DNA of 64,000 nucleotides from Dryocola clanedunensis subsp. sulfonylureivorans (GTDB lineage: Bacteria > Pseudomonadota > Gammaproteobacteria > Enterobacterales > Enterobacteriaceae): NCBI RefSeq assembly GCF_016756775.1, contig NZ_JAERMU010000002.1, forward strand, positions 124,001-188,000, in the 5' to 3' direction. Under the pieces are notes generated by a model that was given only the letters and a program-made list of their open reading frames with translations, was not told the DNA's origin and did no database searches. Shown here piece by piece: positions 1-64,000 of the stretch; the first letter of the stretch is position 1; each line of letters starts with the position of its first letter. The translations under genes were made by a program, and so were the position numbers.

Positions 1-805
1 CCGTTGGGGTTTGCAAAGTGAACTCCGTGCCGTGCGTGGTGATGTGCAGGTTGGTCGCCGTGAAATCGCTGTCAGCCGCATTCGGTGAGAAGCGCCAGAC
101 TTTGCGCTCGCCAATCACTTCCTGCCAGTTCAGCCAGTCGTTATTGTCGGCATTGAGAATGGCGATGCCGTTGGCGGGCAGGCCGGCGTAAATCTCGCCT
201 TTTGCTTTTGCCACGCCGGCCAGGGAGCCAAATCCTTCCAGATGTGCTGCTGCAAGGTTGTTAACCAGGGCAGCTTCCGGGCGGGTCAGTCCTACCGTCC
301 AGGCAATTTCACCCTGATGGTTGGCGCCGAGTTCAATGACCGCATAGTCATACTCTGGCGTCAGGCGCAGCAGCGTCATGGGCACGCCGATGTCGTTATT
401 CAGATTCCCGGCGGTGTACAGCGTGTTACCGCACTGGCGCAGAATGGCAGCCGCCATCTCTTTAACAGAGGTTTTCCCGGATGAACCGGTAAGGGCAACA
501 ATACGAGCGGGCACCTGCTGACGGACCCACGCGGCCAGCTGGCCAAACGCGAGGCGGGTGTCATCAACCACCAGCTGAGGAACATCAATTGGCAGTTTAC
601 GGCTCACCAGCAGTGCGCCAGCCCCGCCGTTTACGGCATCCTGCGCAAAATCGTGCGCGTCGAAACGCTCACCTTTCAGCGCCACAAACAGGCAGCCCGG
701 GGTTAATTTTCGCGTATCGGTGGTGACATCGATGATGTCGTTATCTGAGCCATACAGCTGACCAGGCAGGATTTCTGCCAGTTTGCTGAGCGCTACGCGG
801 ATCAT
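1..805 (-). CDS. murF: UDP-N-acetylmuramoyl-tripeptide--D-alanyl-D-alanine ligase, N-terminal part
   Basis: Partial gene: the ATG is at 805 and the reading frame runs off the left edge, leaving about 268 codons visible (the family is about 450 residues). MurF is the cytoplasmic ligase that adds D-Ala-D-Ala to the UDP-MurNAc-tripeptide, using ATP. The translation I read from the minus strand contains the Mur-ligase P-loop GSSGKTS at residues 107-113 and continues into the central domain ([12 protein letters not shown]). The start overlaps the murE stop in an ATGA, so translation is probably coupled. It is the last visible gene of the dcw cluster. Confidence 0.96.
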
Positions 806-2289
806 GCTACGACTCCCAGCAGGCGAGCAGCGGTTACGCGGTCGGAATAGTCCAGACGGCGAGTGCCGACAATCTGATAATCTTCATGGCCTTTACCCGC
901 CACCAGCACCACATCATTCTCTTTGGCCTGCATGATGGCATTGGTTACAGCTTCGGCACGGCCAGCAACCACATAAGCGCGGCCTGCGTCGAGCATGCCG
1001 GCCAGAATATCGTTCACGATGGCTTTAGGCTCTTCTGTTCTTGGGTTGTCATCGGTGACCACAACCACATCAGCATACTGTTCAGCAATCGCGCCCATCA
1101 TTGGACGTTTACCTTTATCACGGTCGCCGCCGCAGCCAAACACGCACCATAATTTGCCCGTACAGTGCAGGCGAGCAGCCTGGAGCGCTTTTTCAAGCGC
1201 ATCCGGCGTGTGCGCGTAATCCACCACTACGGTAGTTTTACCCGGTGCGGTGAACACTTCCATACGCCCACAAACAGGCTGCAAACGTTGTGCGGTTTTC
1301 AGTAAATCCTGAAGCGGATAGCCCAGCGCCAGCAGCGTAGCCAGCGCCAGCAACAGATTGCTGACGTTAAACGCGCCCATCAGGCGGCTTTCTATTTCGC
1401 CATCGCCCCAGGAGGAGCTGAACTGGATAGTGGCACCACCATCGTGATAATGCACATTGGTTGCTTTCAACCAGCGTCCACGGCATCCCGACTGAAGATT
1501 GTCTTCCATGGTCACCGCCACGGCATCCGGCAAACGTGCAAGCCACTTGCGGCCGACTTCGTCATCAGCGTTGATGATGGCCTGCCCGGCTTCGTGCTCG
1601 GAGAACAGCAGCCATTTAGCCGCTTCGTAGCCAGCCATATCGCCATGGTAGTCCAGGTGATCGCGGCTCAGGTTGGTGAATACGGAGGCCTGGAATTTCA
1701 GCGCCGCAACGCGATGCTGCACCAGGCCGTGGGAAGAGACTTCCATCGCGGCAAAAGAGGCACCCTGCTCGTGCAGGTTAGAGAGGATTTGTTGGACGTC
1801 CACGGCGGAGCCGGTGGTGTTCTCGGTCGGTATGACCTGACCTAACAGCCCGTTGCCCACCGTGCCCATTACGGCACTGGTTTCGCCCAGCAGCGTGGCC
1901 CACTGCGCCAGCAGCTGCGTGGTAGTGGTTTTACCGTTAGTGCCGGTCACGCCAACCAGCCGCAGGGCGGAGGATGGCTCATGGTAAAAACGGCCTGCCA
2001 GGGCAGAGAGACGCTGATGCAGCTGGCTGAGGTAAATCACCGGCACGCCGTGCATCTCACGGATTTCGCCGTCCTGGGCAACGCCATCTGCTTCAGCCAC
2101 GACGGCAGCTACGCCCTGCGCAATCGCCTGCGGGATATACCGACGCCCGTCCGCCTGATGACCGACCACCGCCACAAAAAGGTCGCCCGCAGCCGCCACG
2201 CGGCTGTCGAGTGTCATCTCTCGCAGTGCTCTCTCCGGTACCATTGGCACCCACGGAGCGAGAAGGTCGCGCAAATTACGATCTGCCAC
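802..2289 (-). CDS. murE: UDP-N-acetylmuramoyl-L-alanyl-D-glutamate--2,6-diaminopimelate ligase
   Basis: 495 residues, the usual length for enterobacterial MurE. It adds meso-diaminopimelate to UDP-MurNAc-L-Ala-D-Glu in the cytoplasm, with ATP. Visible motifs are the P-loop GTNGKTTT in the central domain and DNPR in the C-terminal domain, the signature of enzymes that select meso-DAP rather than lysine. The gene overlaps the end of ftsI by 14 nt and the start of murF by 4 nt, in the compact arrangement typical of the dcw cluster. Start and product are secure by homology and operon position. Confidence 0.97.
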
Positions 2290-4042
2290 CTGATCCCTCT
2301 TTCTGATTAATTACAAATTCGCTTTTTTCACCGGTCGCCAGCGCATCCGGCTCGATGTTCATGGTGCGCAGTACGCCGCCCATGATGGCACCAAACACCG
2401 GTGCCGATACGGCACCACCGTAGTATTTACCCGCCTGCGGATCGTTGATGACCACAACCAACGCAAAGCGTGGGTTGCTGGCCGGTGCGACACCCGCGGT
2501 GTAGGCGATGTATTTGTTGATGTATTTTCCGTCCGGGCCGACCTTTTTCGCCGTACCGGTTTTAATCGCGATACGGTAGCCTTTGATGGCTGCCTTCACA
2601 CCGCCGCCGCCGGGTAGCGCCACGCTCTCCATCATGTGGACAACGGTGCGGACGGTGGATTCCTGGAAGATACGCTCGCCGGGCACCGGCGGATCAACTT
2701 TGGTGATCGACAGCGGTCGGTAAATCCCATAGCTGCCAATCGTTGCGTAGACTCGCGCTAACTGTAACGGCGTTACCATTAGCCCGTAGCCGAAAGAGAA
2801 GGTGGCCCTCTCTATGTCAGACCACCGTTGTTTTTGAGGATATAAGCCACTGCGTTCCCCGACCAGCCCCAAATTGGTCGCTTTTCCCAGTCCAAAACGT
2901 GAGTAAGTATCTACTAACGCTGAGGAGGGCATCGCTAACGCCAGTTTAGAAACCCCGACGTTACTCGACTTCTGTAGTACCCCGGTAAGGGTCAATTCGC
3001 TGTAGCGCGCCACATCTTTAATTTCATGACCATTGATGCGGTACGGTACGGTATTCAGGACGCTGTTTTCCTGCACGACGCCGCGCTGGAGCGCGGTCAT
3101 GACCACCATCGGTTTCACGGTGGAGCCTGGCTCGAACACGTCAGTGATGGTGCGGTTACGCATGATGTCTTTCGGCGTGCCGCTCAGGTTGTTCGGGTTG
3201 TACGATGGGCTGTTCGCCATCGCCAGCACTTCCCCGGTATTCACATCCACCAGCACGGCGCTGCCCGACTCGGCTTTGTTAAACGCTACCGCATTGTTCA
3301 GTTCGCGATACACCAGCGCCTGCAGGCGTTCATCAATGCTTAAAGCCAGGTTATGGGCCGCCTGGCTGTCGGTAGAGGAGATGTCTTCGATAACGCGACC
3401 GTAGCGGTCTTTACGCACGACGCGTTCACCGGGCTGGCCGGTGAGCCATTTATCGAAGCTTTTTTCAACGCCCTCAATGCCCTGGCTGTCGACGTTGGTG
3501 AAACCAATGAGGTGAGCGGTGACTTCGCCAGAAGGATAGTAACGGCGCGATTCTTCGCGCAGGTGAATCCCCGGCAGCTTCAGTTTTTTGATGTAGTCGC
3601 CGATATCCGGGTTCACCTGACGGGCCAGGTAGATAAAGCGTCCCTTCGGGTTGCTGTTAACGCGGGAAGCGAGCTGATCGAGTGGAATTTTAAGCGCGTC
3701 GGCGAGTGCCTTCCAACGGTTATCCAGAGTAATGCCGCCAGCGTCATGCAGCTCCTTAGGATCTGCCCAAATCGCTTTTACCGGCACGCTGACCGCTAAC
3801 GGACGACCGGCGCGATCGCTGATCATGCCGCGTGACGTTGAGACTTCCTGTACGCGCAGGGAACGCATATCCCCCTGGCGCACCAGCATGTCAGGCGCGA
3901 TGATTTGCAGCCAGGCTACACGGCCTAACAGGAACGCCAGCGCTAACAATATGCAACCGCAAAGCAACGCAAAACGCCAACCGATAAAGTTGGCCTGCTC
4001 TTCCTGGCGTTTTGGTTTAAGCTTTTTTGCCGCTGCTCTCAT
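2276..4042 (-). CDS. ftsI: Peptidoglycan D,D-transpeptidase FtsI (PBP3)
   Basis: 588 residues, like E. coli PBP3. It is the essential division transpeptidase that cross-links septal peptidoglycan; it is anchored by one N-terminal membrane segment (about residues 22-42) with its domains in the periplasm. The three penicillin-binding motifs sit where they do in E. coli: S307-T-V-K310 (acyl-enzyme serine), S359-S-N361, and KTG near 494-496. I see no insertion near residue 333, the place where YRIN/YRIK insertions reduce beta-lactam binding in some E. coli isolates. It lies 15 nt after ftsL and overlaps murE. Confidence 0.97.
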
Positions 4043-4057
4043 CTGTCGCGCTAATCC

Positions 4058-4420
4058 TTATTGCTGAACTACGATGTTTTCCTGTGAAGGATCGACATGC
4101 TGCAGCTGCAGCTTTTCCGTCGCGATCCTTTCAACCCGGCTATGATCGCCGAGCGCGTTTTCTTCCAGAATTAAGTTGCGCCATTCAATATCCAGCGCAT
4201 CGCGTTCCACGACCATCTGTTCGCGCTGAGCGGTGAGCAGACGGGTGTGGTGCGCGGTAGTGACCACGGAAATCGCGGTAAAAATAATGGCGATGAACAG
4301 GCAGAGTGGCAGTTTGCCGTGGCGAAACAGATCGCCGCCAATAACCGCTGGCAGCGCGTGCCGCTCGTTGCTGCCAAGCTGGGTCACTTTCCCCAGGGCT
4401 TCTGACACTCTGTTGATCAT
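4058..4420 (-). CDS. ftsL: Cell division protein FtsL
   Basis: 120 residues, a bitopic inner-membrane divisome protein that forms the FtsQLB complex and helps activate FtsWI. The sequence shows a short cytoplasmic tail of about 35 residues, one hydrophobic segment (about residues 36-56) and a periplasmic helix rich in spaced hydrophobic residues that forms a coiled coil in the family. The start overlaps the rsmH stop by 4 nt (ATGA), so the two are probably translationally coupled. Two out-of-frame ORFs of 68 and 101 codons in the same stretch are shadows. Confidence 0.95.
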
Positions 4421-5358
4421 GCGTTCGTCCTCTCAGCGATACGCAGCACCGAACTCCGGGCGCGAACGTTTTCCGCCACTTCCGCTTCACCCGGCATCAT
4501 CTTGCCGAGGGATTTCAGATAGCGGCCACCGAGTTTGTTCAGCTGTGCTTCCGTCATCGGTAAACCAGCCGGCACCTGTGGGCCACGGCTGTTTTCACGC
4601 ATGAAGCGTTTAACAATACGGTCTTCCAGAGAGTGGAAGCTGATAATCGACAGACGTCCGCCTGGTGATAATGCTTCGATGGAACCTTTCAGCGCCTTCT
4701 CAATCTCTTCAAGTTCGCTGTTAATCCAGATGCGAATAGCCTGGAACGTGCGTGTTGCCGGATGTTTGAACTTATCTTTGACCGGCATAGCAGCCGCGAC
4801 AACCGCAGCCAGCTCTTTGGTACGCGTCATTGGCTCTTCGCGATTGCGTTCGATAATGGCACGTGCAATGCGTTTACCGAACTTCTCTTCGCCGAAGGTT
4901 TTAATCACCCAGGCGATATCGGCTTCGTCAGCGGTCAACAACCACTGCGCAGCGGACTGACCACGGGTGGGGTCCATACGCATATCCAGCGGGCCATCGC
5001 GCATAAATGAGAAGCCGCGTTCAGCGTCGTCAAGCTGCGGGGAGGAAACGCCAAGATCAAGCAGGATCCCGTCGATTTTACCGGTAAGCCCGCGCTCACT
5101 AACATATTGCGCAAGCTCAGAGAAAGGTCCGTGAATGATGGAGAAACGAGGGTCATCAATGGCTTTGGCGGCAGCAATTGCCTGCGGATCGCGGTCAATA
5201 GCCAGCAGACGTCCTTCTGCTCCCAGCTGGGAGAGAATCAGTTGTGAGTGGCCACCGCGACCAAACGTGCCATCAATGTAGATGCCATCGTGACGAATAT
5301 TAAGGCCATTGACGGCCTCATCAAGCAGCACCGTAGTATGTTTAAAATTTTCCATCAT
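4417..5358 (-). CDS. rsmH: 16S rRNA (cytosine(1402)-N(4))-methyltransferase RsmH
   Basis: 313 residues, identical in length to E. coli RsmH (MraW). It uses S-adenosylmethionine to N4-methylate C1402 of 16S rRNA in the ribosomal P site. The SAM-binding stretch [10 protein letters not shown] lies near residue 30, and the conserved [11 protein letters not shown] segment is in the C-terminal half. It follows mraZ with a gap of only 3 nt and overlaps ftsL by 4 nt. The alternative start one codon in (MENFKHTTV) cannot be excluded. Confidence 0.96.
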
Positions 5359-5361
5359 TAC

Positions 5362-5820
5362 TTATAGTGACAAGTCCTGCAGGCGGTCCGACAGCTCTGT
5401 CGTCGTAGCCTGCTCAGCGTCGATGTCTTCCTTAACTTGTAGATGCCAGGTCGCTTCATCCCACAGTTCAAACTTATTGAACTGCCCGACCAGCATGACT
5501 TCTTTGGTCAGCCCGGCGTGCTGGCGTAAAACAGGCGCCAACAGTAATCGCCCGGCACTATCCATCTGACATTCACTGGCATGCCCCAGTAACAGACGCT
5601 GAACGCGACGTTCTGCGGGGTTCATGCTCGACAAACGGGCTAGCTTTTGTTCAATAATTTCCCATTCGGGAAGGGTATAGAGCAGCAGGCAGGGGTGATG
5701 GATGTCGATGGTACAAACCATCTGACCTTCAGAGGTATCGATCAGCTTTTCCCGGTAACGGGTAGGTACGGCGAGCCGCCCCTTGCTGTCGAGATTGACT
5801 AATGTTGCCCCACGGAACAT
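5362..5820 (-). CDS. mraZ: Transcriptional regulator MraZ
   Basis: 152 residues, first gene of the dcw cluster. MraZ is an AbrB/SpoVT-like (swapped-hairpin) DNA-binding protein that forms a ring and represses its own operon by binding direct TGGGN repeats. Two copies of the MraZ fold are visible, beginning around [15 protein letters not shown] and around the second DSAGRLLL segment. Its predicted binding sites lie directly upstream (5849-5873), supporting autoregulation here. Confidence 0.96.
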
Positions 5821-5848
5821 GCCAGCCTCACCCTAAATTGACCCTTTC

Positions 5849-5873
5849 CACCACTTTACCCCACAAATTCCCA
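5849..5873 (-). promoter_or_regulatory. MraZ-box array upstream of mraZ
   Basis: Read on the minus strand this is TGGGA-N5-TGGGG-N5-TGGTG: three pentamers at exact 10-bp intervals (5869-5873, 5859-5863, 5849-5853). The spacing matches the TGGGN repeats bound by MraZ in other bacteria. The array lies between the predicted -10 element and the mraZ start, the position expected for autorepression. The third repeat is degenerate. Confidence 0.8.
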
Positions 5874-5881
5874 CATAAAGG

Positions 5882-5911
5882 AGTTTACGGAGCGGAGGAA
5901 AAGCTTGTCAA
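5882..5911 (-). promoter_or_regulatory. Predicted Pmra promoter of the dcw cluster
   Basis: On the minus strand, a perfect -35 TTGACA (5911-5906) is followed after 18 bp by TAAACT as -10 (5887-5882), predicting a transcript start near 5875 just ahead of the MraZ boxes. It corresponds in position to the E. coli mraZ promoter that drives much of the division cluster. The rest of the 5912-6354 interval holds nothing I can assign. A 108-codon minus-strand ORF through it overlaps this promoter and resembles nothing I know. Confidence 0.75.
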
Positions 5912-6354
5912 GCAAGCCTCGTCGCTGCGGGAAATAAATTTCCTCACCTAAGCGATTGAAAAATGGCTGGCGTGAAAAGCACTGCTTTAGCGAGGCGGAA
6001 ATTAACGTTATGAATATTTGAAAGAAAAGAGACGAATAAACACGTTGTTCGTTAAATCGACTGAAAACCTGATAACAAAAACACAAAGTACTCAGTTTGC
6101 GACGCGGTCGGCATTTTAAGGTATTTCCCTGCAGGATAACAGCGTCAGATGCAGGCGGAACGCAGCCCAGGGGCGGGCTCACAGCGGTAAGAAGAATTAT
6201 TGTTTATTTATCCGACACTTTTTATCCATTGGTATGTAACAAAATAATACAGAGGGGCTAGTTATTACTTTTTGGCATTACTTTCTTTACATAAATGCCG
6301 ACAAAATTAATTACCTGAAATAATAAGGGAAATTACAGAAGAAAAGTCTTATTT

Positions 6355-6378
6355 AAAAAAGGCAGCGGAAACTGCCTT
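6355..6378 (-). terminator. Rho-independent terminator of cra
   Basis: AAGGCAG and CTGCCTT (6359-6365 and 6372-6378) form a 7-bp stem with a 6-nt loop. Read on the minus strand, a run of T follows it (6360-6355). It lies just after the cra stop codon. Confidence 0.85.
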
Positions 6379-6391
6379 CAAATTATTGGCA

Positions 6392-7396
6392 TCAGTGGCG
6401 GCTTAAACTTCCGCGGCGATACAGGTTACGCCGTATACGCGTCAGTCCTGCTTTCGGTTTACGAGGCTCGTCAAGGCTGGCAAGCACCAGCTCCAGCACA
6501 CGTTCCGCAACATCGCGGTGGCGCTGGGCTACGGCCAGAACCGGGCATTGCAGGAAATCCAGCAGCTCGTGATCCCCGAAAGTCGCAATGGCCAGCTCCG
6601 AAGGTAAGCGCCCTTCGCGACGTAAGGTTACGTCCATCACGCCCTGCAACAAGGCGAAGGAAGTGGTGAATAACGCCTGCGGCATCGGATGCGTTTCCAG
6701 CCATTTTTCAAATAGCTGTGCTGCGGCTTCACGCTCATAACTATTGGCGTACAAGAAATTGACTTCGCGGGGGTCATCTTTCCACGCTGTTCGGAATCCC
6801 TGCTCACGCAAGTAGCTAACAGAAAGCTCAGGCAGCGCCCCCAGATAAAGGATGGTGTCAGCAGGAAATTTACGCAGCTCTTCGGCCAGCATCTCAGCAT
6901 CGTCCTGATCGGCCCCAACAACGCTGGTAAAATGTTCACGATCCAGCGCGCGATCGAGCGCAATGATTGGGAAAGGGTCGTTTGCCCAACGTTGATAAAA
7001 CGGGTGCTCCGGAGGCAGAGAAGTTGAAACGATTATCGCATCAACCTGCCGTTGGAGGAGGTGCTCAATGCAGCGCATCTCGTTATCTGGCTGATCCTCA
7101 GAACAGGCGATCAGCAGCTGGTAGCCGCGCTGACGCGCCTGACGCTCCAGATAATTAGCGATTCGGGTATAACTGGTGTTTTCCAGATCAGGTATAACGA
7201 GACCTATTGAGCGCGTGCGCCCCGCCCGCAAACCTGCCGCCACCGCATTGGGGTGGTAGTTATGTTCGCGTACAACCGCCATGACTTTCTCAACGGTCTT
7301 GTCACTGACACGATACTGCTTTGCTTTACCGTTGATGACGTAGCTCGCCGTGGTGCGAGATACTCCAGCCAGGCGCGCGATTTCATCCAATTTCAC
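6392..7396 (-). CDS. cra: Catabolite repressor/activator Cra (FruR)
   Basis: 334 residues, the E. coli length. Cra is a LacI/GalR-family dimeric regulator that responds to fructose-1-phosphate and related metabolites, repressing glycolytic and activating gluconeogenic genes. The N-terminal helix-turn-helix begins [23 protein letters not shown], and a periplasmic-binding-protein-like effector domain follows from about residue 60. The gene is monocistronic, between the ilvIH terminator and the mra promoter, as in E. coli. Confidence 0.97.
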
Positions 7397-7517
7397 AGAA
7401 GCCCCTTAATCAATAAGTTTTCCAAAACCATACCCTGGTCATGGTTACAACATTGACATCTAAGCGCAGAATAATCACTCCAGCAACTGCTTTTGCGGCC
7501 AGTTGCTGAATGGATTA

Positions 7518-7547
7518 CAAAAAAAAGCCCGGTAGCGGTTACCGGGC
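7518..7547 (-). terminator. Rho-independent terminator of ilvIH
   Basis: GCCCGGTA (7527-7534) pairs with TACCGGGC (7540-7547) around a 5-nt loop. On the minus strand the stem is followed by a run of eight T (7526-7519). It lies 25 nt past the ilvH stop. Confidence 0.9.
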
Positions 7548-7571
7548 ATGTGAATCGAGTCACATTCAGAG

Positions 7572-8063
7572 CTAGCGCATGATCTTATCGCCGCGGGAGA
7601 CGCCGACGATCCCCGAACGCGCAACCTCAACAATTTTCGCGACTTCACGGATGGTATTGAGGAAAGCATCTAGCTTATCGCTGGTGCCGGCAAGCTGAAC
7701 CGTATAAAGCGTTGGCGTCACATCAATGATTTGCCCACGGAAGATTTCCGCGCTGCGTTTCACCTCTTCACGCCCGTAGCCGCTGGCCTGGACTTTGACG
7801 AGCATAATTTCACGCTCGACATGTGCCCCCTGCCCCAGCTCGCTGACACGCAGGACATCGACCAGTTTGTGCAGTTGCTTTTCGATCTGCTCAAGCACTT
7901 TCTGATCGCCGACCGTCTGGATAGTCATGCGAGATAACGTTGGATCGTCGGTAGGCGCTACGGTGAGGCTCTCGATGTTATAGCCACGCTGGGAGAACAG
8001 GCCGATAACGCGCGACAGCGCCCCGGATTCGTTTTCCAGTAAGACAGACAGTATCCGGCGCAT
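7572..8063 (-). CDS. ilvH: Acetolactate synthase III, regulatory subunit
   Basis: 163 residues, matching E. coli IlvH. It is the small subunit of acetohydroxyacid synthase III, binding valine through an N-terminal ACT domain ([20 protein letters not shown]) and conferring feedback inhibition and full activity on IlvI. It starts 1 nt after the ilvI stop, so the two are cotranscribed and probably coupled. Confidence 0.97.
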
Positions 8064-8064
8064 A

Positions 8065-9789
8065 TCAGGTTCTCTCCGTTTTGCTTAGCCACATTTCATC
8101 CATTCCCCCGCCGCGAATCTGCATCGGGTAAACGTGCTCGGTTCCGTCCACCATGACATCCACAAACACCAGACGTTGGTTTTTAACGGCCTCGAGCGCC
8201 TCTGCCAGCTTGCTTTCCAGCTCATCAGGCTGAGTAATGCTGATACCCACATGCCCATAAGCTTCGGCGATGCGCACGAAATCAGGCAGCGATTCCATAT
8301 AAGACTGCGAATGACGGCCTGAATAGATCATATCCTGCCATTGTTTGACCATCCCCAGGAAACGGTTGTTCAGATTCAAAACCAACACCGGAAGCCCATA
8401 CTGCAACGCAGTCGACAGCTCCTGAATGTTCATCTGAATACTGCCATCACCGGTCACGCAAACGACGGTTTCGTCTGGCAGAGCCATCTTCACCCCCAGT
8501 GCCGCAGGCAGGCCGAAGCCCATCGTGCCGAGGCCACCAGAGTTAATCCAGCGGCGGGGTTCGTCAAAGGTGTAGTAGAGCGCGGCAAACATCTGGTGCT
8601 GGCCAACATCTGAGGTAACGTACGCCTCACCGTTGGTCAGCTTATAGATCGTTTCGATAACGGCCTGTGGCTTAATTTTCTCGCTCTCGCGGTCAAACTC
8701 CAGACACTGTTTTGCACGCCAGTTTTCAATATGCTGCCACCAGTCGCGGATCTCATCAGCGGATTGTGTTGTCTCTTCCTGAGCTAACAGTTCGAGCATC
8801 TGCTGCAGTACCTGACGGGCATCGCCGACGATAGGGATATCAGCCCCAACCGTTTTAGAAATCGACGTTGGGTCAATATCGATATGCAGCACGGTGGCAT
8901 GCGGGCAGTATTTGGCCAGGTTATTGGTTGTGCGGTCGTCAAAACGCACCCCCACACCGAATATCACATCGGAATTGTGCATCACCATATTGGCTTCATA
9001 GGTGCCATGCATGCCTAACATGCCCATGGCCTGACGATGTGTGCCAGGAAATGCACCCAGCCCCATTAATGAGGAAACGACGGGAACGTTGAGCTTTTCC
9101 GCCAGCTCACGCAGCTCAGCATGGCAGGCAGAAGTAATGGCACCGCCGCCAACATACATGACGGGTTTTTTCGCCGTCAGCAACGTTTGCAAGGCTCGTT
9201 TGATCTGGCCTTTATGTCCCTGAGTCGTCGGATTATAGGAGCGCATGCTCACCGTATCGGGGTAGCTGTACGGGAACTTATTTGCCGGACTCATAATATC
9301 TTTAGGCAGATCAACAACTACCGGGCCAGGACGACCGCTTGCTGCCAGCCAGAACGCTTTCTTGATAACGGTGGGAATATCTTCTGCCTGCTTAACCAGG
9401 AAGCTGTGTTTTACCACCGGGCGAGAGATCCCCACCATGTCACATTCCTGGAAAGCGTCGTAACCAATAAGCGAGGTAGCAACCTGACCGGACAGGATGA
9501 CTAAAGGAATGGAGTCCATATAAGCAGTGGCAATACCTGTTATTGCGTTTGTCGCACCAGGGCCTGAGGTGACCAGCACTACGCCGACTTCCCCTGTGGC
9601 ACGGGCCAGGCCATCAGCCATATGCACGGCCGCTTGTTCGTGGCGAACCAGCACATGCTCAATTCCACCAATGGTGTGGAGCGCGTCGTAAATGTCGAGT
9701 ACTGCGCCTCCGGGATAGCCGAATACATGTTTAACGCCCTGATCGATAAGCGATCGGACGACCATCTCGGCTCCTGACAACATCTCCAT
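8065..9789 (-). CDS. ilvI: Acetolactate synthase III, catalytic subunit
   Basis: 574 residues, as in E. coli. It is the thiamine-diphosphate enzyme that condenses two pyruvates (or pyruvate with 2-ketobutyrate), the first common step of branched-chain amino acid synthesis. The N-terminal catalytic glutamate lies in [15 protein letters not shown]. The ThDP-binding [15 protein letters not shown] motif is in the C-terminal domain, with a FAD-binding middle domain between. In E. coli the operon is activated by Lrp. Confidence 0.97.
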
Positions 9790-10145
9790 GGTTTGCCTCC
9801 AGGCTCACATTTTGACCGGGAGTAGAAATTATCTCCACCCGGTCGATAAGGCAGGTTCTTGGGCCTGCCTGATTTTTATTTCTTGGAATGGTACCTAACA
9901 TAACCGTTGAAAATCAGGCACGCAATCACCCGGCAAAAGCCCGCCAGCTGCCACTTTTCACTTATTTGCTACAAAATACCGTGCCGGCAGCGTTTAGCCC
10001 TGAACAGAAAGGAATATGATGATTGATTATGTTATGAAATGGCCAAATAGCAGGAGATAACTCATTCTTACGCCTGGGAATGTTGATGCTCTGTCTGTTC
10101 ACTCGTCATGACAGCATAAAATGCCAGACTACACTAAATAAAGAG
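9790..10145 (-). promoter_or_regulatory. ilvIH upstream region (probable Lrp-responsive promoter)
   Basis: About 350 bp of AT-rich, non-coding DNA separate ilvI from the leuO terminator. In E. coli the equivalent interval carries several Lrp sites and the ilvIH promoter. A Shine-Dalgarno-like GGAGGCAAACC precedes the ilvI ATG on the minus strand. I could not place the -10/-35 or individual Lrp sites by eye, so the regulatory role is by analogy. Confidence 0.5.
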
Positions 10146-10174
10146 AAAAACCGGATAGCCTCTCTAACCGGTTT
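10146..10174 (-). terminator. Rho-independent terminator of leuO
   Basis: AAACCGG (10148-10154) pairs with CCGGTTT (10168-10174) around a 13-nt loop. On the minus strand the stem runs into a T-rich tail (GGTTTTTCTCTTT). It lies about 20 nt after the leuO stop. Confidence 0.8.
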
Positions 10175-10195
10175 CATTGATCTTTCCGCTGGCGG

Positions 10196-11140
10196 TTATT
10201 TTCCGCAAATAGATGTCAGCAATTCAGCCATCCACTGATGTCCCTTATCTCTGCCTGCGGCTTCATGCCATGACAGATAACAGGTTCGCGTATTTTCTTC
10301 GAGTGGCAGTGGGAATATTTTCAGATTCAGACTTTCAGAAAACTCCTCGGCTAACCAGCGAGGTGCAATAGCCACCAATTGCGTCTGGGAAACAACATTT
10401 AACACGCTAGTCATTGCCATACCCTGATATGAAATACAGGACTGGGTTTGTGGATTTTGATACCAGAGCGCGCTAAAAGAGGCAAAGCGCTCGAGGGAAA
10501 CGACGGCATGCTGCTCGTTATAAACATCAGCTTCTGTTAATGGCGCTAACAATCGTGGATGTTTCTTACTTGCCACCAGCACCATCTCATCTTTAAATAA
10601 CGGTACGCAGGTAAATTCTGGACGACGAAACTCATCGTAACTGATAACGAACTCCGTCTCCTGATAACGTAACTGGTGTTCAATATCTTTGTTTAAGCAA
10701 GACTTAAATAATAGCTGTATGTTTGGCGCGAAATTACGGACGTTATTAAAAATGACTGAGGTTAGCAGGCTGTCCAGCGGGCTGCTGACGCAGAGATGAA
10801 AAATCCTGTCGCTATCAGAAGGTTCAAACTCTGTACCTGGCAATTCATTCTGTACAAGCTGAAGTGCCTGCCGTATTGAGCCAAACAGCTGAAACGCACG
10901 GGCTGTGGGCTGAATACCGCGGCCATATCGAACGAACAGCTCATCATTAAACATGATTTTTAAGCGGGAGACTGCATTGCTGACCGCAGGTTGCGACATG
11001 CCAAGAAGCTGGGCGGCTTTGGTAATGTTTTGCACCTGCATGACTGCGTCAAATACTGTTAATAAATTTAGATCTACCGTGCGTAGCTGAGGTTTAGCAT
11101 TGTCAACCGCCTGCGGTAAATCCAGGTTGTTATCTGACAT
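10196..11140 (-). CDS. leuO: LysR-family regulator LeuO
   Basis: 314 residues, same length and order as E. coli LeuO. It is a LysR-type global regulator that antagonises H-NS silencing. The winged helix-turn-helix is around residues 22-80 ([27 protein letters not shown]), followed by a LysR substrate-binding domain. It lies between ilvIH and the divergently read leuABCD, in the AT-rich setting typical of H-NS-controlled leuO. Confidence 0.96.
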
Positions 11141-11799
11141 AAATACTCCATTTGACAGGAAAGTTCCCTCTTTACAGACATAACTGTATGTAATTCCATT
11201 TTTAGCTTTCGGACAAATATGCTGACAGCAAAACCTGACATGTCTTGTCAGATTAATTAAAAAACAGAGGTGTTAATTAATCGAACGGCCATATCAGGAA
11301 TTATAAGCACAACAAATATCTCACTTTGACCGGAGCAACTTGTGCATTCATCAACCTATCTTACGAATCTGAAGAATCTCACCATAAAAGAGGACGACAC
11401 ACAATAATTGATATGGTGAATAATATGTTAAGCACCAATAAAACGTCGCCGATAAGTCATCAACATGTTTGAGTGAAAGAGATTAAAAATCTTTCAAAAA
11501 CGGTGCGAAATATATAAATATTTTATTAGTTCACGTAAATCAAAAGGATAGGTTATGGATAAAAGTGCGCTTTTTTACAAGCCTATATCATGAAATGTCA
11601 TTATGTAACATTCTAAGCGCGTCGCGAACCACAGGCATCTTTACGATATTTTCAGATAATGTCCTTTTTTAGCATGATTCGCTTATTACGCGAGAGTGCA
11701 GCGCACTTGCAAATTCTTCAAGTTGCTTGTGAAAGGTTGACACCGCAAAGCAGATCAAGTACCAATGAATACAACACAAAATCAATTGAGGCTTGAAAC
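11141..11799. promoter_or_regulatory. leuO-leuABCD divergent regulatory region
   Basis: About 660 bp without a gene, strongly AT-rich between 11200 and 11600. A -35-like TTGACA at 11737-11742 precedes the leu leader. I could not fix its -10, though TACCAA (11760-11765) and AATACA (11768-11773) are candidates. Two TTAATTAA octamers start 20 bp apart (11253 and 11273). By analogy with E. coli this is an H-NS/LeuO-bound region. The 108-bp stretch around 11400-11510 shows nothing I can name. Confidence 0.6.
11235..11251. repeat. Perfect inverted repeat in the leuO promoter region
   Basis: CTGACA-TGTCT-TGTCAG, a perfect 6-bp inverted repeat around a 5-bp centre, about 95 bp upstream of the leuO start. 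The shape suits a dimeric regulator's operator. I cannot assign the protein. Confidence 0.5.
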
Positions 11800-11883
11800 A
11801 TGATTCGCAGCATCCGCCTACTAGTTCTACTACTAAACGCATCTTACTTGCGCGGTAGACTGGTGGGCGACATCAAGCGTTGA
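11800..11883 (+). CDS. leuL: leu operon leader peptide
   Basis: A 27-residue leader, too short for ordinary gene calling, starting ATG at 11800 and ending TGA at 11883. Codons 7-12 read CTA CTA GTT CTA CTA CTA, five rare leucine codons that act as the control region. Stalling there when charged leucyl-tRNA is scarce favours the antiterminator over the terminator at 11901-11931. The C-terminal part ([16 protein letters not shown]) resembles enterobacterial LeuL peptides. Length and position relative to leuA fit E. coli leuL. Confidence 0.93.
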
Positions 11884-11900
11884 TTCAAGCCATCAGACTG

Positions 11901-11931
11901 AAAAAACCCGCGCCGCTGCGCGGGTTTTTTT
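11901..11931 (+). terminator. leu operon attenuator terminator
   Basis: AACCCGCGC (11905-11913) pairs perfectly with GCGCGGGTT (11918-11926) around loop CGCT, followed by a T-run. It lies 17 nt after the leuL stop and 45 nt before the leuA ATG, the classical intrinsic terminator of leucine attenuation. Confidence 0.95.
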
Positions 11932-11975
11932 ATGCTCGCAGTAACGGCCCACAGGACAATAAAAAGGACCACAAC

Positions 11976-14637
<2,662 letters not shown>

Positions 14638-14639
14638 TC

Positions 14640-16040
14640 ATGGCGAAGACGTTATATCAAAAGTTATACGATGCGCACGTCGTGTATGAAGCGGTAGATG
14701 AAACGCCGCTGCTGTACATTGACCGTCATCTGGTTCACGAAGTCACCTCGCCGCAGGCGTTTGACGGCCTGCGCGCCCATAAGCGTCCGGTGCGTCAGCC
14801 GGGTAAAACCTTCGCGACCATGGATCACAATGTTTCCACGCAGACCAAAGACATCAACGCCTCCGGCGAAATGGCCCGCATTCAGATGCAGGAGCTGATG
14901 AAAAACTGCAAAGAGTTCGGCGTGGAGCTGTATGACCTGAACCACCCTTATCAGGGTATTGTCCACGTGATGGGGCCGGAGCAGGGTATTACCCTGCCGG
15001 GCATGACCATCGTCTGCGGCGATTCCCACACCGCCACCCACGGCGCATTTGGCGCTCTGGCGTTTGGTATCGGCACCTCAGAAGTTGAGCACGTGCTGGC
15101 GACGCAAACCCTGAAGCAGGGCCGTGCCAAAACGATGAAGATTGAAGTCACCGGCAAAGCAGCACCGGGGATCACCGCCAAAGACATCGTACTGGCGATC
15201 ATCGGTAAAACCGGCAGCGCTGGCGGTACAGGTCACGTGGTTGAGTTCTGCGGCAGCGCCATTCAGGCATTGTCGATGGAAGGCCGCATGACGCTGTGCA
15301 ACATGGCAATCGAGATGGGTGCCAAAGCAGGTATTGTTGCACCGGATGAAACCACCTTTAACTATGTGAAAGGCCGTCTGCACGCACCGAAAGCGGCAGT
15401 ATGGGACGATGCCGTCGCCTGGTGGAAAACCTTCACCACTGACGAAGGCGCGAAGTTCGATACCGTTGTCACCCTGGACGCCGCCGATATTGCGCCGCAG
15501 GTGACCTGGGGAACCAATCCAGGCCAGGTGATTTCCGTCAACGAAAACATCCCTAATCCAGACTCCTTCAGCGATCCGGTTGAGCGCGCCTCTGCCGAGA
15601 AAGCGCTGGCCTATATGGGCCTGAAGCCGGGCATCCCGCTGACCGAAGTGGCTATCGATAAAGTCTTTATCGGCTCCTGTACCAACTCGCGTATCGAAGA
15701 TTTACGAGCCGCTGCAGAAATCGCTAAAGGCCGCAAGGTGGCACCAGGCGTGCAGGCGCTGGTCGTCCCTGGTTCCGGCCCGGTGAAAGCCCAGGCGGAA
15801 GAAGAAGGCCTGGATAAGATCTTTATCGAAGCCGGTTTTGAATGGCGTCTGCCGGGCTGCTCCATGTGTCTGGCGATGAACAACGACCGTCTGGAACCGG
15901 GCGAGCGCTGCGCCTCCACCAGCAACCGCAACTTTGAAGGCCGCCAGGGCCGCGGCGGTCGTACGCATCTGGTCAGCCCGGCGATGGCCGCTGCCGCTGC
16001 CGTATCCGGTCACTTTGCTGACATCCGCACGTTGAAATAA
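14640..16040 (+). CDS. leuC: 3-isopropylmalate dehydratase, large subunit
   Basis: 466 residues, as in E. coli. With LeuD it isomerises 2- to 3-isopropylmalate through a [4Fe-4S] aconitase-type mechanism. The iron-sulfur cysteines are recognisable in GSCTNSR and in PGCSMC near the C-terminus, and the aconitase stretch [12 protein letters not shown] is present. It starts 2 nt after the leuB stop. Its partner leuD follows after 11 nt. Confidence 0.97.
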
Positions 16041-16051
16041 GGGAAAACACC

Positions 16052-16657
16052 ATGGCAGAGAAATTTATTCAACATACCGGCCTGGTCGTTCCGCTGGATG
16101 CCGCAAACGTTGATACCGACGCAATTATCCCGAAGCAGTTTTTGCAGAAGGTCACCCGCACCGGCTTTGGCGCGCACCTGTTTAACGACTGGCGTTTCCT
16201 GGACGATGCAGGCCAGCAGCCGAACCCGGAGTTCGTGCTGAACTTCCCGGAGTTCAAAGGGGCTTCTATCCTGCTGGCGCGTGAAAACTTTGGCTGCGGC
16301 TCTTCTCGTGAACACGCGCCCTGGGCGCTGACCGACTACGGTTTTAAAGTGGTTATCGCACCAAGCTTCGCGGATATCTTCTACGGCAACTCGTTCAACA
16401 ACCAGCTGCTGCCGATGACGCTGAGCGAAGAAGAAGTGGATGAGATGTTTAAACTGGTGGCGGCAAATCCGGGGATCAAGTTTGTTGTCGATCTTGAGGC
16501 GCAAACCGTCACGGCAGGTGAAAAAACGTACTCTTTCAGCATTGATACGTTTCGTCGCCACTGCATGTTAGAAGGGCTGGACAGCATCGGCCTGACGCTG
16601 CAGCACGAGGGCGCGATTTCTACCTACGAGCAGAAACAGCCTGAGTTTATGCGCTGA
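16052..16657 (+). CDS. leuD: 3-isopropylmalate dehydratase, small subunit
   Basis: 201 residues, as in E. coli. It is the swivelling-domain subunit of isopropylmalate isomerase and completes the active site of LeuC. The substrate-recognition motif [13 protein letters not shown] is visible around residues 80-92. It is the last gene of leuABCD and is followed by GC-rich hairpins at 16677-16739. Confidence 0.97.
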
Positions 16658-16676
16658 TTCTTTCCCCTCACCCTAG

Positions 16677-16700
16677 CCCTCTCCCCAAAGGGGGCGAGGG
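16677..16700. repeat. C/G-rich intergenic hairpin (repeat copy 1)
   Basis: CCCTCTCCCC and GGGGCGAGGG form an imperfect stem (one mismatch) around AAAG. The core CCTCTCCCCAAAGGGG is shared with 35561-35576 after rluA, so it looks like a dispersed intergenic element of this genome. Confidence 0.6.
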
Positions 16701-16710
16701 AGGAAATCAG

Positions 16711-16739
16711 GTGACCTCTCCCTGCAAGGGAGAGGTCAC
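16711..16739. terminator. Hairpin between convergent leuD and setA
   Basis: GTGACCTCTCCCT (16711-16723) pairs perfectly with AGGGAGAGGTCAC (16727-16739) around a 3-nt loop. It lies between the 3' ends of two convergent genes, so a bidirectional terminator is likely. The T-runs on both sides are weak, and it could equally be a repeat-derived hairpin. Confidence 0.6.
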
Positions 16740-16744
16740 AAAGT

Positions 16745-17923
16745 TTAAATATTCTTCACCCGGCTGGTCAGCACCAGCGCCACCACCGCAAGTCCCGCGA
16801 TCAGCCAGTACACCGAATAATGTCCGTAGCTCTCTGTCAAAGCGCCCTGTAGCACCCCTGCCAGAATGACCCCTGTTGAGATACTGTTGGTGAACAATGT
16901 CGTGGCAGACCCAGGCCGACCCGGCATCAGATCCTGGAACCACAGCATACCAATTCCCGCCACGATACCGATAAACACCGCGTTGAAAAGCTGCAATACG
17001 ATAAGCGCCGTGCGGCTGTGGAACATAATCAGCCCCAGATAAAACAGCACGCCAGCGGCGACGGCGATGACCATCATGCGGCGTTTACCAAACCGCTTCA
17101 CATAGTAGCCAGCCAGGATCATCGCCGGGATCTCCAGCCCCGCCGCCGTCCCCATCAACAGGCCAGCCAGTGATTCAGGCAGGCCCAGATCGCTGCTCAC
17201 CCACAGCGGCATGTCGATGATGTACATGGTGTTGCAGGTCCACATCAGCATCGAGGCGATAAAGAGCAGGCGGACGTTTTTATCTTTCCAGCCGCTGACC
17301 TCGGTCAAGGCTACATCGGCAGGCTGCTCGATGCGTGTCACGCTCGGCAGCGCAAAAAAGATAATCGCCAGCGAGATAACAAAGATCCCAGCCGCGATCA
17401 GGAACATAGTGGTGAAGCCGTAGTTCAGTGCGAGCATAAAAGAGAGCGGCGGGCCGATAACCCATGCCAGCGAGAGCTGGGCACGCATCACCGAGCTGAA
17501 CATCACCACTTCACGCGCCGAGCTATCCGCGTATTCCCGCGCCAGAGCAAAAATCTGCGGCATGGCGGTATTGGCAATCGAGGCAAACATCACGCCGATG
17601 GTGATCAGCGTCAGGTAATGGCGGTTAAACGCGAACAGCACACAGTTGGCGACTGCCATTACGCAGCAGACCATGATCAGTTTACGCCTGTCTCCCCGAC
17701 TATCGGAGCGCCTCGCCAACAGCAGGCTAACCAGAATCCCCGCGATGGCGTTAACGGTATAAAACAGCCCCACCCAGAATGGCCGGACCTCCACTTCCCG
17801 CGACAAAAACAGGCTCAGCGTCGGCGCCTGTAGCGCTCCCGCAATTCCCATCATAAAAGCGACAACCATGAAAGCGGCGTAGATCGGGTTAATGCGTCGG
17901 TCTTTGGTGAGAAACCAAATCAT
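16745..17923 (-). CDS. setA: Sugar efflux transporter SetA
   Basis: 392 residues from ATG 17923, equal to E. coli SetA. An upstream in-frame start at 17965 would add 14 residues with no family counterpart. SetA is a 12-helix major-facilitator exporter of lactose, glucose and glucosides, and helps relieve sugar-phosphate stress. The sequence is hydrophobic throughout with the MFS loop RRSDSRGDRRK between helices 2 and 3. It lies directly downstream of sgrS and is probably cotranscribed by read-through, as in E. coli. Confidence 0.95.
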   Translation of the reverse strand: MIWFLTKDRRINPIYAAFMVVAFMMGIAGALQAPTLSLFLSREVEVRPFWVGLFYTVNAIAGILVSLLLARRSDSRGDRRKLIMVCCVMAVANCVLFAFNRHYLTLITIGVMFASIANTAMPQIFALAREYADSSAREVVMFSSVMRAQLSLAWVIGPPLSFMLALNYGFTTMFLIAAGIFVISLAIIFFALPSVTRIEQPADVALTEVSGWKDKNVRLLFIASMLMWTCNTMYIIDMPLWVSSDLGLPESLAGLLMGTAAGLEIPAMILAGYYVKRFGKRRMMVIAVAAGVLFYLGLIMFHSRTALIVLQLFNAVFIGIVAGIGMLWFQDLMPGRPGSATTLFTNSISTGVILAGVLQGALTESYGHYSVYWLIAGLAVVALVLTSRVKNI

Positions 17924-17970
17924 TGGAGGTCCTTGAGAAGTGCGCGCGTTAAGTGGCGAAATCATAAACT

Positions 17971-18222
17971 AAAAAAGCCAGCAGTTAACCTGCTGGCTGG
18001 TGAAAAGCACCAATACTCAGTCACACGATATTAGCGAGGAAGCGGGATATCGGTCGTCGGGGCTGTAACCTCCCACTGCATTAAGTCCTCAAGCATCCTC
18101 AGACGTTGCCCTGCCGTCAGGCGAGCCAGCCATCCAGCACCAACGCGCTGCGTTGCGGCAAAGTAACTTCGGTAAAACTCCACAGCTGATAACCGTTTCA
18201 TATGCCCCTCCTCGCTTTCATC
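17971..18222 (-). ncRNA. sgrS: Small RNA SgrS
   Basis: Predicted as about 252 nt on the minus strand, divergent from sgrR. The segment TGTGACTGAGTATTGGTG (18025-18008) matches the E. coli SgrS core that pairs with the ptsG ribosome-binding site. The 3' end is a terminator of AGCCAGCAG/CTGCTGGCT (17998-17976) with a T-run, needed for Hfq binding. The 5' end (GATGAAAGCGAGG) is placed at 18222 by similarity and is approximate. SgrS is induced by SgrR during glucose-phosphate stress and silences PTS glucose uptake. It also encodes SgrT. Confidence 0.93.
18031..18201 (-). CDS. sgrT: SgrT, inhibitor of PtsG, encoded within SgrS
   Basis: A 56-residue ORF from ATG 18201, preceded by a strong GAGGAGGGG Shine-Dalgarno, inside the 5' part of SgrS. 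The core FYRSYFAATQ...LTAGQRLRMLEDLMQWE aligns with the FYQHYFTAT...PQRLTMLEGLMQWD core of E. coli SgrT (43 residues), a small protein that inhibits glucose transport through PtsG. Here the protein has about 8 extra N-terminal residues and a longer C-terminal tail (TAPTTDIPLPR). The stop lies only 5 nt from the ptsG-pairing segment. A longer ORF reaching 18438 crosses into sgrR and is not believed. Confidence 0.88.
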   Translation of the reverse strand: MKRLSAVEFYRSYFAATQRVGAGWLARLTAGQRLRMLEDLMQWEVTAPTTDIPLPR

Positions 18223-18289
18223 GTTGATGATTATTGACGTAATATAGGGAAAGTTAAATTGATGACTTTTTGCGTGGAGTTCCCCTTTT

Positions 18290-19948
18290 ATGTCCTCTGC
18301 TCGTCTGCAACAACAGTTCATCCGCCTGTGGCAGTGCTGCGACGGTAAGCCGCAAGAGACTACGCTTAACGATCTTGCCGATATGCTCAGCTGTTCGCGC
18401 CGCCATATGCGTACTTTGCTGAGCGCGATGCAGGACAAAGGCTGGCTAAGCTGGAAGGCCGAGGCCGGGCGCGGAAAGCGTTCTCAGCTGGAATTTTTGT
18501 ATACCGGGCTGGCGCTCCAGCAGCAGCGGGCGGAGGATCTTCTCGAGCAGGATCGCATCGATCAGCTGGTGCAGATCGTCGGCGATAAAGCCGCTGTTCG
18601 CCAGATGCTGATCTCCCACCTCGGGCGCAGCTTCCGCCAGGGCCGGCACATTCTGCGCGTGCTCTACTACCGCCCGCTGTTGAACCTGCTGCCAGGCTCG
18701 GCGCTGCGCCGCTCGGAGACGCATATCGCCCGGCAGATTTTCAGCGGCCTGACGCGTATAAATGAGGAAAACGGGGAACTGGAGGCGGATATCGCCCACC
18801 ACTGGCAGCAGATCTCCCCTTTACACTGGCGCTTTTACCTCCGTCCCGGTATCCATTTCCACCACGGACGCGAGCTGGATATGCTGGATGTGATGGCATC
18901 GCTCCAGCGCATTAACGCCCTTCCCCTTTATGCGCACATCAGCGAAATCAGCTCGCCCACGGCATGGACGCTGGATATTCATCTCTCCCAGCCCGACCGC
19001 TGGCTCCCCTGGCTGCTGGGCAGCGTCAACGCCATGATCCTTCCCCGCGAATGGGCAACGTTGCCGAAGTTTGCCAGTCAGCCCGTCGGCACCGGCCCCT
19101 ATGCCGTGGTGCGCAACAATAACAACCAGCTGAAAATACACGCCTACGACGACTATTTCGGCTTCCGCGCCCTGATTGATGAGGTGAATTTCTGGGTGCT
19201 GCCGGAAATAGGTGAAGACGTCAGCTGCGCCGTGCAGCTTCAGGGCATGCCGGACAGCGAGAAAGCCATCGAAAGCAGGCTCGAAGAGGGGTGCTACTAC
19301 CTGCTGTTCGACAGCCGCTCATCCCGCTGTGGACACGAGGGCGTGCGTTCATGGCTGAGCCACGTGCTGGCCCCTATTCACCTGCTGTACGGCGCGGGGG
19401 AACAAAACCAGCAGTACTGGTTCCCGGCGTACGGCCTGCTGCCCCGCTGGCACCACATCCGCCCGCAGCCGATGCTTGATAAACCCGCTGGCCTTGAAAC
19501 TATCACGCTGACCTATTACCGCGCCCACGTTGAGCACCGCATCATCAGCAACATCATGTGCAAACTGCTTGCGGCCCACGGCGTGCATCTTGAGGTGCAG
19601 GAGGTGGATTACGAAGAGTGGCACGCGGGAGACGTGGAGAGCGATATCTGGCTCAACAGCGCCAATTTTACCCTGCCGCTGGAGTTTTCGCTCTTCTCGC
19701 ACCTGTATGAAGTGCCGCTGATTCAGAAATGCATCAGCATCGACTGGGAAACCGACACCCGTAAGTGGCACAGCGGCGAGCTGGCGCTGCCGGAGTGGTG
19801 TCAGCAGCGCGTTGAGAACAATGATATTTTACCGCTGATTCACCACTGGCTGCGCATAGAGGGTCAGCGCAGCATGCGCGGCGTGAAGATGAACACGCTC
19901 GGCTGGTTCGACTTTAAATCCGCCTGGTTTGCGCCGCCGGAGCCTTAA
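18290..19948 (+). CDS. sgrR: Transcriptional regulator SgrR
   Basis: 552 residues, one more than E. coli. SgrR senses glucose-phosphate stress and activates the divergent sgrS. The N-terminal winged helix ([32 protein letters not shown]) is followed by a large solute-binding-protein-like domain (SBP_bac_5 type) from about residue 160. It is divergent from sgrS across less than 70 bp and is followed by the TPP riboswitch of thiBPQ. Confidence 0.96.
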
Positions 19949-19992
19949 CGCTTCCGAAACATTCAGGAAATACGTACAATCGCTGCTGCTCA

Positions 19993-20075
19993 ACGGGGTG
20001 CTGGATGAAAAATTCTGGCTGAGATAATACCCGTCGAACCTGATCCGGATAACGCCGGCGAAGGGATTTGAGAGG
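19993..20075 (+). promoter_or_regulatory. TPP riboswitch (THI element) of thiBPQ
   Basis: The conserved thi-box signatures appear in order: ACGGGGTGC (19993-20001), GGCTGAGATAATACCC (20018-20032), GAACCTGATCCGGATAACGCC (20036-20056) and GCGAAGGGA (20058-20066). It begins about 45 nt after the sgrR stop and precedes thiB. In E. coli the equivalent element controls thiamine-transporter expression and leaves the small RNA SroA. Confidence 0.95.
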
Positions 20076-20119
20076 TTTTGCTCAAAGTCCTTTGCCACCC
20101 CTACTTCAAGAGGTGCAAA

Positions 20120-21103
20120 GTGTTCAAAAAATTACTGCCGCTGCTCATACTCATCGCCGCCCCCGTTTTTGCCAAACCGCTGCTCACCGTTTATACCTAC
20201 GACTCTTTCTCCGCCGACTGGGGGCCTGGGCCTGCCGTCAAAAAAGCCTTTGAGGCCGAGTGTAACTGCGAGCTGAAATTCGTGGCGCTGGAAGATGGCG
20301 TCTCGCTGTTAAACCGTCTGCGCATGGAAGGTAAAAACAGCAGGGCCGACGTGGTGCTGGGCCTGGATAACAACCTGATTGCCGCCGCCACGCAGACCAG
20401 GCTTTTTGCCCCGAGCAACGTTGATACCAGCGCGCTGAAAGTACCCGGCGGCTGGAAAGATACGACTTTCGTGCCGTTCGACTACGGCTACTTCGCCTTT
20501 GTGTATGACAAAAACAAGCTGAAGAATCCGCCGAAAAGCCTGAAAGAGCTGGTTGAAAGTGACCAGAACTGGAAAGTGATTTACGAAGATCCGCGCACCA
20601 GCACGCCGGGCCTGGGCCTGCTGCTGTGGATGCAAAAAGTGTACGGCGACAAAGCGCCGGACGCCTGGGCGAAGCTTGCGAAGAAAACCGTGACCGTCAC
20701 CAAAGGCTGGTCTGAAGCCTACGGCCTGTTCCTGAAGGGCGAAGGCGATCTGGTACTGAGCTACACCACCTCTCCTGCTTATCACATCATTGAAGAGAAG
20801 AAAGATAACTATGCAGCCGCGAACTTCAGCGAAGGTCACTATCTGCAGGTTGAAGTCGCTGCCCGTCTGGCCTCAAGCAAGCAGCCGGAGCTGGCAGCGA
20901 AGTTTATGAAGTTTATCACCCAGCCAGGTTTCCAGAACGCTATCCCCACCGGCAACTGGATGTACCCCGTTACGGACGTGAAGCTACCGGAAGGCTTTAG
21001 CGGCCTGAATAAGCCGCAAACTCCGCTGGAGTTCACGCCACAACAAGTGTCCGACCTGCGGGCAAGCTGGATCAGCGTATGGCTTCGCGCCACCAGCCGC
21101 TAA
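20120..21103 (+). CDS. thiB: Thiamine/TPP ABC transporter, periplasmic binding protein
   Basis: 327 residues from a GTG at 20120, preceded by AAGAGG 6 nt upstream. This start gives the E. coli length and a clean signal peptide (VFKKLLPLLILIAAPVFA, cleavage before KPLL). An upstream ATG at 20078 lacks such support. ThiB captures thiamine, TMP and TPP in the periplasm and delivers them to ThiPQ. The last 25 nt overlap thiP. Expression is controlled by the TPP riboswitch upstream. Confidence 0.94.
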   Translation: MFKKLLPLLILIAAPVFAKPLLTVYTYDSFSADWGPGPAVKKAFEAECNCELKFVALEDGVSLLNRLRMEGKNSRADVVLGLDNNLIAAATQTRLFAPSNVDTSALKVPGGWKDTTFVPFDYGYFAFVYDKNKLKNPPKSLKELVESDQNWKVIYEDPRTSTPGLGLLLWMQKVYGDKAPDAWAKLAKKTVTVTKGWSEAYGLFLKGEGDLVLSYTTSPAYHIIEEKKDNYAAANFSEGHYLQVEVAARLASSKQPELAAKFMKFITQPGFQNAIPTGNWMYPVTDVKLPEGFSGLNKPQTPLEFTPQQVSDLRASWISVWLRATSR

Positions 21104-22689
21104 TTCCCGGCTGGCTGTTTCCGGGCCTCATCGCTGCCACGCTTGTGGTGGCGGTCGCCCTGACGGCCTTTCTGGCGCTGTGGTTCAACGCGCCGCAGAC
21201 GGATTTCCGGGCGCTGGCCCAGGACAGCTATCTGTGGCACGTCCTGCGCTTCTCGTTCTGGCAGGCGTTTCTCTCAGCCCTACTGTCGGTGATCCCGGCG
21301 ATTTTCCTCGCCCGGGCGCTTTATCGACGCCGCTTCCCTGGCCGTCTCGCGCTGTTACGCTTATGCGCCATGACGCTGGTGCTGCCCGTACTGGTCGCGG
21401 TGTTTGGCATTCTGACCGTCTATGGGCGAGAGGGCTGGCTGGCCTCGCTTTGCGCGTGGCTCGGCGTTGACTGGTCGTTTTCGCCGTATGGCCTGCAGGG
21501 CATTCTGCTCGCCCACGTCTTCTTTAATATGCCGATGGCAACCCGGCTACTGCTTCAGGCGCTGGAAAACATTCCCGGCGAACAGCGCCAGCTCGCGGCC
21601 CAGCTGGGCATGCAGGGCTGGAACTTCTTCCGCCTGGTCGAATGGCCGTGGCTGCGCCGCCAGCTCCTGCCCGCCGGAGCGCTCATCTTTATGCTCTGCT
21701 TCGCAAGCTTCGCCACGGTGCTTTCCCTTGGCGGCGGGCCACGGGCGACCACCATCGAGCTTGCTATTTTTCAGGCACTTAGCTTTGACTACGACCCCGC
21801 CCGCGCCGCGCTTCTGGCGCTGGTCCAGATGCTTTGCTGCCTCGGCCTCGTTGTGATGAGCCAGCGGCTAAGCAAAGCGATCCCGGTTGGCGTAAGCCAG
21901 GTGCAGGGCTGGCGGGACCCGCAGGATAACCTGCGCCGCAGGCTTTGCGACGGGGTGCTGATTGGCCTTGCCCTGCTGCTGTTACTGCCGCCGCTGCTGG
22001 CGGTCATCATTGATGGCATCAACTCTGGTTTCGGTTCGGTGCTCTCGCAGTCTGCCCTCTGGCAGGCGCTGTTGACCTCGCTGCGTATCGCCGTAGCCGC
22101 AGGTATTCTCTGCGTGATGATAACTATGATGCTTTTATGGAGTTCGCGAGAATTGCGGCTGCGAAACCAAGCTTTCGCCGGGCAGGCGCTGGAGTTAAGC
22201 GGCATGTTAATTCTGGCGATGCCGGGCATCGTGCTGGCTACGGGCTTTTTCCTGCTGCTCAACAGCACCATCGGGTTACCGCAATCTGCCGACGGCATCG
22301 TGATATTCACCAACGCGCTGATGGCCATCCCCTACGCGCTAAAGGTGCTGGAAAACCCGATGCTGGACGTGGCGGGCCGCTACGGCAAGCTTTGTCAGTC
22401 GCTGGATATCACGGGGCTTAACCGCCTGCGCCTTATCGATCTGCGGGCGATAAAAATCCCGCTGGCACAGGCACTTGCCTTTGCCTGCGTGTTATCCATC
22501 GGCGATTTTGGCGTGGTGGCGCTGTTTGGCAACGAAGATTTCCGCACGCTGCCGTTCTATCTTTATCAACAAATTGGCTCTTATCGCAGCCAGGACGGTG
22601 CCGTCACCGCGCTCATCCTGCTGATGCTGTGCTTTATTCTGTTCACCCTGATTGAAAAACTCCCGGGACGCCATGCTGACGCTGACTGA
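21079..22689 (+). CDS. thiP: Thiamine/TPP ABC transporter, permease
   Basis: 536 residues, the E. coli length. It is a fused permease with two binding-protein-dependent transport domains of about six membrane helices each (N-half about 50-270, C-half about 325-520), forming the inner-membrane channel without a second subunit. The start lies inside thiB and the end overlaps thiQ by 17 nt, so the three genes are tightly coupled. Confidence 0.96.
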
Positions 22690-23380
22690 TGTAACCTGGC
22701 TTTATCACCACCTGCCGATGCGCTTCTCCCTCAGCGTGGACGCGGGCGAACGCGTTGCGGTGCTCGGGCCAAGCGGCGCGGGCAAAAGCACCTTGCTGAG
22801 TTTAATCGCGGGGTTTCTGGAGCCTGCCAGCGGGGAGATCCTTTTAGACGGTCAGGAACATACGCGCACCGTCCCCGCCCGGCGCCCGGTTTCGATGCTG
22901 TTTCAGGAGAACAATCTGTTCAGCCACCTGAGCGTGCGGGACAACATTGGCCTAGGCATGCATCCGGGGTTAAAGCTCGACCGGCAGCAGCGACAGCGGC
23001 TGCAATCTATTGCTGAGCAGATGGGAATCGGGGAGTTGCTCGACCGCCAGCCGACCCAGCTTTCCGGCGGCCAGCGCCAGCGCGTGGCCCTTGCCCGCTG
23101 CCTGGTCCGCCAGCGGCCCATCCTGCTGCTGGATGAGCCTTTTTCGGCCCTTGACCCGGCGCTGCGCCAGGAAATGCTTCAGCTGCTGGATGACGTTTGC
23201 GGGCAGCAGCGGCTCACGCTGCTGATGGTTTCCCACAGCATTGAGGACGCGGTGCGCATTGCAAATCGGAGCCTTGTCGTGGTGGATGGCCGCATCGCCT
23301 GGGATGGCGACACGGCAACGCTTTTAAGCGGTGAAGCGAGCGCTTCAGCCCTTCTCGGCATCAGGAAGGATCAGGCCTGA
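22673..23380 (+). CDS. thiQ: Thiamine/TPP ABC transporter, ATP-binding protein
   Basis: 235 residues from ATG 22673 ([14 protein letters not shown]), matching the family start. The upstream ATG at 22652 would add seven unsupported residues. Walker [10 protein letters not shown], the signature LSGGQRQRV and Walker B LLLDEPF are all present. It powers ThiBP. Its TGA lies within the palindrome TCAGGCCTGA, which also supplies the stop of the convergent yabI gene. Confidence 0.95.
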
Positions 23381-24144
23381 CCCGAAAGCACTTTCCAGAC
23401 AATCTTCAGATAGATCGGCATCAGCGGATGCATTGAAAGGGCAGCCAGGCTGGCAATACCTGCGATCGCGGTGAGCGGCGCGAGCCAGTGAAGTCGCCCA
23501 CGCGGTAAGAAACGCGTTAAGCGATCGGTTCCCGATTTGCCGCTGCGCCACCAGCGCCAGCACAGCCAGCCGGCCACCCACAGCAGCAGCGCCACGCCGA
23601 GCAGCAGCCATTTGAAGCTGCTGCTTTGCATATCCGCAGGAATATCGATGGCCGCACCGGCCAGAATGCCCGGCATAAAATAGAGCGGTGGCCAGAAAAT
23701 GCAGCCGATGATATTGGGCAGAATGAACTTGGAAACCGGCAGATCCAGCATGCCCGCCACCATCGGCACCAGCGGGCGGGTCGGGCCGATAAAGCGGCCA
23801 ATCAGAATGGTAACCATGCTGTGCTGGTGCAGCGCATGCTCGGTTTTGTCAAGCAACGCTTTGTTCTTCTTCATAAAGGACCAGCGGTGCAGCGGCCCTT
23901 TAAAACGCCCGCCCAGCCAGAACGAAATCCAGTCGCCCAGCAGGCAGCCGGCAATGCCCGCCGCCCAGGCGTGGTAGAAATCGACCTGACCGCTGCCAAT
24001 CAGCGCGCCAAGCCCTGCCATCATTACCGTGCCCGGTAAAATGAGGCCAACCAGCGCCAGCGACTCGAGAAATGCCACCAGCATCACGGCAATAAGCGAG
24101 TACGCCGCAGACTGGGTAATCAGGTGTTGCAGAAAAGCTTCCAT
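23371..24144 (-). CDS. yabI: DedA-family inner membrane protein YabI
   Basis: 257 residues from ATG 24144, chosen to match the E. coli start (MQALLEHFITQ there, [11 protein letters not shown] here). An upstream in-frame start at 24201 is not supported. DedA/VTT-fold proteins act in membrane homeostasis and, for some members, in undecaprenyl-phosphate or phospholipid flipping. The exact role of YabI is not settled. The family motif [17 protein letters not shown] is present between hydrophobic segments. The 3' end overlaps thiQ by 10 nt, tail to tail. Confidence 0.93.
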
Positions 24145-24231
24145 AGGGCATCCGTCGAGAAATCTGTGGGCGATTCTCCTGAGTGACGAACGGATCGTCA
24201 AGCCATCAATTGTATGAATAGATAATAGCGG

Positions 24232-25077
24232 TTATTCGCATCCGGCGCGGAATTCGCTCGGGCTGGCCCCGGTACACTTCTTAAAAACGCGGGAAAAGTA
24301 GAGCTGATCCTCGAAGCCGACGTTGCGCCCGACGCTGGCAATCGGCATGCGGGTCGTACTCAGCAGCAGCTTCGCCTGGCTGATTCGCTGATCTTCACGC
24401 CAGCTCAGCACGCTCACGCCAAGCTGCTGGCGGAACAGATGCGATAAACGAGAGGGGGAAAGGCAGACATGCTGCGCCACGCCAGCTATATCAAAATGGC
24501 TGTCCGCAAGATGGTCGCTGATGAACTGGCAGGCGTCCCGTACACGGTTATCCAGCGGCGGCTGCAGCGAAGCGTTAAGCGCCTCCATGCGGCGCAATAA
24601 CAGCTGTTCAAGCAGGTTAATCGCCAGCAGTTCGGCATAGCGCCCCTCCGCCTGACCCGCGTCGATAATCTGCTGAAACAGCTGCGAAAAACCTTCCTGA
24701 TGCGTATCGTCCGGGCGATAAAACCCCGTGTTGGCGAACAGCGACTCCCAGTTCAGCCACTCCTGCCAGTAGGCGCGGGGGCGGAAGTAAACCCACTGGT
24801 GATACCACTCTTTGCTTTCCGGCGAACGGCCGTAGTGATGTACCTCCCCCGGCGGGAACAGCAGCATGTCGCCGGGGCGGCAGATGTAGTTCTTACCCTG
24901 GTTGTTAATCACCCCTTCGCCGCGCACGGTGAGATTCAGAATATAGCCTTTCATGCCCAGCGGCCGGTCGATGAAAAAATCCAGCGGCCCGTCGGCCTCA
25001 ATCGGCGTTAAGCCAGCCACCAGATGGGCGTTAAAAGAGTAGCCGGGTAACAGGGGATCGTTTTGCAGTTCTGGCAT
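24232..25077 (-). CDS. araC: Arabinose operon regulator AraC
   Basis: 281 residues from ATG 25077 ([16 protein letters not shown]), the position of the E. coli start; a GTG at 25089 could add four residues. AraC is the arabinose-responsive regulator of araBAD. It has an N-terminal cupin that binds arabinose and dimerises (about residues 10-165) and two C-terminal helix-turn-helix motifs (about 195-275). The protein ends at FRAGCE, about ten residues before the E. coli C-terminus. Divergent from araB with all operator half-sites conserved. Confidence 0.95.
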
Positions 25078-25105
25078 CGTTGCGCTCACTCTTATGTTGA
25101 TTTAC

Positions 25106-25123
25106 AGAAACCATTTGTCCATA
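25106..25123. promoter_or_regulatory. araO2 operator
   Basis: AGAAACCATTTGTCCATA differs by a single base from E. coli araO2. Its centre is about 211 bp from the centre of I1, matching the roughly 210-bp DNA loop formed by AraC without arabinose. Confidence 0.85.
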
Positions 25124-25248
25124 TCACCGTTTTCTGCCCCGCTGCCTGCGCACCGGCTTTCACGAACAGGCTGATTTGTATCATAAAGCCGCAAACAATA
25201 AGCACCTACGCTTTTCATCGGCGAGAAGCTGCTTTTTTGAAGCCAACC

Positions 25249-25281
25249 AAAGTGTCTATAACCACGACAGAAAAGTCCACA
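25249..25281. promoter_or_regulatory. araO1 operator region
   Basis: The stretch AAAGTGTCTATAACCACGAC followed by AGAAAAGTCCAC is nearly identical to the E. coli araO1L/O1R sites, which mediate AraC autorepression at the araC promoter. Confidence 0.8.
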
Positions 25282-25284
25282 TCG

Positions 25285-25307
25285 ATTATTTGCACGGCGT
25301 CACACTT
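25285..25307. promoter_or_regulatory. CRP site of araBAD/araC
   Basis: ATTATTTGCACGGCGTCACACTT is identical over this stretch to the E. coli CRP site between araO1 and araI. It implies catabolite control of arabinose use. Confidence 0.85.
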
Positions 25308-25317
25308 CGCGATCTCA

Positions 25318-25381
25318 CAGCAGATTCCTCCATAACTACAGCGAATACGACCTGACTCTTTTGCGCTGAGAAATCTAATGT
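25318..25381 (+). promoter_or_regulatory. araI1-I2 and araBAD promoter
   Basis: I1 is CAGCAGATTCCTCCATA (25318-25334) and I2 is CAGCGAATACGACCTGA (25339-25355), direct repeats 21 bp apart as in E. coli. I2 overlaps a -35 CTGACT (25352-25357), followed after 18 bp by -10 TAATGT (25376-25381), the E. coli spacing. Confidence 0.88.
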
Positions 25382-25416
25382 TCACTGCAAGAGTTTTACT
25401 TTATGGAGTGAGAAAA

Positions 25417-27123
25417 ATGTCGATTGCGCTGGGCCTCGATTTTGGCAGCGATTCCGTACGCGCCTTAGCAGTAGATTGTGAAAACGGCGCTGAGCTTGCC
25501 ACGAGCGTAGAGTGGTATCCCCGCTGGCAGGAGGGCCGCTTCTGCGATGCCCCCAACAACCGCTTCCGCCACCATCCGCTGGACTACATTGAATCCATGG
25601 AGCAGGCGATAAAATCCGTGCTGGCTGAGCTGAGCGCTGAACAACGCGCCGCCATCTGCGGCATTGGCGTTGACAGCACCGGGTCTACGCCCGCGCCAAT
25701 CGACGCCAGCGGCAACGTGCTGGCGCTCAATCCAGAATTCGCCGACAACCCGAACGCCATGTTCGTGCTGTGGAAAGATCACACCTCGGTGGAAGAAGCC
25801 GAAGCCATCACCCGCCTTTGCCATCAGCCGGGCAAGTCCGACTACTCGCGCTACATCGGCGGCATTTATTCCAGCGAGTGGTTCTGGGCGAAGATCCTCC
25901 ACGTCACGCGTGAAGATCCAAAAGTCGCTAAAGCAGCCGTGTCCTGGATCGAACTTTGTGACTGGGTTCCCGCGCTGCTGTCCGGTACTACCCGCCCGCA
26001 GGATATCCGTCGTGGGCGCTGTAGCGCAGGCCACAAATCCCTGTGGCATGAGGGCTGGGGCGGCCTGCCTCCGGCAAGCTTCTTTGATGAGCTGGATCCC
26101 ATCATCAATCAGAATCTCGCCTATCCGATGTTTACCGAAACGTGGACCGCCGACATCCCGGTCGGAAATCTTTCCGCAGAATGGGCCGAACGGCTGGGCC
26201 TGCCGCAAAGCGTGGTGATTTCAGGCGGCGCGTTCGACTGCCATATGGGCGCAGTGGGCGCAGGCGCTCAGCCGAATACGCTGGTGAAAGTCATCGGCAC
26301 CTCCACCTGCGACATTTTGATCGCCGATAAACCGACCGTTGGCGACCGCGCCGTGAAAGGTATCTGCGGCCAGGTCGACGGCAGCGTCATCCCCGATTTT
26401 ATTGGCCTTGAGGCCGGACAGTCCGCCTTCGGCGATATCTACGCCTGGTTTGGCCGCGTGCTCGGCTGGCCGCTGGAACAGCTGGCACAGCAGCACCCGG
26501 AGCTGCGCGATCGGATCAACGCCAGCAAAAAACAGCTGCTGCCCGCGCTGACCGAAGCCTGGGCAAAAAATCCGTCCCTCGAGCATCTGCCTGTGATCCT
26601 CGACTGGTTTAACGGCCGCCGTACGCCGAATGCCAACCAGCGCCTGAAGGGCGTCATTACAGACTTGAATCTGGCAACCGATGCGCCAGCGCTTTTCGGC
26701 GGGCTGATTGCCGCCACGGCCTTCGGCGCCCGCGCCATTATGGAGTGCTTCACCGAGCAGGGTATCCCGGTGAGCAACGTCATGGCGCTGGGCGGCATCG
26801 CCCGCAAGTCACCGGTGATCATGCAGGTGTGCTGCGACGTGCTGAACCGTCCGCTGCAAATCGTTGCTTCCGATCAGTGCTGTGCGCTGGGCGCGGCTAT
26901 CTTCGCCGCCGTAGCCGCAGGCAAGCACGCGGATATCGCCCAGGCGCAGAAGGCGATGGCCAGCCCTGTCGAAAGCACGCTGCAACCCATTCCGCTACGC
27001 GCTGAACGCTTTGAACAGCTCTACCGCCGCTACCAGCAGTGGGCCACCAGCGCCGAGCAACATTATCTTCCTTCAGCGCCTGCGGCAGCTTCTGCCGCAA
27101 AGCAGGCCGCGACGACTCTTTAA
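25417..27123 (+). CDS. araB: L-ribulokinase
   Basis: 568 residues from ATG 25417, preceded by GGAGTGAG. The in-frame ATG at 25378 lies in the promoter and is rejected. AraB phosphorylates L-ribulose to L-ribulose-5-phosphate. It is an FGGY-family kinase: the N-terminal [12 protein letters not shown] phosphate-binding strand and the C-terminal [14 protein letters not shown] motif are visible. First gene of araBAD; araA starts 10 nt after the stop. Confidence 0.96.
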
Positions 27124-27133
27124 GGACATAACG

Positions 27134-28636
27134 ATGAATATTTTTGAACAGTATGAAGTGTGGTTTGTGATTGGTAGCCAGCATCTGTACGGCCCGGAAA
27201 CGCTGCGTCAGGTGACGCAGAATGCCGAACACGTCGTCAACGCGCTGAATAAAGAAGCTAAGCTGCCGTGCAAGCTGGTGCTTAAGCCGCTGGGCACCAC
27301 GCCTGACGAAATCACGGCGATTTGCCGGGATGCGAGCTACGACGATAAGTGCGCGGGCATGGTCGTATGGCTGCACACCTTCTCACCGGCCAAAATGTGG
27401 ATTAACGGCCTGAGCATCCTGACCAAGCCGCTGCTGCAGTTCCACACCCAGTTCAATGCGCAAATCCCGTGGGGCAGCATTGATATGGACTTTATGAACC
27501 TGAACCAGACCGCGCACGGCGGCCGCGAGTTCGGCTTTATCGGCGCGCGTATGCGCCAGCAGCATACCGTGGTAACCGGCCACTGGCAGGATCCTCAGGC
27601 GCATAAACGTATTGGTGCCTGGATGCGTCAGGCCGTCTCTAAACAGGATACCCGCCAGCTGAAGGTCGTTCGCTTCGGTGACAACATGCGCGAAGTGGCG
27701 GTCACCGACGGCGATAAAGTCGCGGCGCAGATGAAGTTTGGTTTCGCCGTGAACACCTACGCGGTGGGCGATCTGGTCTCCGTCGTGAATGCCATCAGCG
27801 AAGGCGAGATTAACGCACTGGTTGATGAATACGAGAGTAGCTATCGCCTGACCGCTGCGGCGCAGGTTAACGGTGAAAAGCGCCAGAACGTGCTGGATGC
27901 CGCGCGCATCGAGCTGGGCATGAAGAAATTCCTGGTAGACGGCGGTTTCCACGCCTTCACCACCACCTTTGAAGACCTGCACGGGCTTAAGCAATTGCCG
28001 GGCCTTGCGGTACAACGTCTGATGCAGCAGGGCTACGGCTTTGCGGGCGAAGGCGACTGGAAAACCGCCGCCCTGCTTCGCATCATGAAGGTGATGTCAA
28101 CCGGTCTTGCCGGCGGCACCTCCTTTATGGAGGACTACACCTACAACTTCGAAAACGGCAACGACATGGTGCTCGGCTCGCACATGCTCGAAGTCTGCCC
28201 GACTATCGCCACGGCGGAAAAACCGGTGCTGGACGTGCAGTACCTGGGCATCGGCGGGAAGGCCGATCCGGCTCGTCTGATCTTCAACACCAAAACCGGC
28301 CCGGCGGTGAACGCCAGCCTGATCGATCTTGGGGATCGCTTCCGCCTGCTGGTGAACTGCGTCGATGCGGTTGAAACCCCGCACCAGCTGCCAAAACTGC
28401 CGGTGGCGAACGCGCTGTGGAAAGCCCAGCCGGATCTGCCAACCGCTTCCGAAGCGTGGATCCTGGCAGGCGGCGCGCACCATACCGTGTTCAGCCAGTC
28501 CCTGACGCTTGACGATATGCGCACCTTCGCAGAGCTGCACGGCATCGAAATCGCCGTTATCGATAACGAAACCCGCCTGCCAGCGTTCAAAGACGCCCTG
28601 CGCTGGAACGAGGTTTATTACAGCTTTAAAAGATAA
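27134..28636 (+). CDS. araA: L-arabinose isomerase
   Basis: 500 residues from ATG 27134, with AAGGA 9 nt upstream, exactly the E. coli length. A longer ORF from 27011 runs through the end of araB and is rejected. It converts L-arabinose to L-ribulose in the cytoplasm with Mn2+. The conserved segment [12 protein letters not shown] and the [11 protein letters not shown] region, which carries a catalytic glutamate in this family, are visible. Confidence 0.96.
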
Positions 28637-28652
28637 CTCTTACCTGACGTGT

Positions 28653-28690
28653 TTGTAGGGCGGATAAGCAGTGCGCCATCCGCCCTACAA
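28653..28690. repeat. REP-like hairpin between araA and araD
   Basis: TTGTAGGGCGGAT (28653-28665) and ATCCGCCCTACAA (28678-28690) form a perfect 13-bp inverted repeat around AAGCAGTGCGCC, typical of enterobacterial REP elements. It sits inside the araBAD operon and has no T-run, so it may stabilise upstream mRNA rather than terminate transcription. Confidence 0.8.
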
Positions 28691-28706
28691 CGTCCAAGGA
28701 CCTGCT

Positions 28707-29402
28707 ATGTTAGAAGACTTAAAACGCCAGGTGCTGGAAGCCAATCTGGCCCTGCCGCGACACAACCTCGTGACCCTGACCTGGGGCAACGTCAGCGCCG
28801 TCGATCGCGAGCGCGGCGTGCTGGTCATTAAGCCTTCGGGCGTTGATTACAGCTTGATGACCGCGGAAGATATGGTAGTAGTGAGCCTGGAAACCGGTGA
28901 AGTGGTGGAAGGGACAAAGAAACCTTCTTCCGATACGCCAACCCATCGTCTGCTTTACCTGCAGTTCCCGCACATTGGCGGCATTGTTCACACCCACTCG
29001 CGCCACGCCACAATCTGGGCGCAGGCCGGGCAGTCCATCCCCGCCACCGGCACCACCCACGCGGACTACTTCTACGGCACCATTCCCTGCACCCGCAAAA
29101 TGACCGATGAAGAGATCAACGGCGATTATGAGTGGCAAACAGGCGAGGTGATTGTCAAAACCTTCGCCGAACGCGGTATCGACGCGCTTCAGATGCCGGG
29201 GGTGCTGGTGCATTCCCACGGCCCGTTTGCGTGGGGTAAAGATGCTGTTGATGCAGTGCACAATGCTATCGTGCTTGAAGAGGTCGCCTACATGGGGATC
29301 TTCTGCCGCCAGCTCACGCCTGACCTGCCTGATATGCAGCAAACCCTGCTGGACAAACACTACCTGCGCAAACACGGCGCGAAGGCCTATTACGGTCAGT
29401 AA
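28707..29402 (+). CDS. araD: L-ribulose-5-phosphate 4-epimerase
   Basis: 231 residues from ATG 28707, preceded by CAAGGACC, the E. coli length. It epimerises L-ribulose-5-phosphate to D-xylulose-5-phosphate, the entry to the pentose phosphate pathway. It is a class II aldolase-fold zinc enzyme; the zinc histidines lie in [10 protein letters not shown], with a third in VLVHSHGPF. An ORF extending to 28671 passes through the REP hairpin and is rejected. Confidence 0.96.
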
Positions 29403-29422
29403 CACTGTACATAAAAGCAGTA
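29403..29422 (+). promoter_or_regulatory. Predicted LexA (SOS) box of polB
   Basis: CACTGTACATAAAAGCAGTA contains CTG-N10-CAG with the expected AT-rich core and flanking TA, 55 bp ahead of the polB start. polB (dinA) is an SOS gene in E. coli. Confidence 0.75.
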
Positions 29423-29477
29423 ATCTTCAGCGAAGTGGTCTATAATCAGGCCACTTTTTCCGTTATGAGAATGCAGC

Positions 29478-31838
29478 GTGCCGCAAGTTCGTCAGGGTTT
29501 TTTGCTAACGCGTCACTGGCGGGACACCCCGCGTGGTACAGAGGTGGAATTCTGGCTGGCAACGGATAATGGCCCGGTTAAGGTCTGCCTGCCGCACCAG
29601 GAGTCCGTCGCCTTTATCCCGCAACCGCAGCAAAGCGAAGCGGCACGAATTCTTGCAGCCGAAAGCAACTATCGGCTTACCCCTCTTTCTCTCAAAGACT
29701 TCCACCAGCAGCCCGTCTGCGGCCTTTACTGCCGCCAGCACCGCCAGCTTATGCGCCTGGAAAAGATCCTGCGCGACGGCGGCGTAAAGGTTTATGAAGG
29801 CGATATTCGGCCGCCGGAGCGCTTCCTGATGGAGCGCTTTATTACCGCGCCAGTCTGGTTTAGCGGCGTGGAGCGCAACGGCGAAATTACCGAAGCAAAG
29901 CTCAAGCCCGCGCCTGATTATCGTCCGCCGCTGAAATGGGTTTCTCTGGACATCGAAACTAACCGCCACGGCGAGCTGTACTGCATCGGGCTGGAAGGCT
30001 GCGGTCAGCGTATTGTCTACATGCTCGGCCCGGAAAACGGCGACGCCAGCGGGCTGGACTTCACGCTGGAATACGTCCCCAGCCGCCCCCAGCTAATCGA
30101 AAAGCTCAACGCCTGGTTTGAGGAGCACGACCCGGACGTGCTGATCGGCTGGAACGTGGTGCAGTTCGACCTGCGCATGCTGCAAAAGCTGGCGGAACGC
30201 TACCAGATTCCGCTGCGGCTTGGCCGCGGGAAGGCGGTGCTGGAGTGGCGCGAGCACGGCTTTAAGCAGGGCGTGTTTTTCGCCCAGGCCGCAGGCAGAG
30301 TAATTATTGATGGGATCGAAGCGTTGAAGTCTGCCTTCTGGAACTTCTCGTCGTTCTCGCTGGAGGCCGTTTCACAGGAGCTGCTTGGCGAGGGAAAATC
30401 GATCGACAACCCGTGGGATCGCATGGATGAGATCAACCGCCGCTTCGCCGAAGACAAGCCTGCGCTGGCTAAATACAACCTGAAGGACTGCGAGCTGGTC
30501 ACGCGGATCTTTCACAAAACGGAGCTGATGCCGTTCCTGCTGGAGCGAGCCACCGTGAACGGCCTGCCGCTGGACAAGCACGGCGGCTCCGTTGCCGCCT
30601 TCGGCCACCTTTATATTCCGCGCATGCACCGTGCGGGCTACGTGGCGCCTAATCTGGGCGAAGTTCCGCCGCAGGCAAGCCCCGGTGGCTACGTGATGGA
30701 TTCGCGTCCCGGCCTGTACGATTCCGTGCTGGTGCTGGATTATAAAAGCCTGTATCCGTCGATTATCCGCACTTTTCTCATCGACCCGGTCGGGCTGGTT
30801 GAGGGCATGGCGCACCCGGAGCCAGAAAGCTCTGTCGAAGGATTCCTGGGCGCGCACTTCTCACGCACGAAGCACTGCCTGCCGGAAATCGTCAGCCAGA
30901 TCTGGCACGGGCGCGACGAGGCGAAACGTCACGGTAACAAGCCGCTTTCCCAGGCGCTGAAGATCATCATGAACGCCTTTTATGGCGTGCTGGGCACCAG
31001 CGCCTGCCGCTTCTTCGATCCCCGGCTTGCCTCGTCGATCACCATGCGCGGGCACCAGATCATGCTGCAAACCCGGCAGCTCATCGAAGAGCAGGGTTTT
31101 GATGTTATCTACGGCGATACGGACTCCACCTTTGTGTGGCTTAAAAAGCCTCATTCTGAGGAGGACGCGGCGCGCATCGGTAAGCAGCTGGTGGAGCACG
31201 TGAATAGCTGGTGGACACAGCATCTGCAAGAGACGCAGCAGCTGAACAGCGCGCTGGAAATTGAGTTTGAAACGCACTTTTGCCGCTTCCTGATGCCGAC
31301 CATCCGCGGCACCGTTGAGGGCAGCAAAAAGCGCTACGCGGGGATGATCCAGGAGGGCAATAAGCAGCGCATGGTGTTCAAAGGACTGGAGACGGTGCGC
31401 ACGGACTGGACGCCGCTGGCCCAGCAGTTTCAGCAGACGCTGTATCTGCGTATCTTCCGCAACGAGCCCTACCAGGATTACATTCGCGAGACTATCGCCA
31501 GCCTGATGGCGGGCGAGCTGGACAACCAGCTGGTTTACAGAAAAAGACTGCGCCGTCCGCTGAGTGAATACCAAAAAAACGTGCCGCCTCACGTACGGGC
31601 GGCCCGCCTTGCCGACGAGCACAATCAGCGCCTCGGTCGGCCGTCTCAGTACCAGAATCGCGGCACCATAAAGTACGTCATGACGCTAAGCGGCCCTGAA
31701 CCTGTGGATTACCAGCAGTCGCCGCTGGACTACGATCATTATCTCACTCGACAGCTCCAGCCCGTGGCGGAAGGAATTTTACCCTTCCTTGAAGATGACT
31801 TTGCTACACTGATGACTGGGCAACTTGGGCTATTTTAG
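29478..31838 (+). CDS. polB: DNA polymerase II
   Basis: 786 residues (E. coli 783), starting at GTG 29478 as the E. coli gene also does. It is a family-B polymerase induced by DNA damage and used in replication restart and lesion bypass. The 3'-5' exonuclease motif SLDIET is near residue 160. The polymerase motifs DYKSLYPS (about 420) and YGDTDS (about 548) carry the catalytic aspartates. It follows a LexA box. Confidence 0.96.
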
Positions 31839-31980
31839 ACGGTGACGAACGCGCCAGCTTCCAGTACCATAGCGCCCTCTTTCACTTTCCTGAATCTACT
31901 TTTTAACCTACCGCCCTTTGCGCGCGGTCGTAATGCTATTGCCTGCAAATCTTAGTCACTGATAATAGAGCCGAAATCTT

Positions 31981-34887
31981 ATGCCTTTTACACTTGGTCA
32001 ACGTTGGATCAGCGATACCGAAAGCGAACTGGGACTGGGAACCGTGGTCGCCATCGACCCACGCATGGTCACCCTGCTTTTTCCCGCCACCGGTGAAAAT
32101 CGTCTGTACGCCAGAAATGACTCGCCTATCACCCGCGTGATGTTTAATCCGGGCGATACCGTCACCAGCCATGAAGGCTGGCAACTCAAAGTTGATGAAG
32201 TTAAGGAAGAAAACGGCCTGCTCGCCTATGTTGGCACCCGTCTGGACACCGAAGAGGCTGATACCCTGCTGCGCGAAGTGTTCCTCGACAGCAAGCTGGT
32301 CTTCAGCAAGCCGCAGGACCGTCTGTTTGCCGGTCAGATTGACCGTATGGATCGTTTTGCCCTGCGCTACCGCTCCCGTGTCTATCAGAGCGAGCAGTAT
32401 CGCCAGCCGTGGAGCGGCCTGCGCGGCATGCGTACCAGCCTCATCCCCCATCAGTTGAACATCGCCCATGATGTAGGCCGCCGCCATGCACCGCGCGTCC
32501 TGCTGGCCGATGAAGTTGGCCTGGGTAAAACCATCGAAGCCGGAATGATCCTGCACCAGCAGCTGCTGGCCGGCAGCGCCGAGCGCGTGCTGATCGTGGT
32601 ACCAGAAACCCTGCAACATCAGTGGCTGGTGGAAATGCTGCGCCGCTTTAACCTGCGTTTCGCGCTGTTCGACGACGAGCGCTACGCCGAAGCCCAGCAC
32701 GACAGCGATAACCCGTTCGAAACCGAACAGCTGGTTATCTGCTCCCTTGATTTTGTCCGCCGCAGCAAACAGCGCCTTGAGCACCTGTGCGACGCCGAGT
32801 GGGACCTGATGGTGGTCGATGAAGCCCACCACCTGGTGTGGAGCGAAGACGCCCCGAGCCGTGAATACCAGGCCATCGAGCAGCTTGCTGAACGTGTACC
32901 AGGCGTACTGCTGCTGACCGCCACCCCGGAACAGCTCGGCATGGAGAGCCACTTCGCGCGTCTGCGCCTGCTGGACCCAAGCCGCTTCCACGATTTCGAG
33001 CAGTTTGTCGAAGAGCAGCAGAACTACCGCCCGGTGGCCGATGCCGTAGCGCTTCTGCTGGCGGGGAACCCGCTGACCAACGACCAGCTTAATGCCCTGA
33101 GCGAGCTTATCGGCGAGCAGGACATCGAACCGCTGCTGCAAACCGCCAACAGCGATCGTGACGGCAGCCAGGCCGCCCGTCAGGAACTGATTTCCATGCT
33201 GATGGACCGCCACGGCACCAGCCGCGTGCTGTTCCGTAATACCCGTAACGGCGTGAAAGGCTTCCCGAAACGCGAGCTGCACACGATTCGCCTGCCGCTG
33301 CCAACGCAGTATCAGACCGCCATTAAAGTCTCCGGCATTATGGCGGCTCGTAAGTCTGTAGAAGACCGCGCCCGCGATATGCTCTACCCGGAGCAGATTT
33401 ATCAGGAGTTTGAAGGTGACACCGGTACCTGGTGGAACTTCGACCCGCGCGTTGAGTGGCTGATGGGCTACCTGACCAGCCATCGCTCTAAAAAGGTGCT
33501 GGTGATTTGTGCCAAAGCAGCCACGGCACTTCAGCTCGAGCAGGTACTGCGCGAGCGTGAAGGCATTCGTGCCGCCGTGTTCCACGAAGGCATGTCGATT
33601 ATCGAGCGTGACCGCGCCGCCGCCTGGTTTGCCGAAGAAGACACCGGTGCGCAGGTGCTGCTGTGTTCTGAAATCGGCTCCGAAGGCCGTAACTTCCAGT
33701 TCGCAAGCAACCTGGTGATGTTCGACCTGCCGTTCAACCCGGACCTGCTCGAGCAGCGTATCGGCCGTCTGGACCGTATCGGCCAGGCGCACGATATTCA
33801 GATCCACGTGCCGTACCTCGAAAAAACGGCGCAGTCGGTGCTGGTGAAGTGGTTCCACGAAGGGCTGGATGCGTTCGAACACACCTGCCCTACCGGCCGC
33901 GCAATCTACGACAACGTTTATACCCAGCTGATTGAGTACCTGGCGTCACCTGAAAATACCGACGGCTTCGACACGCTTATCAAACAGTGTCGCGAGCAGC
34001 ACGACGCGCTGAAGCTGCAGCTGGAACAGGGCCGCGACCGCCTGCTGGAGATCCACTCCAACGGCGGCGAGAAATCCCAGGCGCTGGCGCAGGCGATTTC
34101 CGAGCAGGATAACGACACCAATCTGGTGAGCTTCGCCCTGAACCTGTTCGATATCGTGGGTATTAACCAGGACGATCGCGGCGACAATATGGTCGTGCTG
34201 ACGCCTGGCGATCACATGCTGGTGCCGGACTTCCCTGGTCTGCCGGAAGATGGCTGCACGATTACCTTCGAGCGTGACGTCGCCCTGTCCCGTGAAGACG
34301 CGCAGTTTGTTACCTGGGAACACCCAATCATCCGCAACGGTCTGGATCTTATTCTCTCCGGCGATACCGGCAGCTGTGCGCTCTCCCTGCTGAAGAACAA
34401 AGCATTGCCGGTAGGCACGCTGCTGGTGGAACTGGTGTACGTCGTTGAAGCGAAAGCGCCGAAGCAGCTCCAGCTCAACCGCTTCCTGCCGCCAACGCCA
34501 GTACGCATGCTGGTGGACAAAAACGGCACCAACCTCGCGGCGCAGGTGGAGTTCGAAAGCTTCAACCGCCAGCTGAGCGCGGTAAACCGCCACACTGGCA
34601 GCAAGCTGGTCAACGCCGTGCAGCCTGATGTGCATGCCATTTTGCAGCTTGCAGAAGAGAAAGTTGAAGAGGCAGCCCAGGTGCTGATCAAAGCCGCTCG
34701 CGAAGAGGCGGACGAGAAGCTCAGCGCTGAACTGTCCCGTCTGGAAGCGCTGAAGGCCGTTAACCCGAACATTCGTGATGACGAGCTGGAAGCCATCGAA
34801 AGCAACCGCCTGCAGGTGCTGGAAAGCCTCGCGCAGGCCAACTGGCGACTGGACGCGCTGCGTCTCATCGTGGTGACGCACCAGTAA
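31981..34887 (+). CDS. rapA: RNA polymerase-associated ATPase RapA
   Basis: 968 residues, as in E. coli. It is a Swi2/Snf2-type ATPase that binds core RNA polymerase and recycles it from post-termination complexes. It has N-terminal Tudor-like domains, Walker [13 protein letters not shown] near residue 180, a DEAHH box, and the C-terminal helicase motif [12 protein letters not shown] 648-codon ORF on the opposite strand (31936-33882) is a mirror of this gene's GC-rich codon pattern. Confidence 0.97.
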
Positions 34888-35546
34888 TGATTATGGAACC
34901 CTATAACCCGCCAGCCGATCCCTGGCTGGTCATCCTTTATCAGGATGACCACATCATGGTGGTCAACAAGCCTTCGGGGTTGTTGTCCGTGCCAGGGCGT
35001 CTGGAAGAGCATAAAGACAGCGTGATGACGCGCATTCAGCGCGACTTCCCGCAGGCGGAATCTGTTCATCGCCTGGATATGGCCACCAGCGGCGTGATTG
35101 CGGTGGCGCTGACCAAGGCCGCCGAACGCGAGCTGAAACGCCAGTTCCGTGAACGTGAGCCGAAGAAGCAGTATGTGGCGCGGGTATGGGGTCATCCACA
35201 GCCGGAAACGGGCCTGGTGGATTTACCGCTGATATGCGACTGGCCGAACCGACCAAAGCAGATGGTGTGTCATGAAACCGGCAAGTCGGCGCAGACGGAA
35301 TATGAAGTGCTGGAGTACGCAGCGGATAACTCCGCCCGCGTACTGCTGAAACCGATAACCGGACGTTCCCACCAGCTGCGCGTGCATATGCTGGCGCTGG
35401 GTCACCCGATTCTGGGTGACCGCTTCTACGCCACGCCTGAGGCGCTGGCAATGGCTCCGCGTTTGCAGCTGCATGCTGAAATGCTGACCATCACCCACCC
35501 CGCCTACGGCACGCCAATGACGTTCCGCGCTCCGGCTGATTTTTAA
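34887..35546 (+). CDS. rluA: 23S rRNA/tRNA pseudouridine synthase RluA
   Basis: 219 residues, as in E. coli. It forms pseudouridine at U746 of 23S rRNA and U32 of some tRNAs. The catalytic aspartate is D64 in HRLDMATSG, the same number as in E. coli. The ATG shares its A with the rapA stop (TAATG), so translation may be coupled. ATG 34893, two codons on, is an alternative. Confidence 0.95.
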   Translation: MIMEPYNPPADPWLVILYQDDHIMVVNKPSGLLSVPGRLEEHKDSVMTRIQRDFPQAESVHRLDMATSGVIAVALTKAAERELKRQFREREPKKQYVARVWGHPQPETGLVDLPLICDWPNRPKQMVCHETGKSAQTEYEVLEYAADNSARVLLKPITGRSHQLRVHMLALGHPILGDRFYATPEALAMAPRLQLHAEMLTITHPAYGTPMTFRAPADF

Positions 35547-35554
35547 AATCCCCC

Positions 35555-35587
35555 CCTCAACCTCTCCCCAAAGGGGCGAGGTTGAGG
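35555..35587. terminator. Bidirectional terminator/hairpin between rluA and djlA (repeat copy 2)
   Basis: CCTCAACCTC (35555-35564) pairs with GAGGTTGAGG (35578-35587), with CCCC/GGGG extending the stem inside. It lies between two convergent genes. The inner core CCTCTCCCCAAAGGGG is shared with the hairpin after leuD (16678-16693). Confidence 0.65.
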
Positions 35588-35594
35588 TTCGATG

Positions 35595-36404
35595 TTACTT
35601 AAACCCTTTCGCCGTCTTGATCAGATCGTAGGCTTTCTGGATTTCCTGCGCTTTCTGCTTCGCCATCTGCATCATCTCCGGCGGCAGGCCTTTGGCAACC
35701 AGCTTATCCGGATGGTGTTCGCTCATCAGCTTGCGATAAGCACGTTTGATAACCGTTGGCTCATCGGTACTTTTCACTCCTAATACGTTACAGGCATCTT
35801 CTAACGTCGGACCGCGTTGCTGCTGGAAGCCCCCGCCGCCCTGCTGGCTGTAACCGCCACCAAACTGCTGGCCTCCTTCCATCATCCGTAAAAACTGATC
35901 GAACTGAACGCGTGAGATCCCCAGCTCTTCGGCAATGACGTATAAAACCTCCCGTTCGTTAGGATGTAACGAACCGTCGGCAAAGGCCGCCTGGATTTGA
36001 ATTTCCAGAAACATCCTAATCAGGTCAAAGCGGCCAAAACAGACGCTTCGCAACTGGCGCATTTTTTCGCGCAGCGGATAACCGTTTTCTTTTCCGACAC
36101 GAAATGCGTGCTGGGCCGCACCTCTTGCTTCGCCATGCAGCTGCATACGATCCATCAACAGCGACGCAATTTGAATATCGGCTTCGGTCACACGACCTTT
36201 CGATTTGGTGAGATGCCCCATCACTTCAAAAGTGGTGCTAAAGAACAAAGACTGGCGCTGCTGCTGGTTAGAGAACCAGGCGCTACGGCGGGTGCGAGCC
36301 TTATCAATGGCATGACCGATAAGTAAGCCAAATACCACACCCCAGAAGCCACCGCCCATAATAAGTGCTATTGCGACACCGAGAACTTTACCCCAATACT
36401 GCAT
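35595..36404 (-). CDS. djlA: Co-chaperone DjlA
   Basis: 269 residues (E. coli 271). It is a membrane-anchored J-domain protein that stimulates DnaK ATPase and influences Rcs signalling. It has an N-terminal membrane segment (about 7-30) with a GG/GF-rich pattern, a central TerB-like domain, a glycine/glutamine-rich linker ([20 protein letters not shown]) and a C-terminal J domain with the essential HPD in SEHHPDKL. Divergent from lptD. Confidence 0.95.
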
Positions 36405-36586
36405 ATACTCCCCAAATCGTCATGCTGTCGGCTAGAATTTGCTTTATCATACCCGTCATTGATAGCGCTGCCTAACAGCAGACTGTACAACGGACAGGAT
36501 TAACACTAGCGCTGCGATGATGAGTAAGTTAGTCTCTGACCGTTTGCCGCGCTAAGCCATTGATGATGGAACAACGAATAAAACGT

Positions 36587-38941
36587 ATGAAAAAACGTAT
36601 TCCCACTTTGCTGGCCACGCTAATTGGCACAGCGATTTATAGCCAACAAGGGATGGCTGCCGATCTTGCCTCGCAGTGTATGCTGGGCGTGCCGAGCTAT
36701 AATCGCCCGTTGATCGAAGGCGACACCAATAACCTTCCGGTTACGATTAATGCCGATCATGCAAAAGGGGATTACCCCGACAATGCGGTGTTTACCGGTA
36801 ACGTAGATATTCAGCAGGGGAATAGTCGTCTGCAGTCCGACGAAGTTCAGCTGCATCAAAAACAAGTTGATGGCCAACCTGACCCGGTACGCACTGTAGA
36901 TGCGCTGGGTAATGTGCATTACGACGACAATCAGGTCATCCTGAAAGGTCCTAAAGCCTGGTCCAACTTAAACACCAAAGATACCAACGTCTGGAAAGGC
37001 GATTACCAGATGGTTGACCGCCAGGGCCGCGGCACCGCAGACCTGATGAAACAGCGCGAGAACAATCGCTATACCATTCTGGATAACGGTACCTTTACAT
37101 CATGCCTGCCGGGTTCAAATACCTGGAGCGTAGTGGGTACAACTGTCATTCAGGACCGCGAAGAAGAAGTGGCGGAAATCTGGAATGCGCGTTTCAAAAT
37201 TGGTCCGGTTCCGGTGTTCTACAGCCCGTATTTACAGTTACCGATCGGCGATAAACGTCGCTCCGGTTTCCTGTTGCCGGACGGTAAGTACAGTTCCAAT
37301 AATGGCCTTGAATTTACGCTGCCTTATTACTGGAACATCGCGCCAAACTTTGATGCCACCATCACGCCGCACTATATGGAAAAGCGCGGCACGATGTGGC
37401 AGAACGAATTCCGCTACCTGACCAAAGCGGGTGCAGGTTTGATGGAGTTTGACTACCTGACCTCGGATGATGAATATAAAAACGAGTCGGGTGTCAATCC
37501 GGACGACGACAGCCGCCGCTGGTTATTCTACTGGCAGCACTCCGGCGTACTGGATCAGGTGTGGCGCTTCAACATTGACTACACCAAAGTCAGTGATGAT
37601 AAATACTTCAATGACTTCGACTCCGAATACGGCTCAAGCACCGATGGCTACGCGACGCAGAAATTCAGCGTCGGCTACGCCGTTGAGAACTTTGACGCCA
37701 CGCTGTCGACCAAACAGTTCCAGGTCTTTGAGTCCCAGCAAGGCAGAAATTCATACAGCGCGCAGCCGCAGCTGGACGTCAATTTCTATCAGAATGATGT
37801 TGGACCATTTGATACCCGCGTTTATGGCCAGGCCGTTAAATTCACCAACGTGAATGACAATATGCCGGAAGCGACGCGTCTGCATATCGAGCCAACCATC
37901 AGCCTGCCGCTCTCTAACGGCTGGGCGAGTCTGAATACCGAAGCGAAGCTGCTGGCAACACACTATCAGCAGGACAATCTCGATAAATATAAAAAATATG
38001 TCAATTCAAACAGCGAGCTTGAGAGTTCAGTCAACCGCACCATGCCGCAGTTCAAGGTTGACGGAAAGCTGATCTTCGATCGCGACATGGATTCAGCCCT
38101 GGGCTGGTCACAAACGCTGGAACCTCGCGTTCAATATCTGTATGTCCCGTATCGCGATCAGAGCAATATCAACAACTATGACTCCTCGCTGCTGCAATCT
38201 GATTACAGTGGCCTGTTCCGTGACAGAACTTATGGTGGCCTTGACCGTATCGCGTCGGCAAACCAGGTGACGACCGGTGTCACATCACGTATTTATGATG
38301 ATGCCTCAATTGAACGTTTTAACGTTTCCCTGGGTCAAATCTACTACTTTACCCAGTCCCGTACCGGCGATGACAACATCAACTGGGAAAAAGACAAGGA
38401 TACAGGTTCCGTTATTTGGGCTGGTGATACCTACTGGCGTATGACAGACCGCTGGGGTTTACGCGGTGGTTTGCAATACGATGCGCGTCTGGCTAGCGTC
38501 TCAACAGGTAACGGTGTCATCGAATACCGTCGTGATAACGATCGTCTGGTACAGCTGAACTATCGTTATGCCAGCCCGGCCTTTATCCAGGCTACGCTGC
38601 CAAGTTTCTCAACGGCAGAGCAGTACAAGGAAGGGATTTCGCAGGTTGGTATGACCGCAAGCTGGCCGGTTGTTGACCGTTGGTCCGTCGTAGGGGCTTA
38701 CTACTACGATACCAAGGCACAGCAGACAGCGGATTCAATGCTTGCAGTGCAGTATAACTCCTGCTGTTATGCGATTCGTGTTGGCTACGAGCGCAAAATC
38801 AACGGCTGGGAAGACGCCGAAAGCAAATACGACAACGTGTTTGGCTTTAACATCGAGTTACGCGGCCTGAGTTCAAACTATGGCCTGGGCACACAGCAGA
38901 TGCTGCGCTCTAACATTCTGCCGTATCAGAACTCGTTGTAA
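36587..38941 (+). CDS. lptD: LPS-assembly outer membrane protein LptD
   Basis: 784 residues from ATG 36587, equal to E. coli LptD; in-frame ATGs from 36560 would put charged residues before the signal peptide. With LptE it inserts lipopolysaccharide in the outer leaflet of the outer membrane. It has a signal peptide (residues 1-24, ending MAA), a periplasmic LptA-like jellyroll, then a large beta barrel. Four cysteines for the inter-domain disulfides are retained: C31, one in FTSCLPG, and the pair in NSCCYA. It heads the lptD-surA-pdxA-rsmA-apaGH cluster. Confidence 0.96.
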
Positions 38942-38997
38942 TTCACTTTGACTTAAAAACGTAATCCGCATTGCGGCTAAGTAAAAATGGAAAAAGT

Positions 38998-40290
38998 ATG
39001 AAGAACTGGAGAACGCTGCTTCTTGGTGTCGCCCTGGTGGCGAACACTGCCTTCGCAGCGCCACAAGTAGTCGACAAAGTAGCAGCCGTGGTTAATAACG
39101 GTGTCGTTCTGGAAAGCGATGTCGATGGCTTGATGCAATCGGTAAAACTTAACGCTCAGCAGGCTGGTCAGCAGTTACCTGACGATAACGCCCTGCGCCA
39201 CCAGATCCTGGAACGTCTGATCATGGATCAAATCATCCTGCAGATGGGCACCAAGATGGGCGTGAAGGTCACCGACGATCAGCTTGATAAAGCGATTGCG
39301 GATATCGCAGCACAGAACAAAATGAATATGGATCAGATGCGTAGCCGTCTGGCCTATGACGGCATCAACTACAACACTTACCGTAGCCAGATCCGTAAAG
39401 AGATGACGATTTCGGAAGTGCGTAACAACGAAGTGCGTCGTCGCGTCACCATCCTGCCTCAGGAAGTTGACTCGCTGGCGCAGCAGGTTGGCAGCCAGAA
39501 CGACAGCAGCACCGAGCTGAACCTGAGCCACATCCTGATTGCGCTGCCGGAAAACCCAACGTCTGCTCAGGTTGACGATGCGGAAAAACAGGCGCGTGAC
39601 ATTGTTTCTCAGGCGCAAAACGGCGCGGACTTTGGCAAGCTGGCGATTACCTACTCTGCTGACCAGCAGGCCCTGAAAGGTGGCCAGATGGGCTGGGGAC
39701 GTATCCAGGAGCTGCCGTCTATCTTCGCGCAGGCACTGGCTACCGCCAAAAAAGGTGACGTTATTGGTCCCGTTCGTTCCGGCGTAGGTTTCCATATCCT
39801 GAAAGTGAACGATCTGCGTGGTCAGACTCAGAGCATCTCTGTCACCGAAGTTCACGCTCGTCACATTCTGCTTAAGCCGTCACCGATCATGACCGATCAG
39901 CAGGCGCGTCTGAAGCTTGAGCAAATCGCAACTGACATCAAAAGTGGTAAAACCACCTTCGATAAAGCGGCGAAAGAGTTCTCTGACGATCCGGGTTCTG
40001 CAAACCAGGGTGGCGATCTGGGCTGGGCATCTCCAGACATCTACGACCCTGCCTTCCGCGATGCGATCATGAAGCTGAACAAGGGCCAGACCAGCGAACC
40101 AGTTCACTCCTCCTTCGGCTGGCACTTAATTGAGCTGCTGGATACCCGTAAAGTGGATAAAACTGACGCGGCTCAGAAAGATCGTGCCTACCGTATGCTG
40201 TTTAACCGTAAGTTCTCGGAAGAAGCGCAGACCTGGATGCAGGAACAACGCGCCAGCGCATACGTTAAGATCATCGGCAGCAATGGCTAA
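38998..40290 (+). CDS. surA: Periplasmic chaperone/peptidyl-prolyl isomerase SurA
   Basis: 430 residues (E. coli 428) from ATG 38998. It escorts outer-membrane proteins, including LptD, across the periplasm. A signal peptide ([20 protein letters not shown]) is followed by the N-terminal chaperone domain and two parvulin domains, each starting near an SHILI/RHILL motif. A start at 38971 would hide the signal peptide and is rejected. The stop overlaps pdxA by 8 nt. Confidence 0.96.
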
Positions 40291-41272
40291 TATTGCTCGT
40301 GTGACCATCACTCCCGGCGAACCCGCCGGGATTGGTCCCGACCTGGTTGTCGCGCTGGCAAGCCGCGACTGGCCTGCTGAATTGGTCGTCTGCGCCTCCC
40401 CTGAATTACTGCTCGAACGAGCCGCCACGCTGAACCTCCCGCTGACCCTGATTCCTTACCGGCCCGACCAGGCTCCGCAGCCGCAGGCAGCAGGCACGCT
40501 AACGATTCTGCCCGTTGCTTTGCATGCTCCGGTGGTACCAGGCCAGCTTGATGTCCGTAACAGCACTTATGTGGTAGAAACACTCGCTCGCGCCTGCGAC
40601 GGCTGCACAAGCGGTGAATTCGCCGCGCTGATAACCGGGCCCGTGCATAAAGGCATTATCAACGACGCAGGCGTGCCGTTTATCGGTCATACCGAGTTCT
40701 TTGAAGAGCGCTCGCACAGCGAAAAAGTGGTGATGATGCTCGCAACCGAAGAGCTTCGCGTTGCGCTGGCCACGACGCATTTGCCGCTAAAAGCCATTTC
40801 TGAGGCAATTACGCCAGATTTATTACGTCAGATAATCACCATCCTGTATCATGACCTGCAAACCAAGTTTGGTATTGCACTGCCTCACGTGCTGGTGTGT
40901 GGCCTGAACCCTCATGCAGGGGAAGGTGGACACATGGGTACGGAAGAGATCGATACGATAATCCCGGTACTTAACGAGATGCGCGCACAGGGCATGAATT
41001 TATCCGGCCCGCTGCCTGCTGATACACTCTTTCAGCCAAAGTATCTCGACCACGCCGATGCAGTACTGGCGATGTATCACGACCAGGGATTACCGGTTCT
41101 GAAATATCAGGGCTTCGGTCGCGCGGTGAATATCACGTTAGGCTTACCTTTTATCCGCACTTCGGTTGACCATGGCACAGCGCTAGAGCTGGCAGGCCAG
41201 GGAAAAGCAGATGTCGGCAGTTTTACTACGGCGCTTAATCTCGCCATCAAAATGATTACGAATACTCAATGA
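40283..41272 (+). CDS. pdxA: 4-hydroxythreonine-4-phosphate dehydrogenase
   Basis: 329 residues from ATG 40283, the E. coli length. A longer ORF from 40130 lies inside surA and is rejected. PdxA oxidises 4-phosphohydroxy-L-threonine with NAD in the DXP-dependent route to pyridoxal phosphate. Visible motifs are [11 protein letters not shown] at the N-terminus, the metal-binding histidine in TTHLPL, and [13 protein letters not shown]. It overlaps surA upstream and rsmA by 4 nt downstream. Confidence 0.96.
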
Positions 41273-42090
41273 ATACTCGCGTCCACCAGGGCCATTTAGC
41301 CCGTAAACGTTTTGGACAAAACTTCCTTAATGACCAGTTCGTTATCGAAAGTATTGTCTCCGCTATTAATCCACAGAAAGGCCAGGCGATGGTTGAAATC
41401 GGCCCCGGCCTCGGTGCATTAACCGAGCCTGTGGGTGAACGCCTGGACGAAATGACCGTTATCGAACTCGACCGCGATCTGGCGGCCCGTCTGCAAACGC
41501 ATCCGTTCCTCGCACCGAAGCTGACCATTTATCAGCAGGATGCCATGACCATGGACTTCGCCGAGCTGTCGAAGAAAATCGGCCAGCCGCTGCGCGTGTT
41601 CGGTAACCTGCCGTACAACATCTCTACGCCGTTGATGTTCCATCTCTTTAGCTATACTGATGCCATTGCGGACATGCACTTCATGCTGCAAAAAGAGGTG
41701 GTGAACCGTCTGGTTGCAGGACCAAACAGTAAAGCGTATGGTCGTTTATCAGTGATGGCGCAATATTATTGCAACGTGATCCCGGTGCTGGAAGTGCCGC
41801 CAACGGCCTTTACGCCTGCGCCGAAAGTGGATTCCGCCGTGGTGCGCCTGGTGCCTCATGCCACCATTCCGCATCCGGTCAAAGAGCTGCGCGTGTTGAG
41901 CCGCATCACGACTGAGGCCTTTAACAAGCGCCGCAAGACAATTCGCAACAGCCTTGGCCATCTGTTCAGCGCTGAGGTGATGGCAGAGCTGGGCGTCGAC
42001 GCGACCCTGCGCGCTGAGAACATCTCAGTCGCCCAGTATTGCCAGCTGGCAAACTATTTGGCTGAGCACCCACAGCCGAAGGAGAGTTAA
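41269..42090 (+). CDS. rsmA: 16S rRNA dimethyladenosine transferase RsmA (KsgA)
   Basis: 273 residues, as in E. coli. It dimethylates A1518 and A1519 of 16S rRNA; its loss gives kasugamycin resistance. SAM-binding motif I is [13 protein letters not shown] and the catalytic motif IV is NLPYNIS. The start overlaps the pdxA stop (ATGA); apaG follows after 2 nt. Confidence 0.97.
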
Positions 42091-42092
42091 CG

Positions 42093-42470
42093 ATGTTAAA
42101 TTCGCCCCGCGTATGCGTGCAGGTACAAAGCGTCTATATCGAATCCCAGTCCTCCCCGGAGAATGAACGTTTCGTCTTTGCTTATACCGTAACCATCCGA
42201 AACCTGGGGCGAACGCCGGTGCAGCTTCTTGGGCGTTACTGGCTAATTACCAACGGTAACGGCCATGAAACCGAAGTCCAGGGCGAAGGCGTGATTGGCG
42301 TCCAGCCCCACATCGAACCGGGCAACGAATACAGCTATACCAGCGGTGCGGTCATTGAAACGCCGCTGGGCACCATGCAAGGCCATTACGAAATGGTCGA
42401 TTCTCAGGGCGAGGCATTCCGCGTCGCTGTTCCCGTCTTCCGTCTGGCCATTCCAGCCTTCATTCACTGA
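42093..42470 (+). CDS. apaG: ApaG protein
   Basis: 125 residues, an ApaG/DUF525 immunoglobulin-like fold. In E. coli its biochemical role is unclear and it is linked genetically to the apaH and ksgA operon. The characteristic segments [19 protein letters not shown] and [17 protein letters not shown] are visible. The gene lies 2 nt after rsmA and 4 nt before apaH. Confidence 0.96.
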
Positions 42471-42474
42471 TACG

Positions 42475-43326
42475 ATGTCAACATACCTGATTGGCGATGT
42501 TCACGGCTGTTACGATGAACTGATCGCCCTGCTGCAACAGGTTGAGTTCACGCCTGGCAAAGATATTTTATGGCTCACGGGCGATTTAGTCGCGCGCGGC
42601 CCCGGTTCGCTTGAAGTCCTGCGCTATGTGCGTGGGCTGGGCGACAGCGTGCGTCTGGTGCTCGGCAATCACGACCTGCACCTGCTGGCGGTATACGCCG
42701 GTATCAGCCGCAATAAACCCAAAGACCGCGTGTCACAGCTGCTGGAAGCACCGGACGTTGACGAGCTGCTGAACTGGCTGCGTCGCCAGCCGCTAATCCA
42801 GGTCGATAACGAAAAAATGCTGGTGATGGCCCATGCGGGAATCACGCCGCAGTGGGATATCGACACCGCTATAGCCTGCGCCCGTGATGTCGAAGCCGTG
42901 CTCTCAAGCGACAGCTATCCGCTGTTCCTGGACGCCATGTACGGCGATATGCCGAACAACTGGTCCCCGGAGCTGTCGGGGCTTGCGCGTTTGCGGTTCA
43001 TCACTAATTCTCTTACCCGCATGCGCTACTGCTTCCCGAACGGCCAGCTGGACATGTACTGCAAAGACACGCCGGAAAGCGCGCCTGCGCCGCTCAAGCC
43101 GTGGTTTGCCATTCCCGGGCCGGTAACGGATGCGTACTCGGTGATCTTCGGCCACTGGGCTTCGCTTGAAGGGAAAGGAACGCCGGAAGGCATTTACGGT
43201 CTGGACACCGGCTGCTGCTGGGGTGGGGATTTAACCTGCCTGCGCTGGGAAGATAAAGCGTATTTCGTGCAGCCCTCGAACCGTAAAGCCGACGTCGGCG
43301 ACGGTGATACCGCAATAGCCTCATAA
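42475..43326 (+). CDS. apaH: Diadenosine tetraphosphatase (symmetrical)
   Basis: 283 residues from ATG 42475; an ORF opening at 42295 overlaps apaG and is rejected. ApaH hydrolyses Ap4A to two ADP and decaps Np4-capped RNA. The metallophosphatase motifs GDVHGCYDE and GNHDLHLL are at the N-terminus, with a further GHWAS motif near the C-terminus. Last gene of its cluster, followed at once by a strong terminator. Confidence 0.96.
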
Positions 43327-43352
43327 AAAAACCCGGTGAAAACCGGGTTTTT
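43326..43352 (+). terminator. Rho-independent terminator after apaH
   Basis: ACCCGGT (43331-43337) pairs with ACCGGGT (43342-43348) around GAAA, flanked by A-run and T-run, immediately after the apaH stop. The A/T flanks make it potentially bidirectional. Confidence 0.9.
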
Positions 43353-43370
43353 ACGTTGGTCGGAAAAGCC

Positions 43371-43400
43371 GTAGGTCGGATAAGCGAAGCGCCATCCGAC
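43371..43400. repeat. REP-like element between apaH and folA
   Basis: GTCGGAT and ATCCGAC flank AAGCGAAGCGCC, a typical enterobacterial REP half related to the element at 28653-28690. It lies between two convergent genes. Confidence 0.75.
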
Positions 43401-43418
43401 TCAACAACCGACCCCGTT

Positions 43419-43898
43419 TTAGCGACGTTCCAGAATCTCAAAGCAATAACCGTGCGAGTTTTGCTCGTCGGCGTCGTGGAATTCGCTGAACGTTGACTGC
43501 CACTCGTCCGGATCGTAATCCGGGAAATGGGTATCCCCTTCTACTTCGGCATCAATGTGCGTCAGATACAGGCGCTGCGCTTTTGGCAGGAACTGTTCAT
43601 AGATGCGGCCACCGCCGATCACCATCACTTCTTCCGCGTCACCGCAGGCGCTGATAGCATCCTCTACGGAAGTCACCCATTCAACGCGGTCGTCGGTGCC
43701 CGGCTTACTGCTGATAACAATATTCTTACGGCCTGGCAGCGGGCGACCAATGGATTCCCAGGTCAAACGCCCCATCACCACCGGTTTATTTAACGTATTA
43801 CGTTTAAACCAGGCCAGGTCGGCAGGCAAATTCCATGGCATGGCGTTTTCCATACCAATAACGCGATCTACCGCTAATGCAGCAATCAGACTGATCAT
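43419..43898 (-). CDS. folA: Dihydrofolate reductase
   Basis: 159 residues, the E. coli length. It reduces dihydrofolate to tetrahydrofolate with NADPH and is the target of trimethoprim. The catalytic D27 and the neighbouring active-site residues M20, P21, L28 and W30 are the same as in E. coli. I see none of the well-known resistance substitutions at these positions; the promoter was not assessed. Monocistronic, minus strand. Confidence 0.97.
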
Positions 43899-44031
43899 TC
43901 TGTTAACCCAAGGAAGGTGAAAAAATTGCCGCCACTATACGGAAAGCGCAATCTTTCGTCGACTGCCCGATCCTCTTGCCGGAAGAATTTTTTTTGTTCT
44001 GCAAAGCCGCAGCTTCCTTAATTGGCAAGGT

Positions 44032-44058
44032 GCGCTAACACGAACAATGAGTTAGCGC
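44032..44058. repeat. Perfect inverted repeat after kefC
   Basis: GCGCTAAC (44032-44039) and GTTAGCGC (44051-44058) enclose 11 nt. It lies 17 nt past the kefC stop and could end that transcript, but no T-run follows on the minus strand. Confidence 0.45.
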
Positions 44059-44074
44059 CGATTCTTGCGGAAAA

Positions 44075-45934
44075 TCAGTCCGCTGGTTTGGCAGGAGGTT
44101 CGTCTGCTAATTTACCGCTGTGAACGCCCTCCTCCGTTCCCTGCCAGCCGTGGCGTTGAATAACATTGAGATGCGTGCGGTCTTCGTTAATGACCTCCGT
44201 CAGCATCGCACTGGTGCGTTTGAGCACATCCGCCCTCGCGGGCAAATCAGCGGCGATAACCATCTCTTCCACCATTTGAGTATTGAAACGACGGAAATGA
44301 TCGGCCCGCTCGCGCGCTTCATAGCTGCCAACGCCCAGCGCCTCAAGCGCACGACGCCCCACTTTTAGCGAACTCTCGAAGGTTTCACGCTCAGGTTGCT
44401 CAACGCCCGCCTGACGCAGGCGAATAAAGTGGTCGAGGTCCCTCGCCCTGGCGATAACCCGCAGGTTCGGGAAGTGCTCCTGCACCAGCCCGGAGAGCTG
44501 CATATTCGCATCAGGATCGTCGATGGCATTGATCAGCACCTCGGCTTTTGCCGCCCCTGCGGATTCGAGCAAATCTACCCGCGTCGCATCGCCATAAAAT
44601 ACTTTGGTACCGAATTTACGCAGCGTTTCGATATGGTCAGGATCGTGGTCAAGCACCACCATTTTCACCCCGCTGGTTAGCAGCAGACGCCCGGCGATTT
44701 GCCCGAAGCGCCCAAAGCCGGCAATAATCACCCGCGGCTGCTCTTCATCAATTTCATCCGCCTCGCGGGCCTGCTCTTTACCGGATTTCTCCCGACGGCT
44801 GAGCAGCACAAGCAGCAGCGGTGTGGCAGCCATAGAAAGCGCTACCGCCAGGGTCAGCGATTTCGCCCAGCTGTCGTCCAGCACCTCAGCCATTCTGGCA
44901 GCACCAAAAATCACAAAGGCGAATTCGCTCCCCTGGCCCAGCAGTACGGCAAACCAACGGCGCTGCTTACGCGGTACTTTCAATGGTTTAGCAACCAGCC
45001 ACAGCATCACGCACTTGATCACCAGGAACCCCACCAGCAGGCCGATAATGCGCAGCGGATTATCCATCAGCGTGCCGAAATCTATCGACATGCCGACGCC
45101 GATAAAGAACAGCCCGAGCAGCAGCCCCTTAAACGGTTCGATATCGCTCTCCAGCGCGTGGCGATATTCGGAGCTTGCCAGCAATACACCCGCCAGAAAC
45201 GCGCCCATTGCCATGGATAAACCAGCCTCTTCCAGCAGCAGCCCAAAACCAAACACGAGGAAGAGTGCCACGGCGCTGAATACTTCGCGCAGGCCGGAGC
45301 GGGCCACAAAGCGCAGCACCGGGCGCGTCACATAACGCCCCAGGACCACCACCAGCGCCAGCGCGCCGACGACCTTTAAGGCTGATAGAGAAAATGCCGC
45401 AAGCGTAGTGGTCGCCCCGCTGGTTGCCAGCAAGGGGATCATCGCCACCAGCGGGATGGCGGCAATATCCTGGAAGAGCAGAACGGCAAAGGTGCTGCGC
45501 CCCATTTGCGAGAGGGTCAGGTTACGTTCGTTCATCGCCTGCATGGCGATGGCGGTTGAGGACAGCGCAAGCGTCAGACCTACCAGCACCGCGACCTGCC
45601 AGCGCAGACCCATCAGCATGCAGAACAGCCCAAGGAGCAAGCCGCAGGCGGCCATTTGCAGGAAGCCCCCGCCAAACACCGAGGCGCGCAGCGTCCATAG
45701 CCTGCGCGGATCCAGCTCAAGGCCGATAACAAACAGCATCAGCACCACGCCGATTTCAGCGAAGTGCAGAATCGTCCCGGCATCCGTCACCAGCCGTAAC
45801 CCCCACGGGCCGATAATACAGCCCGCAATCAGGTAGCCAAGGACCGAGCCTAACCCCAGACGAACGGCGATGGGCACAATCAGTGCGGCTGCGCCGAGAT
45901 AAATAAGAACCTGAATCATGCTGTGACTATCCAC
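44075..45934 (-). CDS. kefC: Glutathione-regulated potassium-efflux protein KefC
   Basis: 619 residues (E. coli 620). KefC is a K+/H+ antiporter that acidifies the cytoplasm during electrophile stress; it is held shut by glutathione and opened by glutathione adducts. It has an N-terminal CPA2-type membrane domain with 12 or more helices (about 1-380), then a KTN/RCK NAD-binding domain starting at [15 protein letters not shown] (about residue 405). Its regulatory partner KefF is encoded just upstream with an 8-nt overlap. Confidence 0.96.
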
Positions 45935-46460
45935 GGTTTACCTCCCGCCATGCCAGCAGGCGCTGCTTGTACTGCTCAGCCTCCGCGTCCAGCGTCGCCT
46001 CATCACAGACAAAAGTGAAATGGATGGCAAAATTTGGCTGCCAGCTCATTCCACAATAGATCGCCGTCGCCTGCAGCGGCTGTCCCAGTACGTCAAACCC
46101 CGGATGATCCCCCAGGTCGAAATGACCGTCTCCCCCGCCTGTGGTTACCGCCCACATCACGTTTTTGCCATGCAGAGCCTTCCCGCCACGACCGTAAGCC
46201 CAGCCGTGGGCAAGCACTTTATCGATCCACAGCTTCATCAGCGGCGGCATGCTGTACCACTGCATGGGATGCTGCCAGATAACCAGATCGGCACGGCTTA
46301 GCGCCTCTTGTTCAGCGGCAATATCGATATTGAAATCAGGATAGAGCTCATACAACGAACGGACTTCCACATCGGGCAGCGTCGTAGCACTTTCGAGCAT
46401 TTTTCGATTGGCGTGAGAGTGTTGCGGATAGGGGTGCGCATAAATAATTAATATCATCAA
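45927..46460 (-). CDS. kefF: KefC ancillary oxidoreductase KefF
   Basis: 177 residues (E. coli 176). It is a flavodoxin-fold quinone reductase that binds KefC and is needed for its full activity. The N-terminal strand [13 protein letters not shown] and the central [21 protein letters not shown] motif are typical of the NAD(P)H:quinone oxidoreductase family. First gene of a two-gene kefFC operon. Confidence 0.95.
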
Positions 46461-46560
46461 TTAGCCTGTTGTTTTACCGACGTCTTTTCCAAAGAGTGTA
46501 GTCAGTAATCTAACAGGCTAATAGTCAATATTCTTGACGGGCTAAACGGGTAAATCTGAA

Positions 46561-46794
46561 TTAGTTATCCAGTTCGCCCATCGACTTCACCTGGTCGCGA
46601 TTGATCTGCTCGGTCTTGCCGGTTTCAGCGTTTTTATAAGAAACCAGACCAGTTTCATCATCAACCTGAGGTTTGCCGTCGGTAACGATGGTTTTGCCGT
46701 CGGTTGTTTTCACCGCCTGGTTAGACGAACAGCCAGCTACGGTAAACAGCGTTGCGGCAGCGAAGATGGAAGCCATCAGAATTTTGTTTTGCAT
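46561..46794 (-). CDS. YgdI/YgdR-family lipoprotein
   Basis: 77 residues from ATG 46794, preceded by AGGGAGAG. The N-terminus is a lipoprotein signal with lipobox VAGC, giving Cys22 as the lipidated residue. The mature part (TTDGKTIVTDGKPQVDDETGLVSYK, read in pieces) matches the small YgdI/YgdR (DUF903) fold of E. coli, whose function is not known to me. The residue after Cys is Ser, which suggests outer-membrane sorting. It stands alone between kefF and carB, where E. coli has the yaaU, fix and cai genes. An ORF extending to 46899 has no support. Confidence 0.88.
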   Translation of the reverse strand: MQNKILMASIFAAATLFTVAGCSSNQAVKTTDGKTIVTDGKPQVDDETGLVSYKNAETGKTEQINRDQVKSMGELDN

Positions 46795-46900
46795 GTTGCT
46801 CTCCCTGTGGGTAAACCTGATTATCTGACTGAAAACTTTAGCAGGATTTTCCGGCGTCGCAGAAAAATACGGAACACTCTGAACGGATAAAGCAGGCAAT

Positions 46901-46924
46901 AAAAAACCCGCCGAAGCGGGTTTT
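46901..46924 (-). terminator. Rho-independent terminator of carAB
   Basis: AAAACCCGC (46903-46911) pairs with GCGGGTTTT (46916-46924) around CGAA; on the minus strand it ends in a run of T. It lies 17 nt after the carB stop. Confidence 0.9.
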
Positions 46925-46941
46925 GCATGGTGCCGAAGTGA

Positions 46942-50166
<3,225 letters not shown>

Positions 50167-50184
50167 TTTTAAGGCTCCTGATTC

Positions 50185-51345
50185 TTACTTGCTGAAAAGA
50201 GTGGCTGTAGTGCGGTACTGCTTGATCAAGTCGATAAAGTGGTCGAACAGCGGCGCGGCATCGTGCGGACCCGGGCTAGCTTCAGGGTGGCCCTGGAAGC
50301 TGAACGCTGGTTTGTCGGTACGATGAATGCCTTGCAGGGTGCCGTCGAACAGCGACTTGTGGGTCACGCGCAGGTTCGCAGGCAGCGTTGCTTCGTCTAC
50401 CGCAAAACCGTGGTTCTGGGCGGTGATCATCACGCAATCGCGATCCAGATCTTTTACCGGGTGGTTGCCGCCGTGGTGGCCGAACTTCATCTTCACGGTT
50501 TTCGCGCCGCTTGCCAGAGCCAGCAACTGATGACCTAAGCAGATGCCGAAGACCGGCACGTCGGTTTCCAGGAAGGCTTTAATGGCGCTGATGGCGTAAT
50601 CGCATGGCGCCGGGTCACCGGGACCGTTGGAGAGGAAGATGCCGTCCGGGTTCATCTTCAGCACTTCCTCAGCGGAGGTCTGCGCCGGAACAATCGTCAG
50701 GCGGCAGCCGCGGTCCACCAGCATGCGCAGAATGTTGCGCTTCACGCCGTAGTCGTAGGCCACCACGTGGAAAGGTAAATCTTCTTCTTTTGCTGCTTCC
50801 GGCAGGTCGCCCTCAAGCGTCCAGCTGCCCTGCTGCCAGGCGTAGGACTCTTTCGTTGTCACTTCTTTTGCGAGGTCCATGCCGTTCAGGCCAGGGAAAG
50901 CCTTTGCTTTCTCATGGGCCAGCGCCGCGTCAACGCTGTCGCCGGCAATGATGCAGCCGTTCTGAGCGCCTTTCTCACGGAGCAAACGGGTCAGCTTACG
51001 GGTATCGATATCGGCAATCGCCACGATGTTATGGCGTTTTAAATAAGAAGAGAGGTCTTCGGTATTGCGGTAGTTGCTGGCAATCAGCGGCAGGTCACGA
51101 ATAACGAGGCCTTGCGCATGTACCTGGGAGGATTCTTCATCAGCGGCGTTAGTGCCGACGTTGCCGATATGGGGATAAGTAAGAGTGACGATTTGGCGGG
51201 AGTAGGAAGGATCAGTGAGGATTTCTTGATAACCGGTCAATGAGGTATTGAAAACGACTTCCCCAACGGCGGTACCTGATGCCCCAATGGCGCGACCGTG
51301 GAATTGGGTTCCGTCTTCCAGAACCAATATTGCTGACTTAATCAA
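50185..51345 (-). CDS. carA: Carbamoyl-phosphate synthase, small subunit
   Basis: 386 residues, starting at TTG 51345, the start codon used in E. coli carA, 7 nt after a strong GGAGG. The first residues ([21 protein letters not shown]) then align with the E. coli N-terminus; an upstream ORF start at 51372 lies in the operator. It is a class I glutamine amidotransferase with the nucleophile in [11 protein letters not shown] and the catalytic His-Glu in GHPEASPGP. The C-terminus (TTATLFSK) is a few residues longer than in E. coli. Confidence 0.95.
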
Positions 51346-51355
51346 AACGCCCTCC

Positions 51356-51394
51356 AGGGAATAAACAGTCAATTTATTTGCATATTAATTCAAA
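51356..51394 (-). promoter_or_regulatory. Pair of ArgR boxes at the carAB P2 promoter
   Basis: Two imperfect 18-bp ARG boxes with cores TGAATTAATATGCA (51392-51379) and TGACTGTTTATTCC (51371-51358) on the minus strand. Their centres are 21 bp apart, the spacing of ARG-box pairs bound by an ArgR hexamer. They sit 11-49 bp upstream of carA. Confidence 0.8.
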
Positions 51395-51724
51395 ACGATT
51401 TCCAGAATCAATGCAAAACAGCCTGTCATTTGGATTTTTGACAAACGGCGGCATTCTAGGGACTGGCCAGGAAAAAGTCTACCATAAAGCGAACTTTTTC
51501 TGTCTATTTTGACGCTCTGATTAAAAATATGCACATTGAGGGGTGAAATGATTAGCTAACTCAGGGTAAGTAAACGGTTGCGAGGCAGAAAGAATAGAAA
51601 TCCATCACCGAGGGTTACAAAAAGTGGACCAGATGGTCAAAAACAACATTTACGCAACGCGTTTTGACAGGAAATCTTTGTATTTTGTCTATCTGGACAT
51701 AAAAATCCAAATAAACCGGTAAAA
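51395..51724 (-). promoter_or_regulatory. carAB upstream control region
   Basis: About 330 bp of AT-rich non-coding DNA. In E. coli the matching interval holds the pyrimidine-responsive P1 promoter with IHF, PepA, RutR and PurR sites. I could not confidently place P1 or any of these sites by eye. Confidence 0.5.
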
Positions 51725-51751
51725 ATAAAAAGGGCAATAAATTATTACCCT
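51725..51751 (-). terminator. Rho-independent terminator of dapB
   Basis: On the minus strand AGGGTAATA pairs with TATTGCCCT (one G-U pair) around ATT, spanning 51751-51731, followed by TTTTTATTTTTA. It lies about 50 nt after the dapB stop. Confidence 0.8.
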
Positions 51752-51803
51752 GTCAATCAAACAATTATGATTGTAATAACCACATCACGATGGGTAATTC
51801 TTG

Positions 51804-52640
<837 letters not shown>

Positions 52641-52777
52641 TTAATCTGCTTACAAAACGTTCTCAGGTTACCCAGCACCGTGAAATGCCGCCAGCCGAAA
52701 ACACCGATAATTAGAAATTTATGACAAACCGCCGCAGTTATCAGTAAAAGCATGCATAGGCTTAGCAAAATCAGGGT

Positions 52778-53785
52778 TTACTGGAAACCGCAAGACTCAC
52801 GCACCACCAGAGCAGGCGGCAGGATAATGCGCTTTGGCGGCTCATCATTACCCTGTATGCGGCTTAACAGCAGCTCTCCCGCTTTACGGCCAATCTCTTT
52901 AGCGGCAACCGAAACCGTGGTCAGAGCAGGCTGCACAAGGGCTGCTTCCGTGATGTCATCGAAGCCCACCAGGGCGAAATCTTTGCCCGGCGTCCGTCCC
53001 ATTTTGCGTAAAGTCTGCATAACGCCGAGCGCAACGATGTCCTGATAACAGACGGCGGCGGTGATCTCCGGGTAGCGGCTAAGCAGCGCTTCCGCCGCTT
53101 TTGCCCCGTCGCTCTGGCTGGCGGCCGTCGACACGACCCAGTCGCTGCAAGGCTGGATACGGTGCTCCAGCAGCTTGCTGCTGTAGCCGCCAATACGCTG
53201 GGCGCGGCTGATCGAGTTTTCGCTGCCGCCTATAAACGCGATGTGGCGGTGACCCAGCCGCAGAAGATGCTGTGTGGCCAGCTGTGTCCCCAGAAAATTA
53301 TCCGTGCCCACAAAATCAAAGCTGACGTCGTCCAGCGGACGCACCACCATAATGGCCGGGATGCTGCGGCGTTTTAGCGTTTCGAAAAACAGCGGCGGCG
53401 TTTCACGCGCAGCGCAAAGCACCATGCCACAGGCATTGTTGCCCATCAAAGAATCGACGAATTTCTGCTGGCGAACGCCTGACTCTTCACTATTTGCCAG
53501 AAACAGCAGCAGGTCGTGCCGCTCCATCTCCTGGCTCAGCCCCGCCGTCATCTCACCGTAAAATGGGTTGGTAATATCGTGCAGCAGCAGCCCGACCTGG
53601 TTACTGGAACGGTTACGCAGGTTAGCGGCGGTCTGGTTATAGACGTAGCCAAGCTCATCTAACGCCTGCATGACGCGCCGGCGAGTCGCATCCGAAATTC
53701 GCCCCCGGTTGTGTAACACCATGGAAACCGTGGCGGTAGAAACGGACGCTCGTTGCGCCACCTGGGCCAGGGTAACAGTGCTCAT
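52778..53785 (-). CDS. LacI-family transcriptional regulator of the adjacent PTS/isomerase locus
   Basis: 335 residues, of typical LacI/GalR length. The helix-turn-helix and hinge occupy residues 4-58 (TLAQVAQRASVSTATVSMVLHN), followed by a periplasmic-binding-protein-like effector domain. It resembles MalI-type regulators in general plan but is not MalI. It is divergent from the PTS operon across 196 bp that hold three operator-like palindromes and a CRP site. One operator (53816-53831) lies 30 bp from its own start, so autorepression is likely. The effector is probably a sugar phosphate or the incoming sugar; this is inference. Confidence 0.88.
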   Translation of the reverse strand: MSTVTLAQVAQRASVSTATVSMVLHNRGRISDATRRRVMQALDELGYVYNQTAANLRNRSSNQVGLLLHDITNPFYGEMTAGLSQEMERHDLLLFLANSEESGVRQQKFVDSLMGNNACGMVLCAARETPPLFFETLKRRSIPAIMVVRPLDDVSFDFVGTDNFLGTQLATQHLLRLGHRHIAFIGGSENSISRAQRIGGYSSKLLEHRIQPCSDWVVSTAASQSDGAKAAEALLSRYPEITAAVCYQDIVALGVMQTLRKMGRTPGKDFALVGFDDITEAALVQPALTTVSVAAKEIGRKAGELLLSRIQGNDEPPKRIILPPALVVRESCGFQ

Positions 53786-53815
53786 TTTCGCTCCTCACTA
53801 AAGCTCGCCTTCAGA

Positions 53816-53831
53816 GATTAATCGAATAACC
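53816..53831. promoter_or_regulatory. LacI-type operator 1
   Basis: GATTAATCGAATAACC differs at two positions from the palindrome GGTTAATCGATTAACC found at 60666. It is near the regulator's start. The protein that binds is inferred. Confidence 0.65.
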
Positions 53832-53850
53832 AAATAACTGCCTGTTCACC

Positions 53851-53866
53851 TGTGAATGGCATCACA
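53851..53866. promoter_or_regulatory. CRP site between the regulator and the PTS operon
   Basis: TGTGAATGGCATCACA matches the CRP consensus TGTGA-N6-TCACA with no mismatch. It lies midway in the divergent intergenic region, so it could serve either promoter. Confidence 0.85.
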
Positions 53867-53905
53867 GTTAACGGCTTCTCCCGAGATTAAATCGCGGATA
53901 TGGCG

Positions 53906-53922
53906 GGTTAATCGCGTTAACC
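53906..53922. promoter_or_regulatory. LacI-type operator 2 (17-bp variant)
   Basis: GGTTAATCGCGTTAACC carries the same GGTTAA/TTAACC half-sites, but with 5 bp between them instead of 4. Its centre is 31.5 bp (about three helical turns) from operator 3. Confidence 0.65.
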
Positions 53923-53937
53923 ACCCTGTTCAAACAA

Positions 53938-53953
53938 GGTTAATCGATTAATC
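53938..53953. promoter_or_regulatory. LacI-type operator 3
   Basis: GGTTAATCGATTAATC differs from the perfect palindrome at one position. It lies 29 bp before the ATG of the first gene of the PTS operon, where it would block transcription. Confidence 0.75.
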
Positions 53954-53981
53954 TTAAATTATCGACATCAGGGAGCCATTT

Positions 53982-55727
53982 ATGAAGCACGCGACGTACG
54001 ATAAGTATCCTGAAGTATGCATCAAAGGGTTTGAAAATCAGGCCTGGTCCGGCTGGCAGGCTATCCGCCAGGCGCTGAAGGCGCGACTGACGGACATGGG
54101 AAAAACCGTTGTAGTTATTGACTGTTACCCCGGCGTTCGGCTTGAAGCGCTGCGTGAAAAACTGATTGATACGCTTAACCCGCAGCTGCTCATCAATGCC
54201 GAAACGGCTCGCCTGAGCGAACAGCATCTGCACGATCTTCTGGCACAAAATCTGACGGACGATCGCGTGTTCGGCGTCCTTTCATGCCACCAGCTTGACG
54301 AATTTTTCTGCCCCGATAAGCTCGCCGCGCTTCAGCAGGAAGTGGAGCTGGCAAGCGGACTGGTCGTGGTGTATGGCCCCGGCGCTGCGCTGGTGCATGA
54401 GGGCGATATTCTGGTGTACGCCGATTTAGCCCGCTGGGAAATCCAGCAGCGTTTTCGTACCGGTGAGCTGGGCAACTGGGGCGCCAGCAACGAAAACGAA
54501 GATATTCTGCGCCGCTATAAACGGGCCTTTTTCATCGAATGGCGCGTGTTTGACCGCCATAAAACTCCCCTCCTGAAACGTGCCGATTTCCTGCTGGATA
54601 CCAACGCGGCTGACAGCCCTGCGATGGTAAGCGGTGAAGCGCTGCGTCACGGACTACAGCAAACTACCCAGCGGCCGTTCCGCGTGGTGCCATTCTTCGA
54701 CCCCGGCGTGTGGGGCGGACAATGGATGAAAGACAAATTCGATCTCGATCCCGCAAAGCCAAACTACGCATGGTGTTTTGACTGTGTGCCCGAGGAGAAC
54801 AGCCTGTTACTGCGTTTTGGTGATGTGCGGATCGAGATCCCCTCTCAGGATCTGGTATTGCTCTACCCTCGCCCGCTGCTGGGCGAAAAGGTTCACTCGC
54901 GCTTTGGGGCAGAATTCCCGATCCGCTTCGATTTCCTCGACACCGTGGGCGGCCAGAACCTCAGCTTCCAGGTTCACCCGCTGACCGAATACATCCAGCA
55001 GCACTTCGGCATGCACTACACCCAGGACGAAAGCTACTACATGCTTGAAGCCGAGCCGGGGGCAGAGGTTTATCTCGGCACCAGAACGGGTATCGATCCG
55101 CAGGAAATGCTCGACGATCTGGCGAGCGCCCAGCGCGGCGAGAAAGCGTTTGACGATGAGAAATTCGTTAACCGCTTCCCGGCGCGCAAACACGATCACT
55201 TCCTGATCCCGGCGGGCACCGTTCACTGTTCCGGTTCGGGGGCGATGGTGCTGGAGATCAGCGCCACGCCGTACATCTTCACCTTCAAACTGTGGGACTG
55301 GGGTCGCCTGGGGCTGGACGGTCTGCCGCGCCCGGTACATCTGGAGCACGGCGCGCAGGTTATCGACTGGCAGCGGGATACGGCGTGGGTCACCGAGCAT
55401 CTGATTAACCATTTTGAACCCGTAGCCGAAGGCGACGGCTGGCAGGAAGAGCGGACAGGGCTGCACGAGCGGGAGTTTATCGAGACGCGCCGCCACTGGT
55501 TCAACAAGCCGGTCGTTCATCACACCCACGGCGGCGTGAACGTGCTTAATCTGGTCGAAGGCATCGAGGCCCTGGTGGACAGCCCGACTGACGCCTTCGA
55601 GCCGTTCATCGTTCACTACGCCGAAACCTTTATCATCCCCGCCGCGGTCGGCGAATACCGCATTTCACCTTACGGCAGCGCCGCAGGTCAGCAGCTTGCC
55701 ACCATGAAAGCCTGGGTAAGAGGATAA
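53982..55727 (+). CDS. Class I mannose-6-phosphate-isomerase-like protein with extra N-terminal domain
   Basis: 581 residues against about 390 for ManA. Residues from about 235 on form a type I phosphomannose isomerase: FQVHP (Q330, H332), the E350 region (DESYYMLEA) and H415 in IPAGTVH supply metal-ligand-type residues, and LWDWGR and a second cupin half follow. Residues 1-230 are an added domain whose strands (VVVID, GLVVVYGPGAALV, ILVYADLARWEIQQR) recall uridine-kinase/phosphoribulokinase folds, but I see no GxxxxGK[ST] P-loop. It starts after GGGAG and heads the PTS operon, suggesting it isomerises the imported sugar phosphate to a glycolytic intermediate. Confidence 0.82.
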   Translation: MKHATYDKYPEVCIKGFENQAWSGWQAIRQALKARLTDMGKTVVVIDCYPGVRLEALREKLIDTLNPQLLINAETARLSEQHLHDLLAQNLTDDRVFGVLSCHQLDEFFCPDKLAALQQEVELASGLVVVYGPGAALVHEGDILVYADLARWEIQQRFRTGELGNWGASNENEDILRRYKRAFFIEWRVFDRHKTPLLKRADFLLDTNAADSPAMVSGEALRHGLQQTTQRPFRVVPFFDPGVWGGQWMKDKFDLDPAKPNYAWCFDCVPEENSLLLRFGDVRIEIPSQDLVLLYPRPLLGEKVHSRFGAEFPIRFDFLDTVGGQNLSFQVHPLTEYIQQHFGMHYTQDESYYMLEAEPGAEVYLGTRTGIDPQEMLDDLASAQRGEKAFDDEKFVNRFPARKHDHFLIPAGTVHCSGSGAMVLEISATPYIFTFKLWDWGRLGLDGLPRPVHLEHGAQVIDWQRDTAWVTEHLINHFEPVAEGDGWQEERTGLHEREFIETRRHWFNKPVVHHTHGGVNVLNLVEGIEALVDSPTDAFEPFIVHYAETFIIPAAVGEYRISPYGSAAGQQLATMKAWVRG

Positions 55728-55731
55728 AAAC

Positions 55732-56160
55732 ATGATCAATATCGTTCTGGCGACACACGGCTCACTGGCCGACGCGCTGCTGACAAGCTCCCACATGGTG
55801 TACGGCGAACTGCCCCACGTTTTCCCGGTCATGCTCAGCGAAACAAAAGGCATCAACAGTTTTAGCGAAGAGTTTGCCGCCGTGCTCAAAGAGGCCAGCA
55901 AAGGGGCGGACGGAGTGATAGTGCTGTGCGATTTGCAAAGCGGCACGCCGTGGAACGTCGCCTGCCATCACGCTTTTAATCCGCAAACGCAGCCGCCCGT
56001 TGCGGTGCTGGCCGGGGTTAACTTCCCGATGCTGCTGCTCAGCGACGAGATAAAAGACCTTACCTGTCTGACAGAGGCAACCGGGCAGTTGCTGGCACAA
56101 TCCCGCGACTCGCTGGTTGAGGCTCGCCTGGTCGAAACCGTGCAGTCCGATGATTTTTAA
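55732..56160 (+). CDS. Mannose-family PTS EIIA component
   Basis: 142 residues, a free-standing IIA-Man domain. The phosphorylated histidine is H9 in IVLATHGSLADAL, and the later DLQSGTPWNVA stretch is typical of the family. It receives phosphate from HPr and passes it to the IIB protein encoded next. It starts 4 nt after the isomerase-like gene. IIA and IIB are separate genes here, unlike the fused E. coli ManX. Confidence 0.92.
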   Translation: MINIVLATHGSLADALLTSSHMVYGELPHVFPVMLSETKGINSFSEEFAAVLKEASKGADGVIVLCDLQSGTPWNVACHHAFNPQTQPPVAVLAGVNFPMLLLSDEIKDLTCLTEATGQLLAQSRDSLVEARLVETVQSDDF

Positions 56161-56169
56161 GGAGGAAAA

Positions 56170-56664
56170 ATGAGCATTTCATTTGTGCGTATCGACGACC
56201 GGGTTATTCACGGCCAGCTTGTCACCCGCTGGGCGAAAGAGCTGCCGTGCGACGGGATTGTCGCCATCGACGACGCCGTGGCTGCCGATCCCCTGCTCTC
56301 GTCGGTGATGAAAGGGGCCGTTCAGGACATCAAGGTCTGGCTGTTCGACACCCAGACGGCGATTGAGAAGCTGCCGAAGATTATCGCCAGCGAGAAGCGT
56401 TACTTCGTGATTGGCAAATCGCCGGTCACCCTGAAACGTATAGAAGAAGCGGGGATCAGCCTGCAAAACGGCAACCGCAAGATTAACGTCGGGCCGATGA
56501 GCGCCCGCGCGGGTACCACCACCATCGGGCCTAACCAGGCGGTGACCCAGCAAGAGGCGGCAGCGTTTGATTTTCTGTCGCAGCAGGGCCACCAGGTTGA
56601 GTTTCGTCTGGTGCCGGACGCCAGCTGCTACAGCTGGCAGGACGCACGACAAAAAATCAAATAA
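56170..56664 (+). CDS. Mannose-family PTS EIIB component
   Basis: 164 residues, a IIB-Man/sorbose domain. The phosphorylated histidine is H14 in VRIDDRVIHGQLVTRW, the strongly conserved family start. It phosphorylates the sugar during transport through IIC/IID. An AGGAGG lies 5 nt before the ATG, and it follows IIA by 9 nt. Confidence 0.93.
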   Translation: MSISFVRIDDRVIHGQLVTRWAKELPCDGIVAIDDAVAADPLLSSVMKGAVQDIKVWLFDTQTAIEKLPKIIASEKRYFVIGKSPVTLKRIEEAGISLQNGNRKINVGPMSARAGTTTIGPNQAVTQQEAAAFDFLSQQGHQVEFRLVPDASCYSWQDARQKIK

Positions 56665-56675
56665 GGGAACGCATT

Positions 56676-57470
56676 ATGGCTTTTGAAGCTGCATTAATCG
56701 GCCTTCTCTGTTACCTCGGTGCGCTCAGTAGCCCCTGGCTATTTGGGCTGACCGGCGGCTGGTATCTGATTACCCGCCCACTGGTTTCAGGGATGCTGGT
56801 CGGGTTTATCCTCGGCGATGTCCAGACCGGGATTATCATCGGCGTCGCCGTGCAGGCGGTGTACATTGCGATGGTAACCCCGGGAGGATCGATGCCCGCC
56901 GATCTTAACTTTGTCGCCTTCCCGGCCATCGCGCTGGGGATCCTATCCAATAAGGGGCCGGAAGTAGCGGTTGCGCTGGCGGCAACCATCGGCATTGCGG
57001 GAACCGTGTTGTTCAACGCCATGATGGTGCTGAATTCCTGGTGGAACCACCGGGCGGACATCGCGCTGGAAAAAGGCGATGAGCGCGGCGTGTACCTTAA
57101 CAGCGCCATCTGGCCACAGTTCACCAACTTCCTGATGCGCTTTATTCCCACCTTTATCGCCGTCTACTTTGGCGCGCAGTACATCAACGCCTTCATGGAC
57201 AGCCTGCCGCACATCGTGCTGTCGACCATGAACGTGCTGGGCGGCATCCTGCCTGCGGTGGGTATCGCCATCCTGCTCAAGCAGATCATCAAAAACTACA
57301 GCATGCTGATTTACTTCCTGGTGGGCTTCATCTGCATCGTTTTCCTGAAGCTCAACATGGTGGCGCTGGTTATCGTCGGCAGCCTGCTGGCCCTGATCCA
57401 CTACAACTACAAGCCGGAGCCGCAGACCGCAAGCGCGGTAAAACCGGCCGATGACGAGGATGAATTCTGA
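56676..57470 (+). CDS. Mannose-family PTS EIIC component
   Basis: 264 residues, strongly hydrophobic with several membrane helices, an EII-Sor/EIIC-Man type permease subunit. The segment GVAVQAVYIAMVTPGGSMPADL near residue 50 is characteristic of the family. The C-terminal tail (KPEPQTASAVKPADDEDEF) is charged and probably cytoplasmic. Its TGA overlaps the ATG of the IID gene by one base. Confidence 0.92.
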   Translation: MAFEAALIGLLCYLGALSSPWLFGLTGGWYLITRPLVSGMLVGFILGDVQTGIIIGVAVQAVYIAMVTPGGSMPADLNFVAFPAIALGILSNKGPEVAVALAATIGIAGTVLFNAMMVLNSWWNHRADIALEKGDERGVYLNSAIWPQFTNFLMRFIPTFIAVYFGAQYINAFMDSLPHIVLSTMNVLGGILPAVGIAILLKQIIKNYSMLIYFLVGFICIVFLKLNMVALVIVGSLLALIHYNYKPEPQTASAVKPADDEDEF

Positions 57471-58285
57471 TGGAAGAACGCAAACTTACCCGCCAGGATC
57501 TCAGACGCTGCTGGCGTAGCTGGATGATGTACAACCTCTCCTCAATGAGCTTTGAGCGCCTGGAATCCTTCGGCTTTTGCCTGAGCATGCTGCCGGTGGC
57601 GAAGAAGCTCTACCCTGACGAGCAGGAGCGCAAGGAGATGCTCAAGCGCCATGCTTCGTTCTATAACACCGAGCCGCAGCTCGGGGCGATTGTGAACGGC
57701 ATGGTGCTGGGGCTGGAGGAGAAGCGCGCCAACGGCGAACCCATCGACGGTGAAACGATTAACACCCTGAAGGTGGGCCTGATGGGGCCGGTCGCCGGGA
57801 TTGGTGATTCGATGATCCCCGGCATGTTGATCCCCATCCTGCTCAGCATCGGCATGGCGCTGGCGGCGGGCGGCAATATCCTCGGGCCGCTGTTTTACTG
57901 CGTGGCGTGGCTGGCGATTATCATCCCCGGCTCGTGGTTCCTGTTCTTAAAGGGCTACCGCATGGGGTCAACGTCCGTTGAGATGCTGGTCAGCAGCAAA
58001 TCAACCCGCCTGCGCGAGGCGCTTTCGCTGCTCGGCGTCTTCGTCATGGGCGGCGTGGCGGCAAGCTACGTGAAGCTGGGCACCGGGCTGGAGTTCATCA
58101 CCAAAGACGGCGTGAACATTCACCTGCAGCAGATGCTGGACGGTATCTTCCCGAACCTGCTGCCGCTTATCGTGGTCATTGGCACCTGGTATCTGATGGC
58201 GAAGCGCGGCGTGTCGCCCGTGAAAGCCATGCTGCTTTTGCTGGTTCTCGCCGCGGCTGGCGTGGCGGTTGGGCTGTTTGCCTGA
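57470..58285 (+). CDS. Mannose-family PTS EIID component
   Basis: 271 residues, the partner membrane subunit of IIC; IID proteins are unique to the mannose PTS superfamily. Family hallmarks are the N-terminal LTRQDLRRCWRSWMMYNLSS segment and the central GLMGPVAGIGDSMIPG motif, with hydrophobic helices at the C-terminus. It is the last gene of the operon, followed by a hairpin at 58294-58334. The transported sugar cannot be read from the sequence. Confidence 0.92.
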   Translation: MEERKLTRQDLRRCWRSWMMYNLSSMSFERLESFGFCLSMLPVAKKLYPDEQERKEMLKRHASFYNTEPQLGAIVNGMVLGLEEKRANGEPIDGETINTLKVGLMGPVAGIGDSMIPGMLIPILLSIGMALAAGGNILGPLFYCVAWLAIIIPGSWFLFLKGYRMGSTSVEMLVSSKSTRLREALSLLGVFVMGGVAASYVKLGTGLEFITKDGVNIHLQQMLDGIFPNLLPLIVVIGTWYLMAKRGVSPVKAMLLLLVLAAAGVAVGLFA

Positions 58286-58293
58286 GGTGACAT

Positions 58294-58334
58294 GCTGCCC
58301 CCTGGAGAAATCTTATTTATTCGCCAGGGGCAGC
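58294..58334 (+). terminator. Hairpin after the PTS operon
   Basis: GCTGCCCCCTGG and CCAGGGGCAGC pair with a single bulged C around an AT-rich loop, just after the EIID stop. No T-run follows, so termination is uncertain. Confidence 0.5.
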
Positions 58335-58541
58335 AGCAATGACGAGCAAATTTAATTAATACTGAACAGAATATTTAATGCCACTTAGTTTTATGCTGTA
58401 AAATACTCTCCTTCCCGAGCAGAACGCCTGTTTATAATCCTTCATGGCGGTAAGTCATGAGTAAACCGCTTATTTCCATTTCCTTTCCCCTGCTATATAA
58501 TCGATCTCGTTCTAAGCATCCGTATTGTAAAAGGATTAATA

Positions 58542-59207
58542 ATGGATGAAGTTAACTGGAGCTTAATTGATAAAATTGTCTTTATTAATCTGGAAAGTCG
58601 CCCCGATCGATTAATTGAAATCACTGCTGAATTAAAAAAGGTCAAAGCCCCGGCAGATAAAGTCATTCATTTGAAAGCTATTAAAGAAAAAAACGGTGCC
58701 GTGGGATGTGCAAAATCACATATTGCCGCGCTGGAAATGGCCAGAGATAACGGCTGGAATAACGTTCTTATTCTTGAAGATGATATGGTTTTTGAAAATG
58801 ACAGCCAGTCCTGTACCAGGCTCAATAATTTCCTCGATAAACTGGTAACGATAAGCTGGGATGTCGCTTTTCTCTCCGCCAGTTATTATATCATCAAAAA
58901 AATGACGGAAGGTTTCTACAGGGTAGAATGGGCCTACATGGCAAACAGCTACCTTGTTAACCAGCATTATTACAGGAAACTGATAAATACCTTTTCCGAG
59001 GCAATTTATCGGATGCAAAACATCGAAGCCAACGCCGGTATAGATGCCAGCTGGATAAAACTGATGGAGAAGGATAACTGGTACGGTGTTTATCCCTGCG
59101 TTGGCTATCAACGCCCGGGGCAGAGCGATATAGAAAAGAAGATTATCGATCGACGAGATCACTTTAAACGACCAATTGATGATATAAAACGCTTTGGGTC
59201 ATATTAA
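58542..59207 (+). CDS. Family 25 glycosyltransferase (LPS-biosynthesis type)
   Basis: 221 residues with the GT25 pattern: INLESRPDR (15-23), GCAKSH (55-60) and ILEDD (77-81), the acidic motif expected to bind the metal-nucleotide-sugar. Enzymes of this family add sugars to lipooligosaccharide or capsule-like glycans; donor and acceptor cannot be predicted here. No signal peptide is visible, so it is probably cytoplasmic. Gene and upstream region are visibly AT-rich (many AAT, ATT, AAA codons) compared with the GC-rich neighbours, suggesting separate acquisition. It stands alone, without other glycan genes nearby. Confidence 0.85.
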   Translation: MDEVNWSLIDKIVFINLESRPDRLIEITAELKKVKAPADKVIHLKAIKEKNGAVGCAKSHIAALEMARDNGWNNVLILEDDMVFENDSQSCTRLNNFLDKLVTISWDVAFLSASYYIIKKMTEGFYRVEWAYMANSYLVNQHYYRKLINTFSEAIYRMQNIEANAGIDASWIKLMEKDNWYGVYPCVGYQRPGQSDIEKKIIDRRDHFKRPIDDIKRFGSY

Positions 59208-59232
59208 AATGCCGTTATATACCGCAGAGATC

Positions 59233-59277
59233 CCCTTCTCCCCGCCTTTCCAGGGAGAAGGGAGAAGGGAGAAGGGA
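59233..59277. repeat. Hairpin with 7-bp tandem repeat between convergent genes
   Basis: CCCTTCTCCC (59233-59242) pairs with GGGAGAAGGG (59253-59262). The right arm continues as three perfect GGGAGAA units plus a partial one (59253-59277). It may act as a terminator for either converging gene. Confidence 0.7.
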
Positions 59278-59283
59278 CAAAAG

Positions 59284-60066
59284 CTAAGGATGAAAATTCA
59301 CCCATTTCTGGGCGGCCATTCCCGGCTTCGAGATAAACTGGAAGCGGGCCGGATCATCAATAAACTGCTGGTACAGCGGCTCACCGGTGATACCAAACTC
59401 GCTGTAAATCCTCGGTGAGGTCACCTGTAACCGCCCCGGCATATAGCGGCGGTTATGCTGCCAGGCGATGTGCTCCTCCTGTAAAAGAGGATACCAGGCA
59501 AGCCCCTTCATGGCGCGCACCGCATCATATTCAAAACCGTACTCCCGATCGCACCATGCGCCAAACGTCAGCGGTTCGTCCGGTGAGGCTGAGATAGTGG
59601 CGTGCGCCCAGCCCGGCGGAACAAGCACCTTCTCCCCGGGCCCTGCGCAGACGGCGAAGCAGCGCCCCGGATCGTCCGCCACAAATTCCTGCATATAGAT
59701 AATCGCTTTGCCCTGCCAGACCTCGTACAGCTCCGGCGGCGACCAGCCGCTGTGTCCGCTGATGCGGTGGATATGCCCCTGGCTACGAATGGGTTCGTCG
59801 CCCAGTCTTCCACGGGCGTAGGTCACCACGCCGAACAGCAGCATGCGCTTTTTCAGCTCGTCACGATCTTTGAGGCGGGCAACGTCCATCGCGATAGCGT
59901 ACACATCCTCGGGGCCGTCGCACGTCGGATCCCGTAAAGAAGCGCGGACCTGATCCAGCTTGCGGATCTCCGGCACCGGGCCGATCACCTCTTCGCCGTA
60001 GCTGAAGCCCATCGGCGAGTGGTGGATCGCCATATCCAGACCAAAACTGCGCGCTGATTCAGCCAT
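59284..60066 (-). CDS. Cupin glucose-6-phosphate-isomerase-like protein (second gene of pair)
   Basis: 260 residues. A cupin core resembles archaeal-type phosphoglucose isomerases: GHIH (H98, H100), a glutamate in PPELYEVWQGKA (E112 or E115) and H155 in PPGWAHA make the expected metal set. It is longer at both ends than its 187-residue neighbour, so it may differ in substrate. It overlaps that gene's 3' end by 8 nt, and the pair is transcribed from the promoter next to operator 60666-60681. The isomerase activity is inferred; a related keto-aldo isomerisation is equally possible. Confidence 0.7.
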   Translation of the reverse strand: MAESARSFGLDMAIHHSPMGFSYGEEVIGPVPEIRKLDQVRASLRDPTCDGPEDVYAIAMDVARLKDRDELKKRMLLFGVVTYARGRLGDEPIRSQGHIHRISGHSGWSPPELYEVWQGKAIIYMQEFVADDPGRCFAVCAGPGEKVLVPPGWAHATISASPDEPLTFGAWCDREYGFEYDAVRAMKGLAWYPLLQEEHIAWQHNRRYMPGRLQVTSPRIYSEFGITGEPLYQQFIDDPARFQFISKPGMAAQKWVNFHP

Positions 60067-60622
60067 TTTGCACCTCCTTCGCCTGGATTTTTCCTCCGAA
60101 TCCCGTCACGCGCAGGGCAAATCCCTCGGCCAGCGAACGATAATCGTGCCCGGCGACGGTCGGCCAGACGGCGAGAGCAGAAAGGATTTCAGTACCGGTA
60201 TTAATGAGCCGGTGGGCTGTATTGCCCGGAATGATATGCACAGAGCCGGGTGAGACCTGCTCCAGCCGCGCCTCACCCTGCTCGTTTTGCAGCAGCAGCA
60301 GGCCGCTGCCGCGAATGCCGAAATAGACTTCACCCTGTTCGCGCCGCTGATGGAAATGTCCGCGAGTCATGTAGAACTCATCGCCTACCAGGCCAGGATG
60401 CAGGTGCGTCATACCGACGTACAGCTCCCCTTCGCCCTGCGGCGAGTCCAGCATTTCAACTTCATAAACCGGCGTATCGGCGGGAATCGCCTGCCAGGCG
60501 GTAAAATCGTGGAAGACACCGCTTAGATCGCCGCAGCGGGTTACTTTTTTAATAACGTTACCGCCCGAGAACTGGCCAGTAAGAAACGCCACGCCCGGCG
60601 GCATGCTGATGGATGTACTCAT
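60059..60622 (-). CDS. Cupin-type glucose-6-phosphate isomerase (first gene of pair)
   Basis: 187 residues, the size of archaeal cupin phosphoglucose isomerases. The metal ligands appear as H89-x-H91-x6-E98 in TRGHFHQRREQGEVYFG and H137 in IPGNTAHR, the pattern known in Pyrococcus furiosus PGI shifted by one residue. Such enzymes interconvert glucose-6- and fructose-6-phosphate. A second, unrelated Pgi-type enzyme is normal in enterobacteria, so this one probably serves a dedicated sugar pathway. A GGAGAAAG ribosome-binding site precedes the ATG, and a perfect LacI-type operator lies 44 bp upstream. Confidence 0.85.
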   Translation of the reverse strand: MSTSISMPPGVAFLTGQFSGGNVIKKVTRCGDLSGVFHDFTAWQAIPADTPVYEVEMLDSPQGEGELYVGMTHLHPGLVGDEFYMTRGHFHQRREQGEVYFGIRGSGLLLLQNEQGEARLEQVSPGSVHIIPGNTAHRLINTGTEILSALAVWPTVAGHDYRSLAEGFALRVTGFGGKIQAKEVQNG

Positions 60623-60623
60623 T

Positions 60624-60705
60624 TACTTTCTCCGGCCCAAGGAGAACTGCGTAGCCAGTATAGCCGGTTAATCGATTAACCGAAGCCTTCAAGCCGGAGA
60701 AAGTA
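60624..60705. repeat. 13-bp inverted repeat flanking the cupin-pair operator
   Basis: TACTTTCTCCGGC (60624-60636) and GCCGGAGAAAGTA (60693-60705) are perfect inverted copies 56 bp apart. The left copy holds the cupin gene's ribosome-binding site and the operator sits between the arms. Confidence 0.7.
60665..60682. promoter_or_regulatory. LacI-type operator 4 (perfect palindrome)
   Basis: CGGTTAATCGATTAACCG is a perfect 18-bp palindrome with the central CG typical of LacI-family operators. Its 16-bp core is shared, with one to few changes, with the three sites at 53816-53953. Confidence 0.8.
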
Positions 60706-60722
60706 GAGCCACTTCGCATTAT

Positions 60723-61640
60723 TTAAGGTGCCAGCGCCAGCACCTCTGCCACCCAGGCCTGGAATCCCGCAACGTCCAGCCCTAACGCGACCCGGGCGTT
60801 GGGCTCACGCGCAAACCGCCCCTCCAGATCCACAACCGTGGTGCCCGCCGTGTACTCGCCGTGCGTTTCAACCGCCACAAAGCAGTTCTGCACGCGGAAC
60901 AATTCTGGTTTTACCAGGAACGCAATCGCGCAGAGATCGTGCATGCGCAGGCCAGTCGCCATGCTGCCGCTGCGATAGTGGCTGAAAAGAGAGTGAAGCA
61001 TCTTTCCGGTTTGATTCAGATGCGCAAGCTGCTGCAAATACTCAGGGCTTAGCAGCGCCGTGTTGGTCACGTCCAGCCCGCACATCACGATATCCAGCCC
61101 GCTTTCAAATACCCGCGCGGCGGCTTCGGGATCGATGGCGATATTAAATTCCGCGTTCGGCGTGAAGTTACCGCGCCCGGCCGATCCGCCCATCATCACC
61201 AGGCGTTGGATCTTGTCTTTGCAGTCCGGGTATTGCGTTAACAGCAGAGCGATATTGGTCAGCGGCCCGATGGTGACAAGCGTTACGAGCTTATCGCTGG
61301 CCTTCAGGTACTGATAAATAGCTTCACAAGCAGGCTCCGCCAGCGGCTGGCGGGAATGCTCAACGAATGTATACCCTTCCATACCCGACTCGCCGTGAAC
61401 ATAGGCGGCATCGCGCAGTTTACGCACCAGCGGCGTTGCGGCTCCTTTTGCCACCGGGATATCAGACTGCCAGAACTCCATTAGCGCCAATGCGTTACGC
61501 GTGGTTTTCTCTACAGAAACATTACCTGCAACGGTAGTCATCAGCTTTAAATCAAGCTGTGGGGCAAACAGCACCGCGGCAATGGCAACGGCGTCGTCTA
61601 TACCAGGATCCGTATCCAGGATGATGGGGTTTCTTTCCAT
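60723..61640 (-). CDS. rihC: Non-specific ribonucleoside hydrolase RihC
   Basis: 305 residues (E. coli 304). It hydrolyses purine and pyrimidine ribonucleosides to base and ribose. The Ca2+-binding aspartate cluster DTDPGIDDA is at residues 9-17; [13 protein letters not shown] and the C-terminal RMHDLCAIA complete the active-site signature. It is next to dapB in E. coli and here marks the far border of the accessory segment. Confidence 0.95.
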
Positions 61641-61735
61641 AAGTGGCTCTCTCTTTTAACCTTATTAGGCACATACGCCGCTCTTAGCTTACTATGTAGC
61701 TCGTTTCTGTATTTAGTCCTGGCCGGGAAATTACG

Positions 61736-62467
61736 ATGAAAGTCACGCAGGCAAGTATTTCTGAATCCGTTACGCAGCACCTTGCGCGCCGCATCATGCA
61801 TGGCGATCTCGCGCCGGGGCTTTCGCTGCCGGGCGAAAACGAGCTGGCTCAGGAATATGACGTTTCCCGGACGTCAGTGCGCAACGCCCTGCAGGTGCTG
61901 GCGGCAAAAGGCCTGATCTCCATTCAGGCGAAAAAGCGCAGCACGGTTAACGGCCGGGAACAGTGGAGCCTGCTGGATATAGACGTGCTGGGCTGGCTCT
62001 CTGAAGGGGAAGTCGATCTGCAGCTCGTTGAGCAGCTGATGGTCACGCGGCTGATCTTCGAGCCTAACGTCGCCACCCTTGCGGCGCTCAACGCCAACGG
62101 TCACGACCTGGCAGCGATGGAAGACGCGCTGCAGCTGATGCGTCAGGGCCAGCTTGAGGCGGAGCGGCCGCTGTTTGAACAAGGGGACATGGCCTTCCAC
62201 CAGGCCTTACTGCGCGCGACGCACAACCCCTTCCTGCTCGCCCTCGGCAACGCCCTTTCTGCCGCAATGGAGCTCTCCTTCCGGCAAACGATAGAAAAAG
62301 ACGTGCGCCAGACGAAAACCGCCATTGATGAACACTTTCAGCTGTTCGACGCCATCCGTCTGAAGCAGGTCGACAACGCCCGTCAGCAGATGCGCAGCAT
62401 CGTGCTTAACGCCGCGAAGAAACGCATCTGGCACGATCGCCCGGAAATGTTCGACCACATCATCTGA
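61736..62467 (+). CDS. GntR/FadR-family regulator of the dgo-type genes
   Basis: 243 residues. It has an N-terminal GntR winged helix (about 10-75; ENELAQEYDVSRTSVRNALQVLAAKGLI) and a C-terminal FCD effector domain (about 95-230). It resembles DgoR, the galactonate-responsive repressor of the E. coli dgo operon, in plan and in being next to dgoK/dgoA, but I do not give it that name. A TTGTATTACAA palindrome (62529-62541) and a partial second copy lie between it and dgoK, the probable operators. Confidence 0.88.
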   Translation: MKVTQASISESVTQHLARRIMHGDLAPGLSLPGENELAQEYDVSRTSVRNALQVLAAKGLISIQAKKRSTVNGREQWSLLDIDVLGWLSEGEVDLQLVEQLMVTRLIFEPNVATLAALNANGHDLAAMEDALQLMRQGQLEAERPLFEQGDMAFHQALLRATHNPFLLALGNALSAAMELSFRQTIEKDVRQTKTAIDEHFQLFDAIRLKQVDNARQQMRSIVLNAAKKRIWHDRPEMFDHII

Positions 62468-62528
62468 TCCCCTTCTGACGTAATTTCGATCGCCCTCACA
62501 GATCGTGGTTGTTTTTTGCCCTAACATT

Positions 62529-62563
62529 CTTGTATTACAAGATTGATTGGTTTGTATTACTTG
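62529..62563 (+). promoter_or_regulatory. Tandem GntR-type operators before dgoK
   Basis: CTTGTATTACAAG (62529-62541) is a perfect 13-bp palindrome. TTTGTATTACTTG (62551-62563) is a partial second copy with its centre 22 bp away, about two helical turns. FadR-family regulators often bind such TTGTAnTACAA sites. Confidence 0.7.
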
Positions 62564-62565
62564 AT

Positions 62566-63468
62566 ATGAGCAGACACTGGATCGCTATCGACTGGGGCAC
62601 CACCAACTTCCGTGCATTCTTGATGCATGACGATGTTCAGGTTGCCCACATAAATCAGGCCTGCGGGCTGCTGTCCGTGGGACAGGGGGAGTTTGCCGCC
62701 ACGCTGCAAAAACTTATTCAGCCGTGGCTTGAGGAGCATCCTGCCGTACCGATCGTGCTGGCGGGGATGGTTGGCTCGCAGCAAGGCTGGTTTGAAGTTG
62801 CCTACGCCCCGCTTCCCGCCACGACGCGCAGCCTTATTGAGGGAACGCGAAGAATCGCCACCTCATGGGGAAGTCCTGCGTGGATCGTGCCCGGCGTCAG
62901 CGGCACCAGTCCGTTTGGACAGCCAGATGTAATGCGCGGCGAGGAAGTCCAGCTCTTTGGCCTTTACGCTTTACACCCGGCGGCGCAGCACTACGCATTG
63001 TTGCCGGGTACGCACAGCAAACACGCGCAGATGATCAACGGCGAGATCGCCGCCTTTTCCACGTTTATGAGCGGCGAGCTGTTCGCGCTGCTCAGCCAGC
63101 ACTCACTCCTCGGACGCGCCCTGCCGCCGCAACAGGAAGATGAAAATGCCTTCTTACTCGGTGTCTCGACGGCCCTGCACGGCGCGCCTTTCAGCCATTT
63201 AATTTTCTCTGCCCGCTCCCGTCGCCTTGCCGGTGAGATATCGGACGCGCACGTCCACAGCTACCTTTCCGGCCTGGTTATCGGTTATGAACTGCTGGCT
63301 TTACCCGGTGCGCAGCGCGCCTGGCTGGTTGGCAGCCCTGCTCTCACCGCTCGCTATGCGCTGGCGGCAACACAGATCGGCTTAGATCTTGTGCCGGTCA
63401 GCGGCGACGACTGTTTTATCAGCGGCCTTTGCCATCTCTATTCCCTTCTTCAGGAACACGCATCATGA
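62566..63468 (+). CDS. dgoK: 2-dehydro-3-deoxygalactonokinase
   Basis: 300 residues from ATG 62566; the in-frame upstream start at 62509 would run through the operators. It phosphorylates 2-keto-3-deoxygalactonate in the DeLey-Doudoroff pathway of galactonate/galactose catabolism. The N-terminal AIDWGTTNFRAF phosphate loop, VLAGMVGS, MRGEEVQLFG, LLPGTHSKHAQ and a GDDCFISGL stretch are DgoK signatures. It overlaps dgoA by 4 nt (ATGA). Confidence 0.92.
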   Translation: MSRHWIAIDWGTTNFRAFLMHDDVQVAHINQACGLLSVGQGEFAATLQKLIQPWLEEHPAVPIVLAGMVGSQQGWFEVAYAPLPATTRSLIEGTRRIATSWGSPAWIVPGVSGTSPFGQPDVMRGEEVQLFGLYALHPAAQHYALLPGTHSKHAQMINGEIAAFSTFMSGELFALLSQHSLLGRALPPQQEDENAFLLGVSTALHGAPFSHLIFSARSRRLAGEISDAHVHSYLSGLVIGYELLALPGAQRAWLVGSPALTARYALAATQIGLDLVPVSGDDCFISGLCHLYSLLQEHAS

Positions 63469-64000
63469 ACCCGACATCGTTTCTTCAGCGCTGGCAGCAG
63501 GAACCTCTGCCGCTTGTGGCTATTTTGCGCGGCATCACGCCAGACATGGCCGCAGAGGCGGCGGAAGCTCTGCTCGAGTGCGGCTTTCGCTATCTTGAAG
63601 TGCCGCTCAACAGCCCATCCCCTTACGAATCAATCAGCCTGATGCGCAAAGCCGTAGGCGATCGAGGTTATGTGGGAGCAGGCACCGTTCTGAGCGTTGA
63701 GCAGGTGGATCGGGTGGCCGAGTGCGGCGGGCAGCTGATCATCTCCCCAAATTGTGATCCCGACGTGATCGCCCATTCAGTGAGGCGCGCAATGGTCAGC
63801 CTGCCGGGCGTGATGACGCCGAGCGAGGCCTTCCGCGCAATCAGCGCCGGGGCCAGCGCGCTGAAGCTCTTCCCGGCGGAGCAGATCTCCCCGGCAATCA
63901 CTAAAGCCTTCCGCGCGGTGATCCCGGCAGAAGTCGCTCTCCTGCCGGTAGGCGGCATCCAGCCCGACGCGGCCCAGATGCGCAGTTATATTCAGGCCGG
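63465..64000 (+). CDS. dgoA: 2-dehydro-3-deoxy-6-phosphogalactonate aldolase, N-terminal part
   Basis: Partial: about 178 codons are visible before the window ends (family about 205). It cleaves 2-keto-3-deoxy-6-phosphogalactonate to pyruvate and glyceraldehyde-3-phosphate. KDPG/KDPGal-aldolase residues are present: E45 in LEVPLNSP and the Schiff-base lysine K134 in ALKLFPAEQ, with ILRGITP and GAGTVL between. It starts inside the dgoK stop (ATGA). Downstream genes are out of view; a galactonate dehydratase and transporter would be expected. Confidence 0.93.
   Translation, partial: MNPTSFLQRWQQEPLPLVAILRGITPDMAAEAAEALLECGFRYLEVPLNSPSPYESISLMRKAVGDRGYVGAGTVLSVEQVDRVAECGGQLIISPNCDPDVIAHSVRRAMVSLPGVMTPSEAFRAISAGASALKLFPAEQISPAITKAFRAVIPAEVALLPVGGIQPDAAQMRSYIQA

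Follow-up and report, generated by a model that had tools for sequence, protein, structure and literature searches.

We describe a candidate local sugar regulon in which a MalI-like repressor would control a mannose-family PTS, a protein that we name ManX and two cupins, CUPA and CUPB. We hold this reading with moderate confidence, mannose-6-phosphate being the most likely sugar phosphate. The individual parts are of known kinds; their combination is unusual and unproved. The window referred to below is the whole 64-kb stretch of DNA that was analysed, and its relevant features are collected in Table 1.

Table 1. Genes and sites of the candidate regulon and its surroundings
Feature	Position	Strand	Remarks
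LacI-family regulator	52778..53785	-	335 aa, nearest MalI; Pfam LacI + Peripla_BP
Operator O1	53816..53831	.	GATTAATCGAATAACC, 2 mismatches to GGTTAATCGATTAACC
CRP-type site	53851..53866	.	TGTGAATGGCATCACA, between the operators
Middle operator-like site	53906..53922	.	GGTTAATCGCGTTAACC, 17 bp
Operator O3	53938..53953	.	GGTTAATCGATTAATC, before ManX, 1 mismatch to GGTTAATCGATTAACC
ManX	53982..55727	+	581 aa; residues ~1-230 no recognised family, remainder type I phosphomannose isomerase
Mannose-family PTS EIIA	55732..56160	+	PF03610
Mannose-family PTS EIIB	56170..56664	+	PF03830
Mannose-family PTS EIIC	56676..57470	+	PF03609
Mannose-family PTS EIID	57470..58285	+	PF03613
GT25-like low-GC gene	58542-59207		within the span of the preliminary description; GC 0.41 vs 0.56 for the window
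CUPB	59284..60066	-	260-aa cupin; PF06560
CUPA	60059..60622	-	cupin of 187 aa, closely similar to archaeal phosphoglucose isomerase; PF06560
Putative -10 box of CUPA promoter	60657..60662	-	TATACT, directly downstream of operator; by eye, alignment
Operator before CUPA-CUPB	60666..60681	.	GGTTAATCGATTAACC, perfect palindrome, 0 mismatches

Operators shared by two operons

A preliminary description of this locus had named a palindrome before the cupin genes and three variants of it between the regulator and PTS genes, and a motif search of the window found all four in place. The only additional window match to the palindrome at three or fewer mismatches falls within the EIID gene (57749-57764, 3 mismatches). 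Four or more such matches occurred in none of 100 window shuffles (mean 0.10), and the 17-bp form, exact at the middle site, had no match at two or fewer mismatches in 100 shuffles. The organism's own genome has six places within two mismatches of the operator, three of them at this locus; the other three, judged by eye, comprise two in gene-like reading frames and one that is intergenic. Palindromic operators thus placed, at the regulator's own promoter and those of its targets with few elsewhere, are the pattern of a LacI-type local sugar regulon.

The preliminary description had also proposed scanning related genomes for the motif. The operator is conserved there: a copy with at most two mismatches stands 58-61 bp upstream of CUPA in 28 of 31 CUPA loci (the window included), where shuffles give 0.005 per set. 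Both sites are listed for 34 loci; O1 and O3 are 121-123 bp apart in 26 of these, 131-132 bp apart in six, and 186 and 188 bp apart in the other two. The middle site is exact in 17 of 31 gaps and within two mismatches in 27 of 31. TGTGA-N6-TCACA, which we take to be the CRP consensus, is exact in 24 of 31 gaps, with one mismatch in four and two in three. Outside the gammaproteobacteria, the best place near ManX has at least six mismatches in all seven loci tested.

That two unrelated operons share the motif by chance is highly improbable; we found no point in favour of it, and it is already contradicted by the window sites when set against shuffles and by conservation at a fixed position. The fixed CUPA operator, together with the finding (below) that no family genome sampled has full-length CUPB without ManX, supports by comparison the earlier proposal that one LacI-type regulator may serve both operons.

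Candidate elements that were rejected include a conserved inverted repeat before CUPA (60628-60646), considered as an RNA switch; when folded, its window copy does not outperform shuffled sequences (z 0.50), and therefore we propose no structure. IUNH, with the genes lying past it, was left out of the regulon because the operator sits between IUNH and CUPA and because IUNH is absent or displaced in many relatives' regions. The GT25-like gene was set aside as well, being of low GC content and present in 0 of 35 relatives' regions (tblastn).

Transporter and isomerases

The PTS is of the mannose family, with EIIA, EIIB, EIIC and EIID domains all above the Pfam cut-off; the genome carries three other mannose-family EIID genes besides this locus. 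What had been called a two-part mannose-6-phosphate isomerase does have the isomerase domain and is a single protein, not two parts; the remaining gene descriptions hold. ManX residues 228-456 match PDB 1qwr, presumably a Bacillus subtilis-type enzyme. Q330, H332, E350, H415 and R442, which we assume to correspond to active-site residues of 1qwr, are invariant in 17 of 17 sequences, so that each has the Gln/His/Glu/His metal site and substrate Arg of a type I phosphomannose isomerase. The manA model TIGR00218 has one match in the genome, a separate canonical manA gene, and misses ManX, for which no NCBIfam model matched at E 0.001. For the N-domain of ManX the best PDB match has E 0.18 and the best Pfam match E 0.0084 (BrxB, 2 of 22 members). 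By eye this domain suggested a degenerate uridine kinase, but profile comparison gave no support for that (PF00485 by hhalign, E 0.087 over 31 columns and 0.12 over 14 columns).

CUPA matches PDB 1j3p with E 4e-38 over residues 22-183 of 187. PMC6627849 gives the metal ligands of the cupin phosphoglucose isomerases (PGIs) and, for the Pyrococcus enzyme, describes Tyr152 and His158 as critical. The ligands His, His, Glu and His are kept in 12/12 CUPA and 11/11 CUPB rows. When the two critical positions were mapped through alignments, CUPA was found to have Trp for Tyr152 in 12 of 12 rows (alignment A3), with His158 still His. In CUPB the two residues are Cys and Phe, respectively (11/11 rows of alignment A2; 31/31 family copies), so that it departs from the Pyrococcus pair at both positions, CUPA at one. 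These changes give some support to the earlier suggestion that the cupins may act on a non-glucose product.

Distribution of the gene set

Full-length CUPB was found in 31 of 295 genomes of the family and ManX in all 31; strong ManX occurs in 36, these 31 among them, and full-length CUPB without ManX in none of the 295 (hypergeometric P 4e-37, uncorrected for shared ancestry). Three more strict CUPB genomes (G484, G545 and G960), detected with the CUPB profile alone, have ManX at most 1.6 kb away. The proximity of CUPB to ManX is seen again in four other phyla, where a PTS, or else a ROK kinase and an MFS permease, is often found alongside; in a 95-row tree of ManX, the presence of CUPB takes nine changes to explain. 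A single scan gave at least 575 ManX relatives. For Escherichia coli, megablast with the whole locus gave no match, and the sole match of a sensitive search with manX-EIID was 58 bp long, lay within a manX gene and occurred in 6 of 5426 genomes.

Conservation of the gene set, a check that the preliminary description had put forward, is therefore seen for full-length CUPB, accompanied by ManX in every genome of the family sample that has it, and fails at loci that have the PTS and ManX with no cupins nearby (Pantoea conspicua, two Mixta records and one Sodalis record). Such loci count against strict unity of the regulon. Along with the closeness of CUPA to known PGIs, they would fit cupins that are redundant PGIs brought in by operon shuffling, with the PTS and ManX alone mattering; we consider this unlikely, given that the CUPA operator is retained and the association with ManX is repeated.

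Substrate and proposed mechanism

Of 48 loci that lack CUPB, 24 have a GH38 or GH92 gene (named by Pfam on representatives) within 12 kb of ManX, as against 2 of the 15 CUPB loci that lie outside the family (Fisher p 0.016). Counting GH2 as well gives 26 of 48 against 4 of 15 (p 0.08), the four with GH38 or GH2 being L115, L119, L146 and L147. In Enterobacter sp. ENT03 (L059/L088) a GH38 gene lies on the same strand between the operator and ManX. Since ManX adjoins alpha-mannosidases at many CUPB-less loci, mannose is suggested. The preliminary description had called the substrate unknown; the neighbours of ManX in other phyla point, as a suggestion, to mannose or mannosides, a hint that CUPB loci share much less.

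The sequence analysis shows which genes and sites are present, how far they are conserved and that the gene set recurs; regulator binding, CRP action, the substrate and all reactions are inferred, as follows. The MalI-like repressor would occupy one operator overlying the cupA-cupB promoter, and two or three more in the region where the lacI and manX promoters diverge. It would be released when the sugar or its phosphate is present, and CRP-cAMP would activate the manX side. The PTS would import a hexose as hexose 6-phosphate, which ManX would convert, most likely from mannose-6-phosphate to fructose-6-phosphate. CUPA, and probably CUPB too, would be metal-dependent sugar-6-phosphate isomerases that draw on this pool, either to connect it with glucose-6-phosphate or to process a companion sugar.

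Points against mannose are the scarce alpha-mannosidases at CUPB loci, the canonical manA and three other EIID genes of the genome, the changed critical positions of CUPA and CUPB, and the two operons of the window, where Pfam found no glycosidase gene. A rarer hexose is possible, if doubtful: the PTS would make its 6-phosphate and CUPA, CUPB and ManX would act in series, at least one with an unassigned reaction (for example isomerisation plus epimerisation). The canonical manA, the few alpha-mannosidases, the Trp, Cys and Phe replacements and the restriction of full-length CUPB to ManX genomes in the family sample all favour it. Plain aldose-ketose isomerases, however, connect only mannose-, fructose- and glucose-6-phosphate to glycolysis; other hexose-6-phosphates could not reach it by them, and the earlier idea of an imported sugar phosphate that must be isomerised more than once is not demonstrated. 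The GH38 or GH2 genes at the four CUPB loci named above also speak against a rarer hexose.

As for the mannose reading, these isomerases are found together again in distant phyla, where they perhaps feed mannose or a related sugar into metabolism. A bolder reading, offered tentatively and as improbable on balance, is that at least five phyla share a hexose-6-phosphate pathway, so far undescribed, that is made up of ManX, CUPA and CUPB and supplied either through a PTS or through a permease and a ROK kinase, with CUPB catalysing a reaction other than ordinary glucose-6-phosphate isomerisation and the ManX N-domain being a new regulatory or catalytic domain. None of the titles listed in searches of an open-access library suggested this locus, which is not proof of absence.

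Starting from a shared motif, the analysis arrives at a candidate regulon that can be tested and whose genes are specified. It also draws attention to ManX, a fusion protein of wide distribution that includes a domain of no recognised family, and to its companion cupin CUPB, the two recurring together across phyla. Once their substrate is found, these genes could be annotated in hundreds of genomes, and it would become clear why ManA-bearing bacteria retain three more isomerases.

Comparison with known systems

ManX resembles type I phosphomannose isomerase (1qwr) from residue 228 onwards, with active-site positions kept, and differs in its extra N-domain of ~230 residues and in being missed by TIGR00218. 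The cupin PGIs of Pyrococcus and Thermococcus (PF06560) are matched by most of CUPA and share their metal ligands with both cupins, but not the full Tyr152-His158 pair, and CUPB is a distant relative. The mngA-mngB mannosylglycerate system is echoed in some relatives by a MngA-like PTS gene and/or a GH38 gene beside ManX; the window's two operons have no such gene, and two scored GH38 proteins reach 648 and 655 bits, far under the mannosylglycerate hydrolase cut-off of 1138. On a Salmonella plasmid (L157, ptsG-cupin-hxlB-hxlA) a PTS gene likewise adjoins a gene annotated as glucose-6-phosphate isomerase family, but that cupin is 25.7% identical to CUPB over part of its length, hexulose-phosphate genes adjoin, and no ManX is listed.

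A close regulatory parallel is MalI-malXY, where MalX, which we take to be a glucose-family PTS, stands in place of the mannose-family PTS of the window, and MalY presumably in place of its isomerases. As PMC5543585 describes it, E. coli MalI, a repressor of the GalR/LacI family, has a 16-bp site both at the promoter of its own gene and at that of the neighbouring malXY operon. The MalI model PRK10014 is the best NCBIfam match of the window regulator (308.3 bits, just below the curated cut-off of 310), and unlike MalI this regulator would have a second target operon, that of the cupins.

Operator sites and their conservation

The preliminary description had proposed that one LacI regulator serves both the PTS operon and the cupin pair (CUPA and CUPB) through a common operator motif. 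All four sites that it listed are present, and in 100 shuffled versions of the window the palindrome GGTTAATCGATTAACC never reached four hits. Because GGTTAATCGATTAACC occurs at up to two mismatches in only six places in the genome, three of them at this locus, the regulon looks local; two of the other places lie inside gene-like reading frames and one is intergenic, as judged by eye.

Features of the locus, in window positions
Feature	Position	Form
O1	53816-53831	close variant of GGTTAATCGATTAACC
17-bp operator-like form	53906-53922	exact
O3, before ManX	53938-53953	close variant of GGTTAATCGATTAACC
ManX	53982..55727 (+)	581 aa
EIID	57470..58285	PTS gene
Low-GC gene	58542-59207	
CUPB	59284..60066 (-)	PF06560 cupin
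CUPA	60059..60622 (-)	PF06560 cupin
Inverted repeat	60628-60646	TTCTCC-TTGGGCC-GGAGAA
Operator before CUPA-CUPB	60666-60681	palindrome GGTTAATCGATTAACC

Relatives were compared over 35 regions around ManX, drawn from a sample of 295 Enterobacteriaceae genomes (the family). An operator at up to two mismatches precedes CUPA in 28 of the 31 CUPA loci, window counted, always starting 58-61 bp upstream of the start codon, where dinucleotide shuffles predict 0.005 per set; L058, L067 and L066 have poorer copies (3, 4 and 7 mismatches). Alignment of the 31 lacI-manX gaps of less than 400 bp shows kept operators and drifted flanks. Between the operators lies a CRP-type site, which matches exactly in 24 gaps and never exceeds two mismatches in the 31; for the 17-bp site, 17 gaps have the exact form and 27 a form within two mismatches. 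Among 34 loci with two sites listed (L062, L065 and L067 taking in sites with 3 mismatches), the O1-O3 spacing is 121-123 bp at 26; six others (L061, L062, L064-L067) have 131-132 bp, and the last two 186 and 188 bp. The 131-132 bp spacing amounts to about one extra helical turn and would suit DNA looping. Six of seven further gammaproteobacterial loci have the operator at up to three mismatches (Photobacterium, three Aeromonas, Enterovibrio and a Pluralibacter record duplicating L065), Vibrio L095 being the only exception; a site this close was found in none of seven loci tested from other phyla.

Co-occurrence of the genes

At E 0.001 ManX was found in 44 of the 295 family genomes, 36 of them strong (E <= 3.5e-188). 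The CUPB profile matched 36, with 31 full length (E < 1e-100) and five weak or fragmentary (G002, G086, G171, G201, G260). All 31 fall within the strong-ManX genomes, and both genes share one region; strong ManX lacks full-length CUPB in G004, G054, G107, G171 and G201, the last having fragments of both genes on a different contig. By comparison, the proposal of one regulon is well supported as a prediction.

The low-GC gene (0.41) between EIID and CUPB, which weakly matches glycosyltransferase family 25, was not found among the 35 relatives' regions compared. In L046 this interval contains a cellobiose/lactose-family EIIC together with a GH1 gene, and L047 has a gap of equal size.

Full-length CUPB is rare in wider samples: 3/296 genomes from the phylum of Dysgonomonas, 2/398 from that of a Clostridiaceae record, and six of 398 from the window's own phylum, all six from its family. 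This strict cut dropped 83 genomes from the second phylum and one from the third, which have weaker, other PF06560-like cupins; ManX was not recognised in stretches around three of these (L178-L180). Of the five non-family genomes that passed the cut, two were seeds; in the other three (G484, G545, G960) ManX and CUPB are at most 1.6 kb apart. Outside the family the two genes occur with ROK kinase and/or MFS permease genes (eight loci), with a mannose-family PTS (L116, L177), or with neither recognised (four loci), and by record labels span Bacillota, Bacteroidota, Chlorobiota and Acidobacteriota. One exception is a Parabacteroides distasonis contig reading CUPA-ROK-CUPB-MFS without ManX; in this strain ManX is on a different contig, accompanied by GH92 and GH38 genes. 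A 95-row ManX tree, made by a quick method and with some long branches, needs 9 changes for CUPB presence, or 8 with 25 rows uncounted, 5 of these forced by well supported branches.

Regulator, transporter and ManX

MalI is the regulator's nearest match, scoring just under the MalI cut-off, and by Pfam the PTS is a complete mannose-family set. ManX has no match in Pfam or NCBIfam at E 0.001. The C-terminal region aligns with phosphomannose isomerase 1qwr; five active-site positions were checked, and each is the same in all 17 sequences. For the first 230 residues no relative is convincing (best PDB E 0.18, best Pfam E 0.0084); their best Pfam match, BrxB, appears in 2/22 members, and a suspected kinase relationship was unsupported by profile comparison.

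In L177, ManX is ~37% identical to its best match, perhaps marking a second subfamily, and is adjoined by a full mannose-family PTS, a GntR regulator and CUPB. L069 and L071 have diverged ManX (~50-54% identity), preceded by two operator-like sites, and a mannose-family PTS; L071 also has mannitol-1-phosphate-dehydrogenase-like, AGE-epimerase-like and zinc alcohol-dehydrogenase-like genes, and L069 appears alike by eye.

The two cupins

CUPA is near the archaeal cupin phosphoglucose isomerase (PGI), and CUPB is a distant relative. The PGI account (PMC6627849) gives a His/His/Glu/His metal site, retained in both, and names His158 and Tyr152 as critical. The Tyr152 position is Trp in CUPA (12/12) and Cys in CUPB (11/11); that of His158 is His in CUPA and Phe in CUPB (11/11). 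Family copies read Cys, Phe, Tyr in 31/31 for CUPB, and Trp, His, Tyr in the 27/31 CUPA copies fitting the spacing pattern. Since that account treats these positions as critical, CUPA and CUPB may not be ordinary PGIs.

The conserved inverted repeat spans the CUPA ribosome-binding region, its pattern TTCTCCTNGGGC being present in 29/31 loci; shuffled sequence folds at least as well as the window's copy. A Salmonella plasmid (L157) has a ptsG-annotated gene, a cupin, hxlB and hxlA adjacent, annotated near resistance genes; this cupin, a distant CUPB relative, is annotated as glucose-6-phosphate isomerase family.

Substrate

ManX is widespread, with at least 575 relatives, the top 80 being retained. 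The neighbourhood set comprises 121 loci whose ManX is nearly complete, some twice (from two collections); 63 are outside the family sample, including Enterobacterales L099 and L102, duplicates of family loci. In these 63, GH38/GH92 genes (named by Pfam on representatives) are no more than 12 kb from ManX at 24/48 loci without CUPB but 2/15 with it (Fisher p 0.016), or 26/48 and 4/15 with GH2 added (p 0.08), p values that ignore phylogeny. Among closer relatives, a GH38 gene sits between operator and ManX in L059/L088, MngA-like and GH38 genes adjoin CUPA in L078, and ManX occurs with a glucose-family PTS and GH38 in three loci (L065, L097, L098). The window's own genome also carries canonical manA. 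Given such alpha-mannosidase-type neighbours, mannose or a mannoside is our best guess for the ManX substrate; where both cupins are present, this reading is clearly weaker than for ManX alone.

Comparison bears out the regulon well and the preliminary interpretation in part; the chemistry is unproved. The locus joins known parts in an unusual way, along with a domain of no recognised family and a cupin whose reaction is in doubt.
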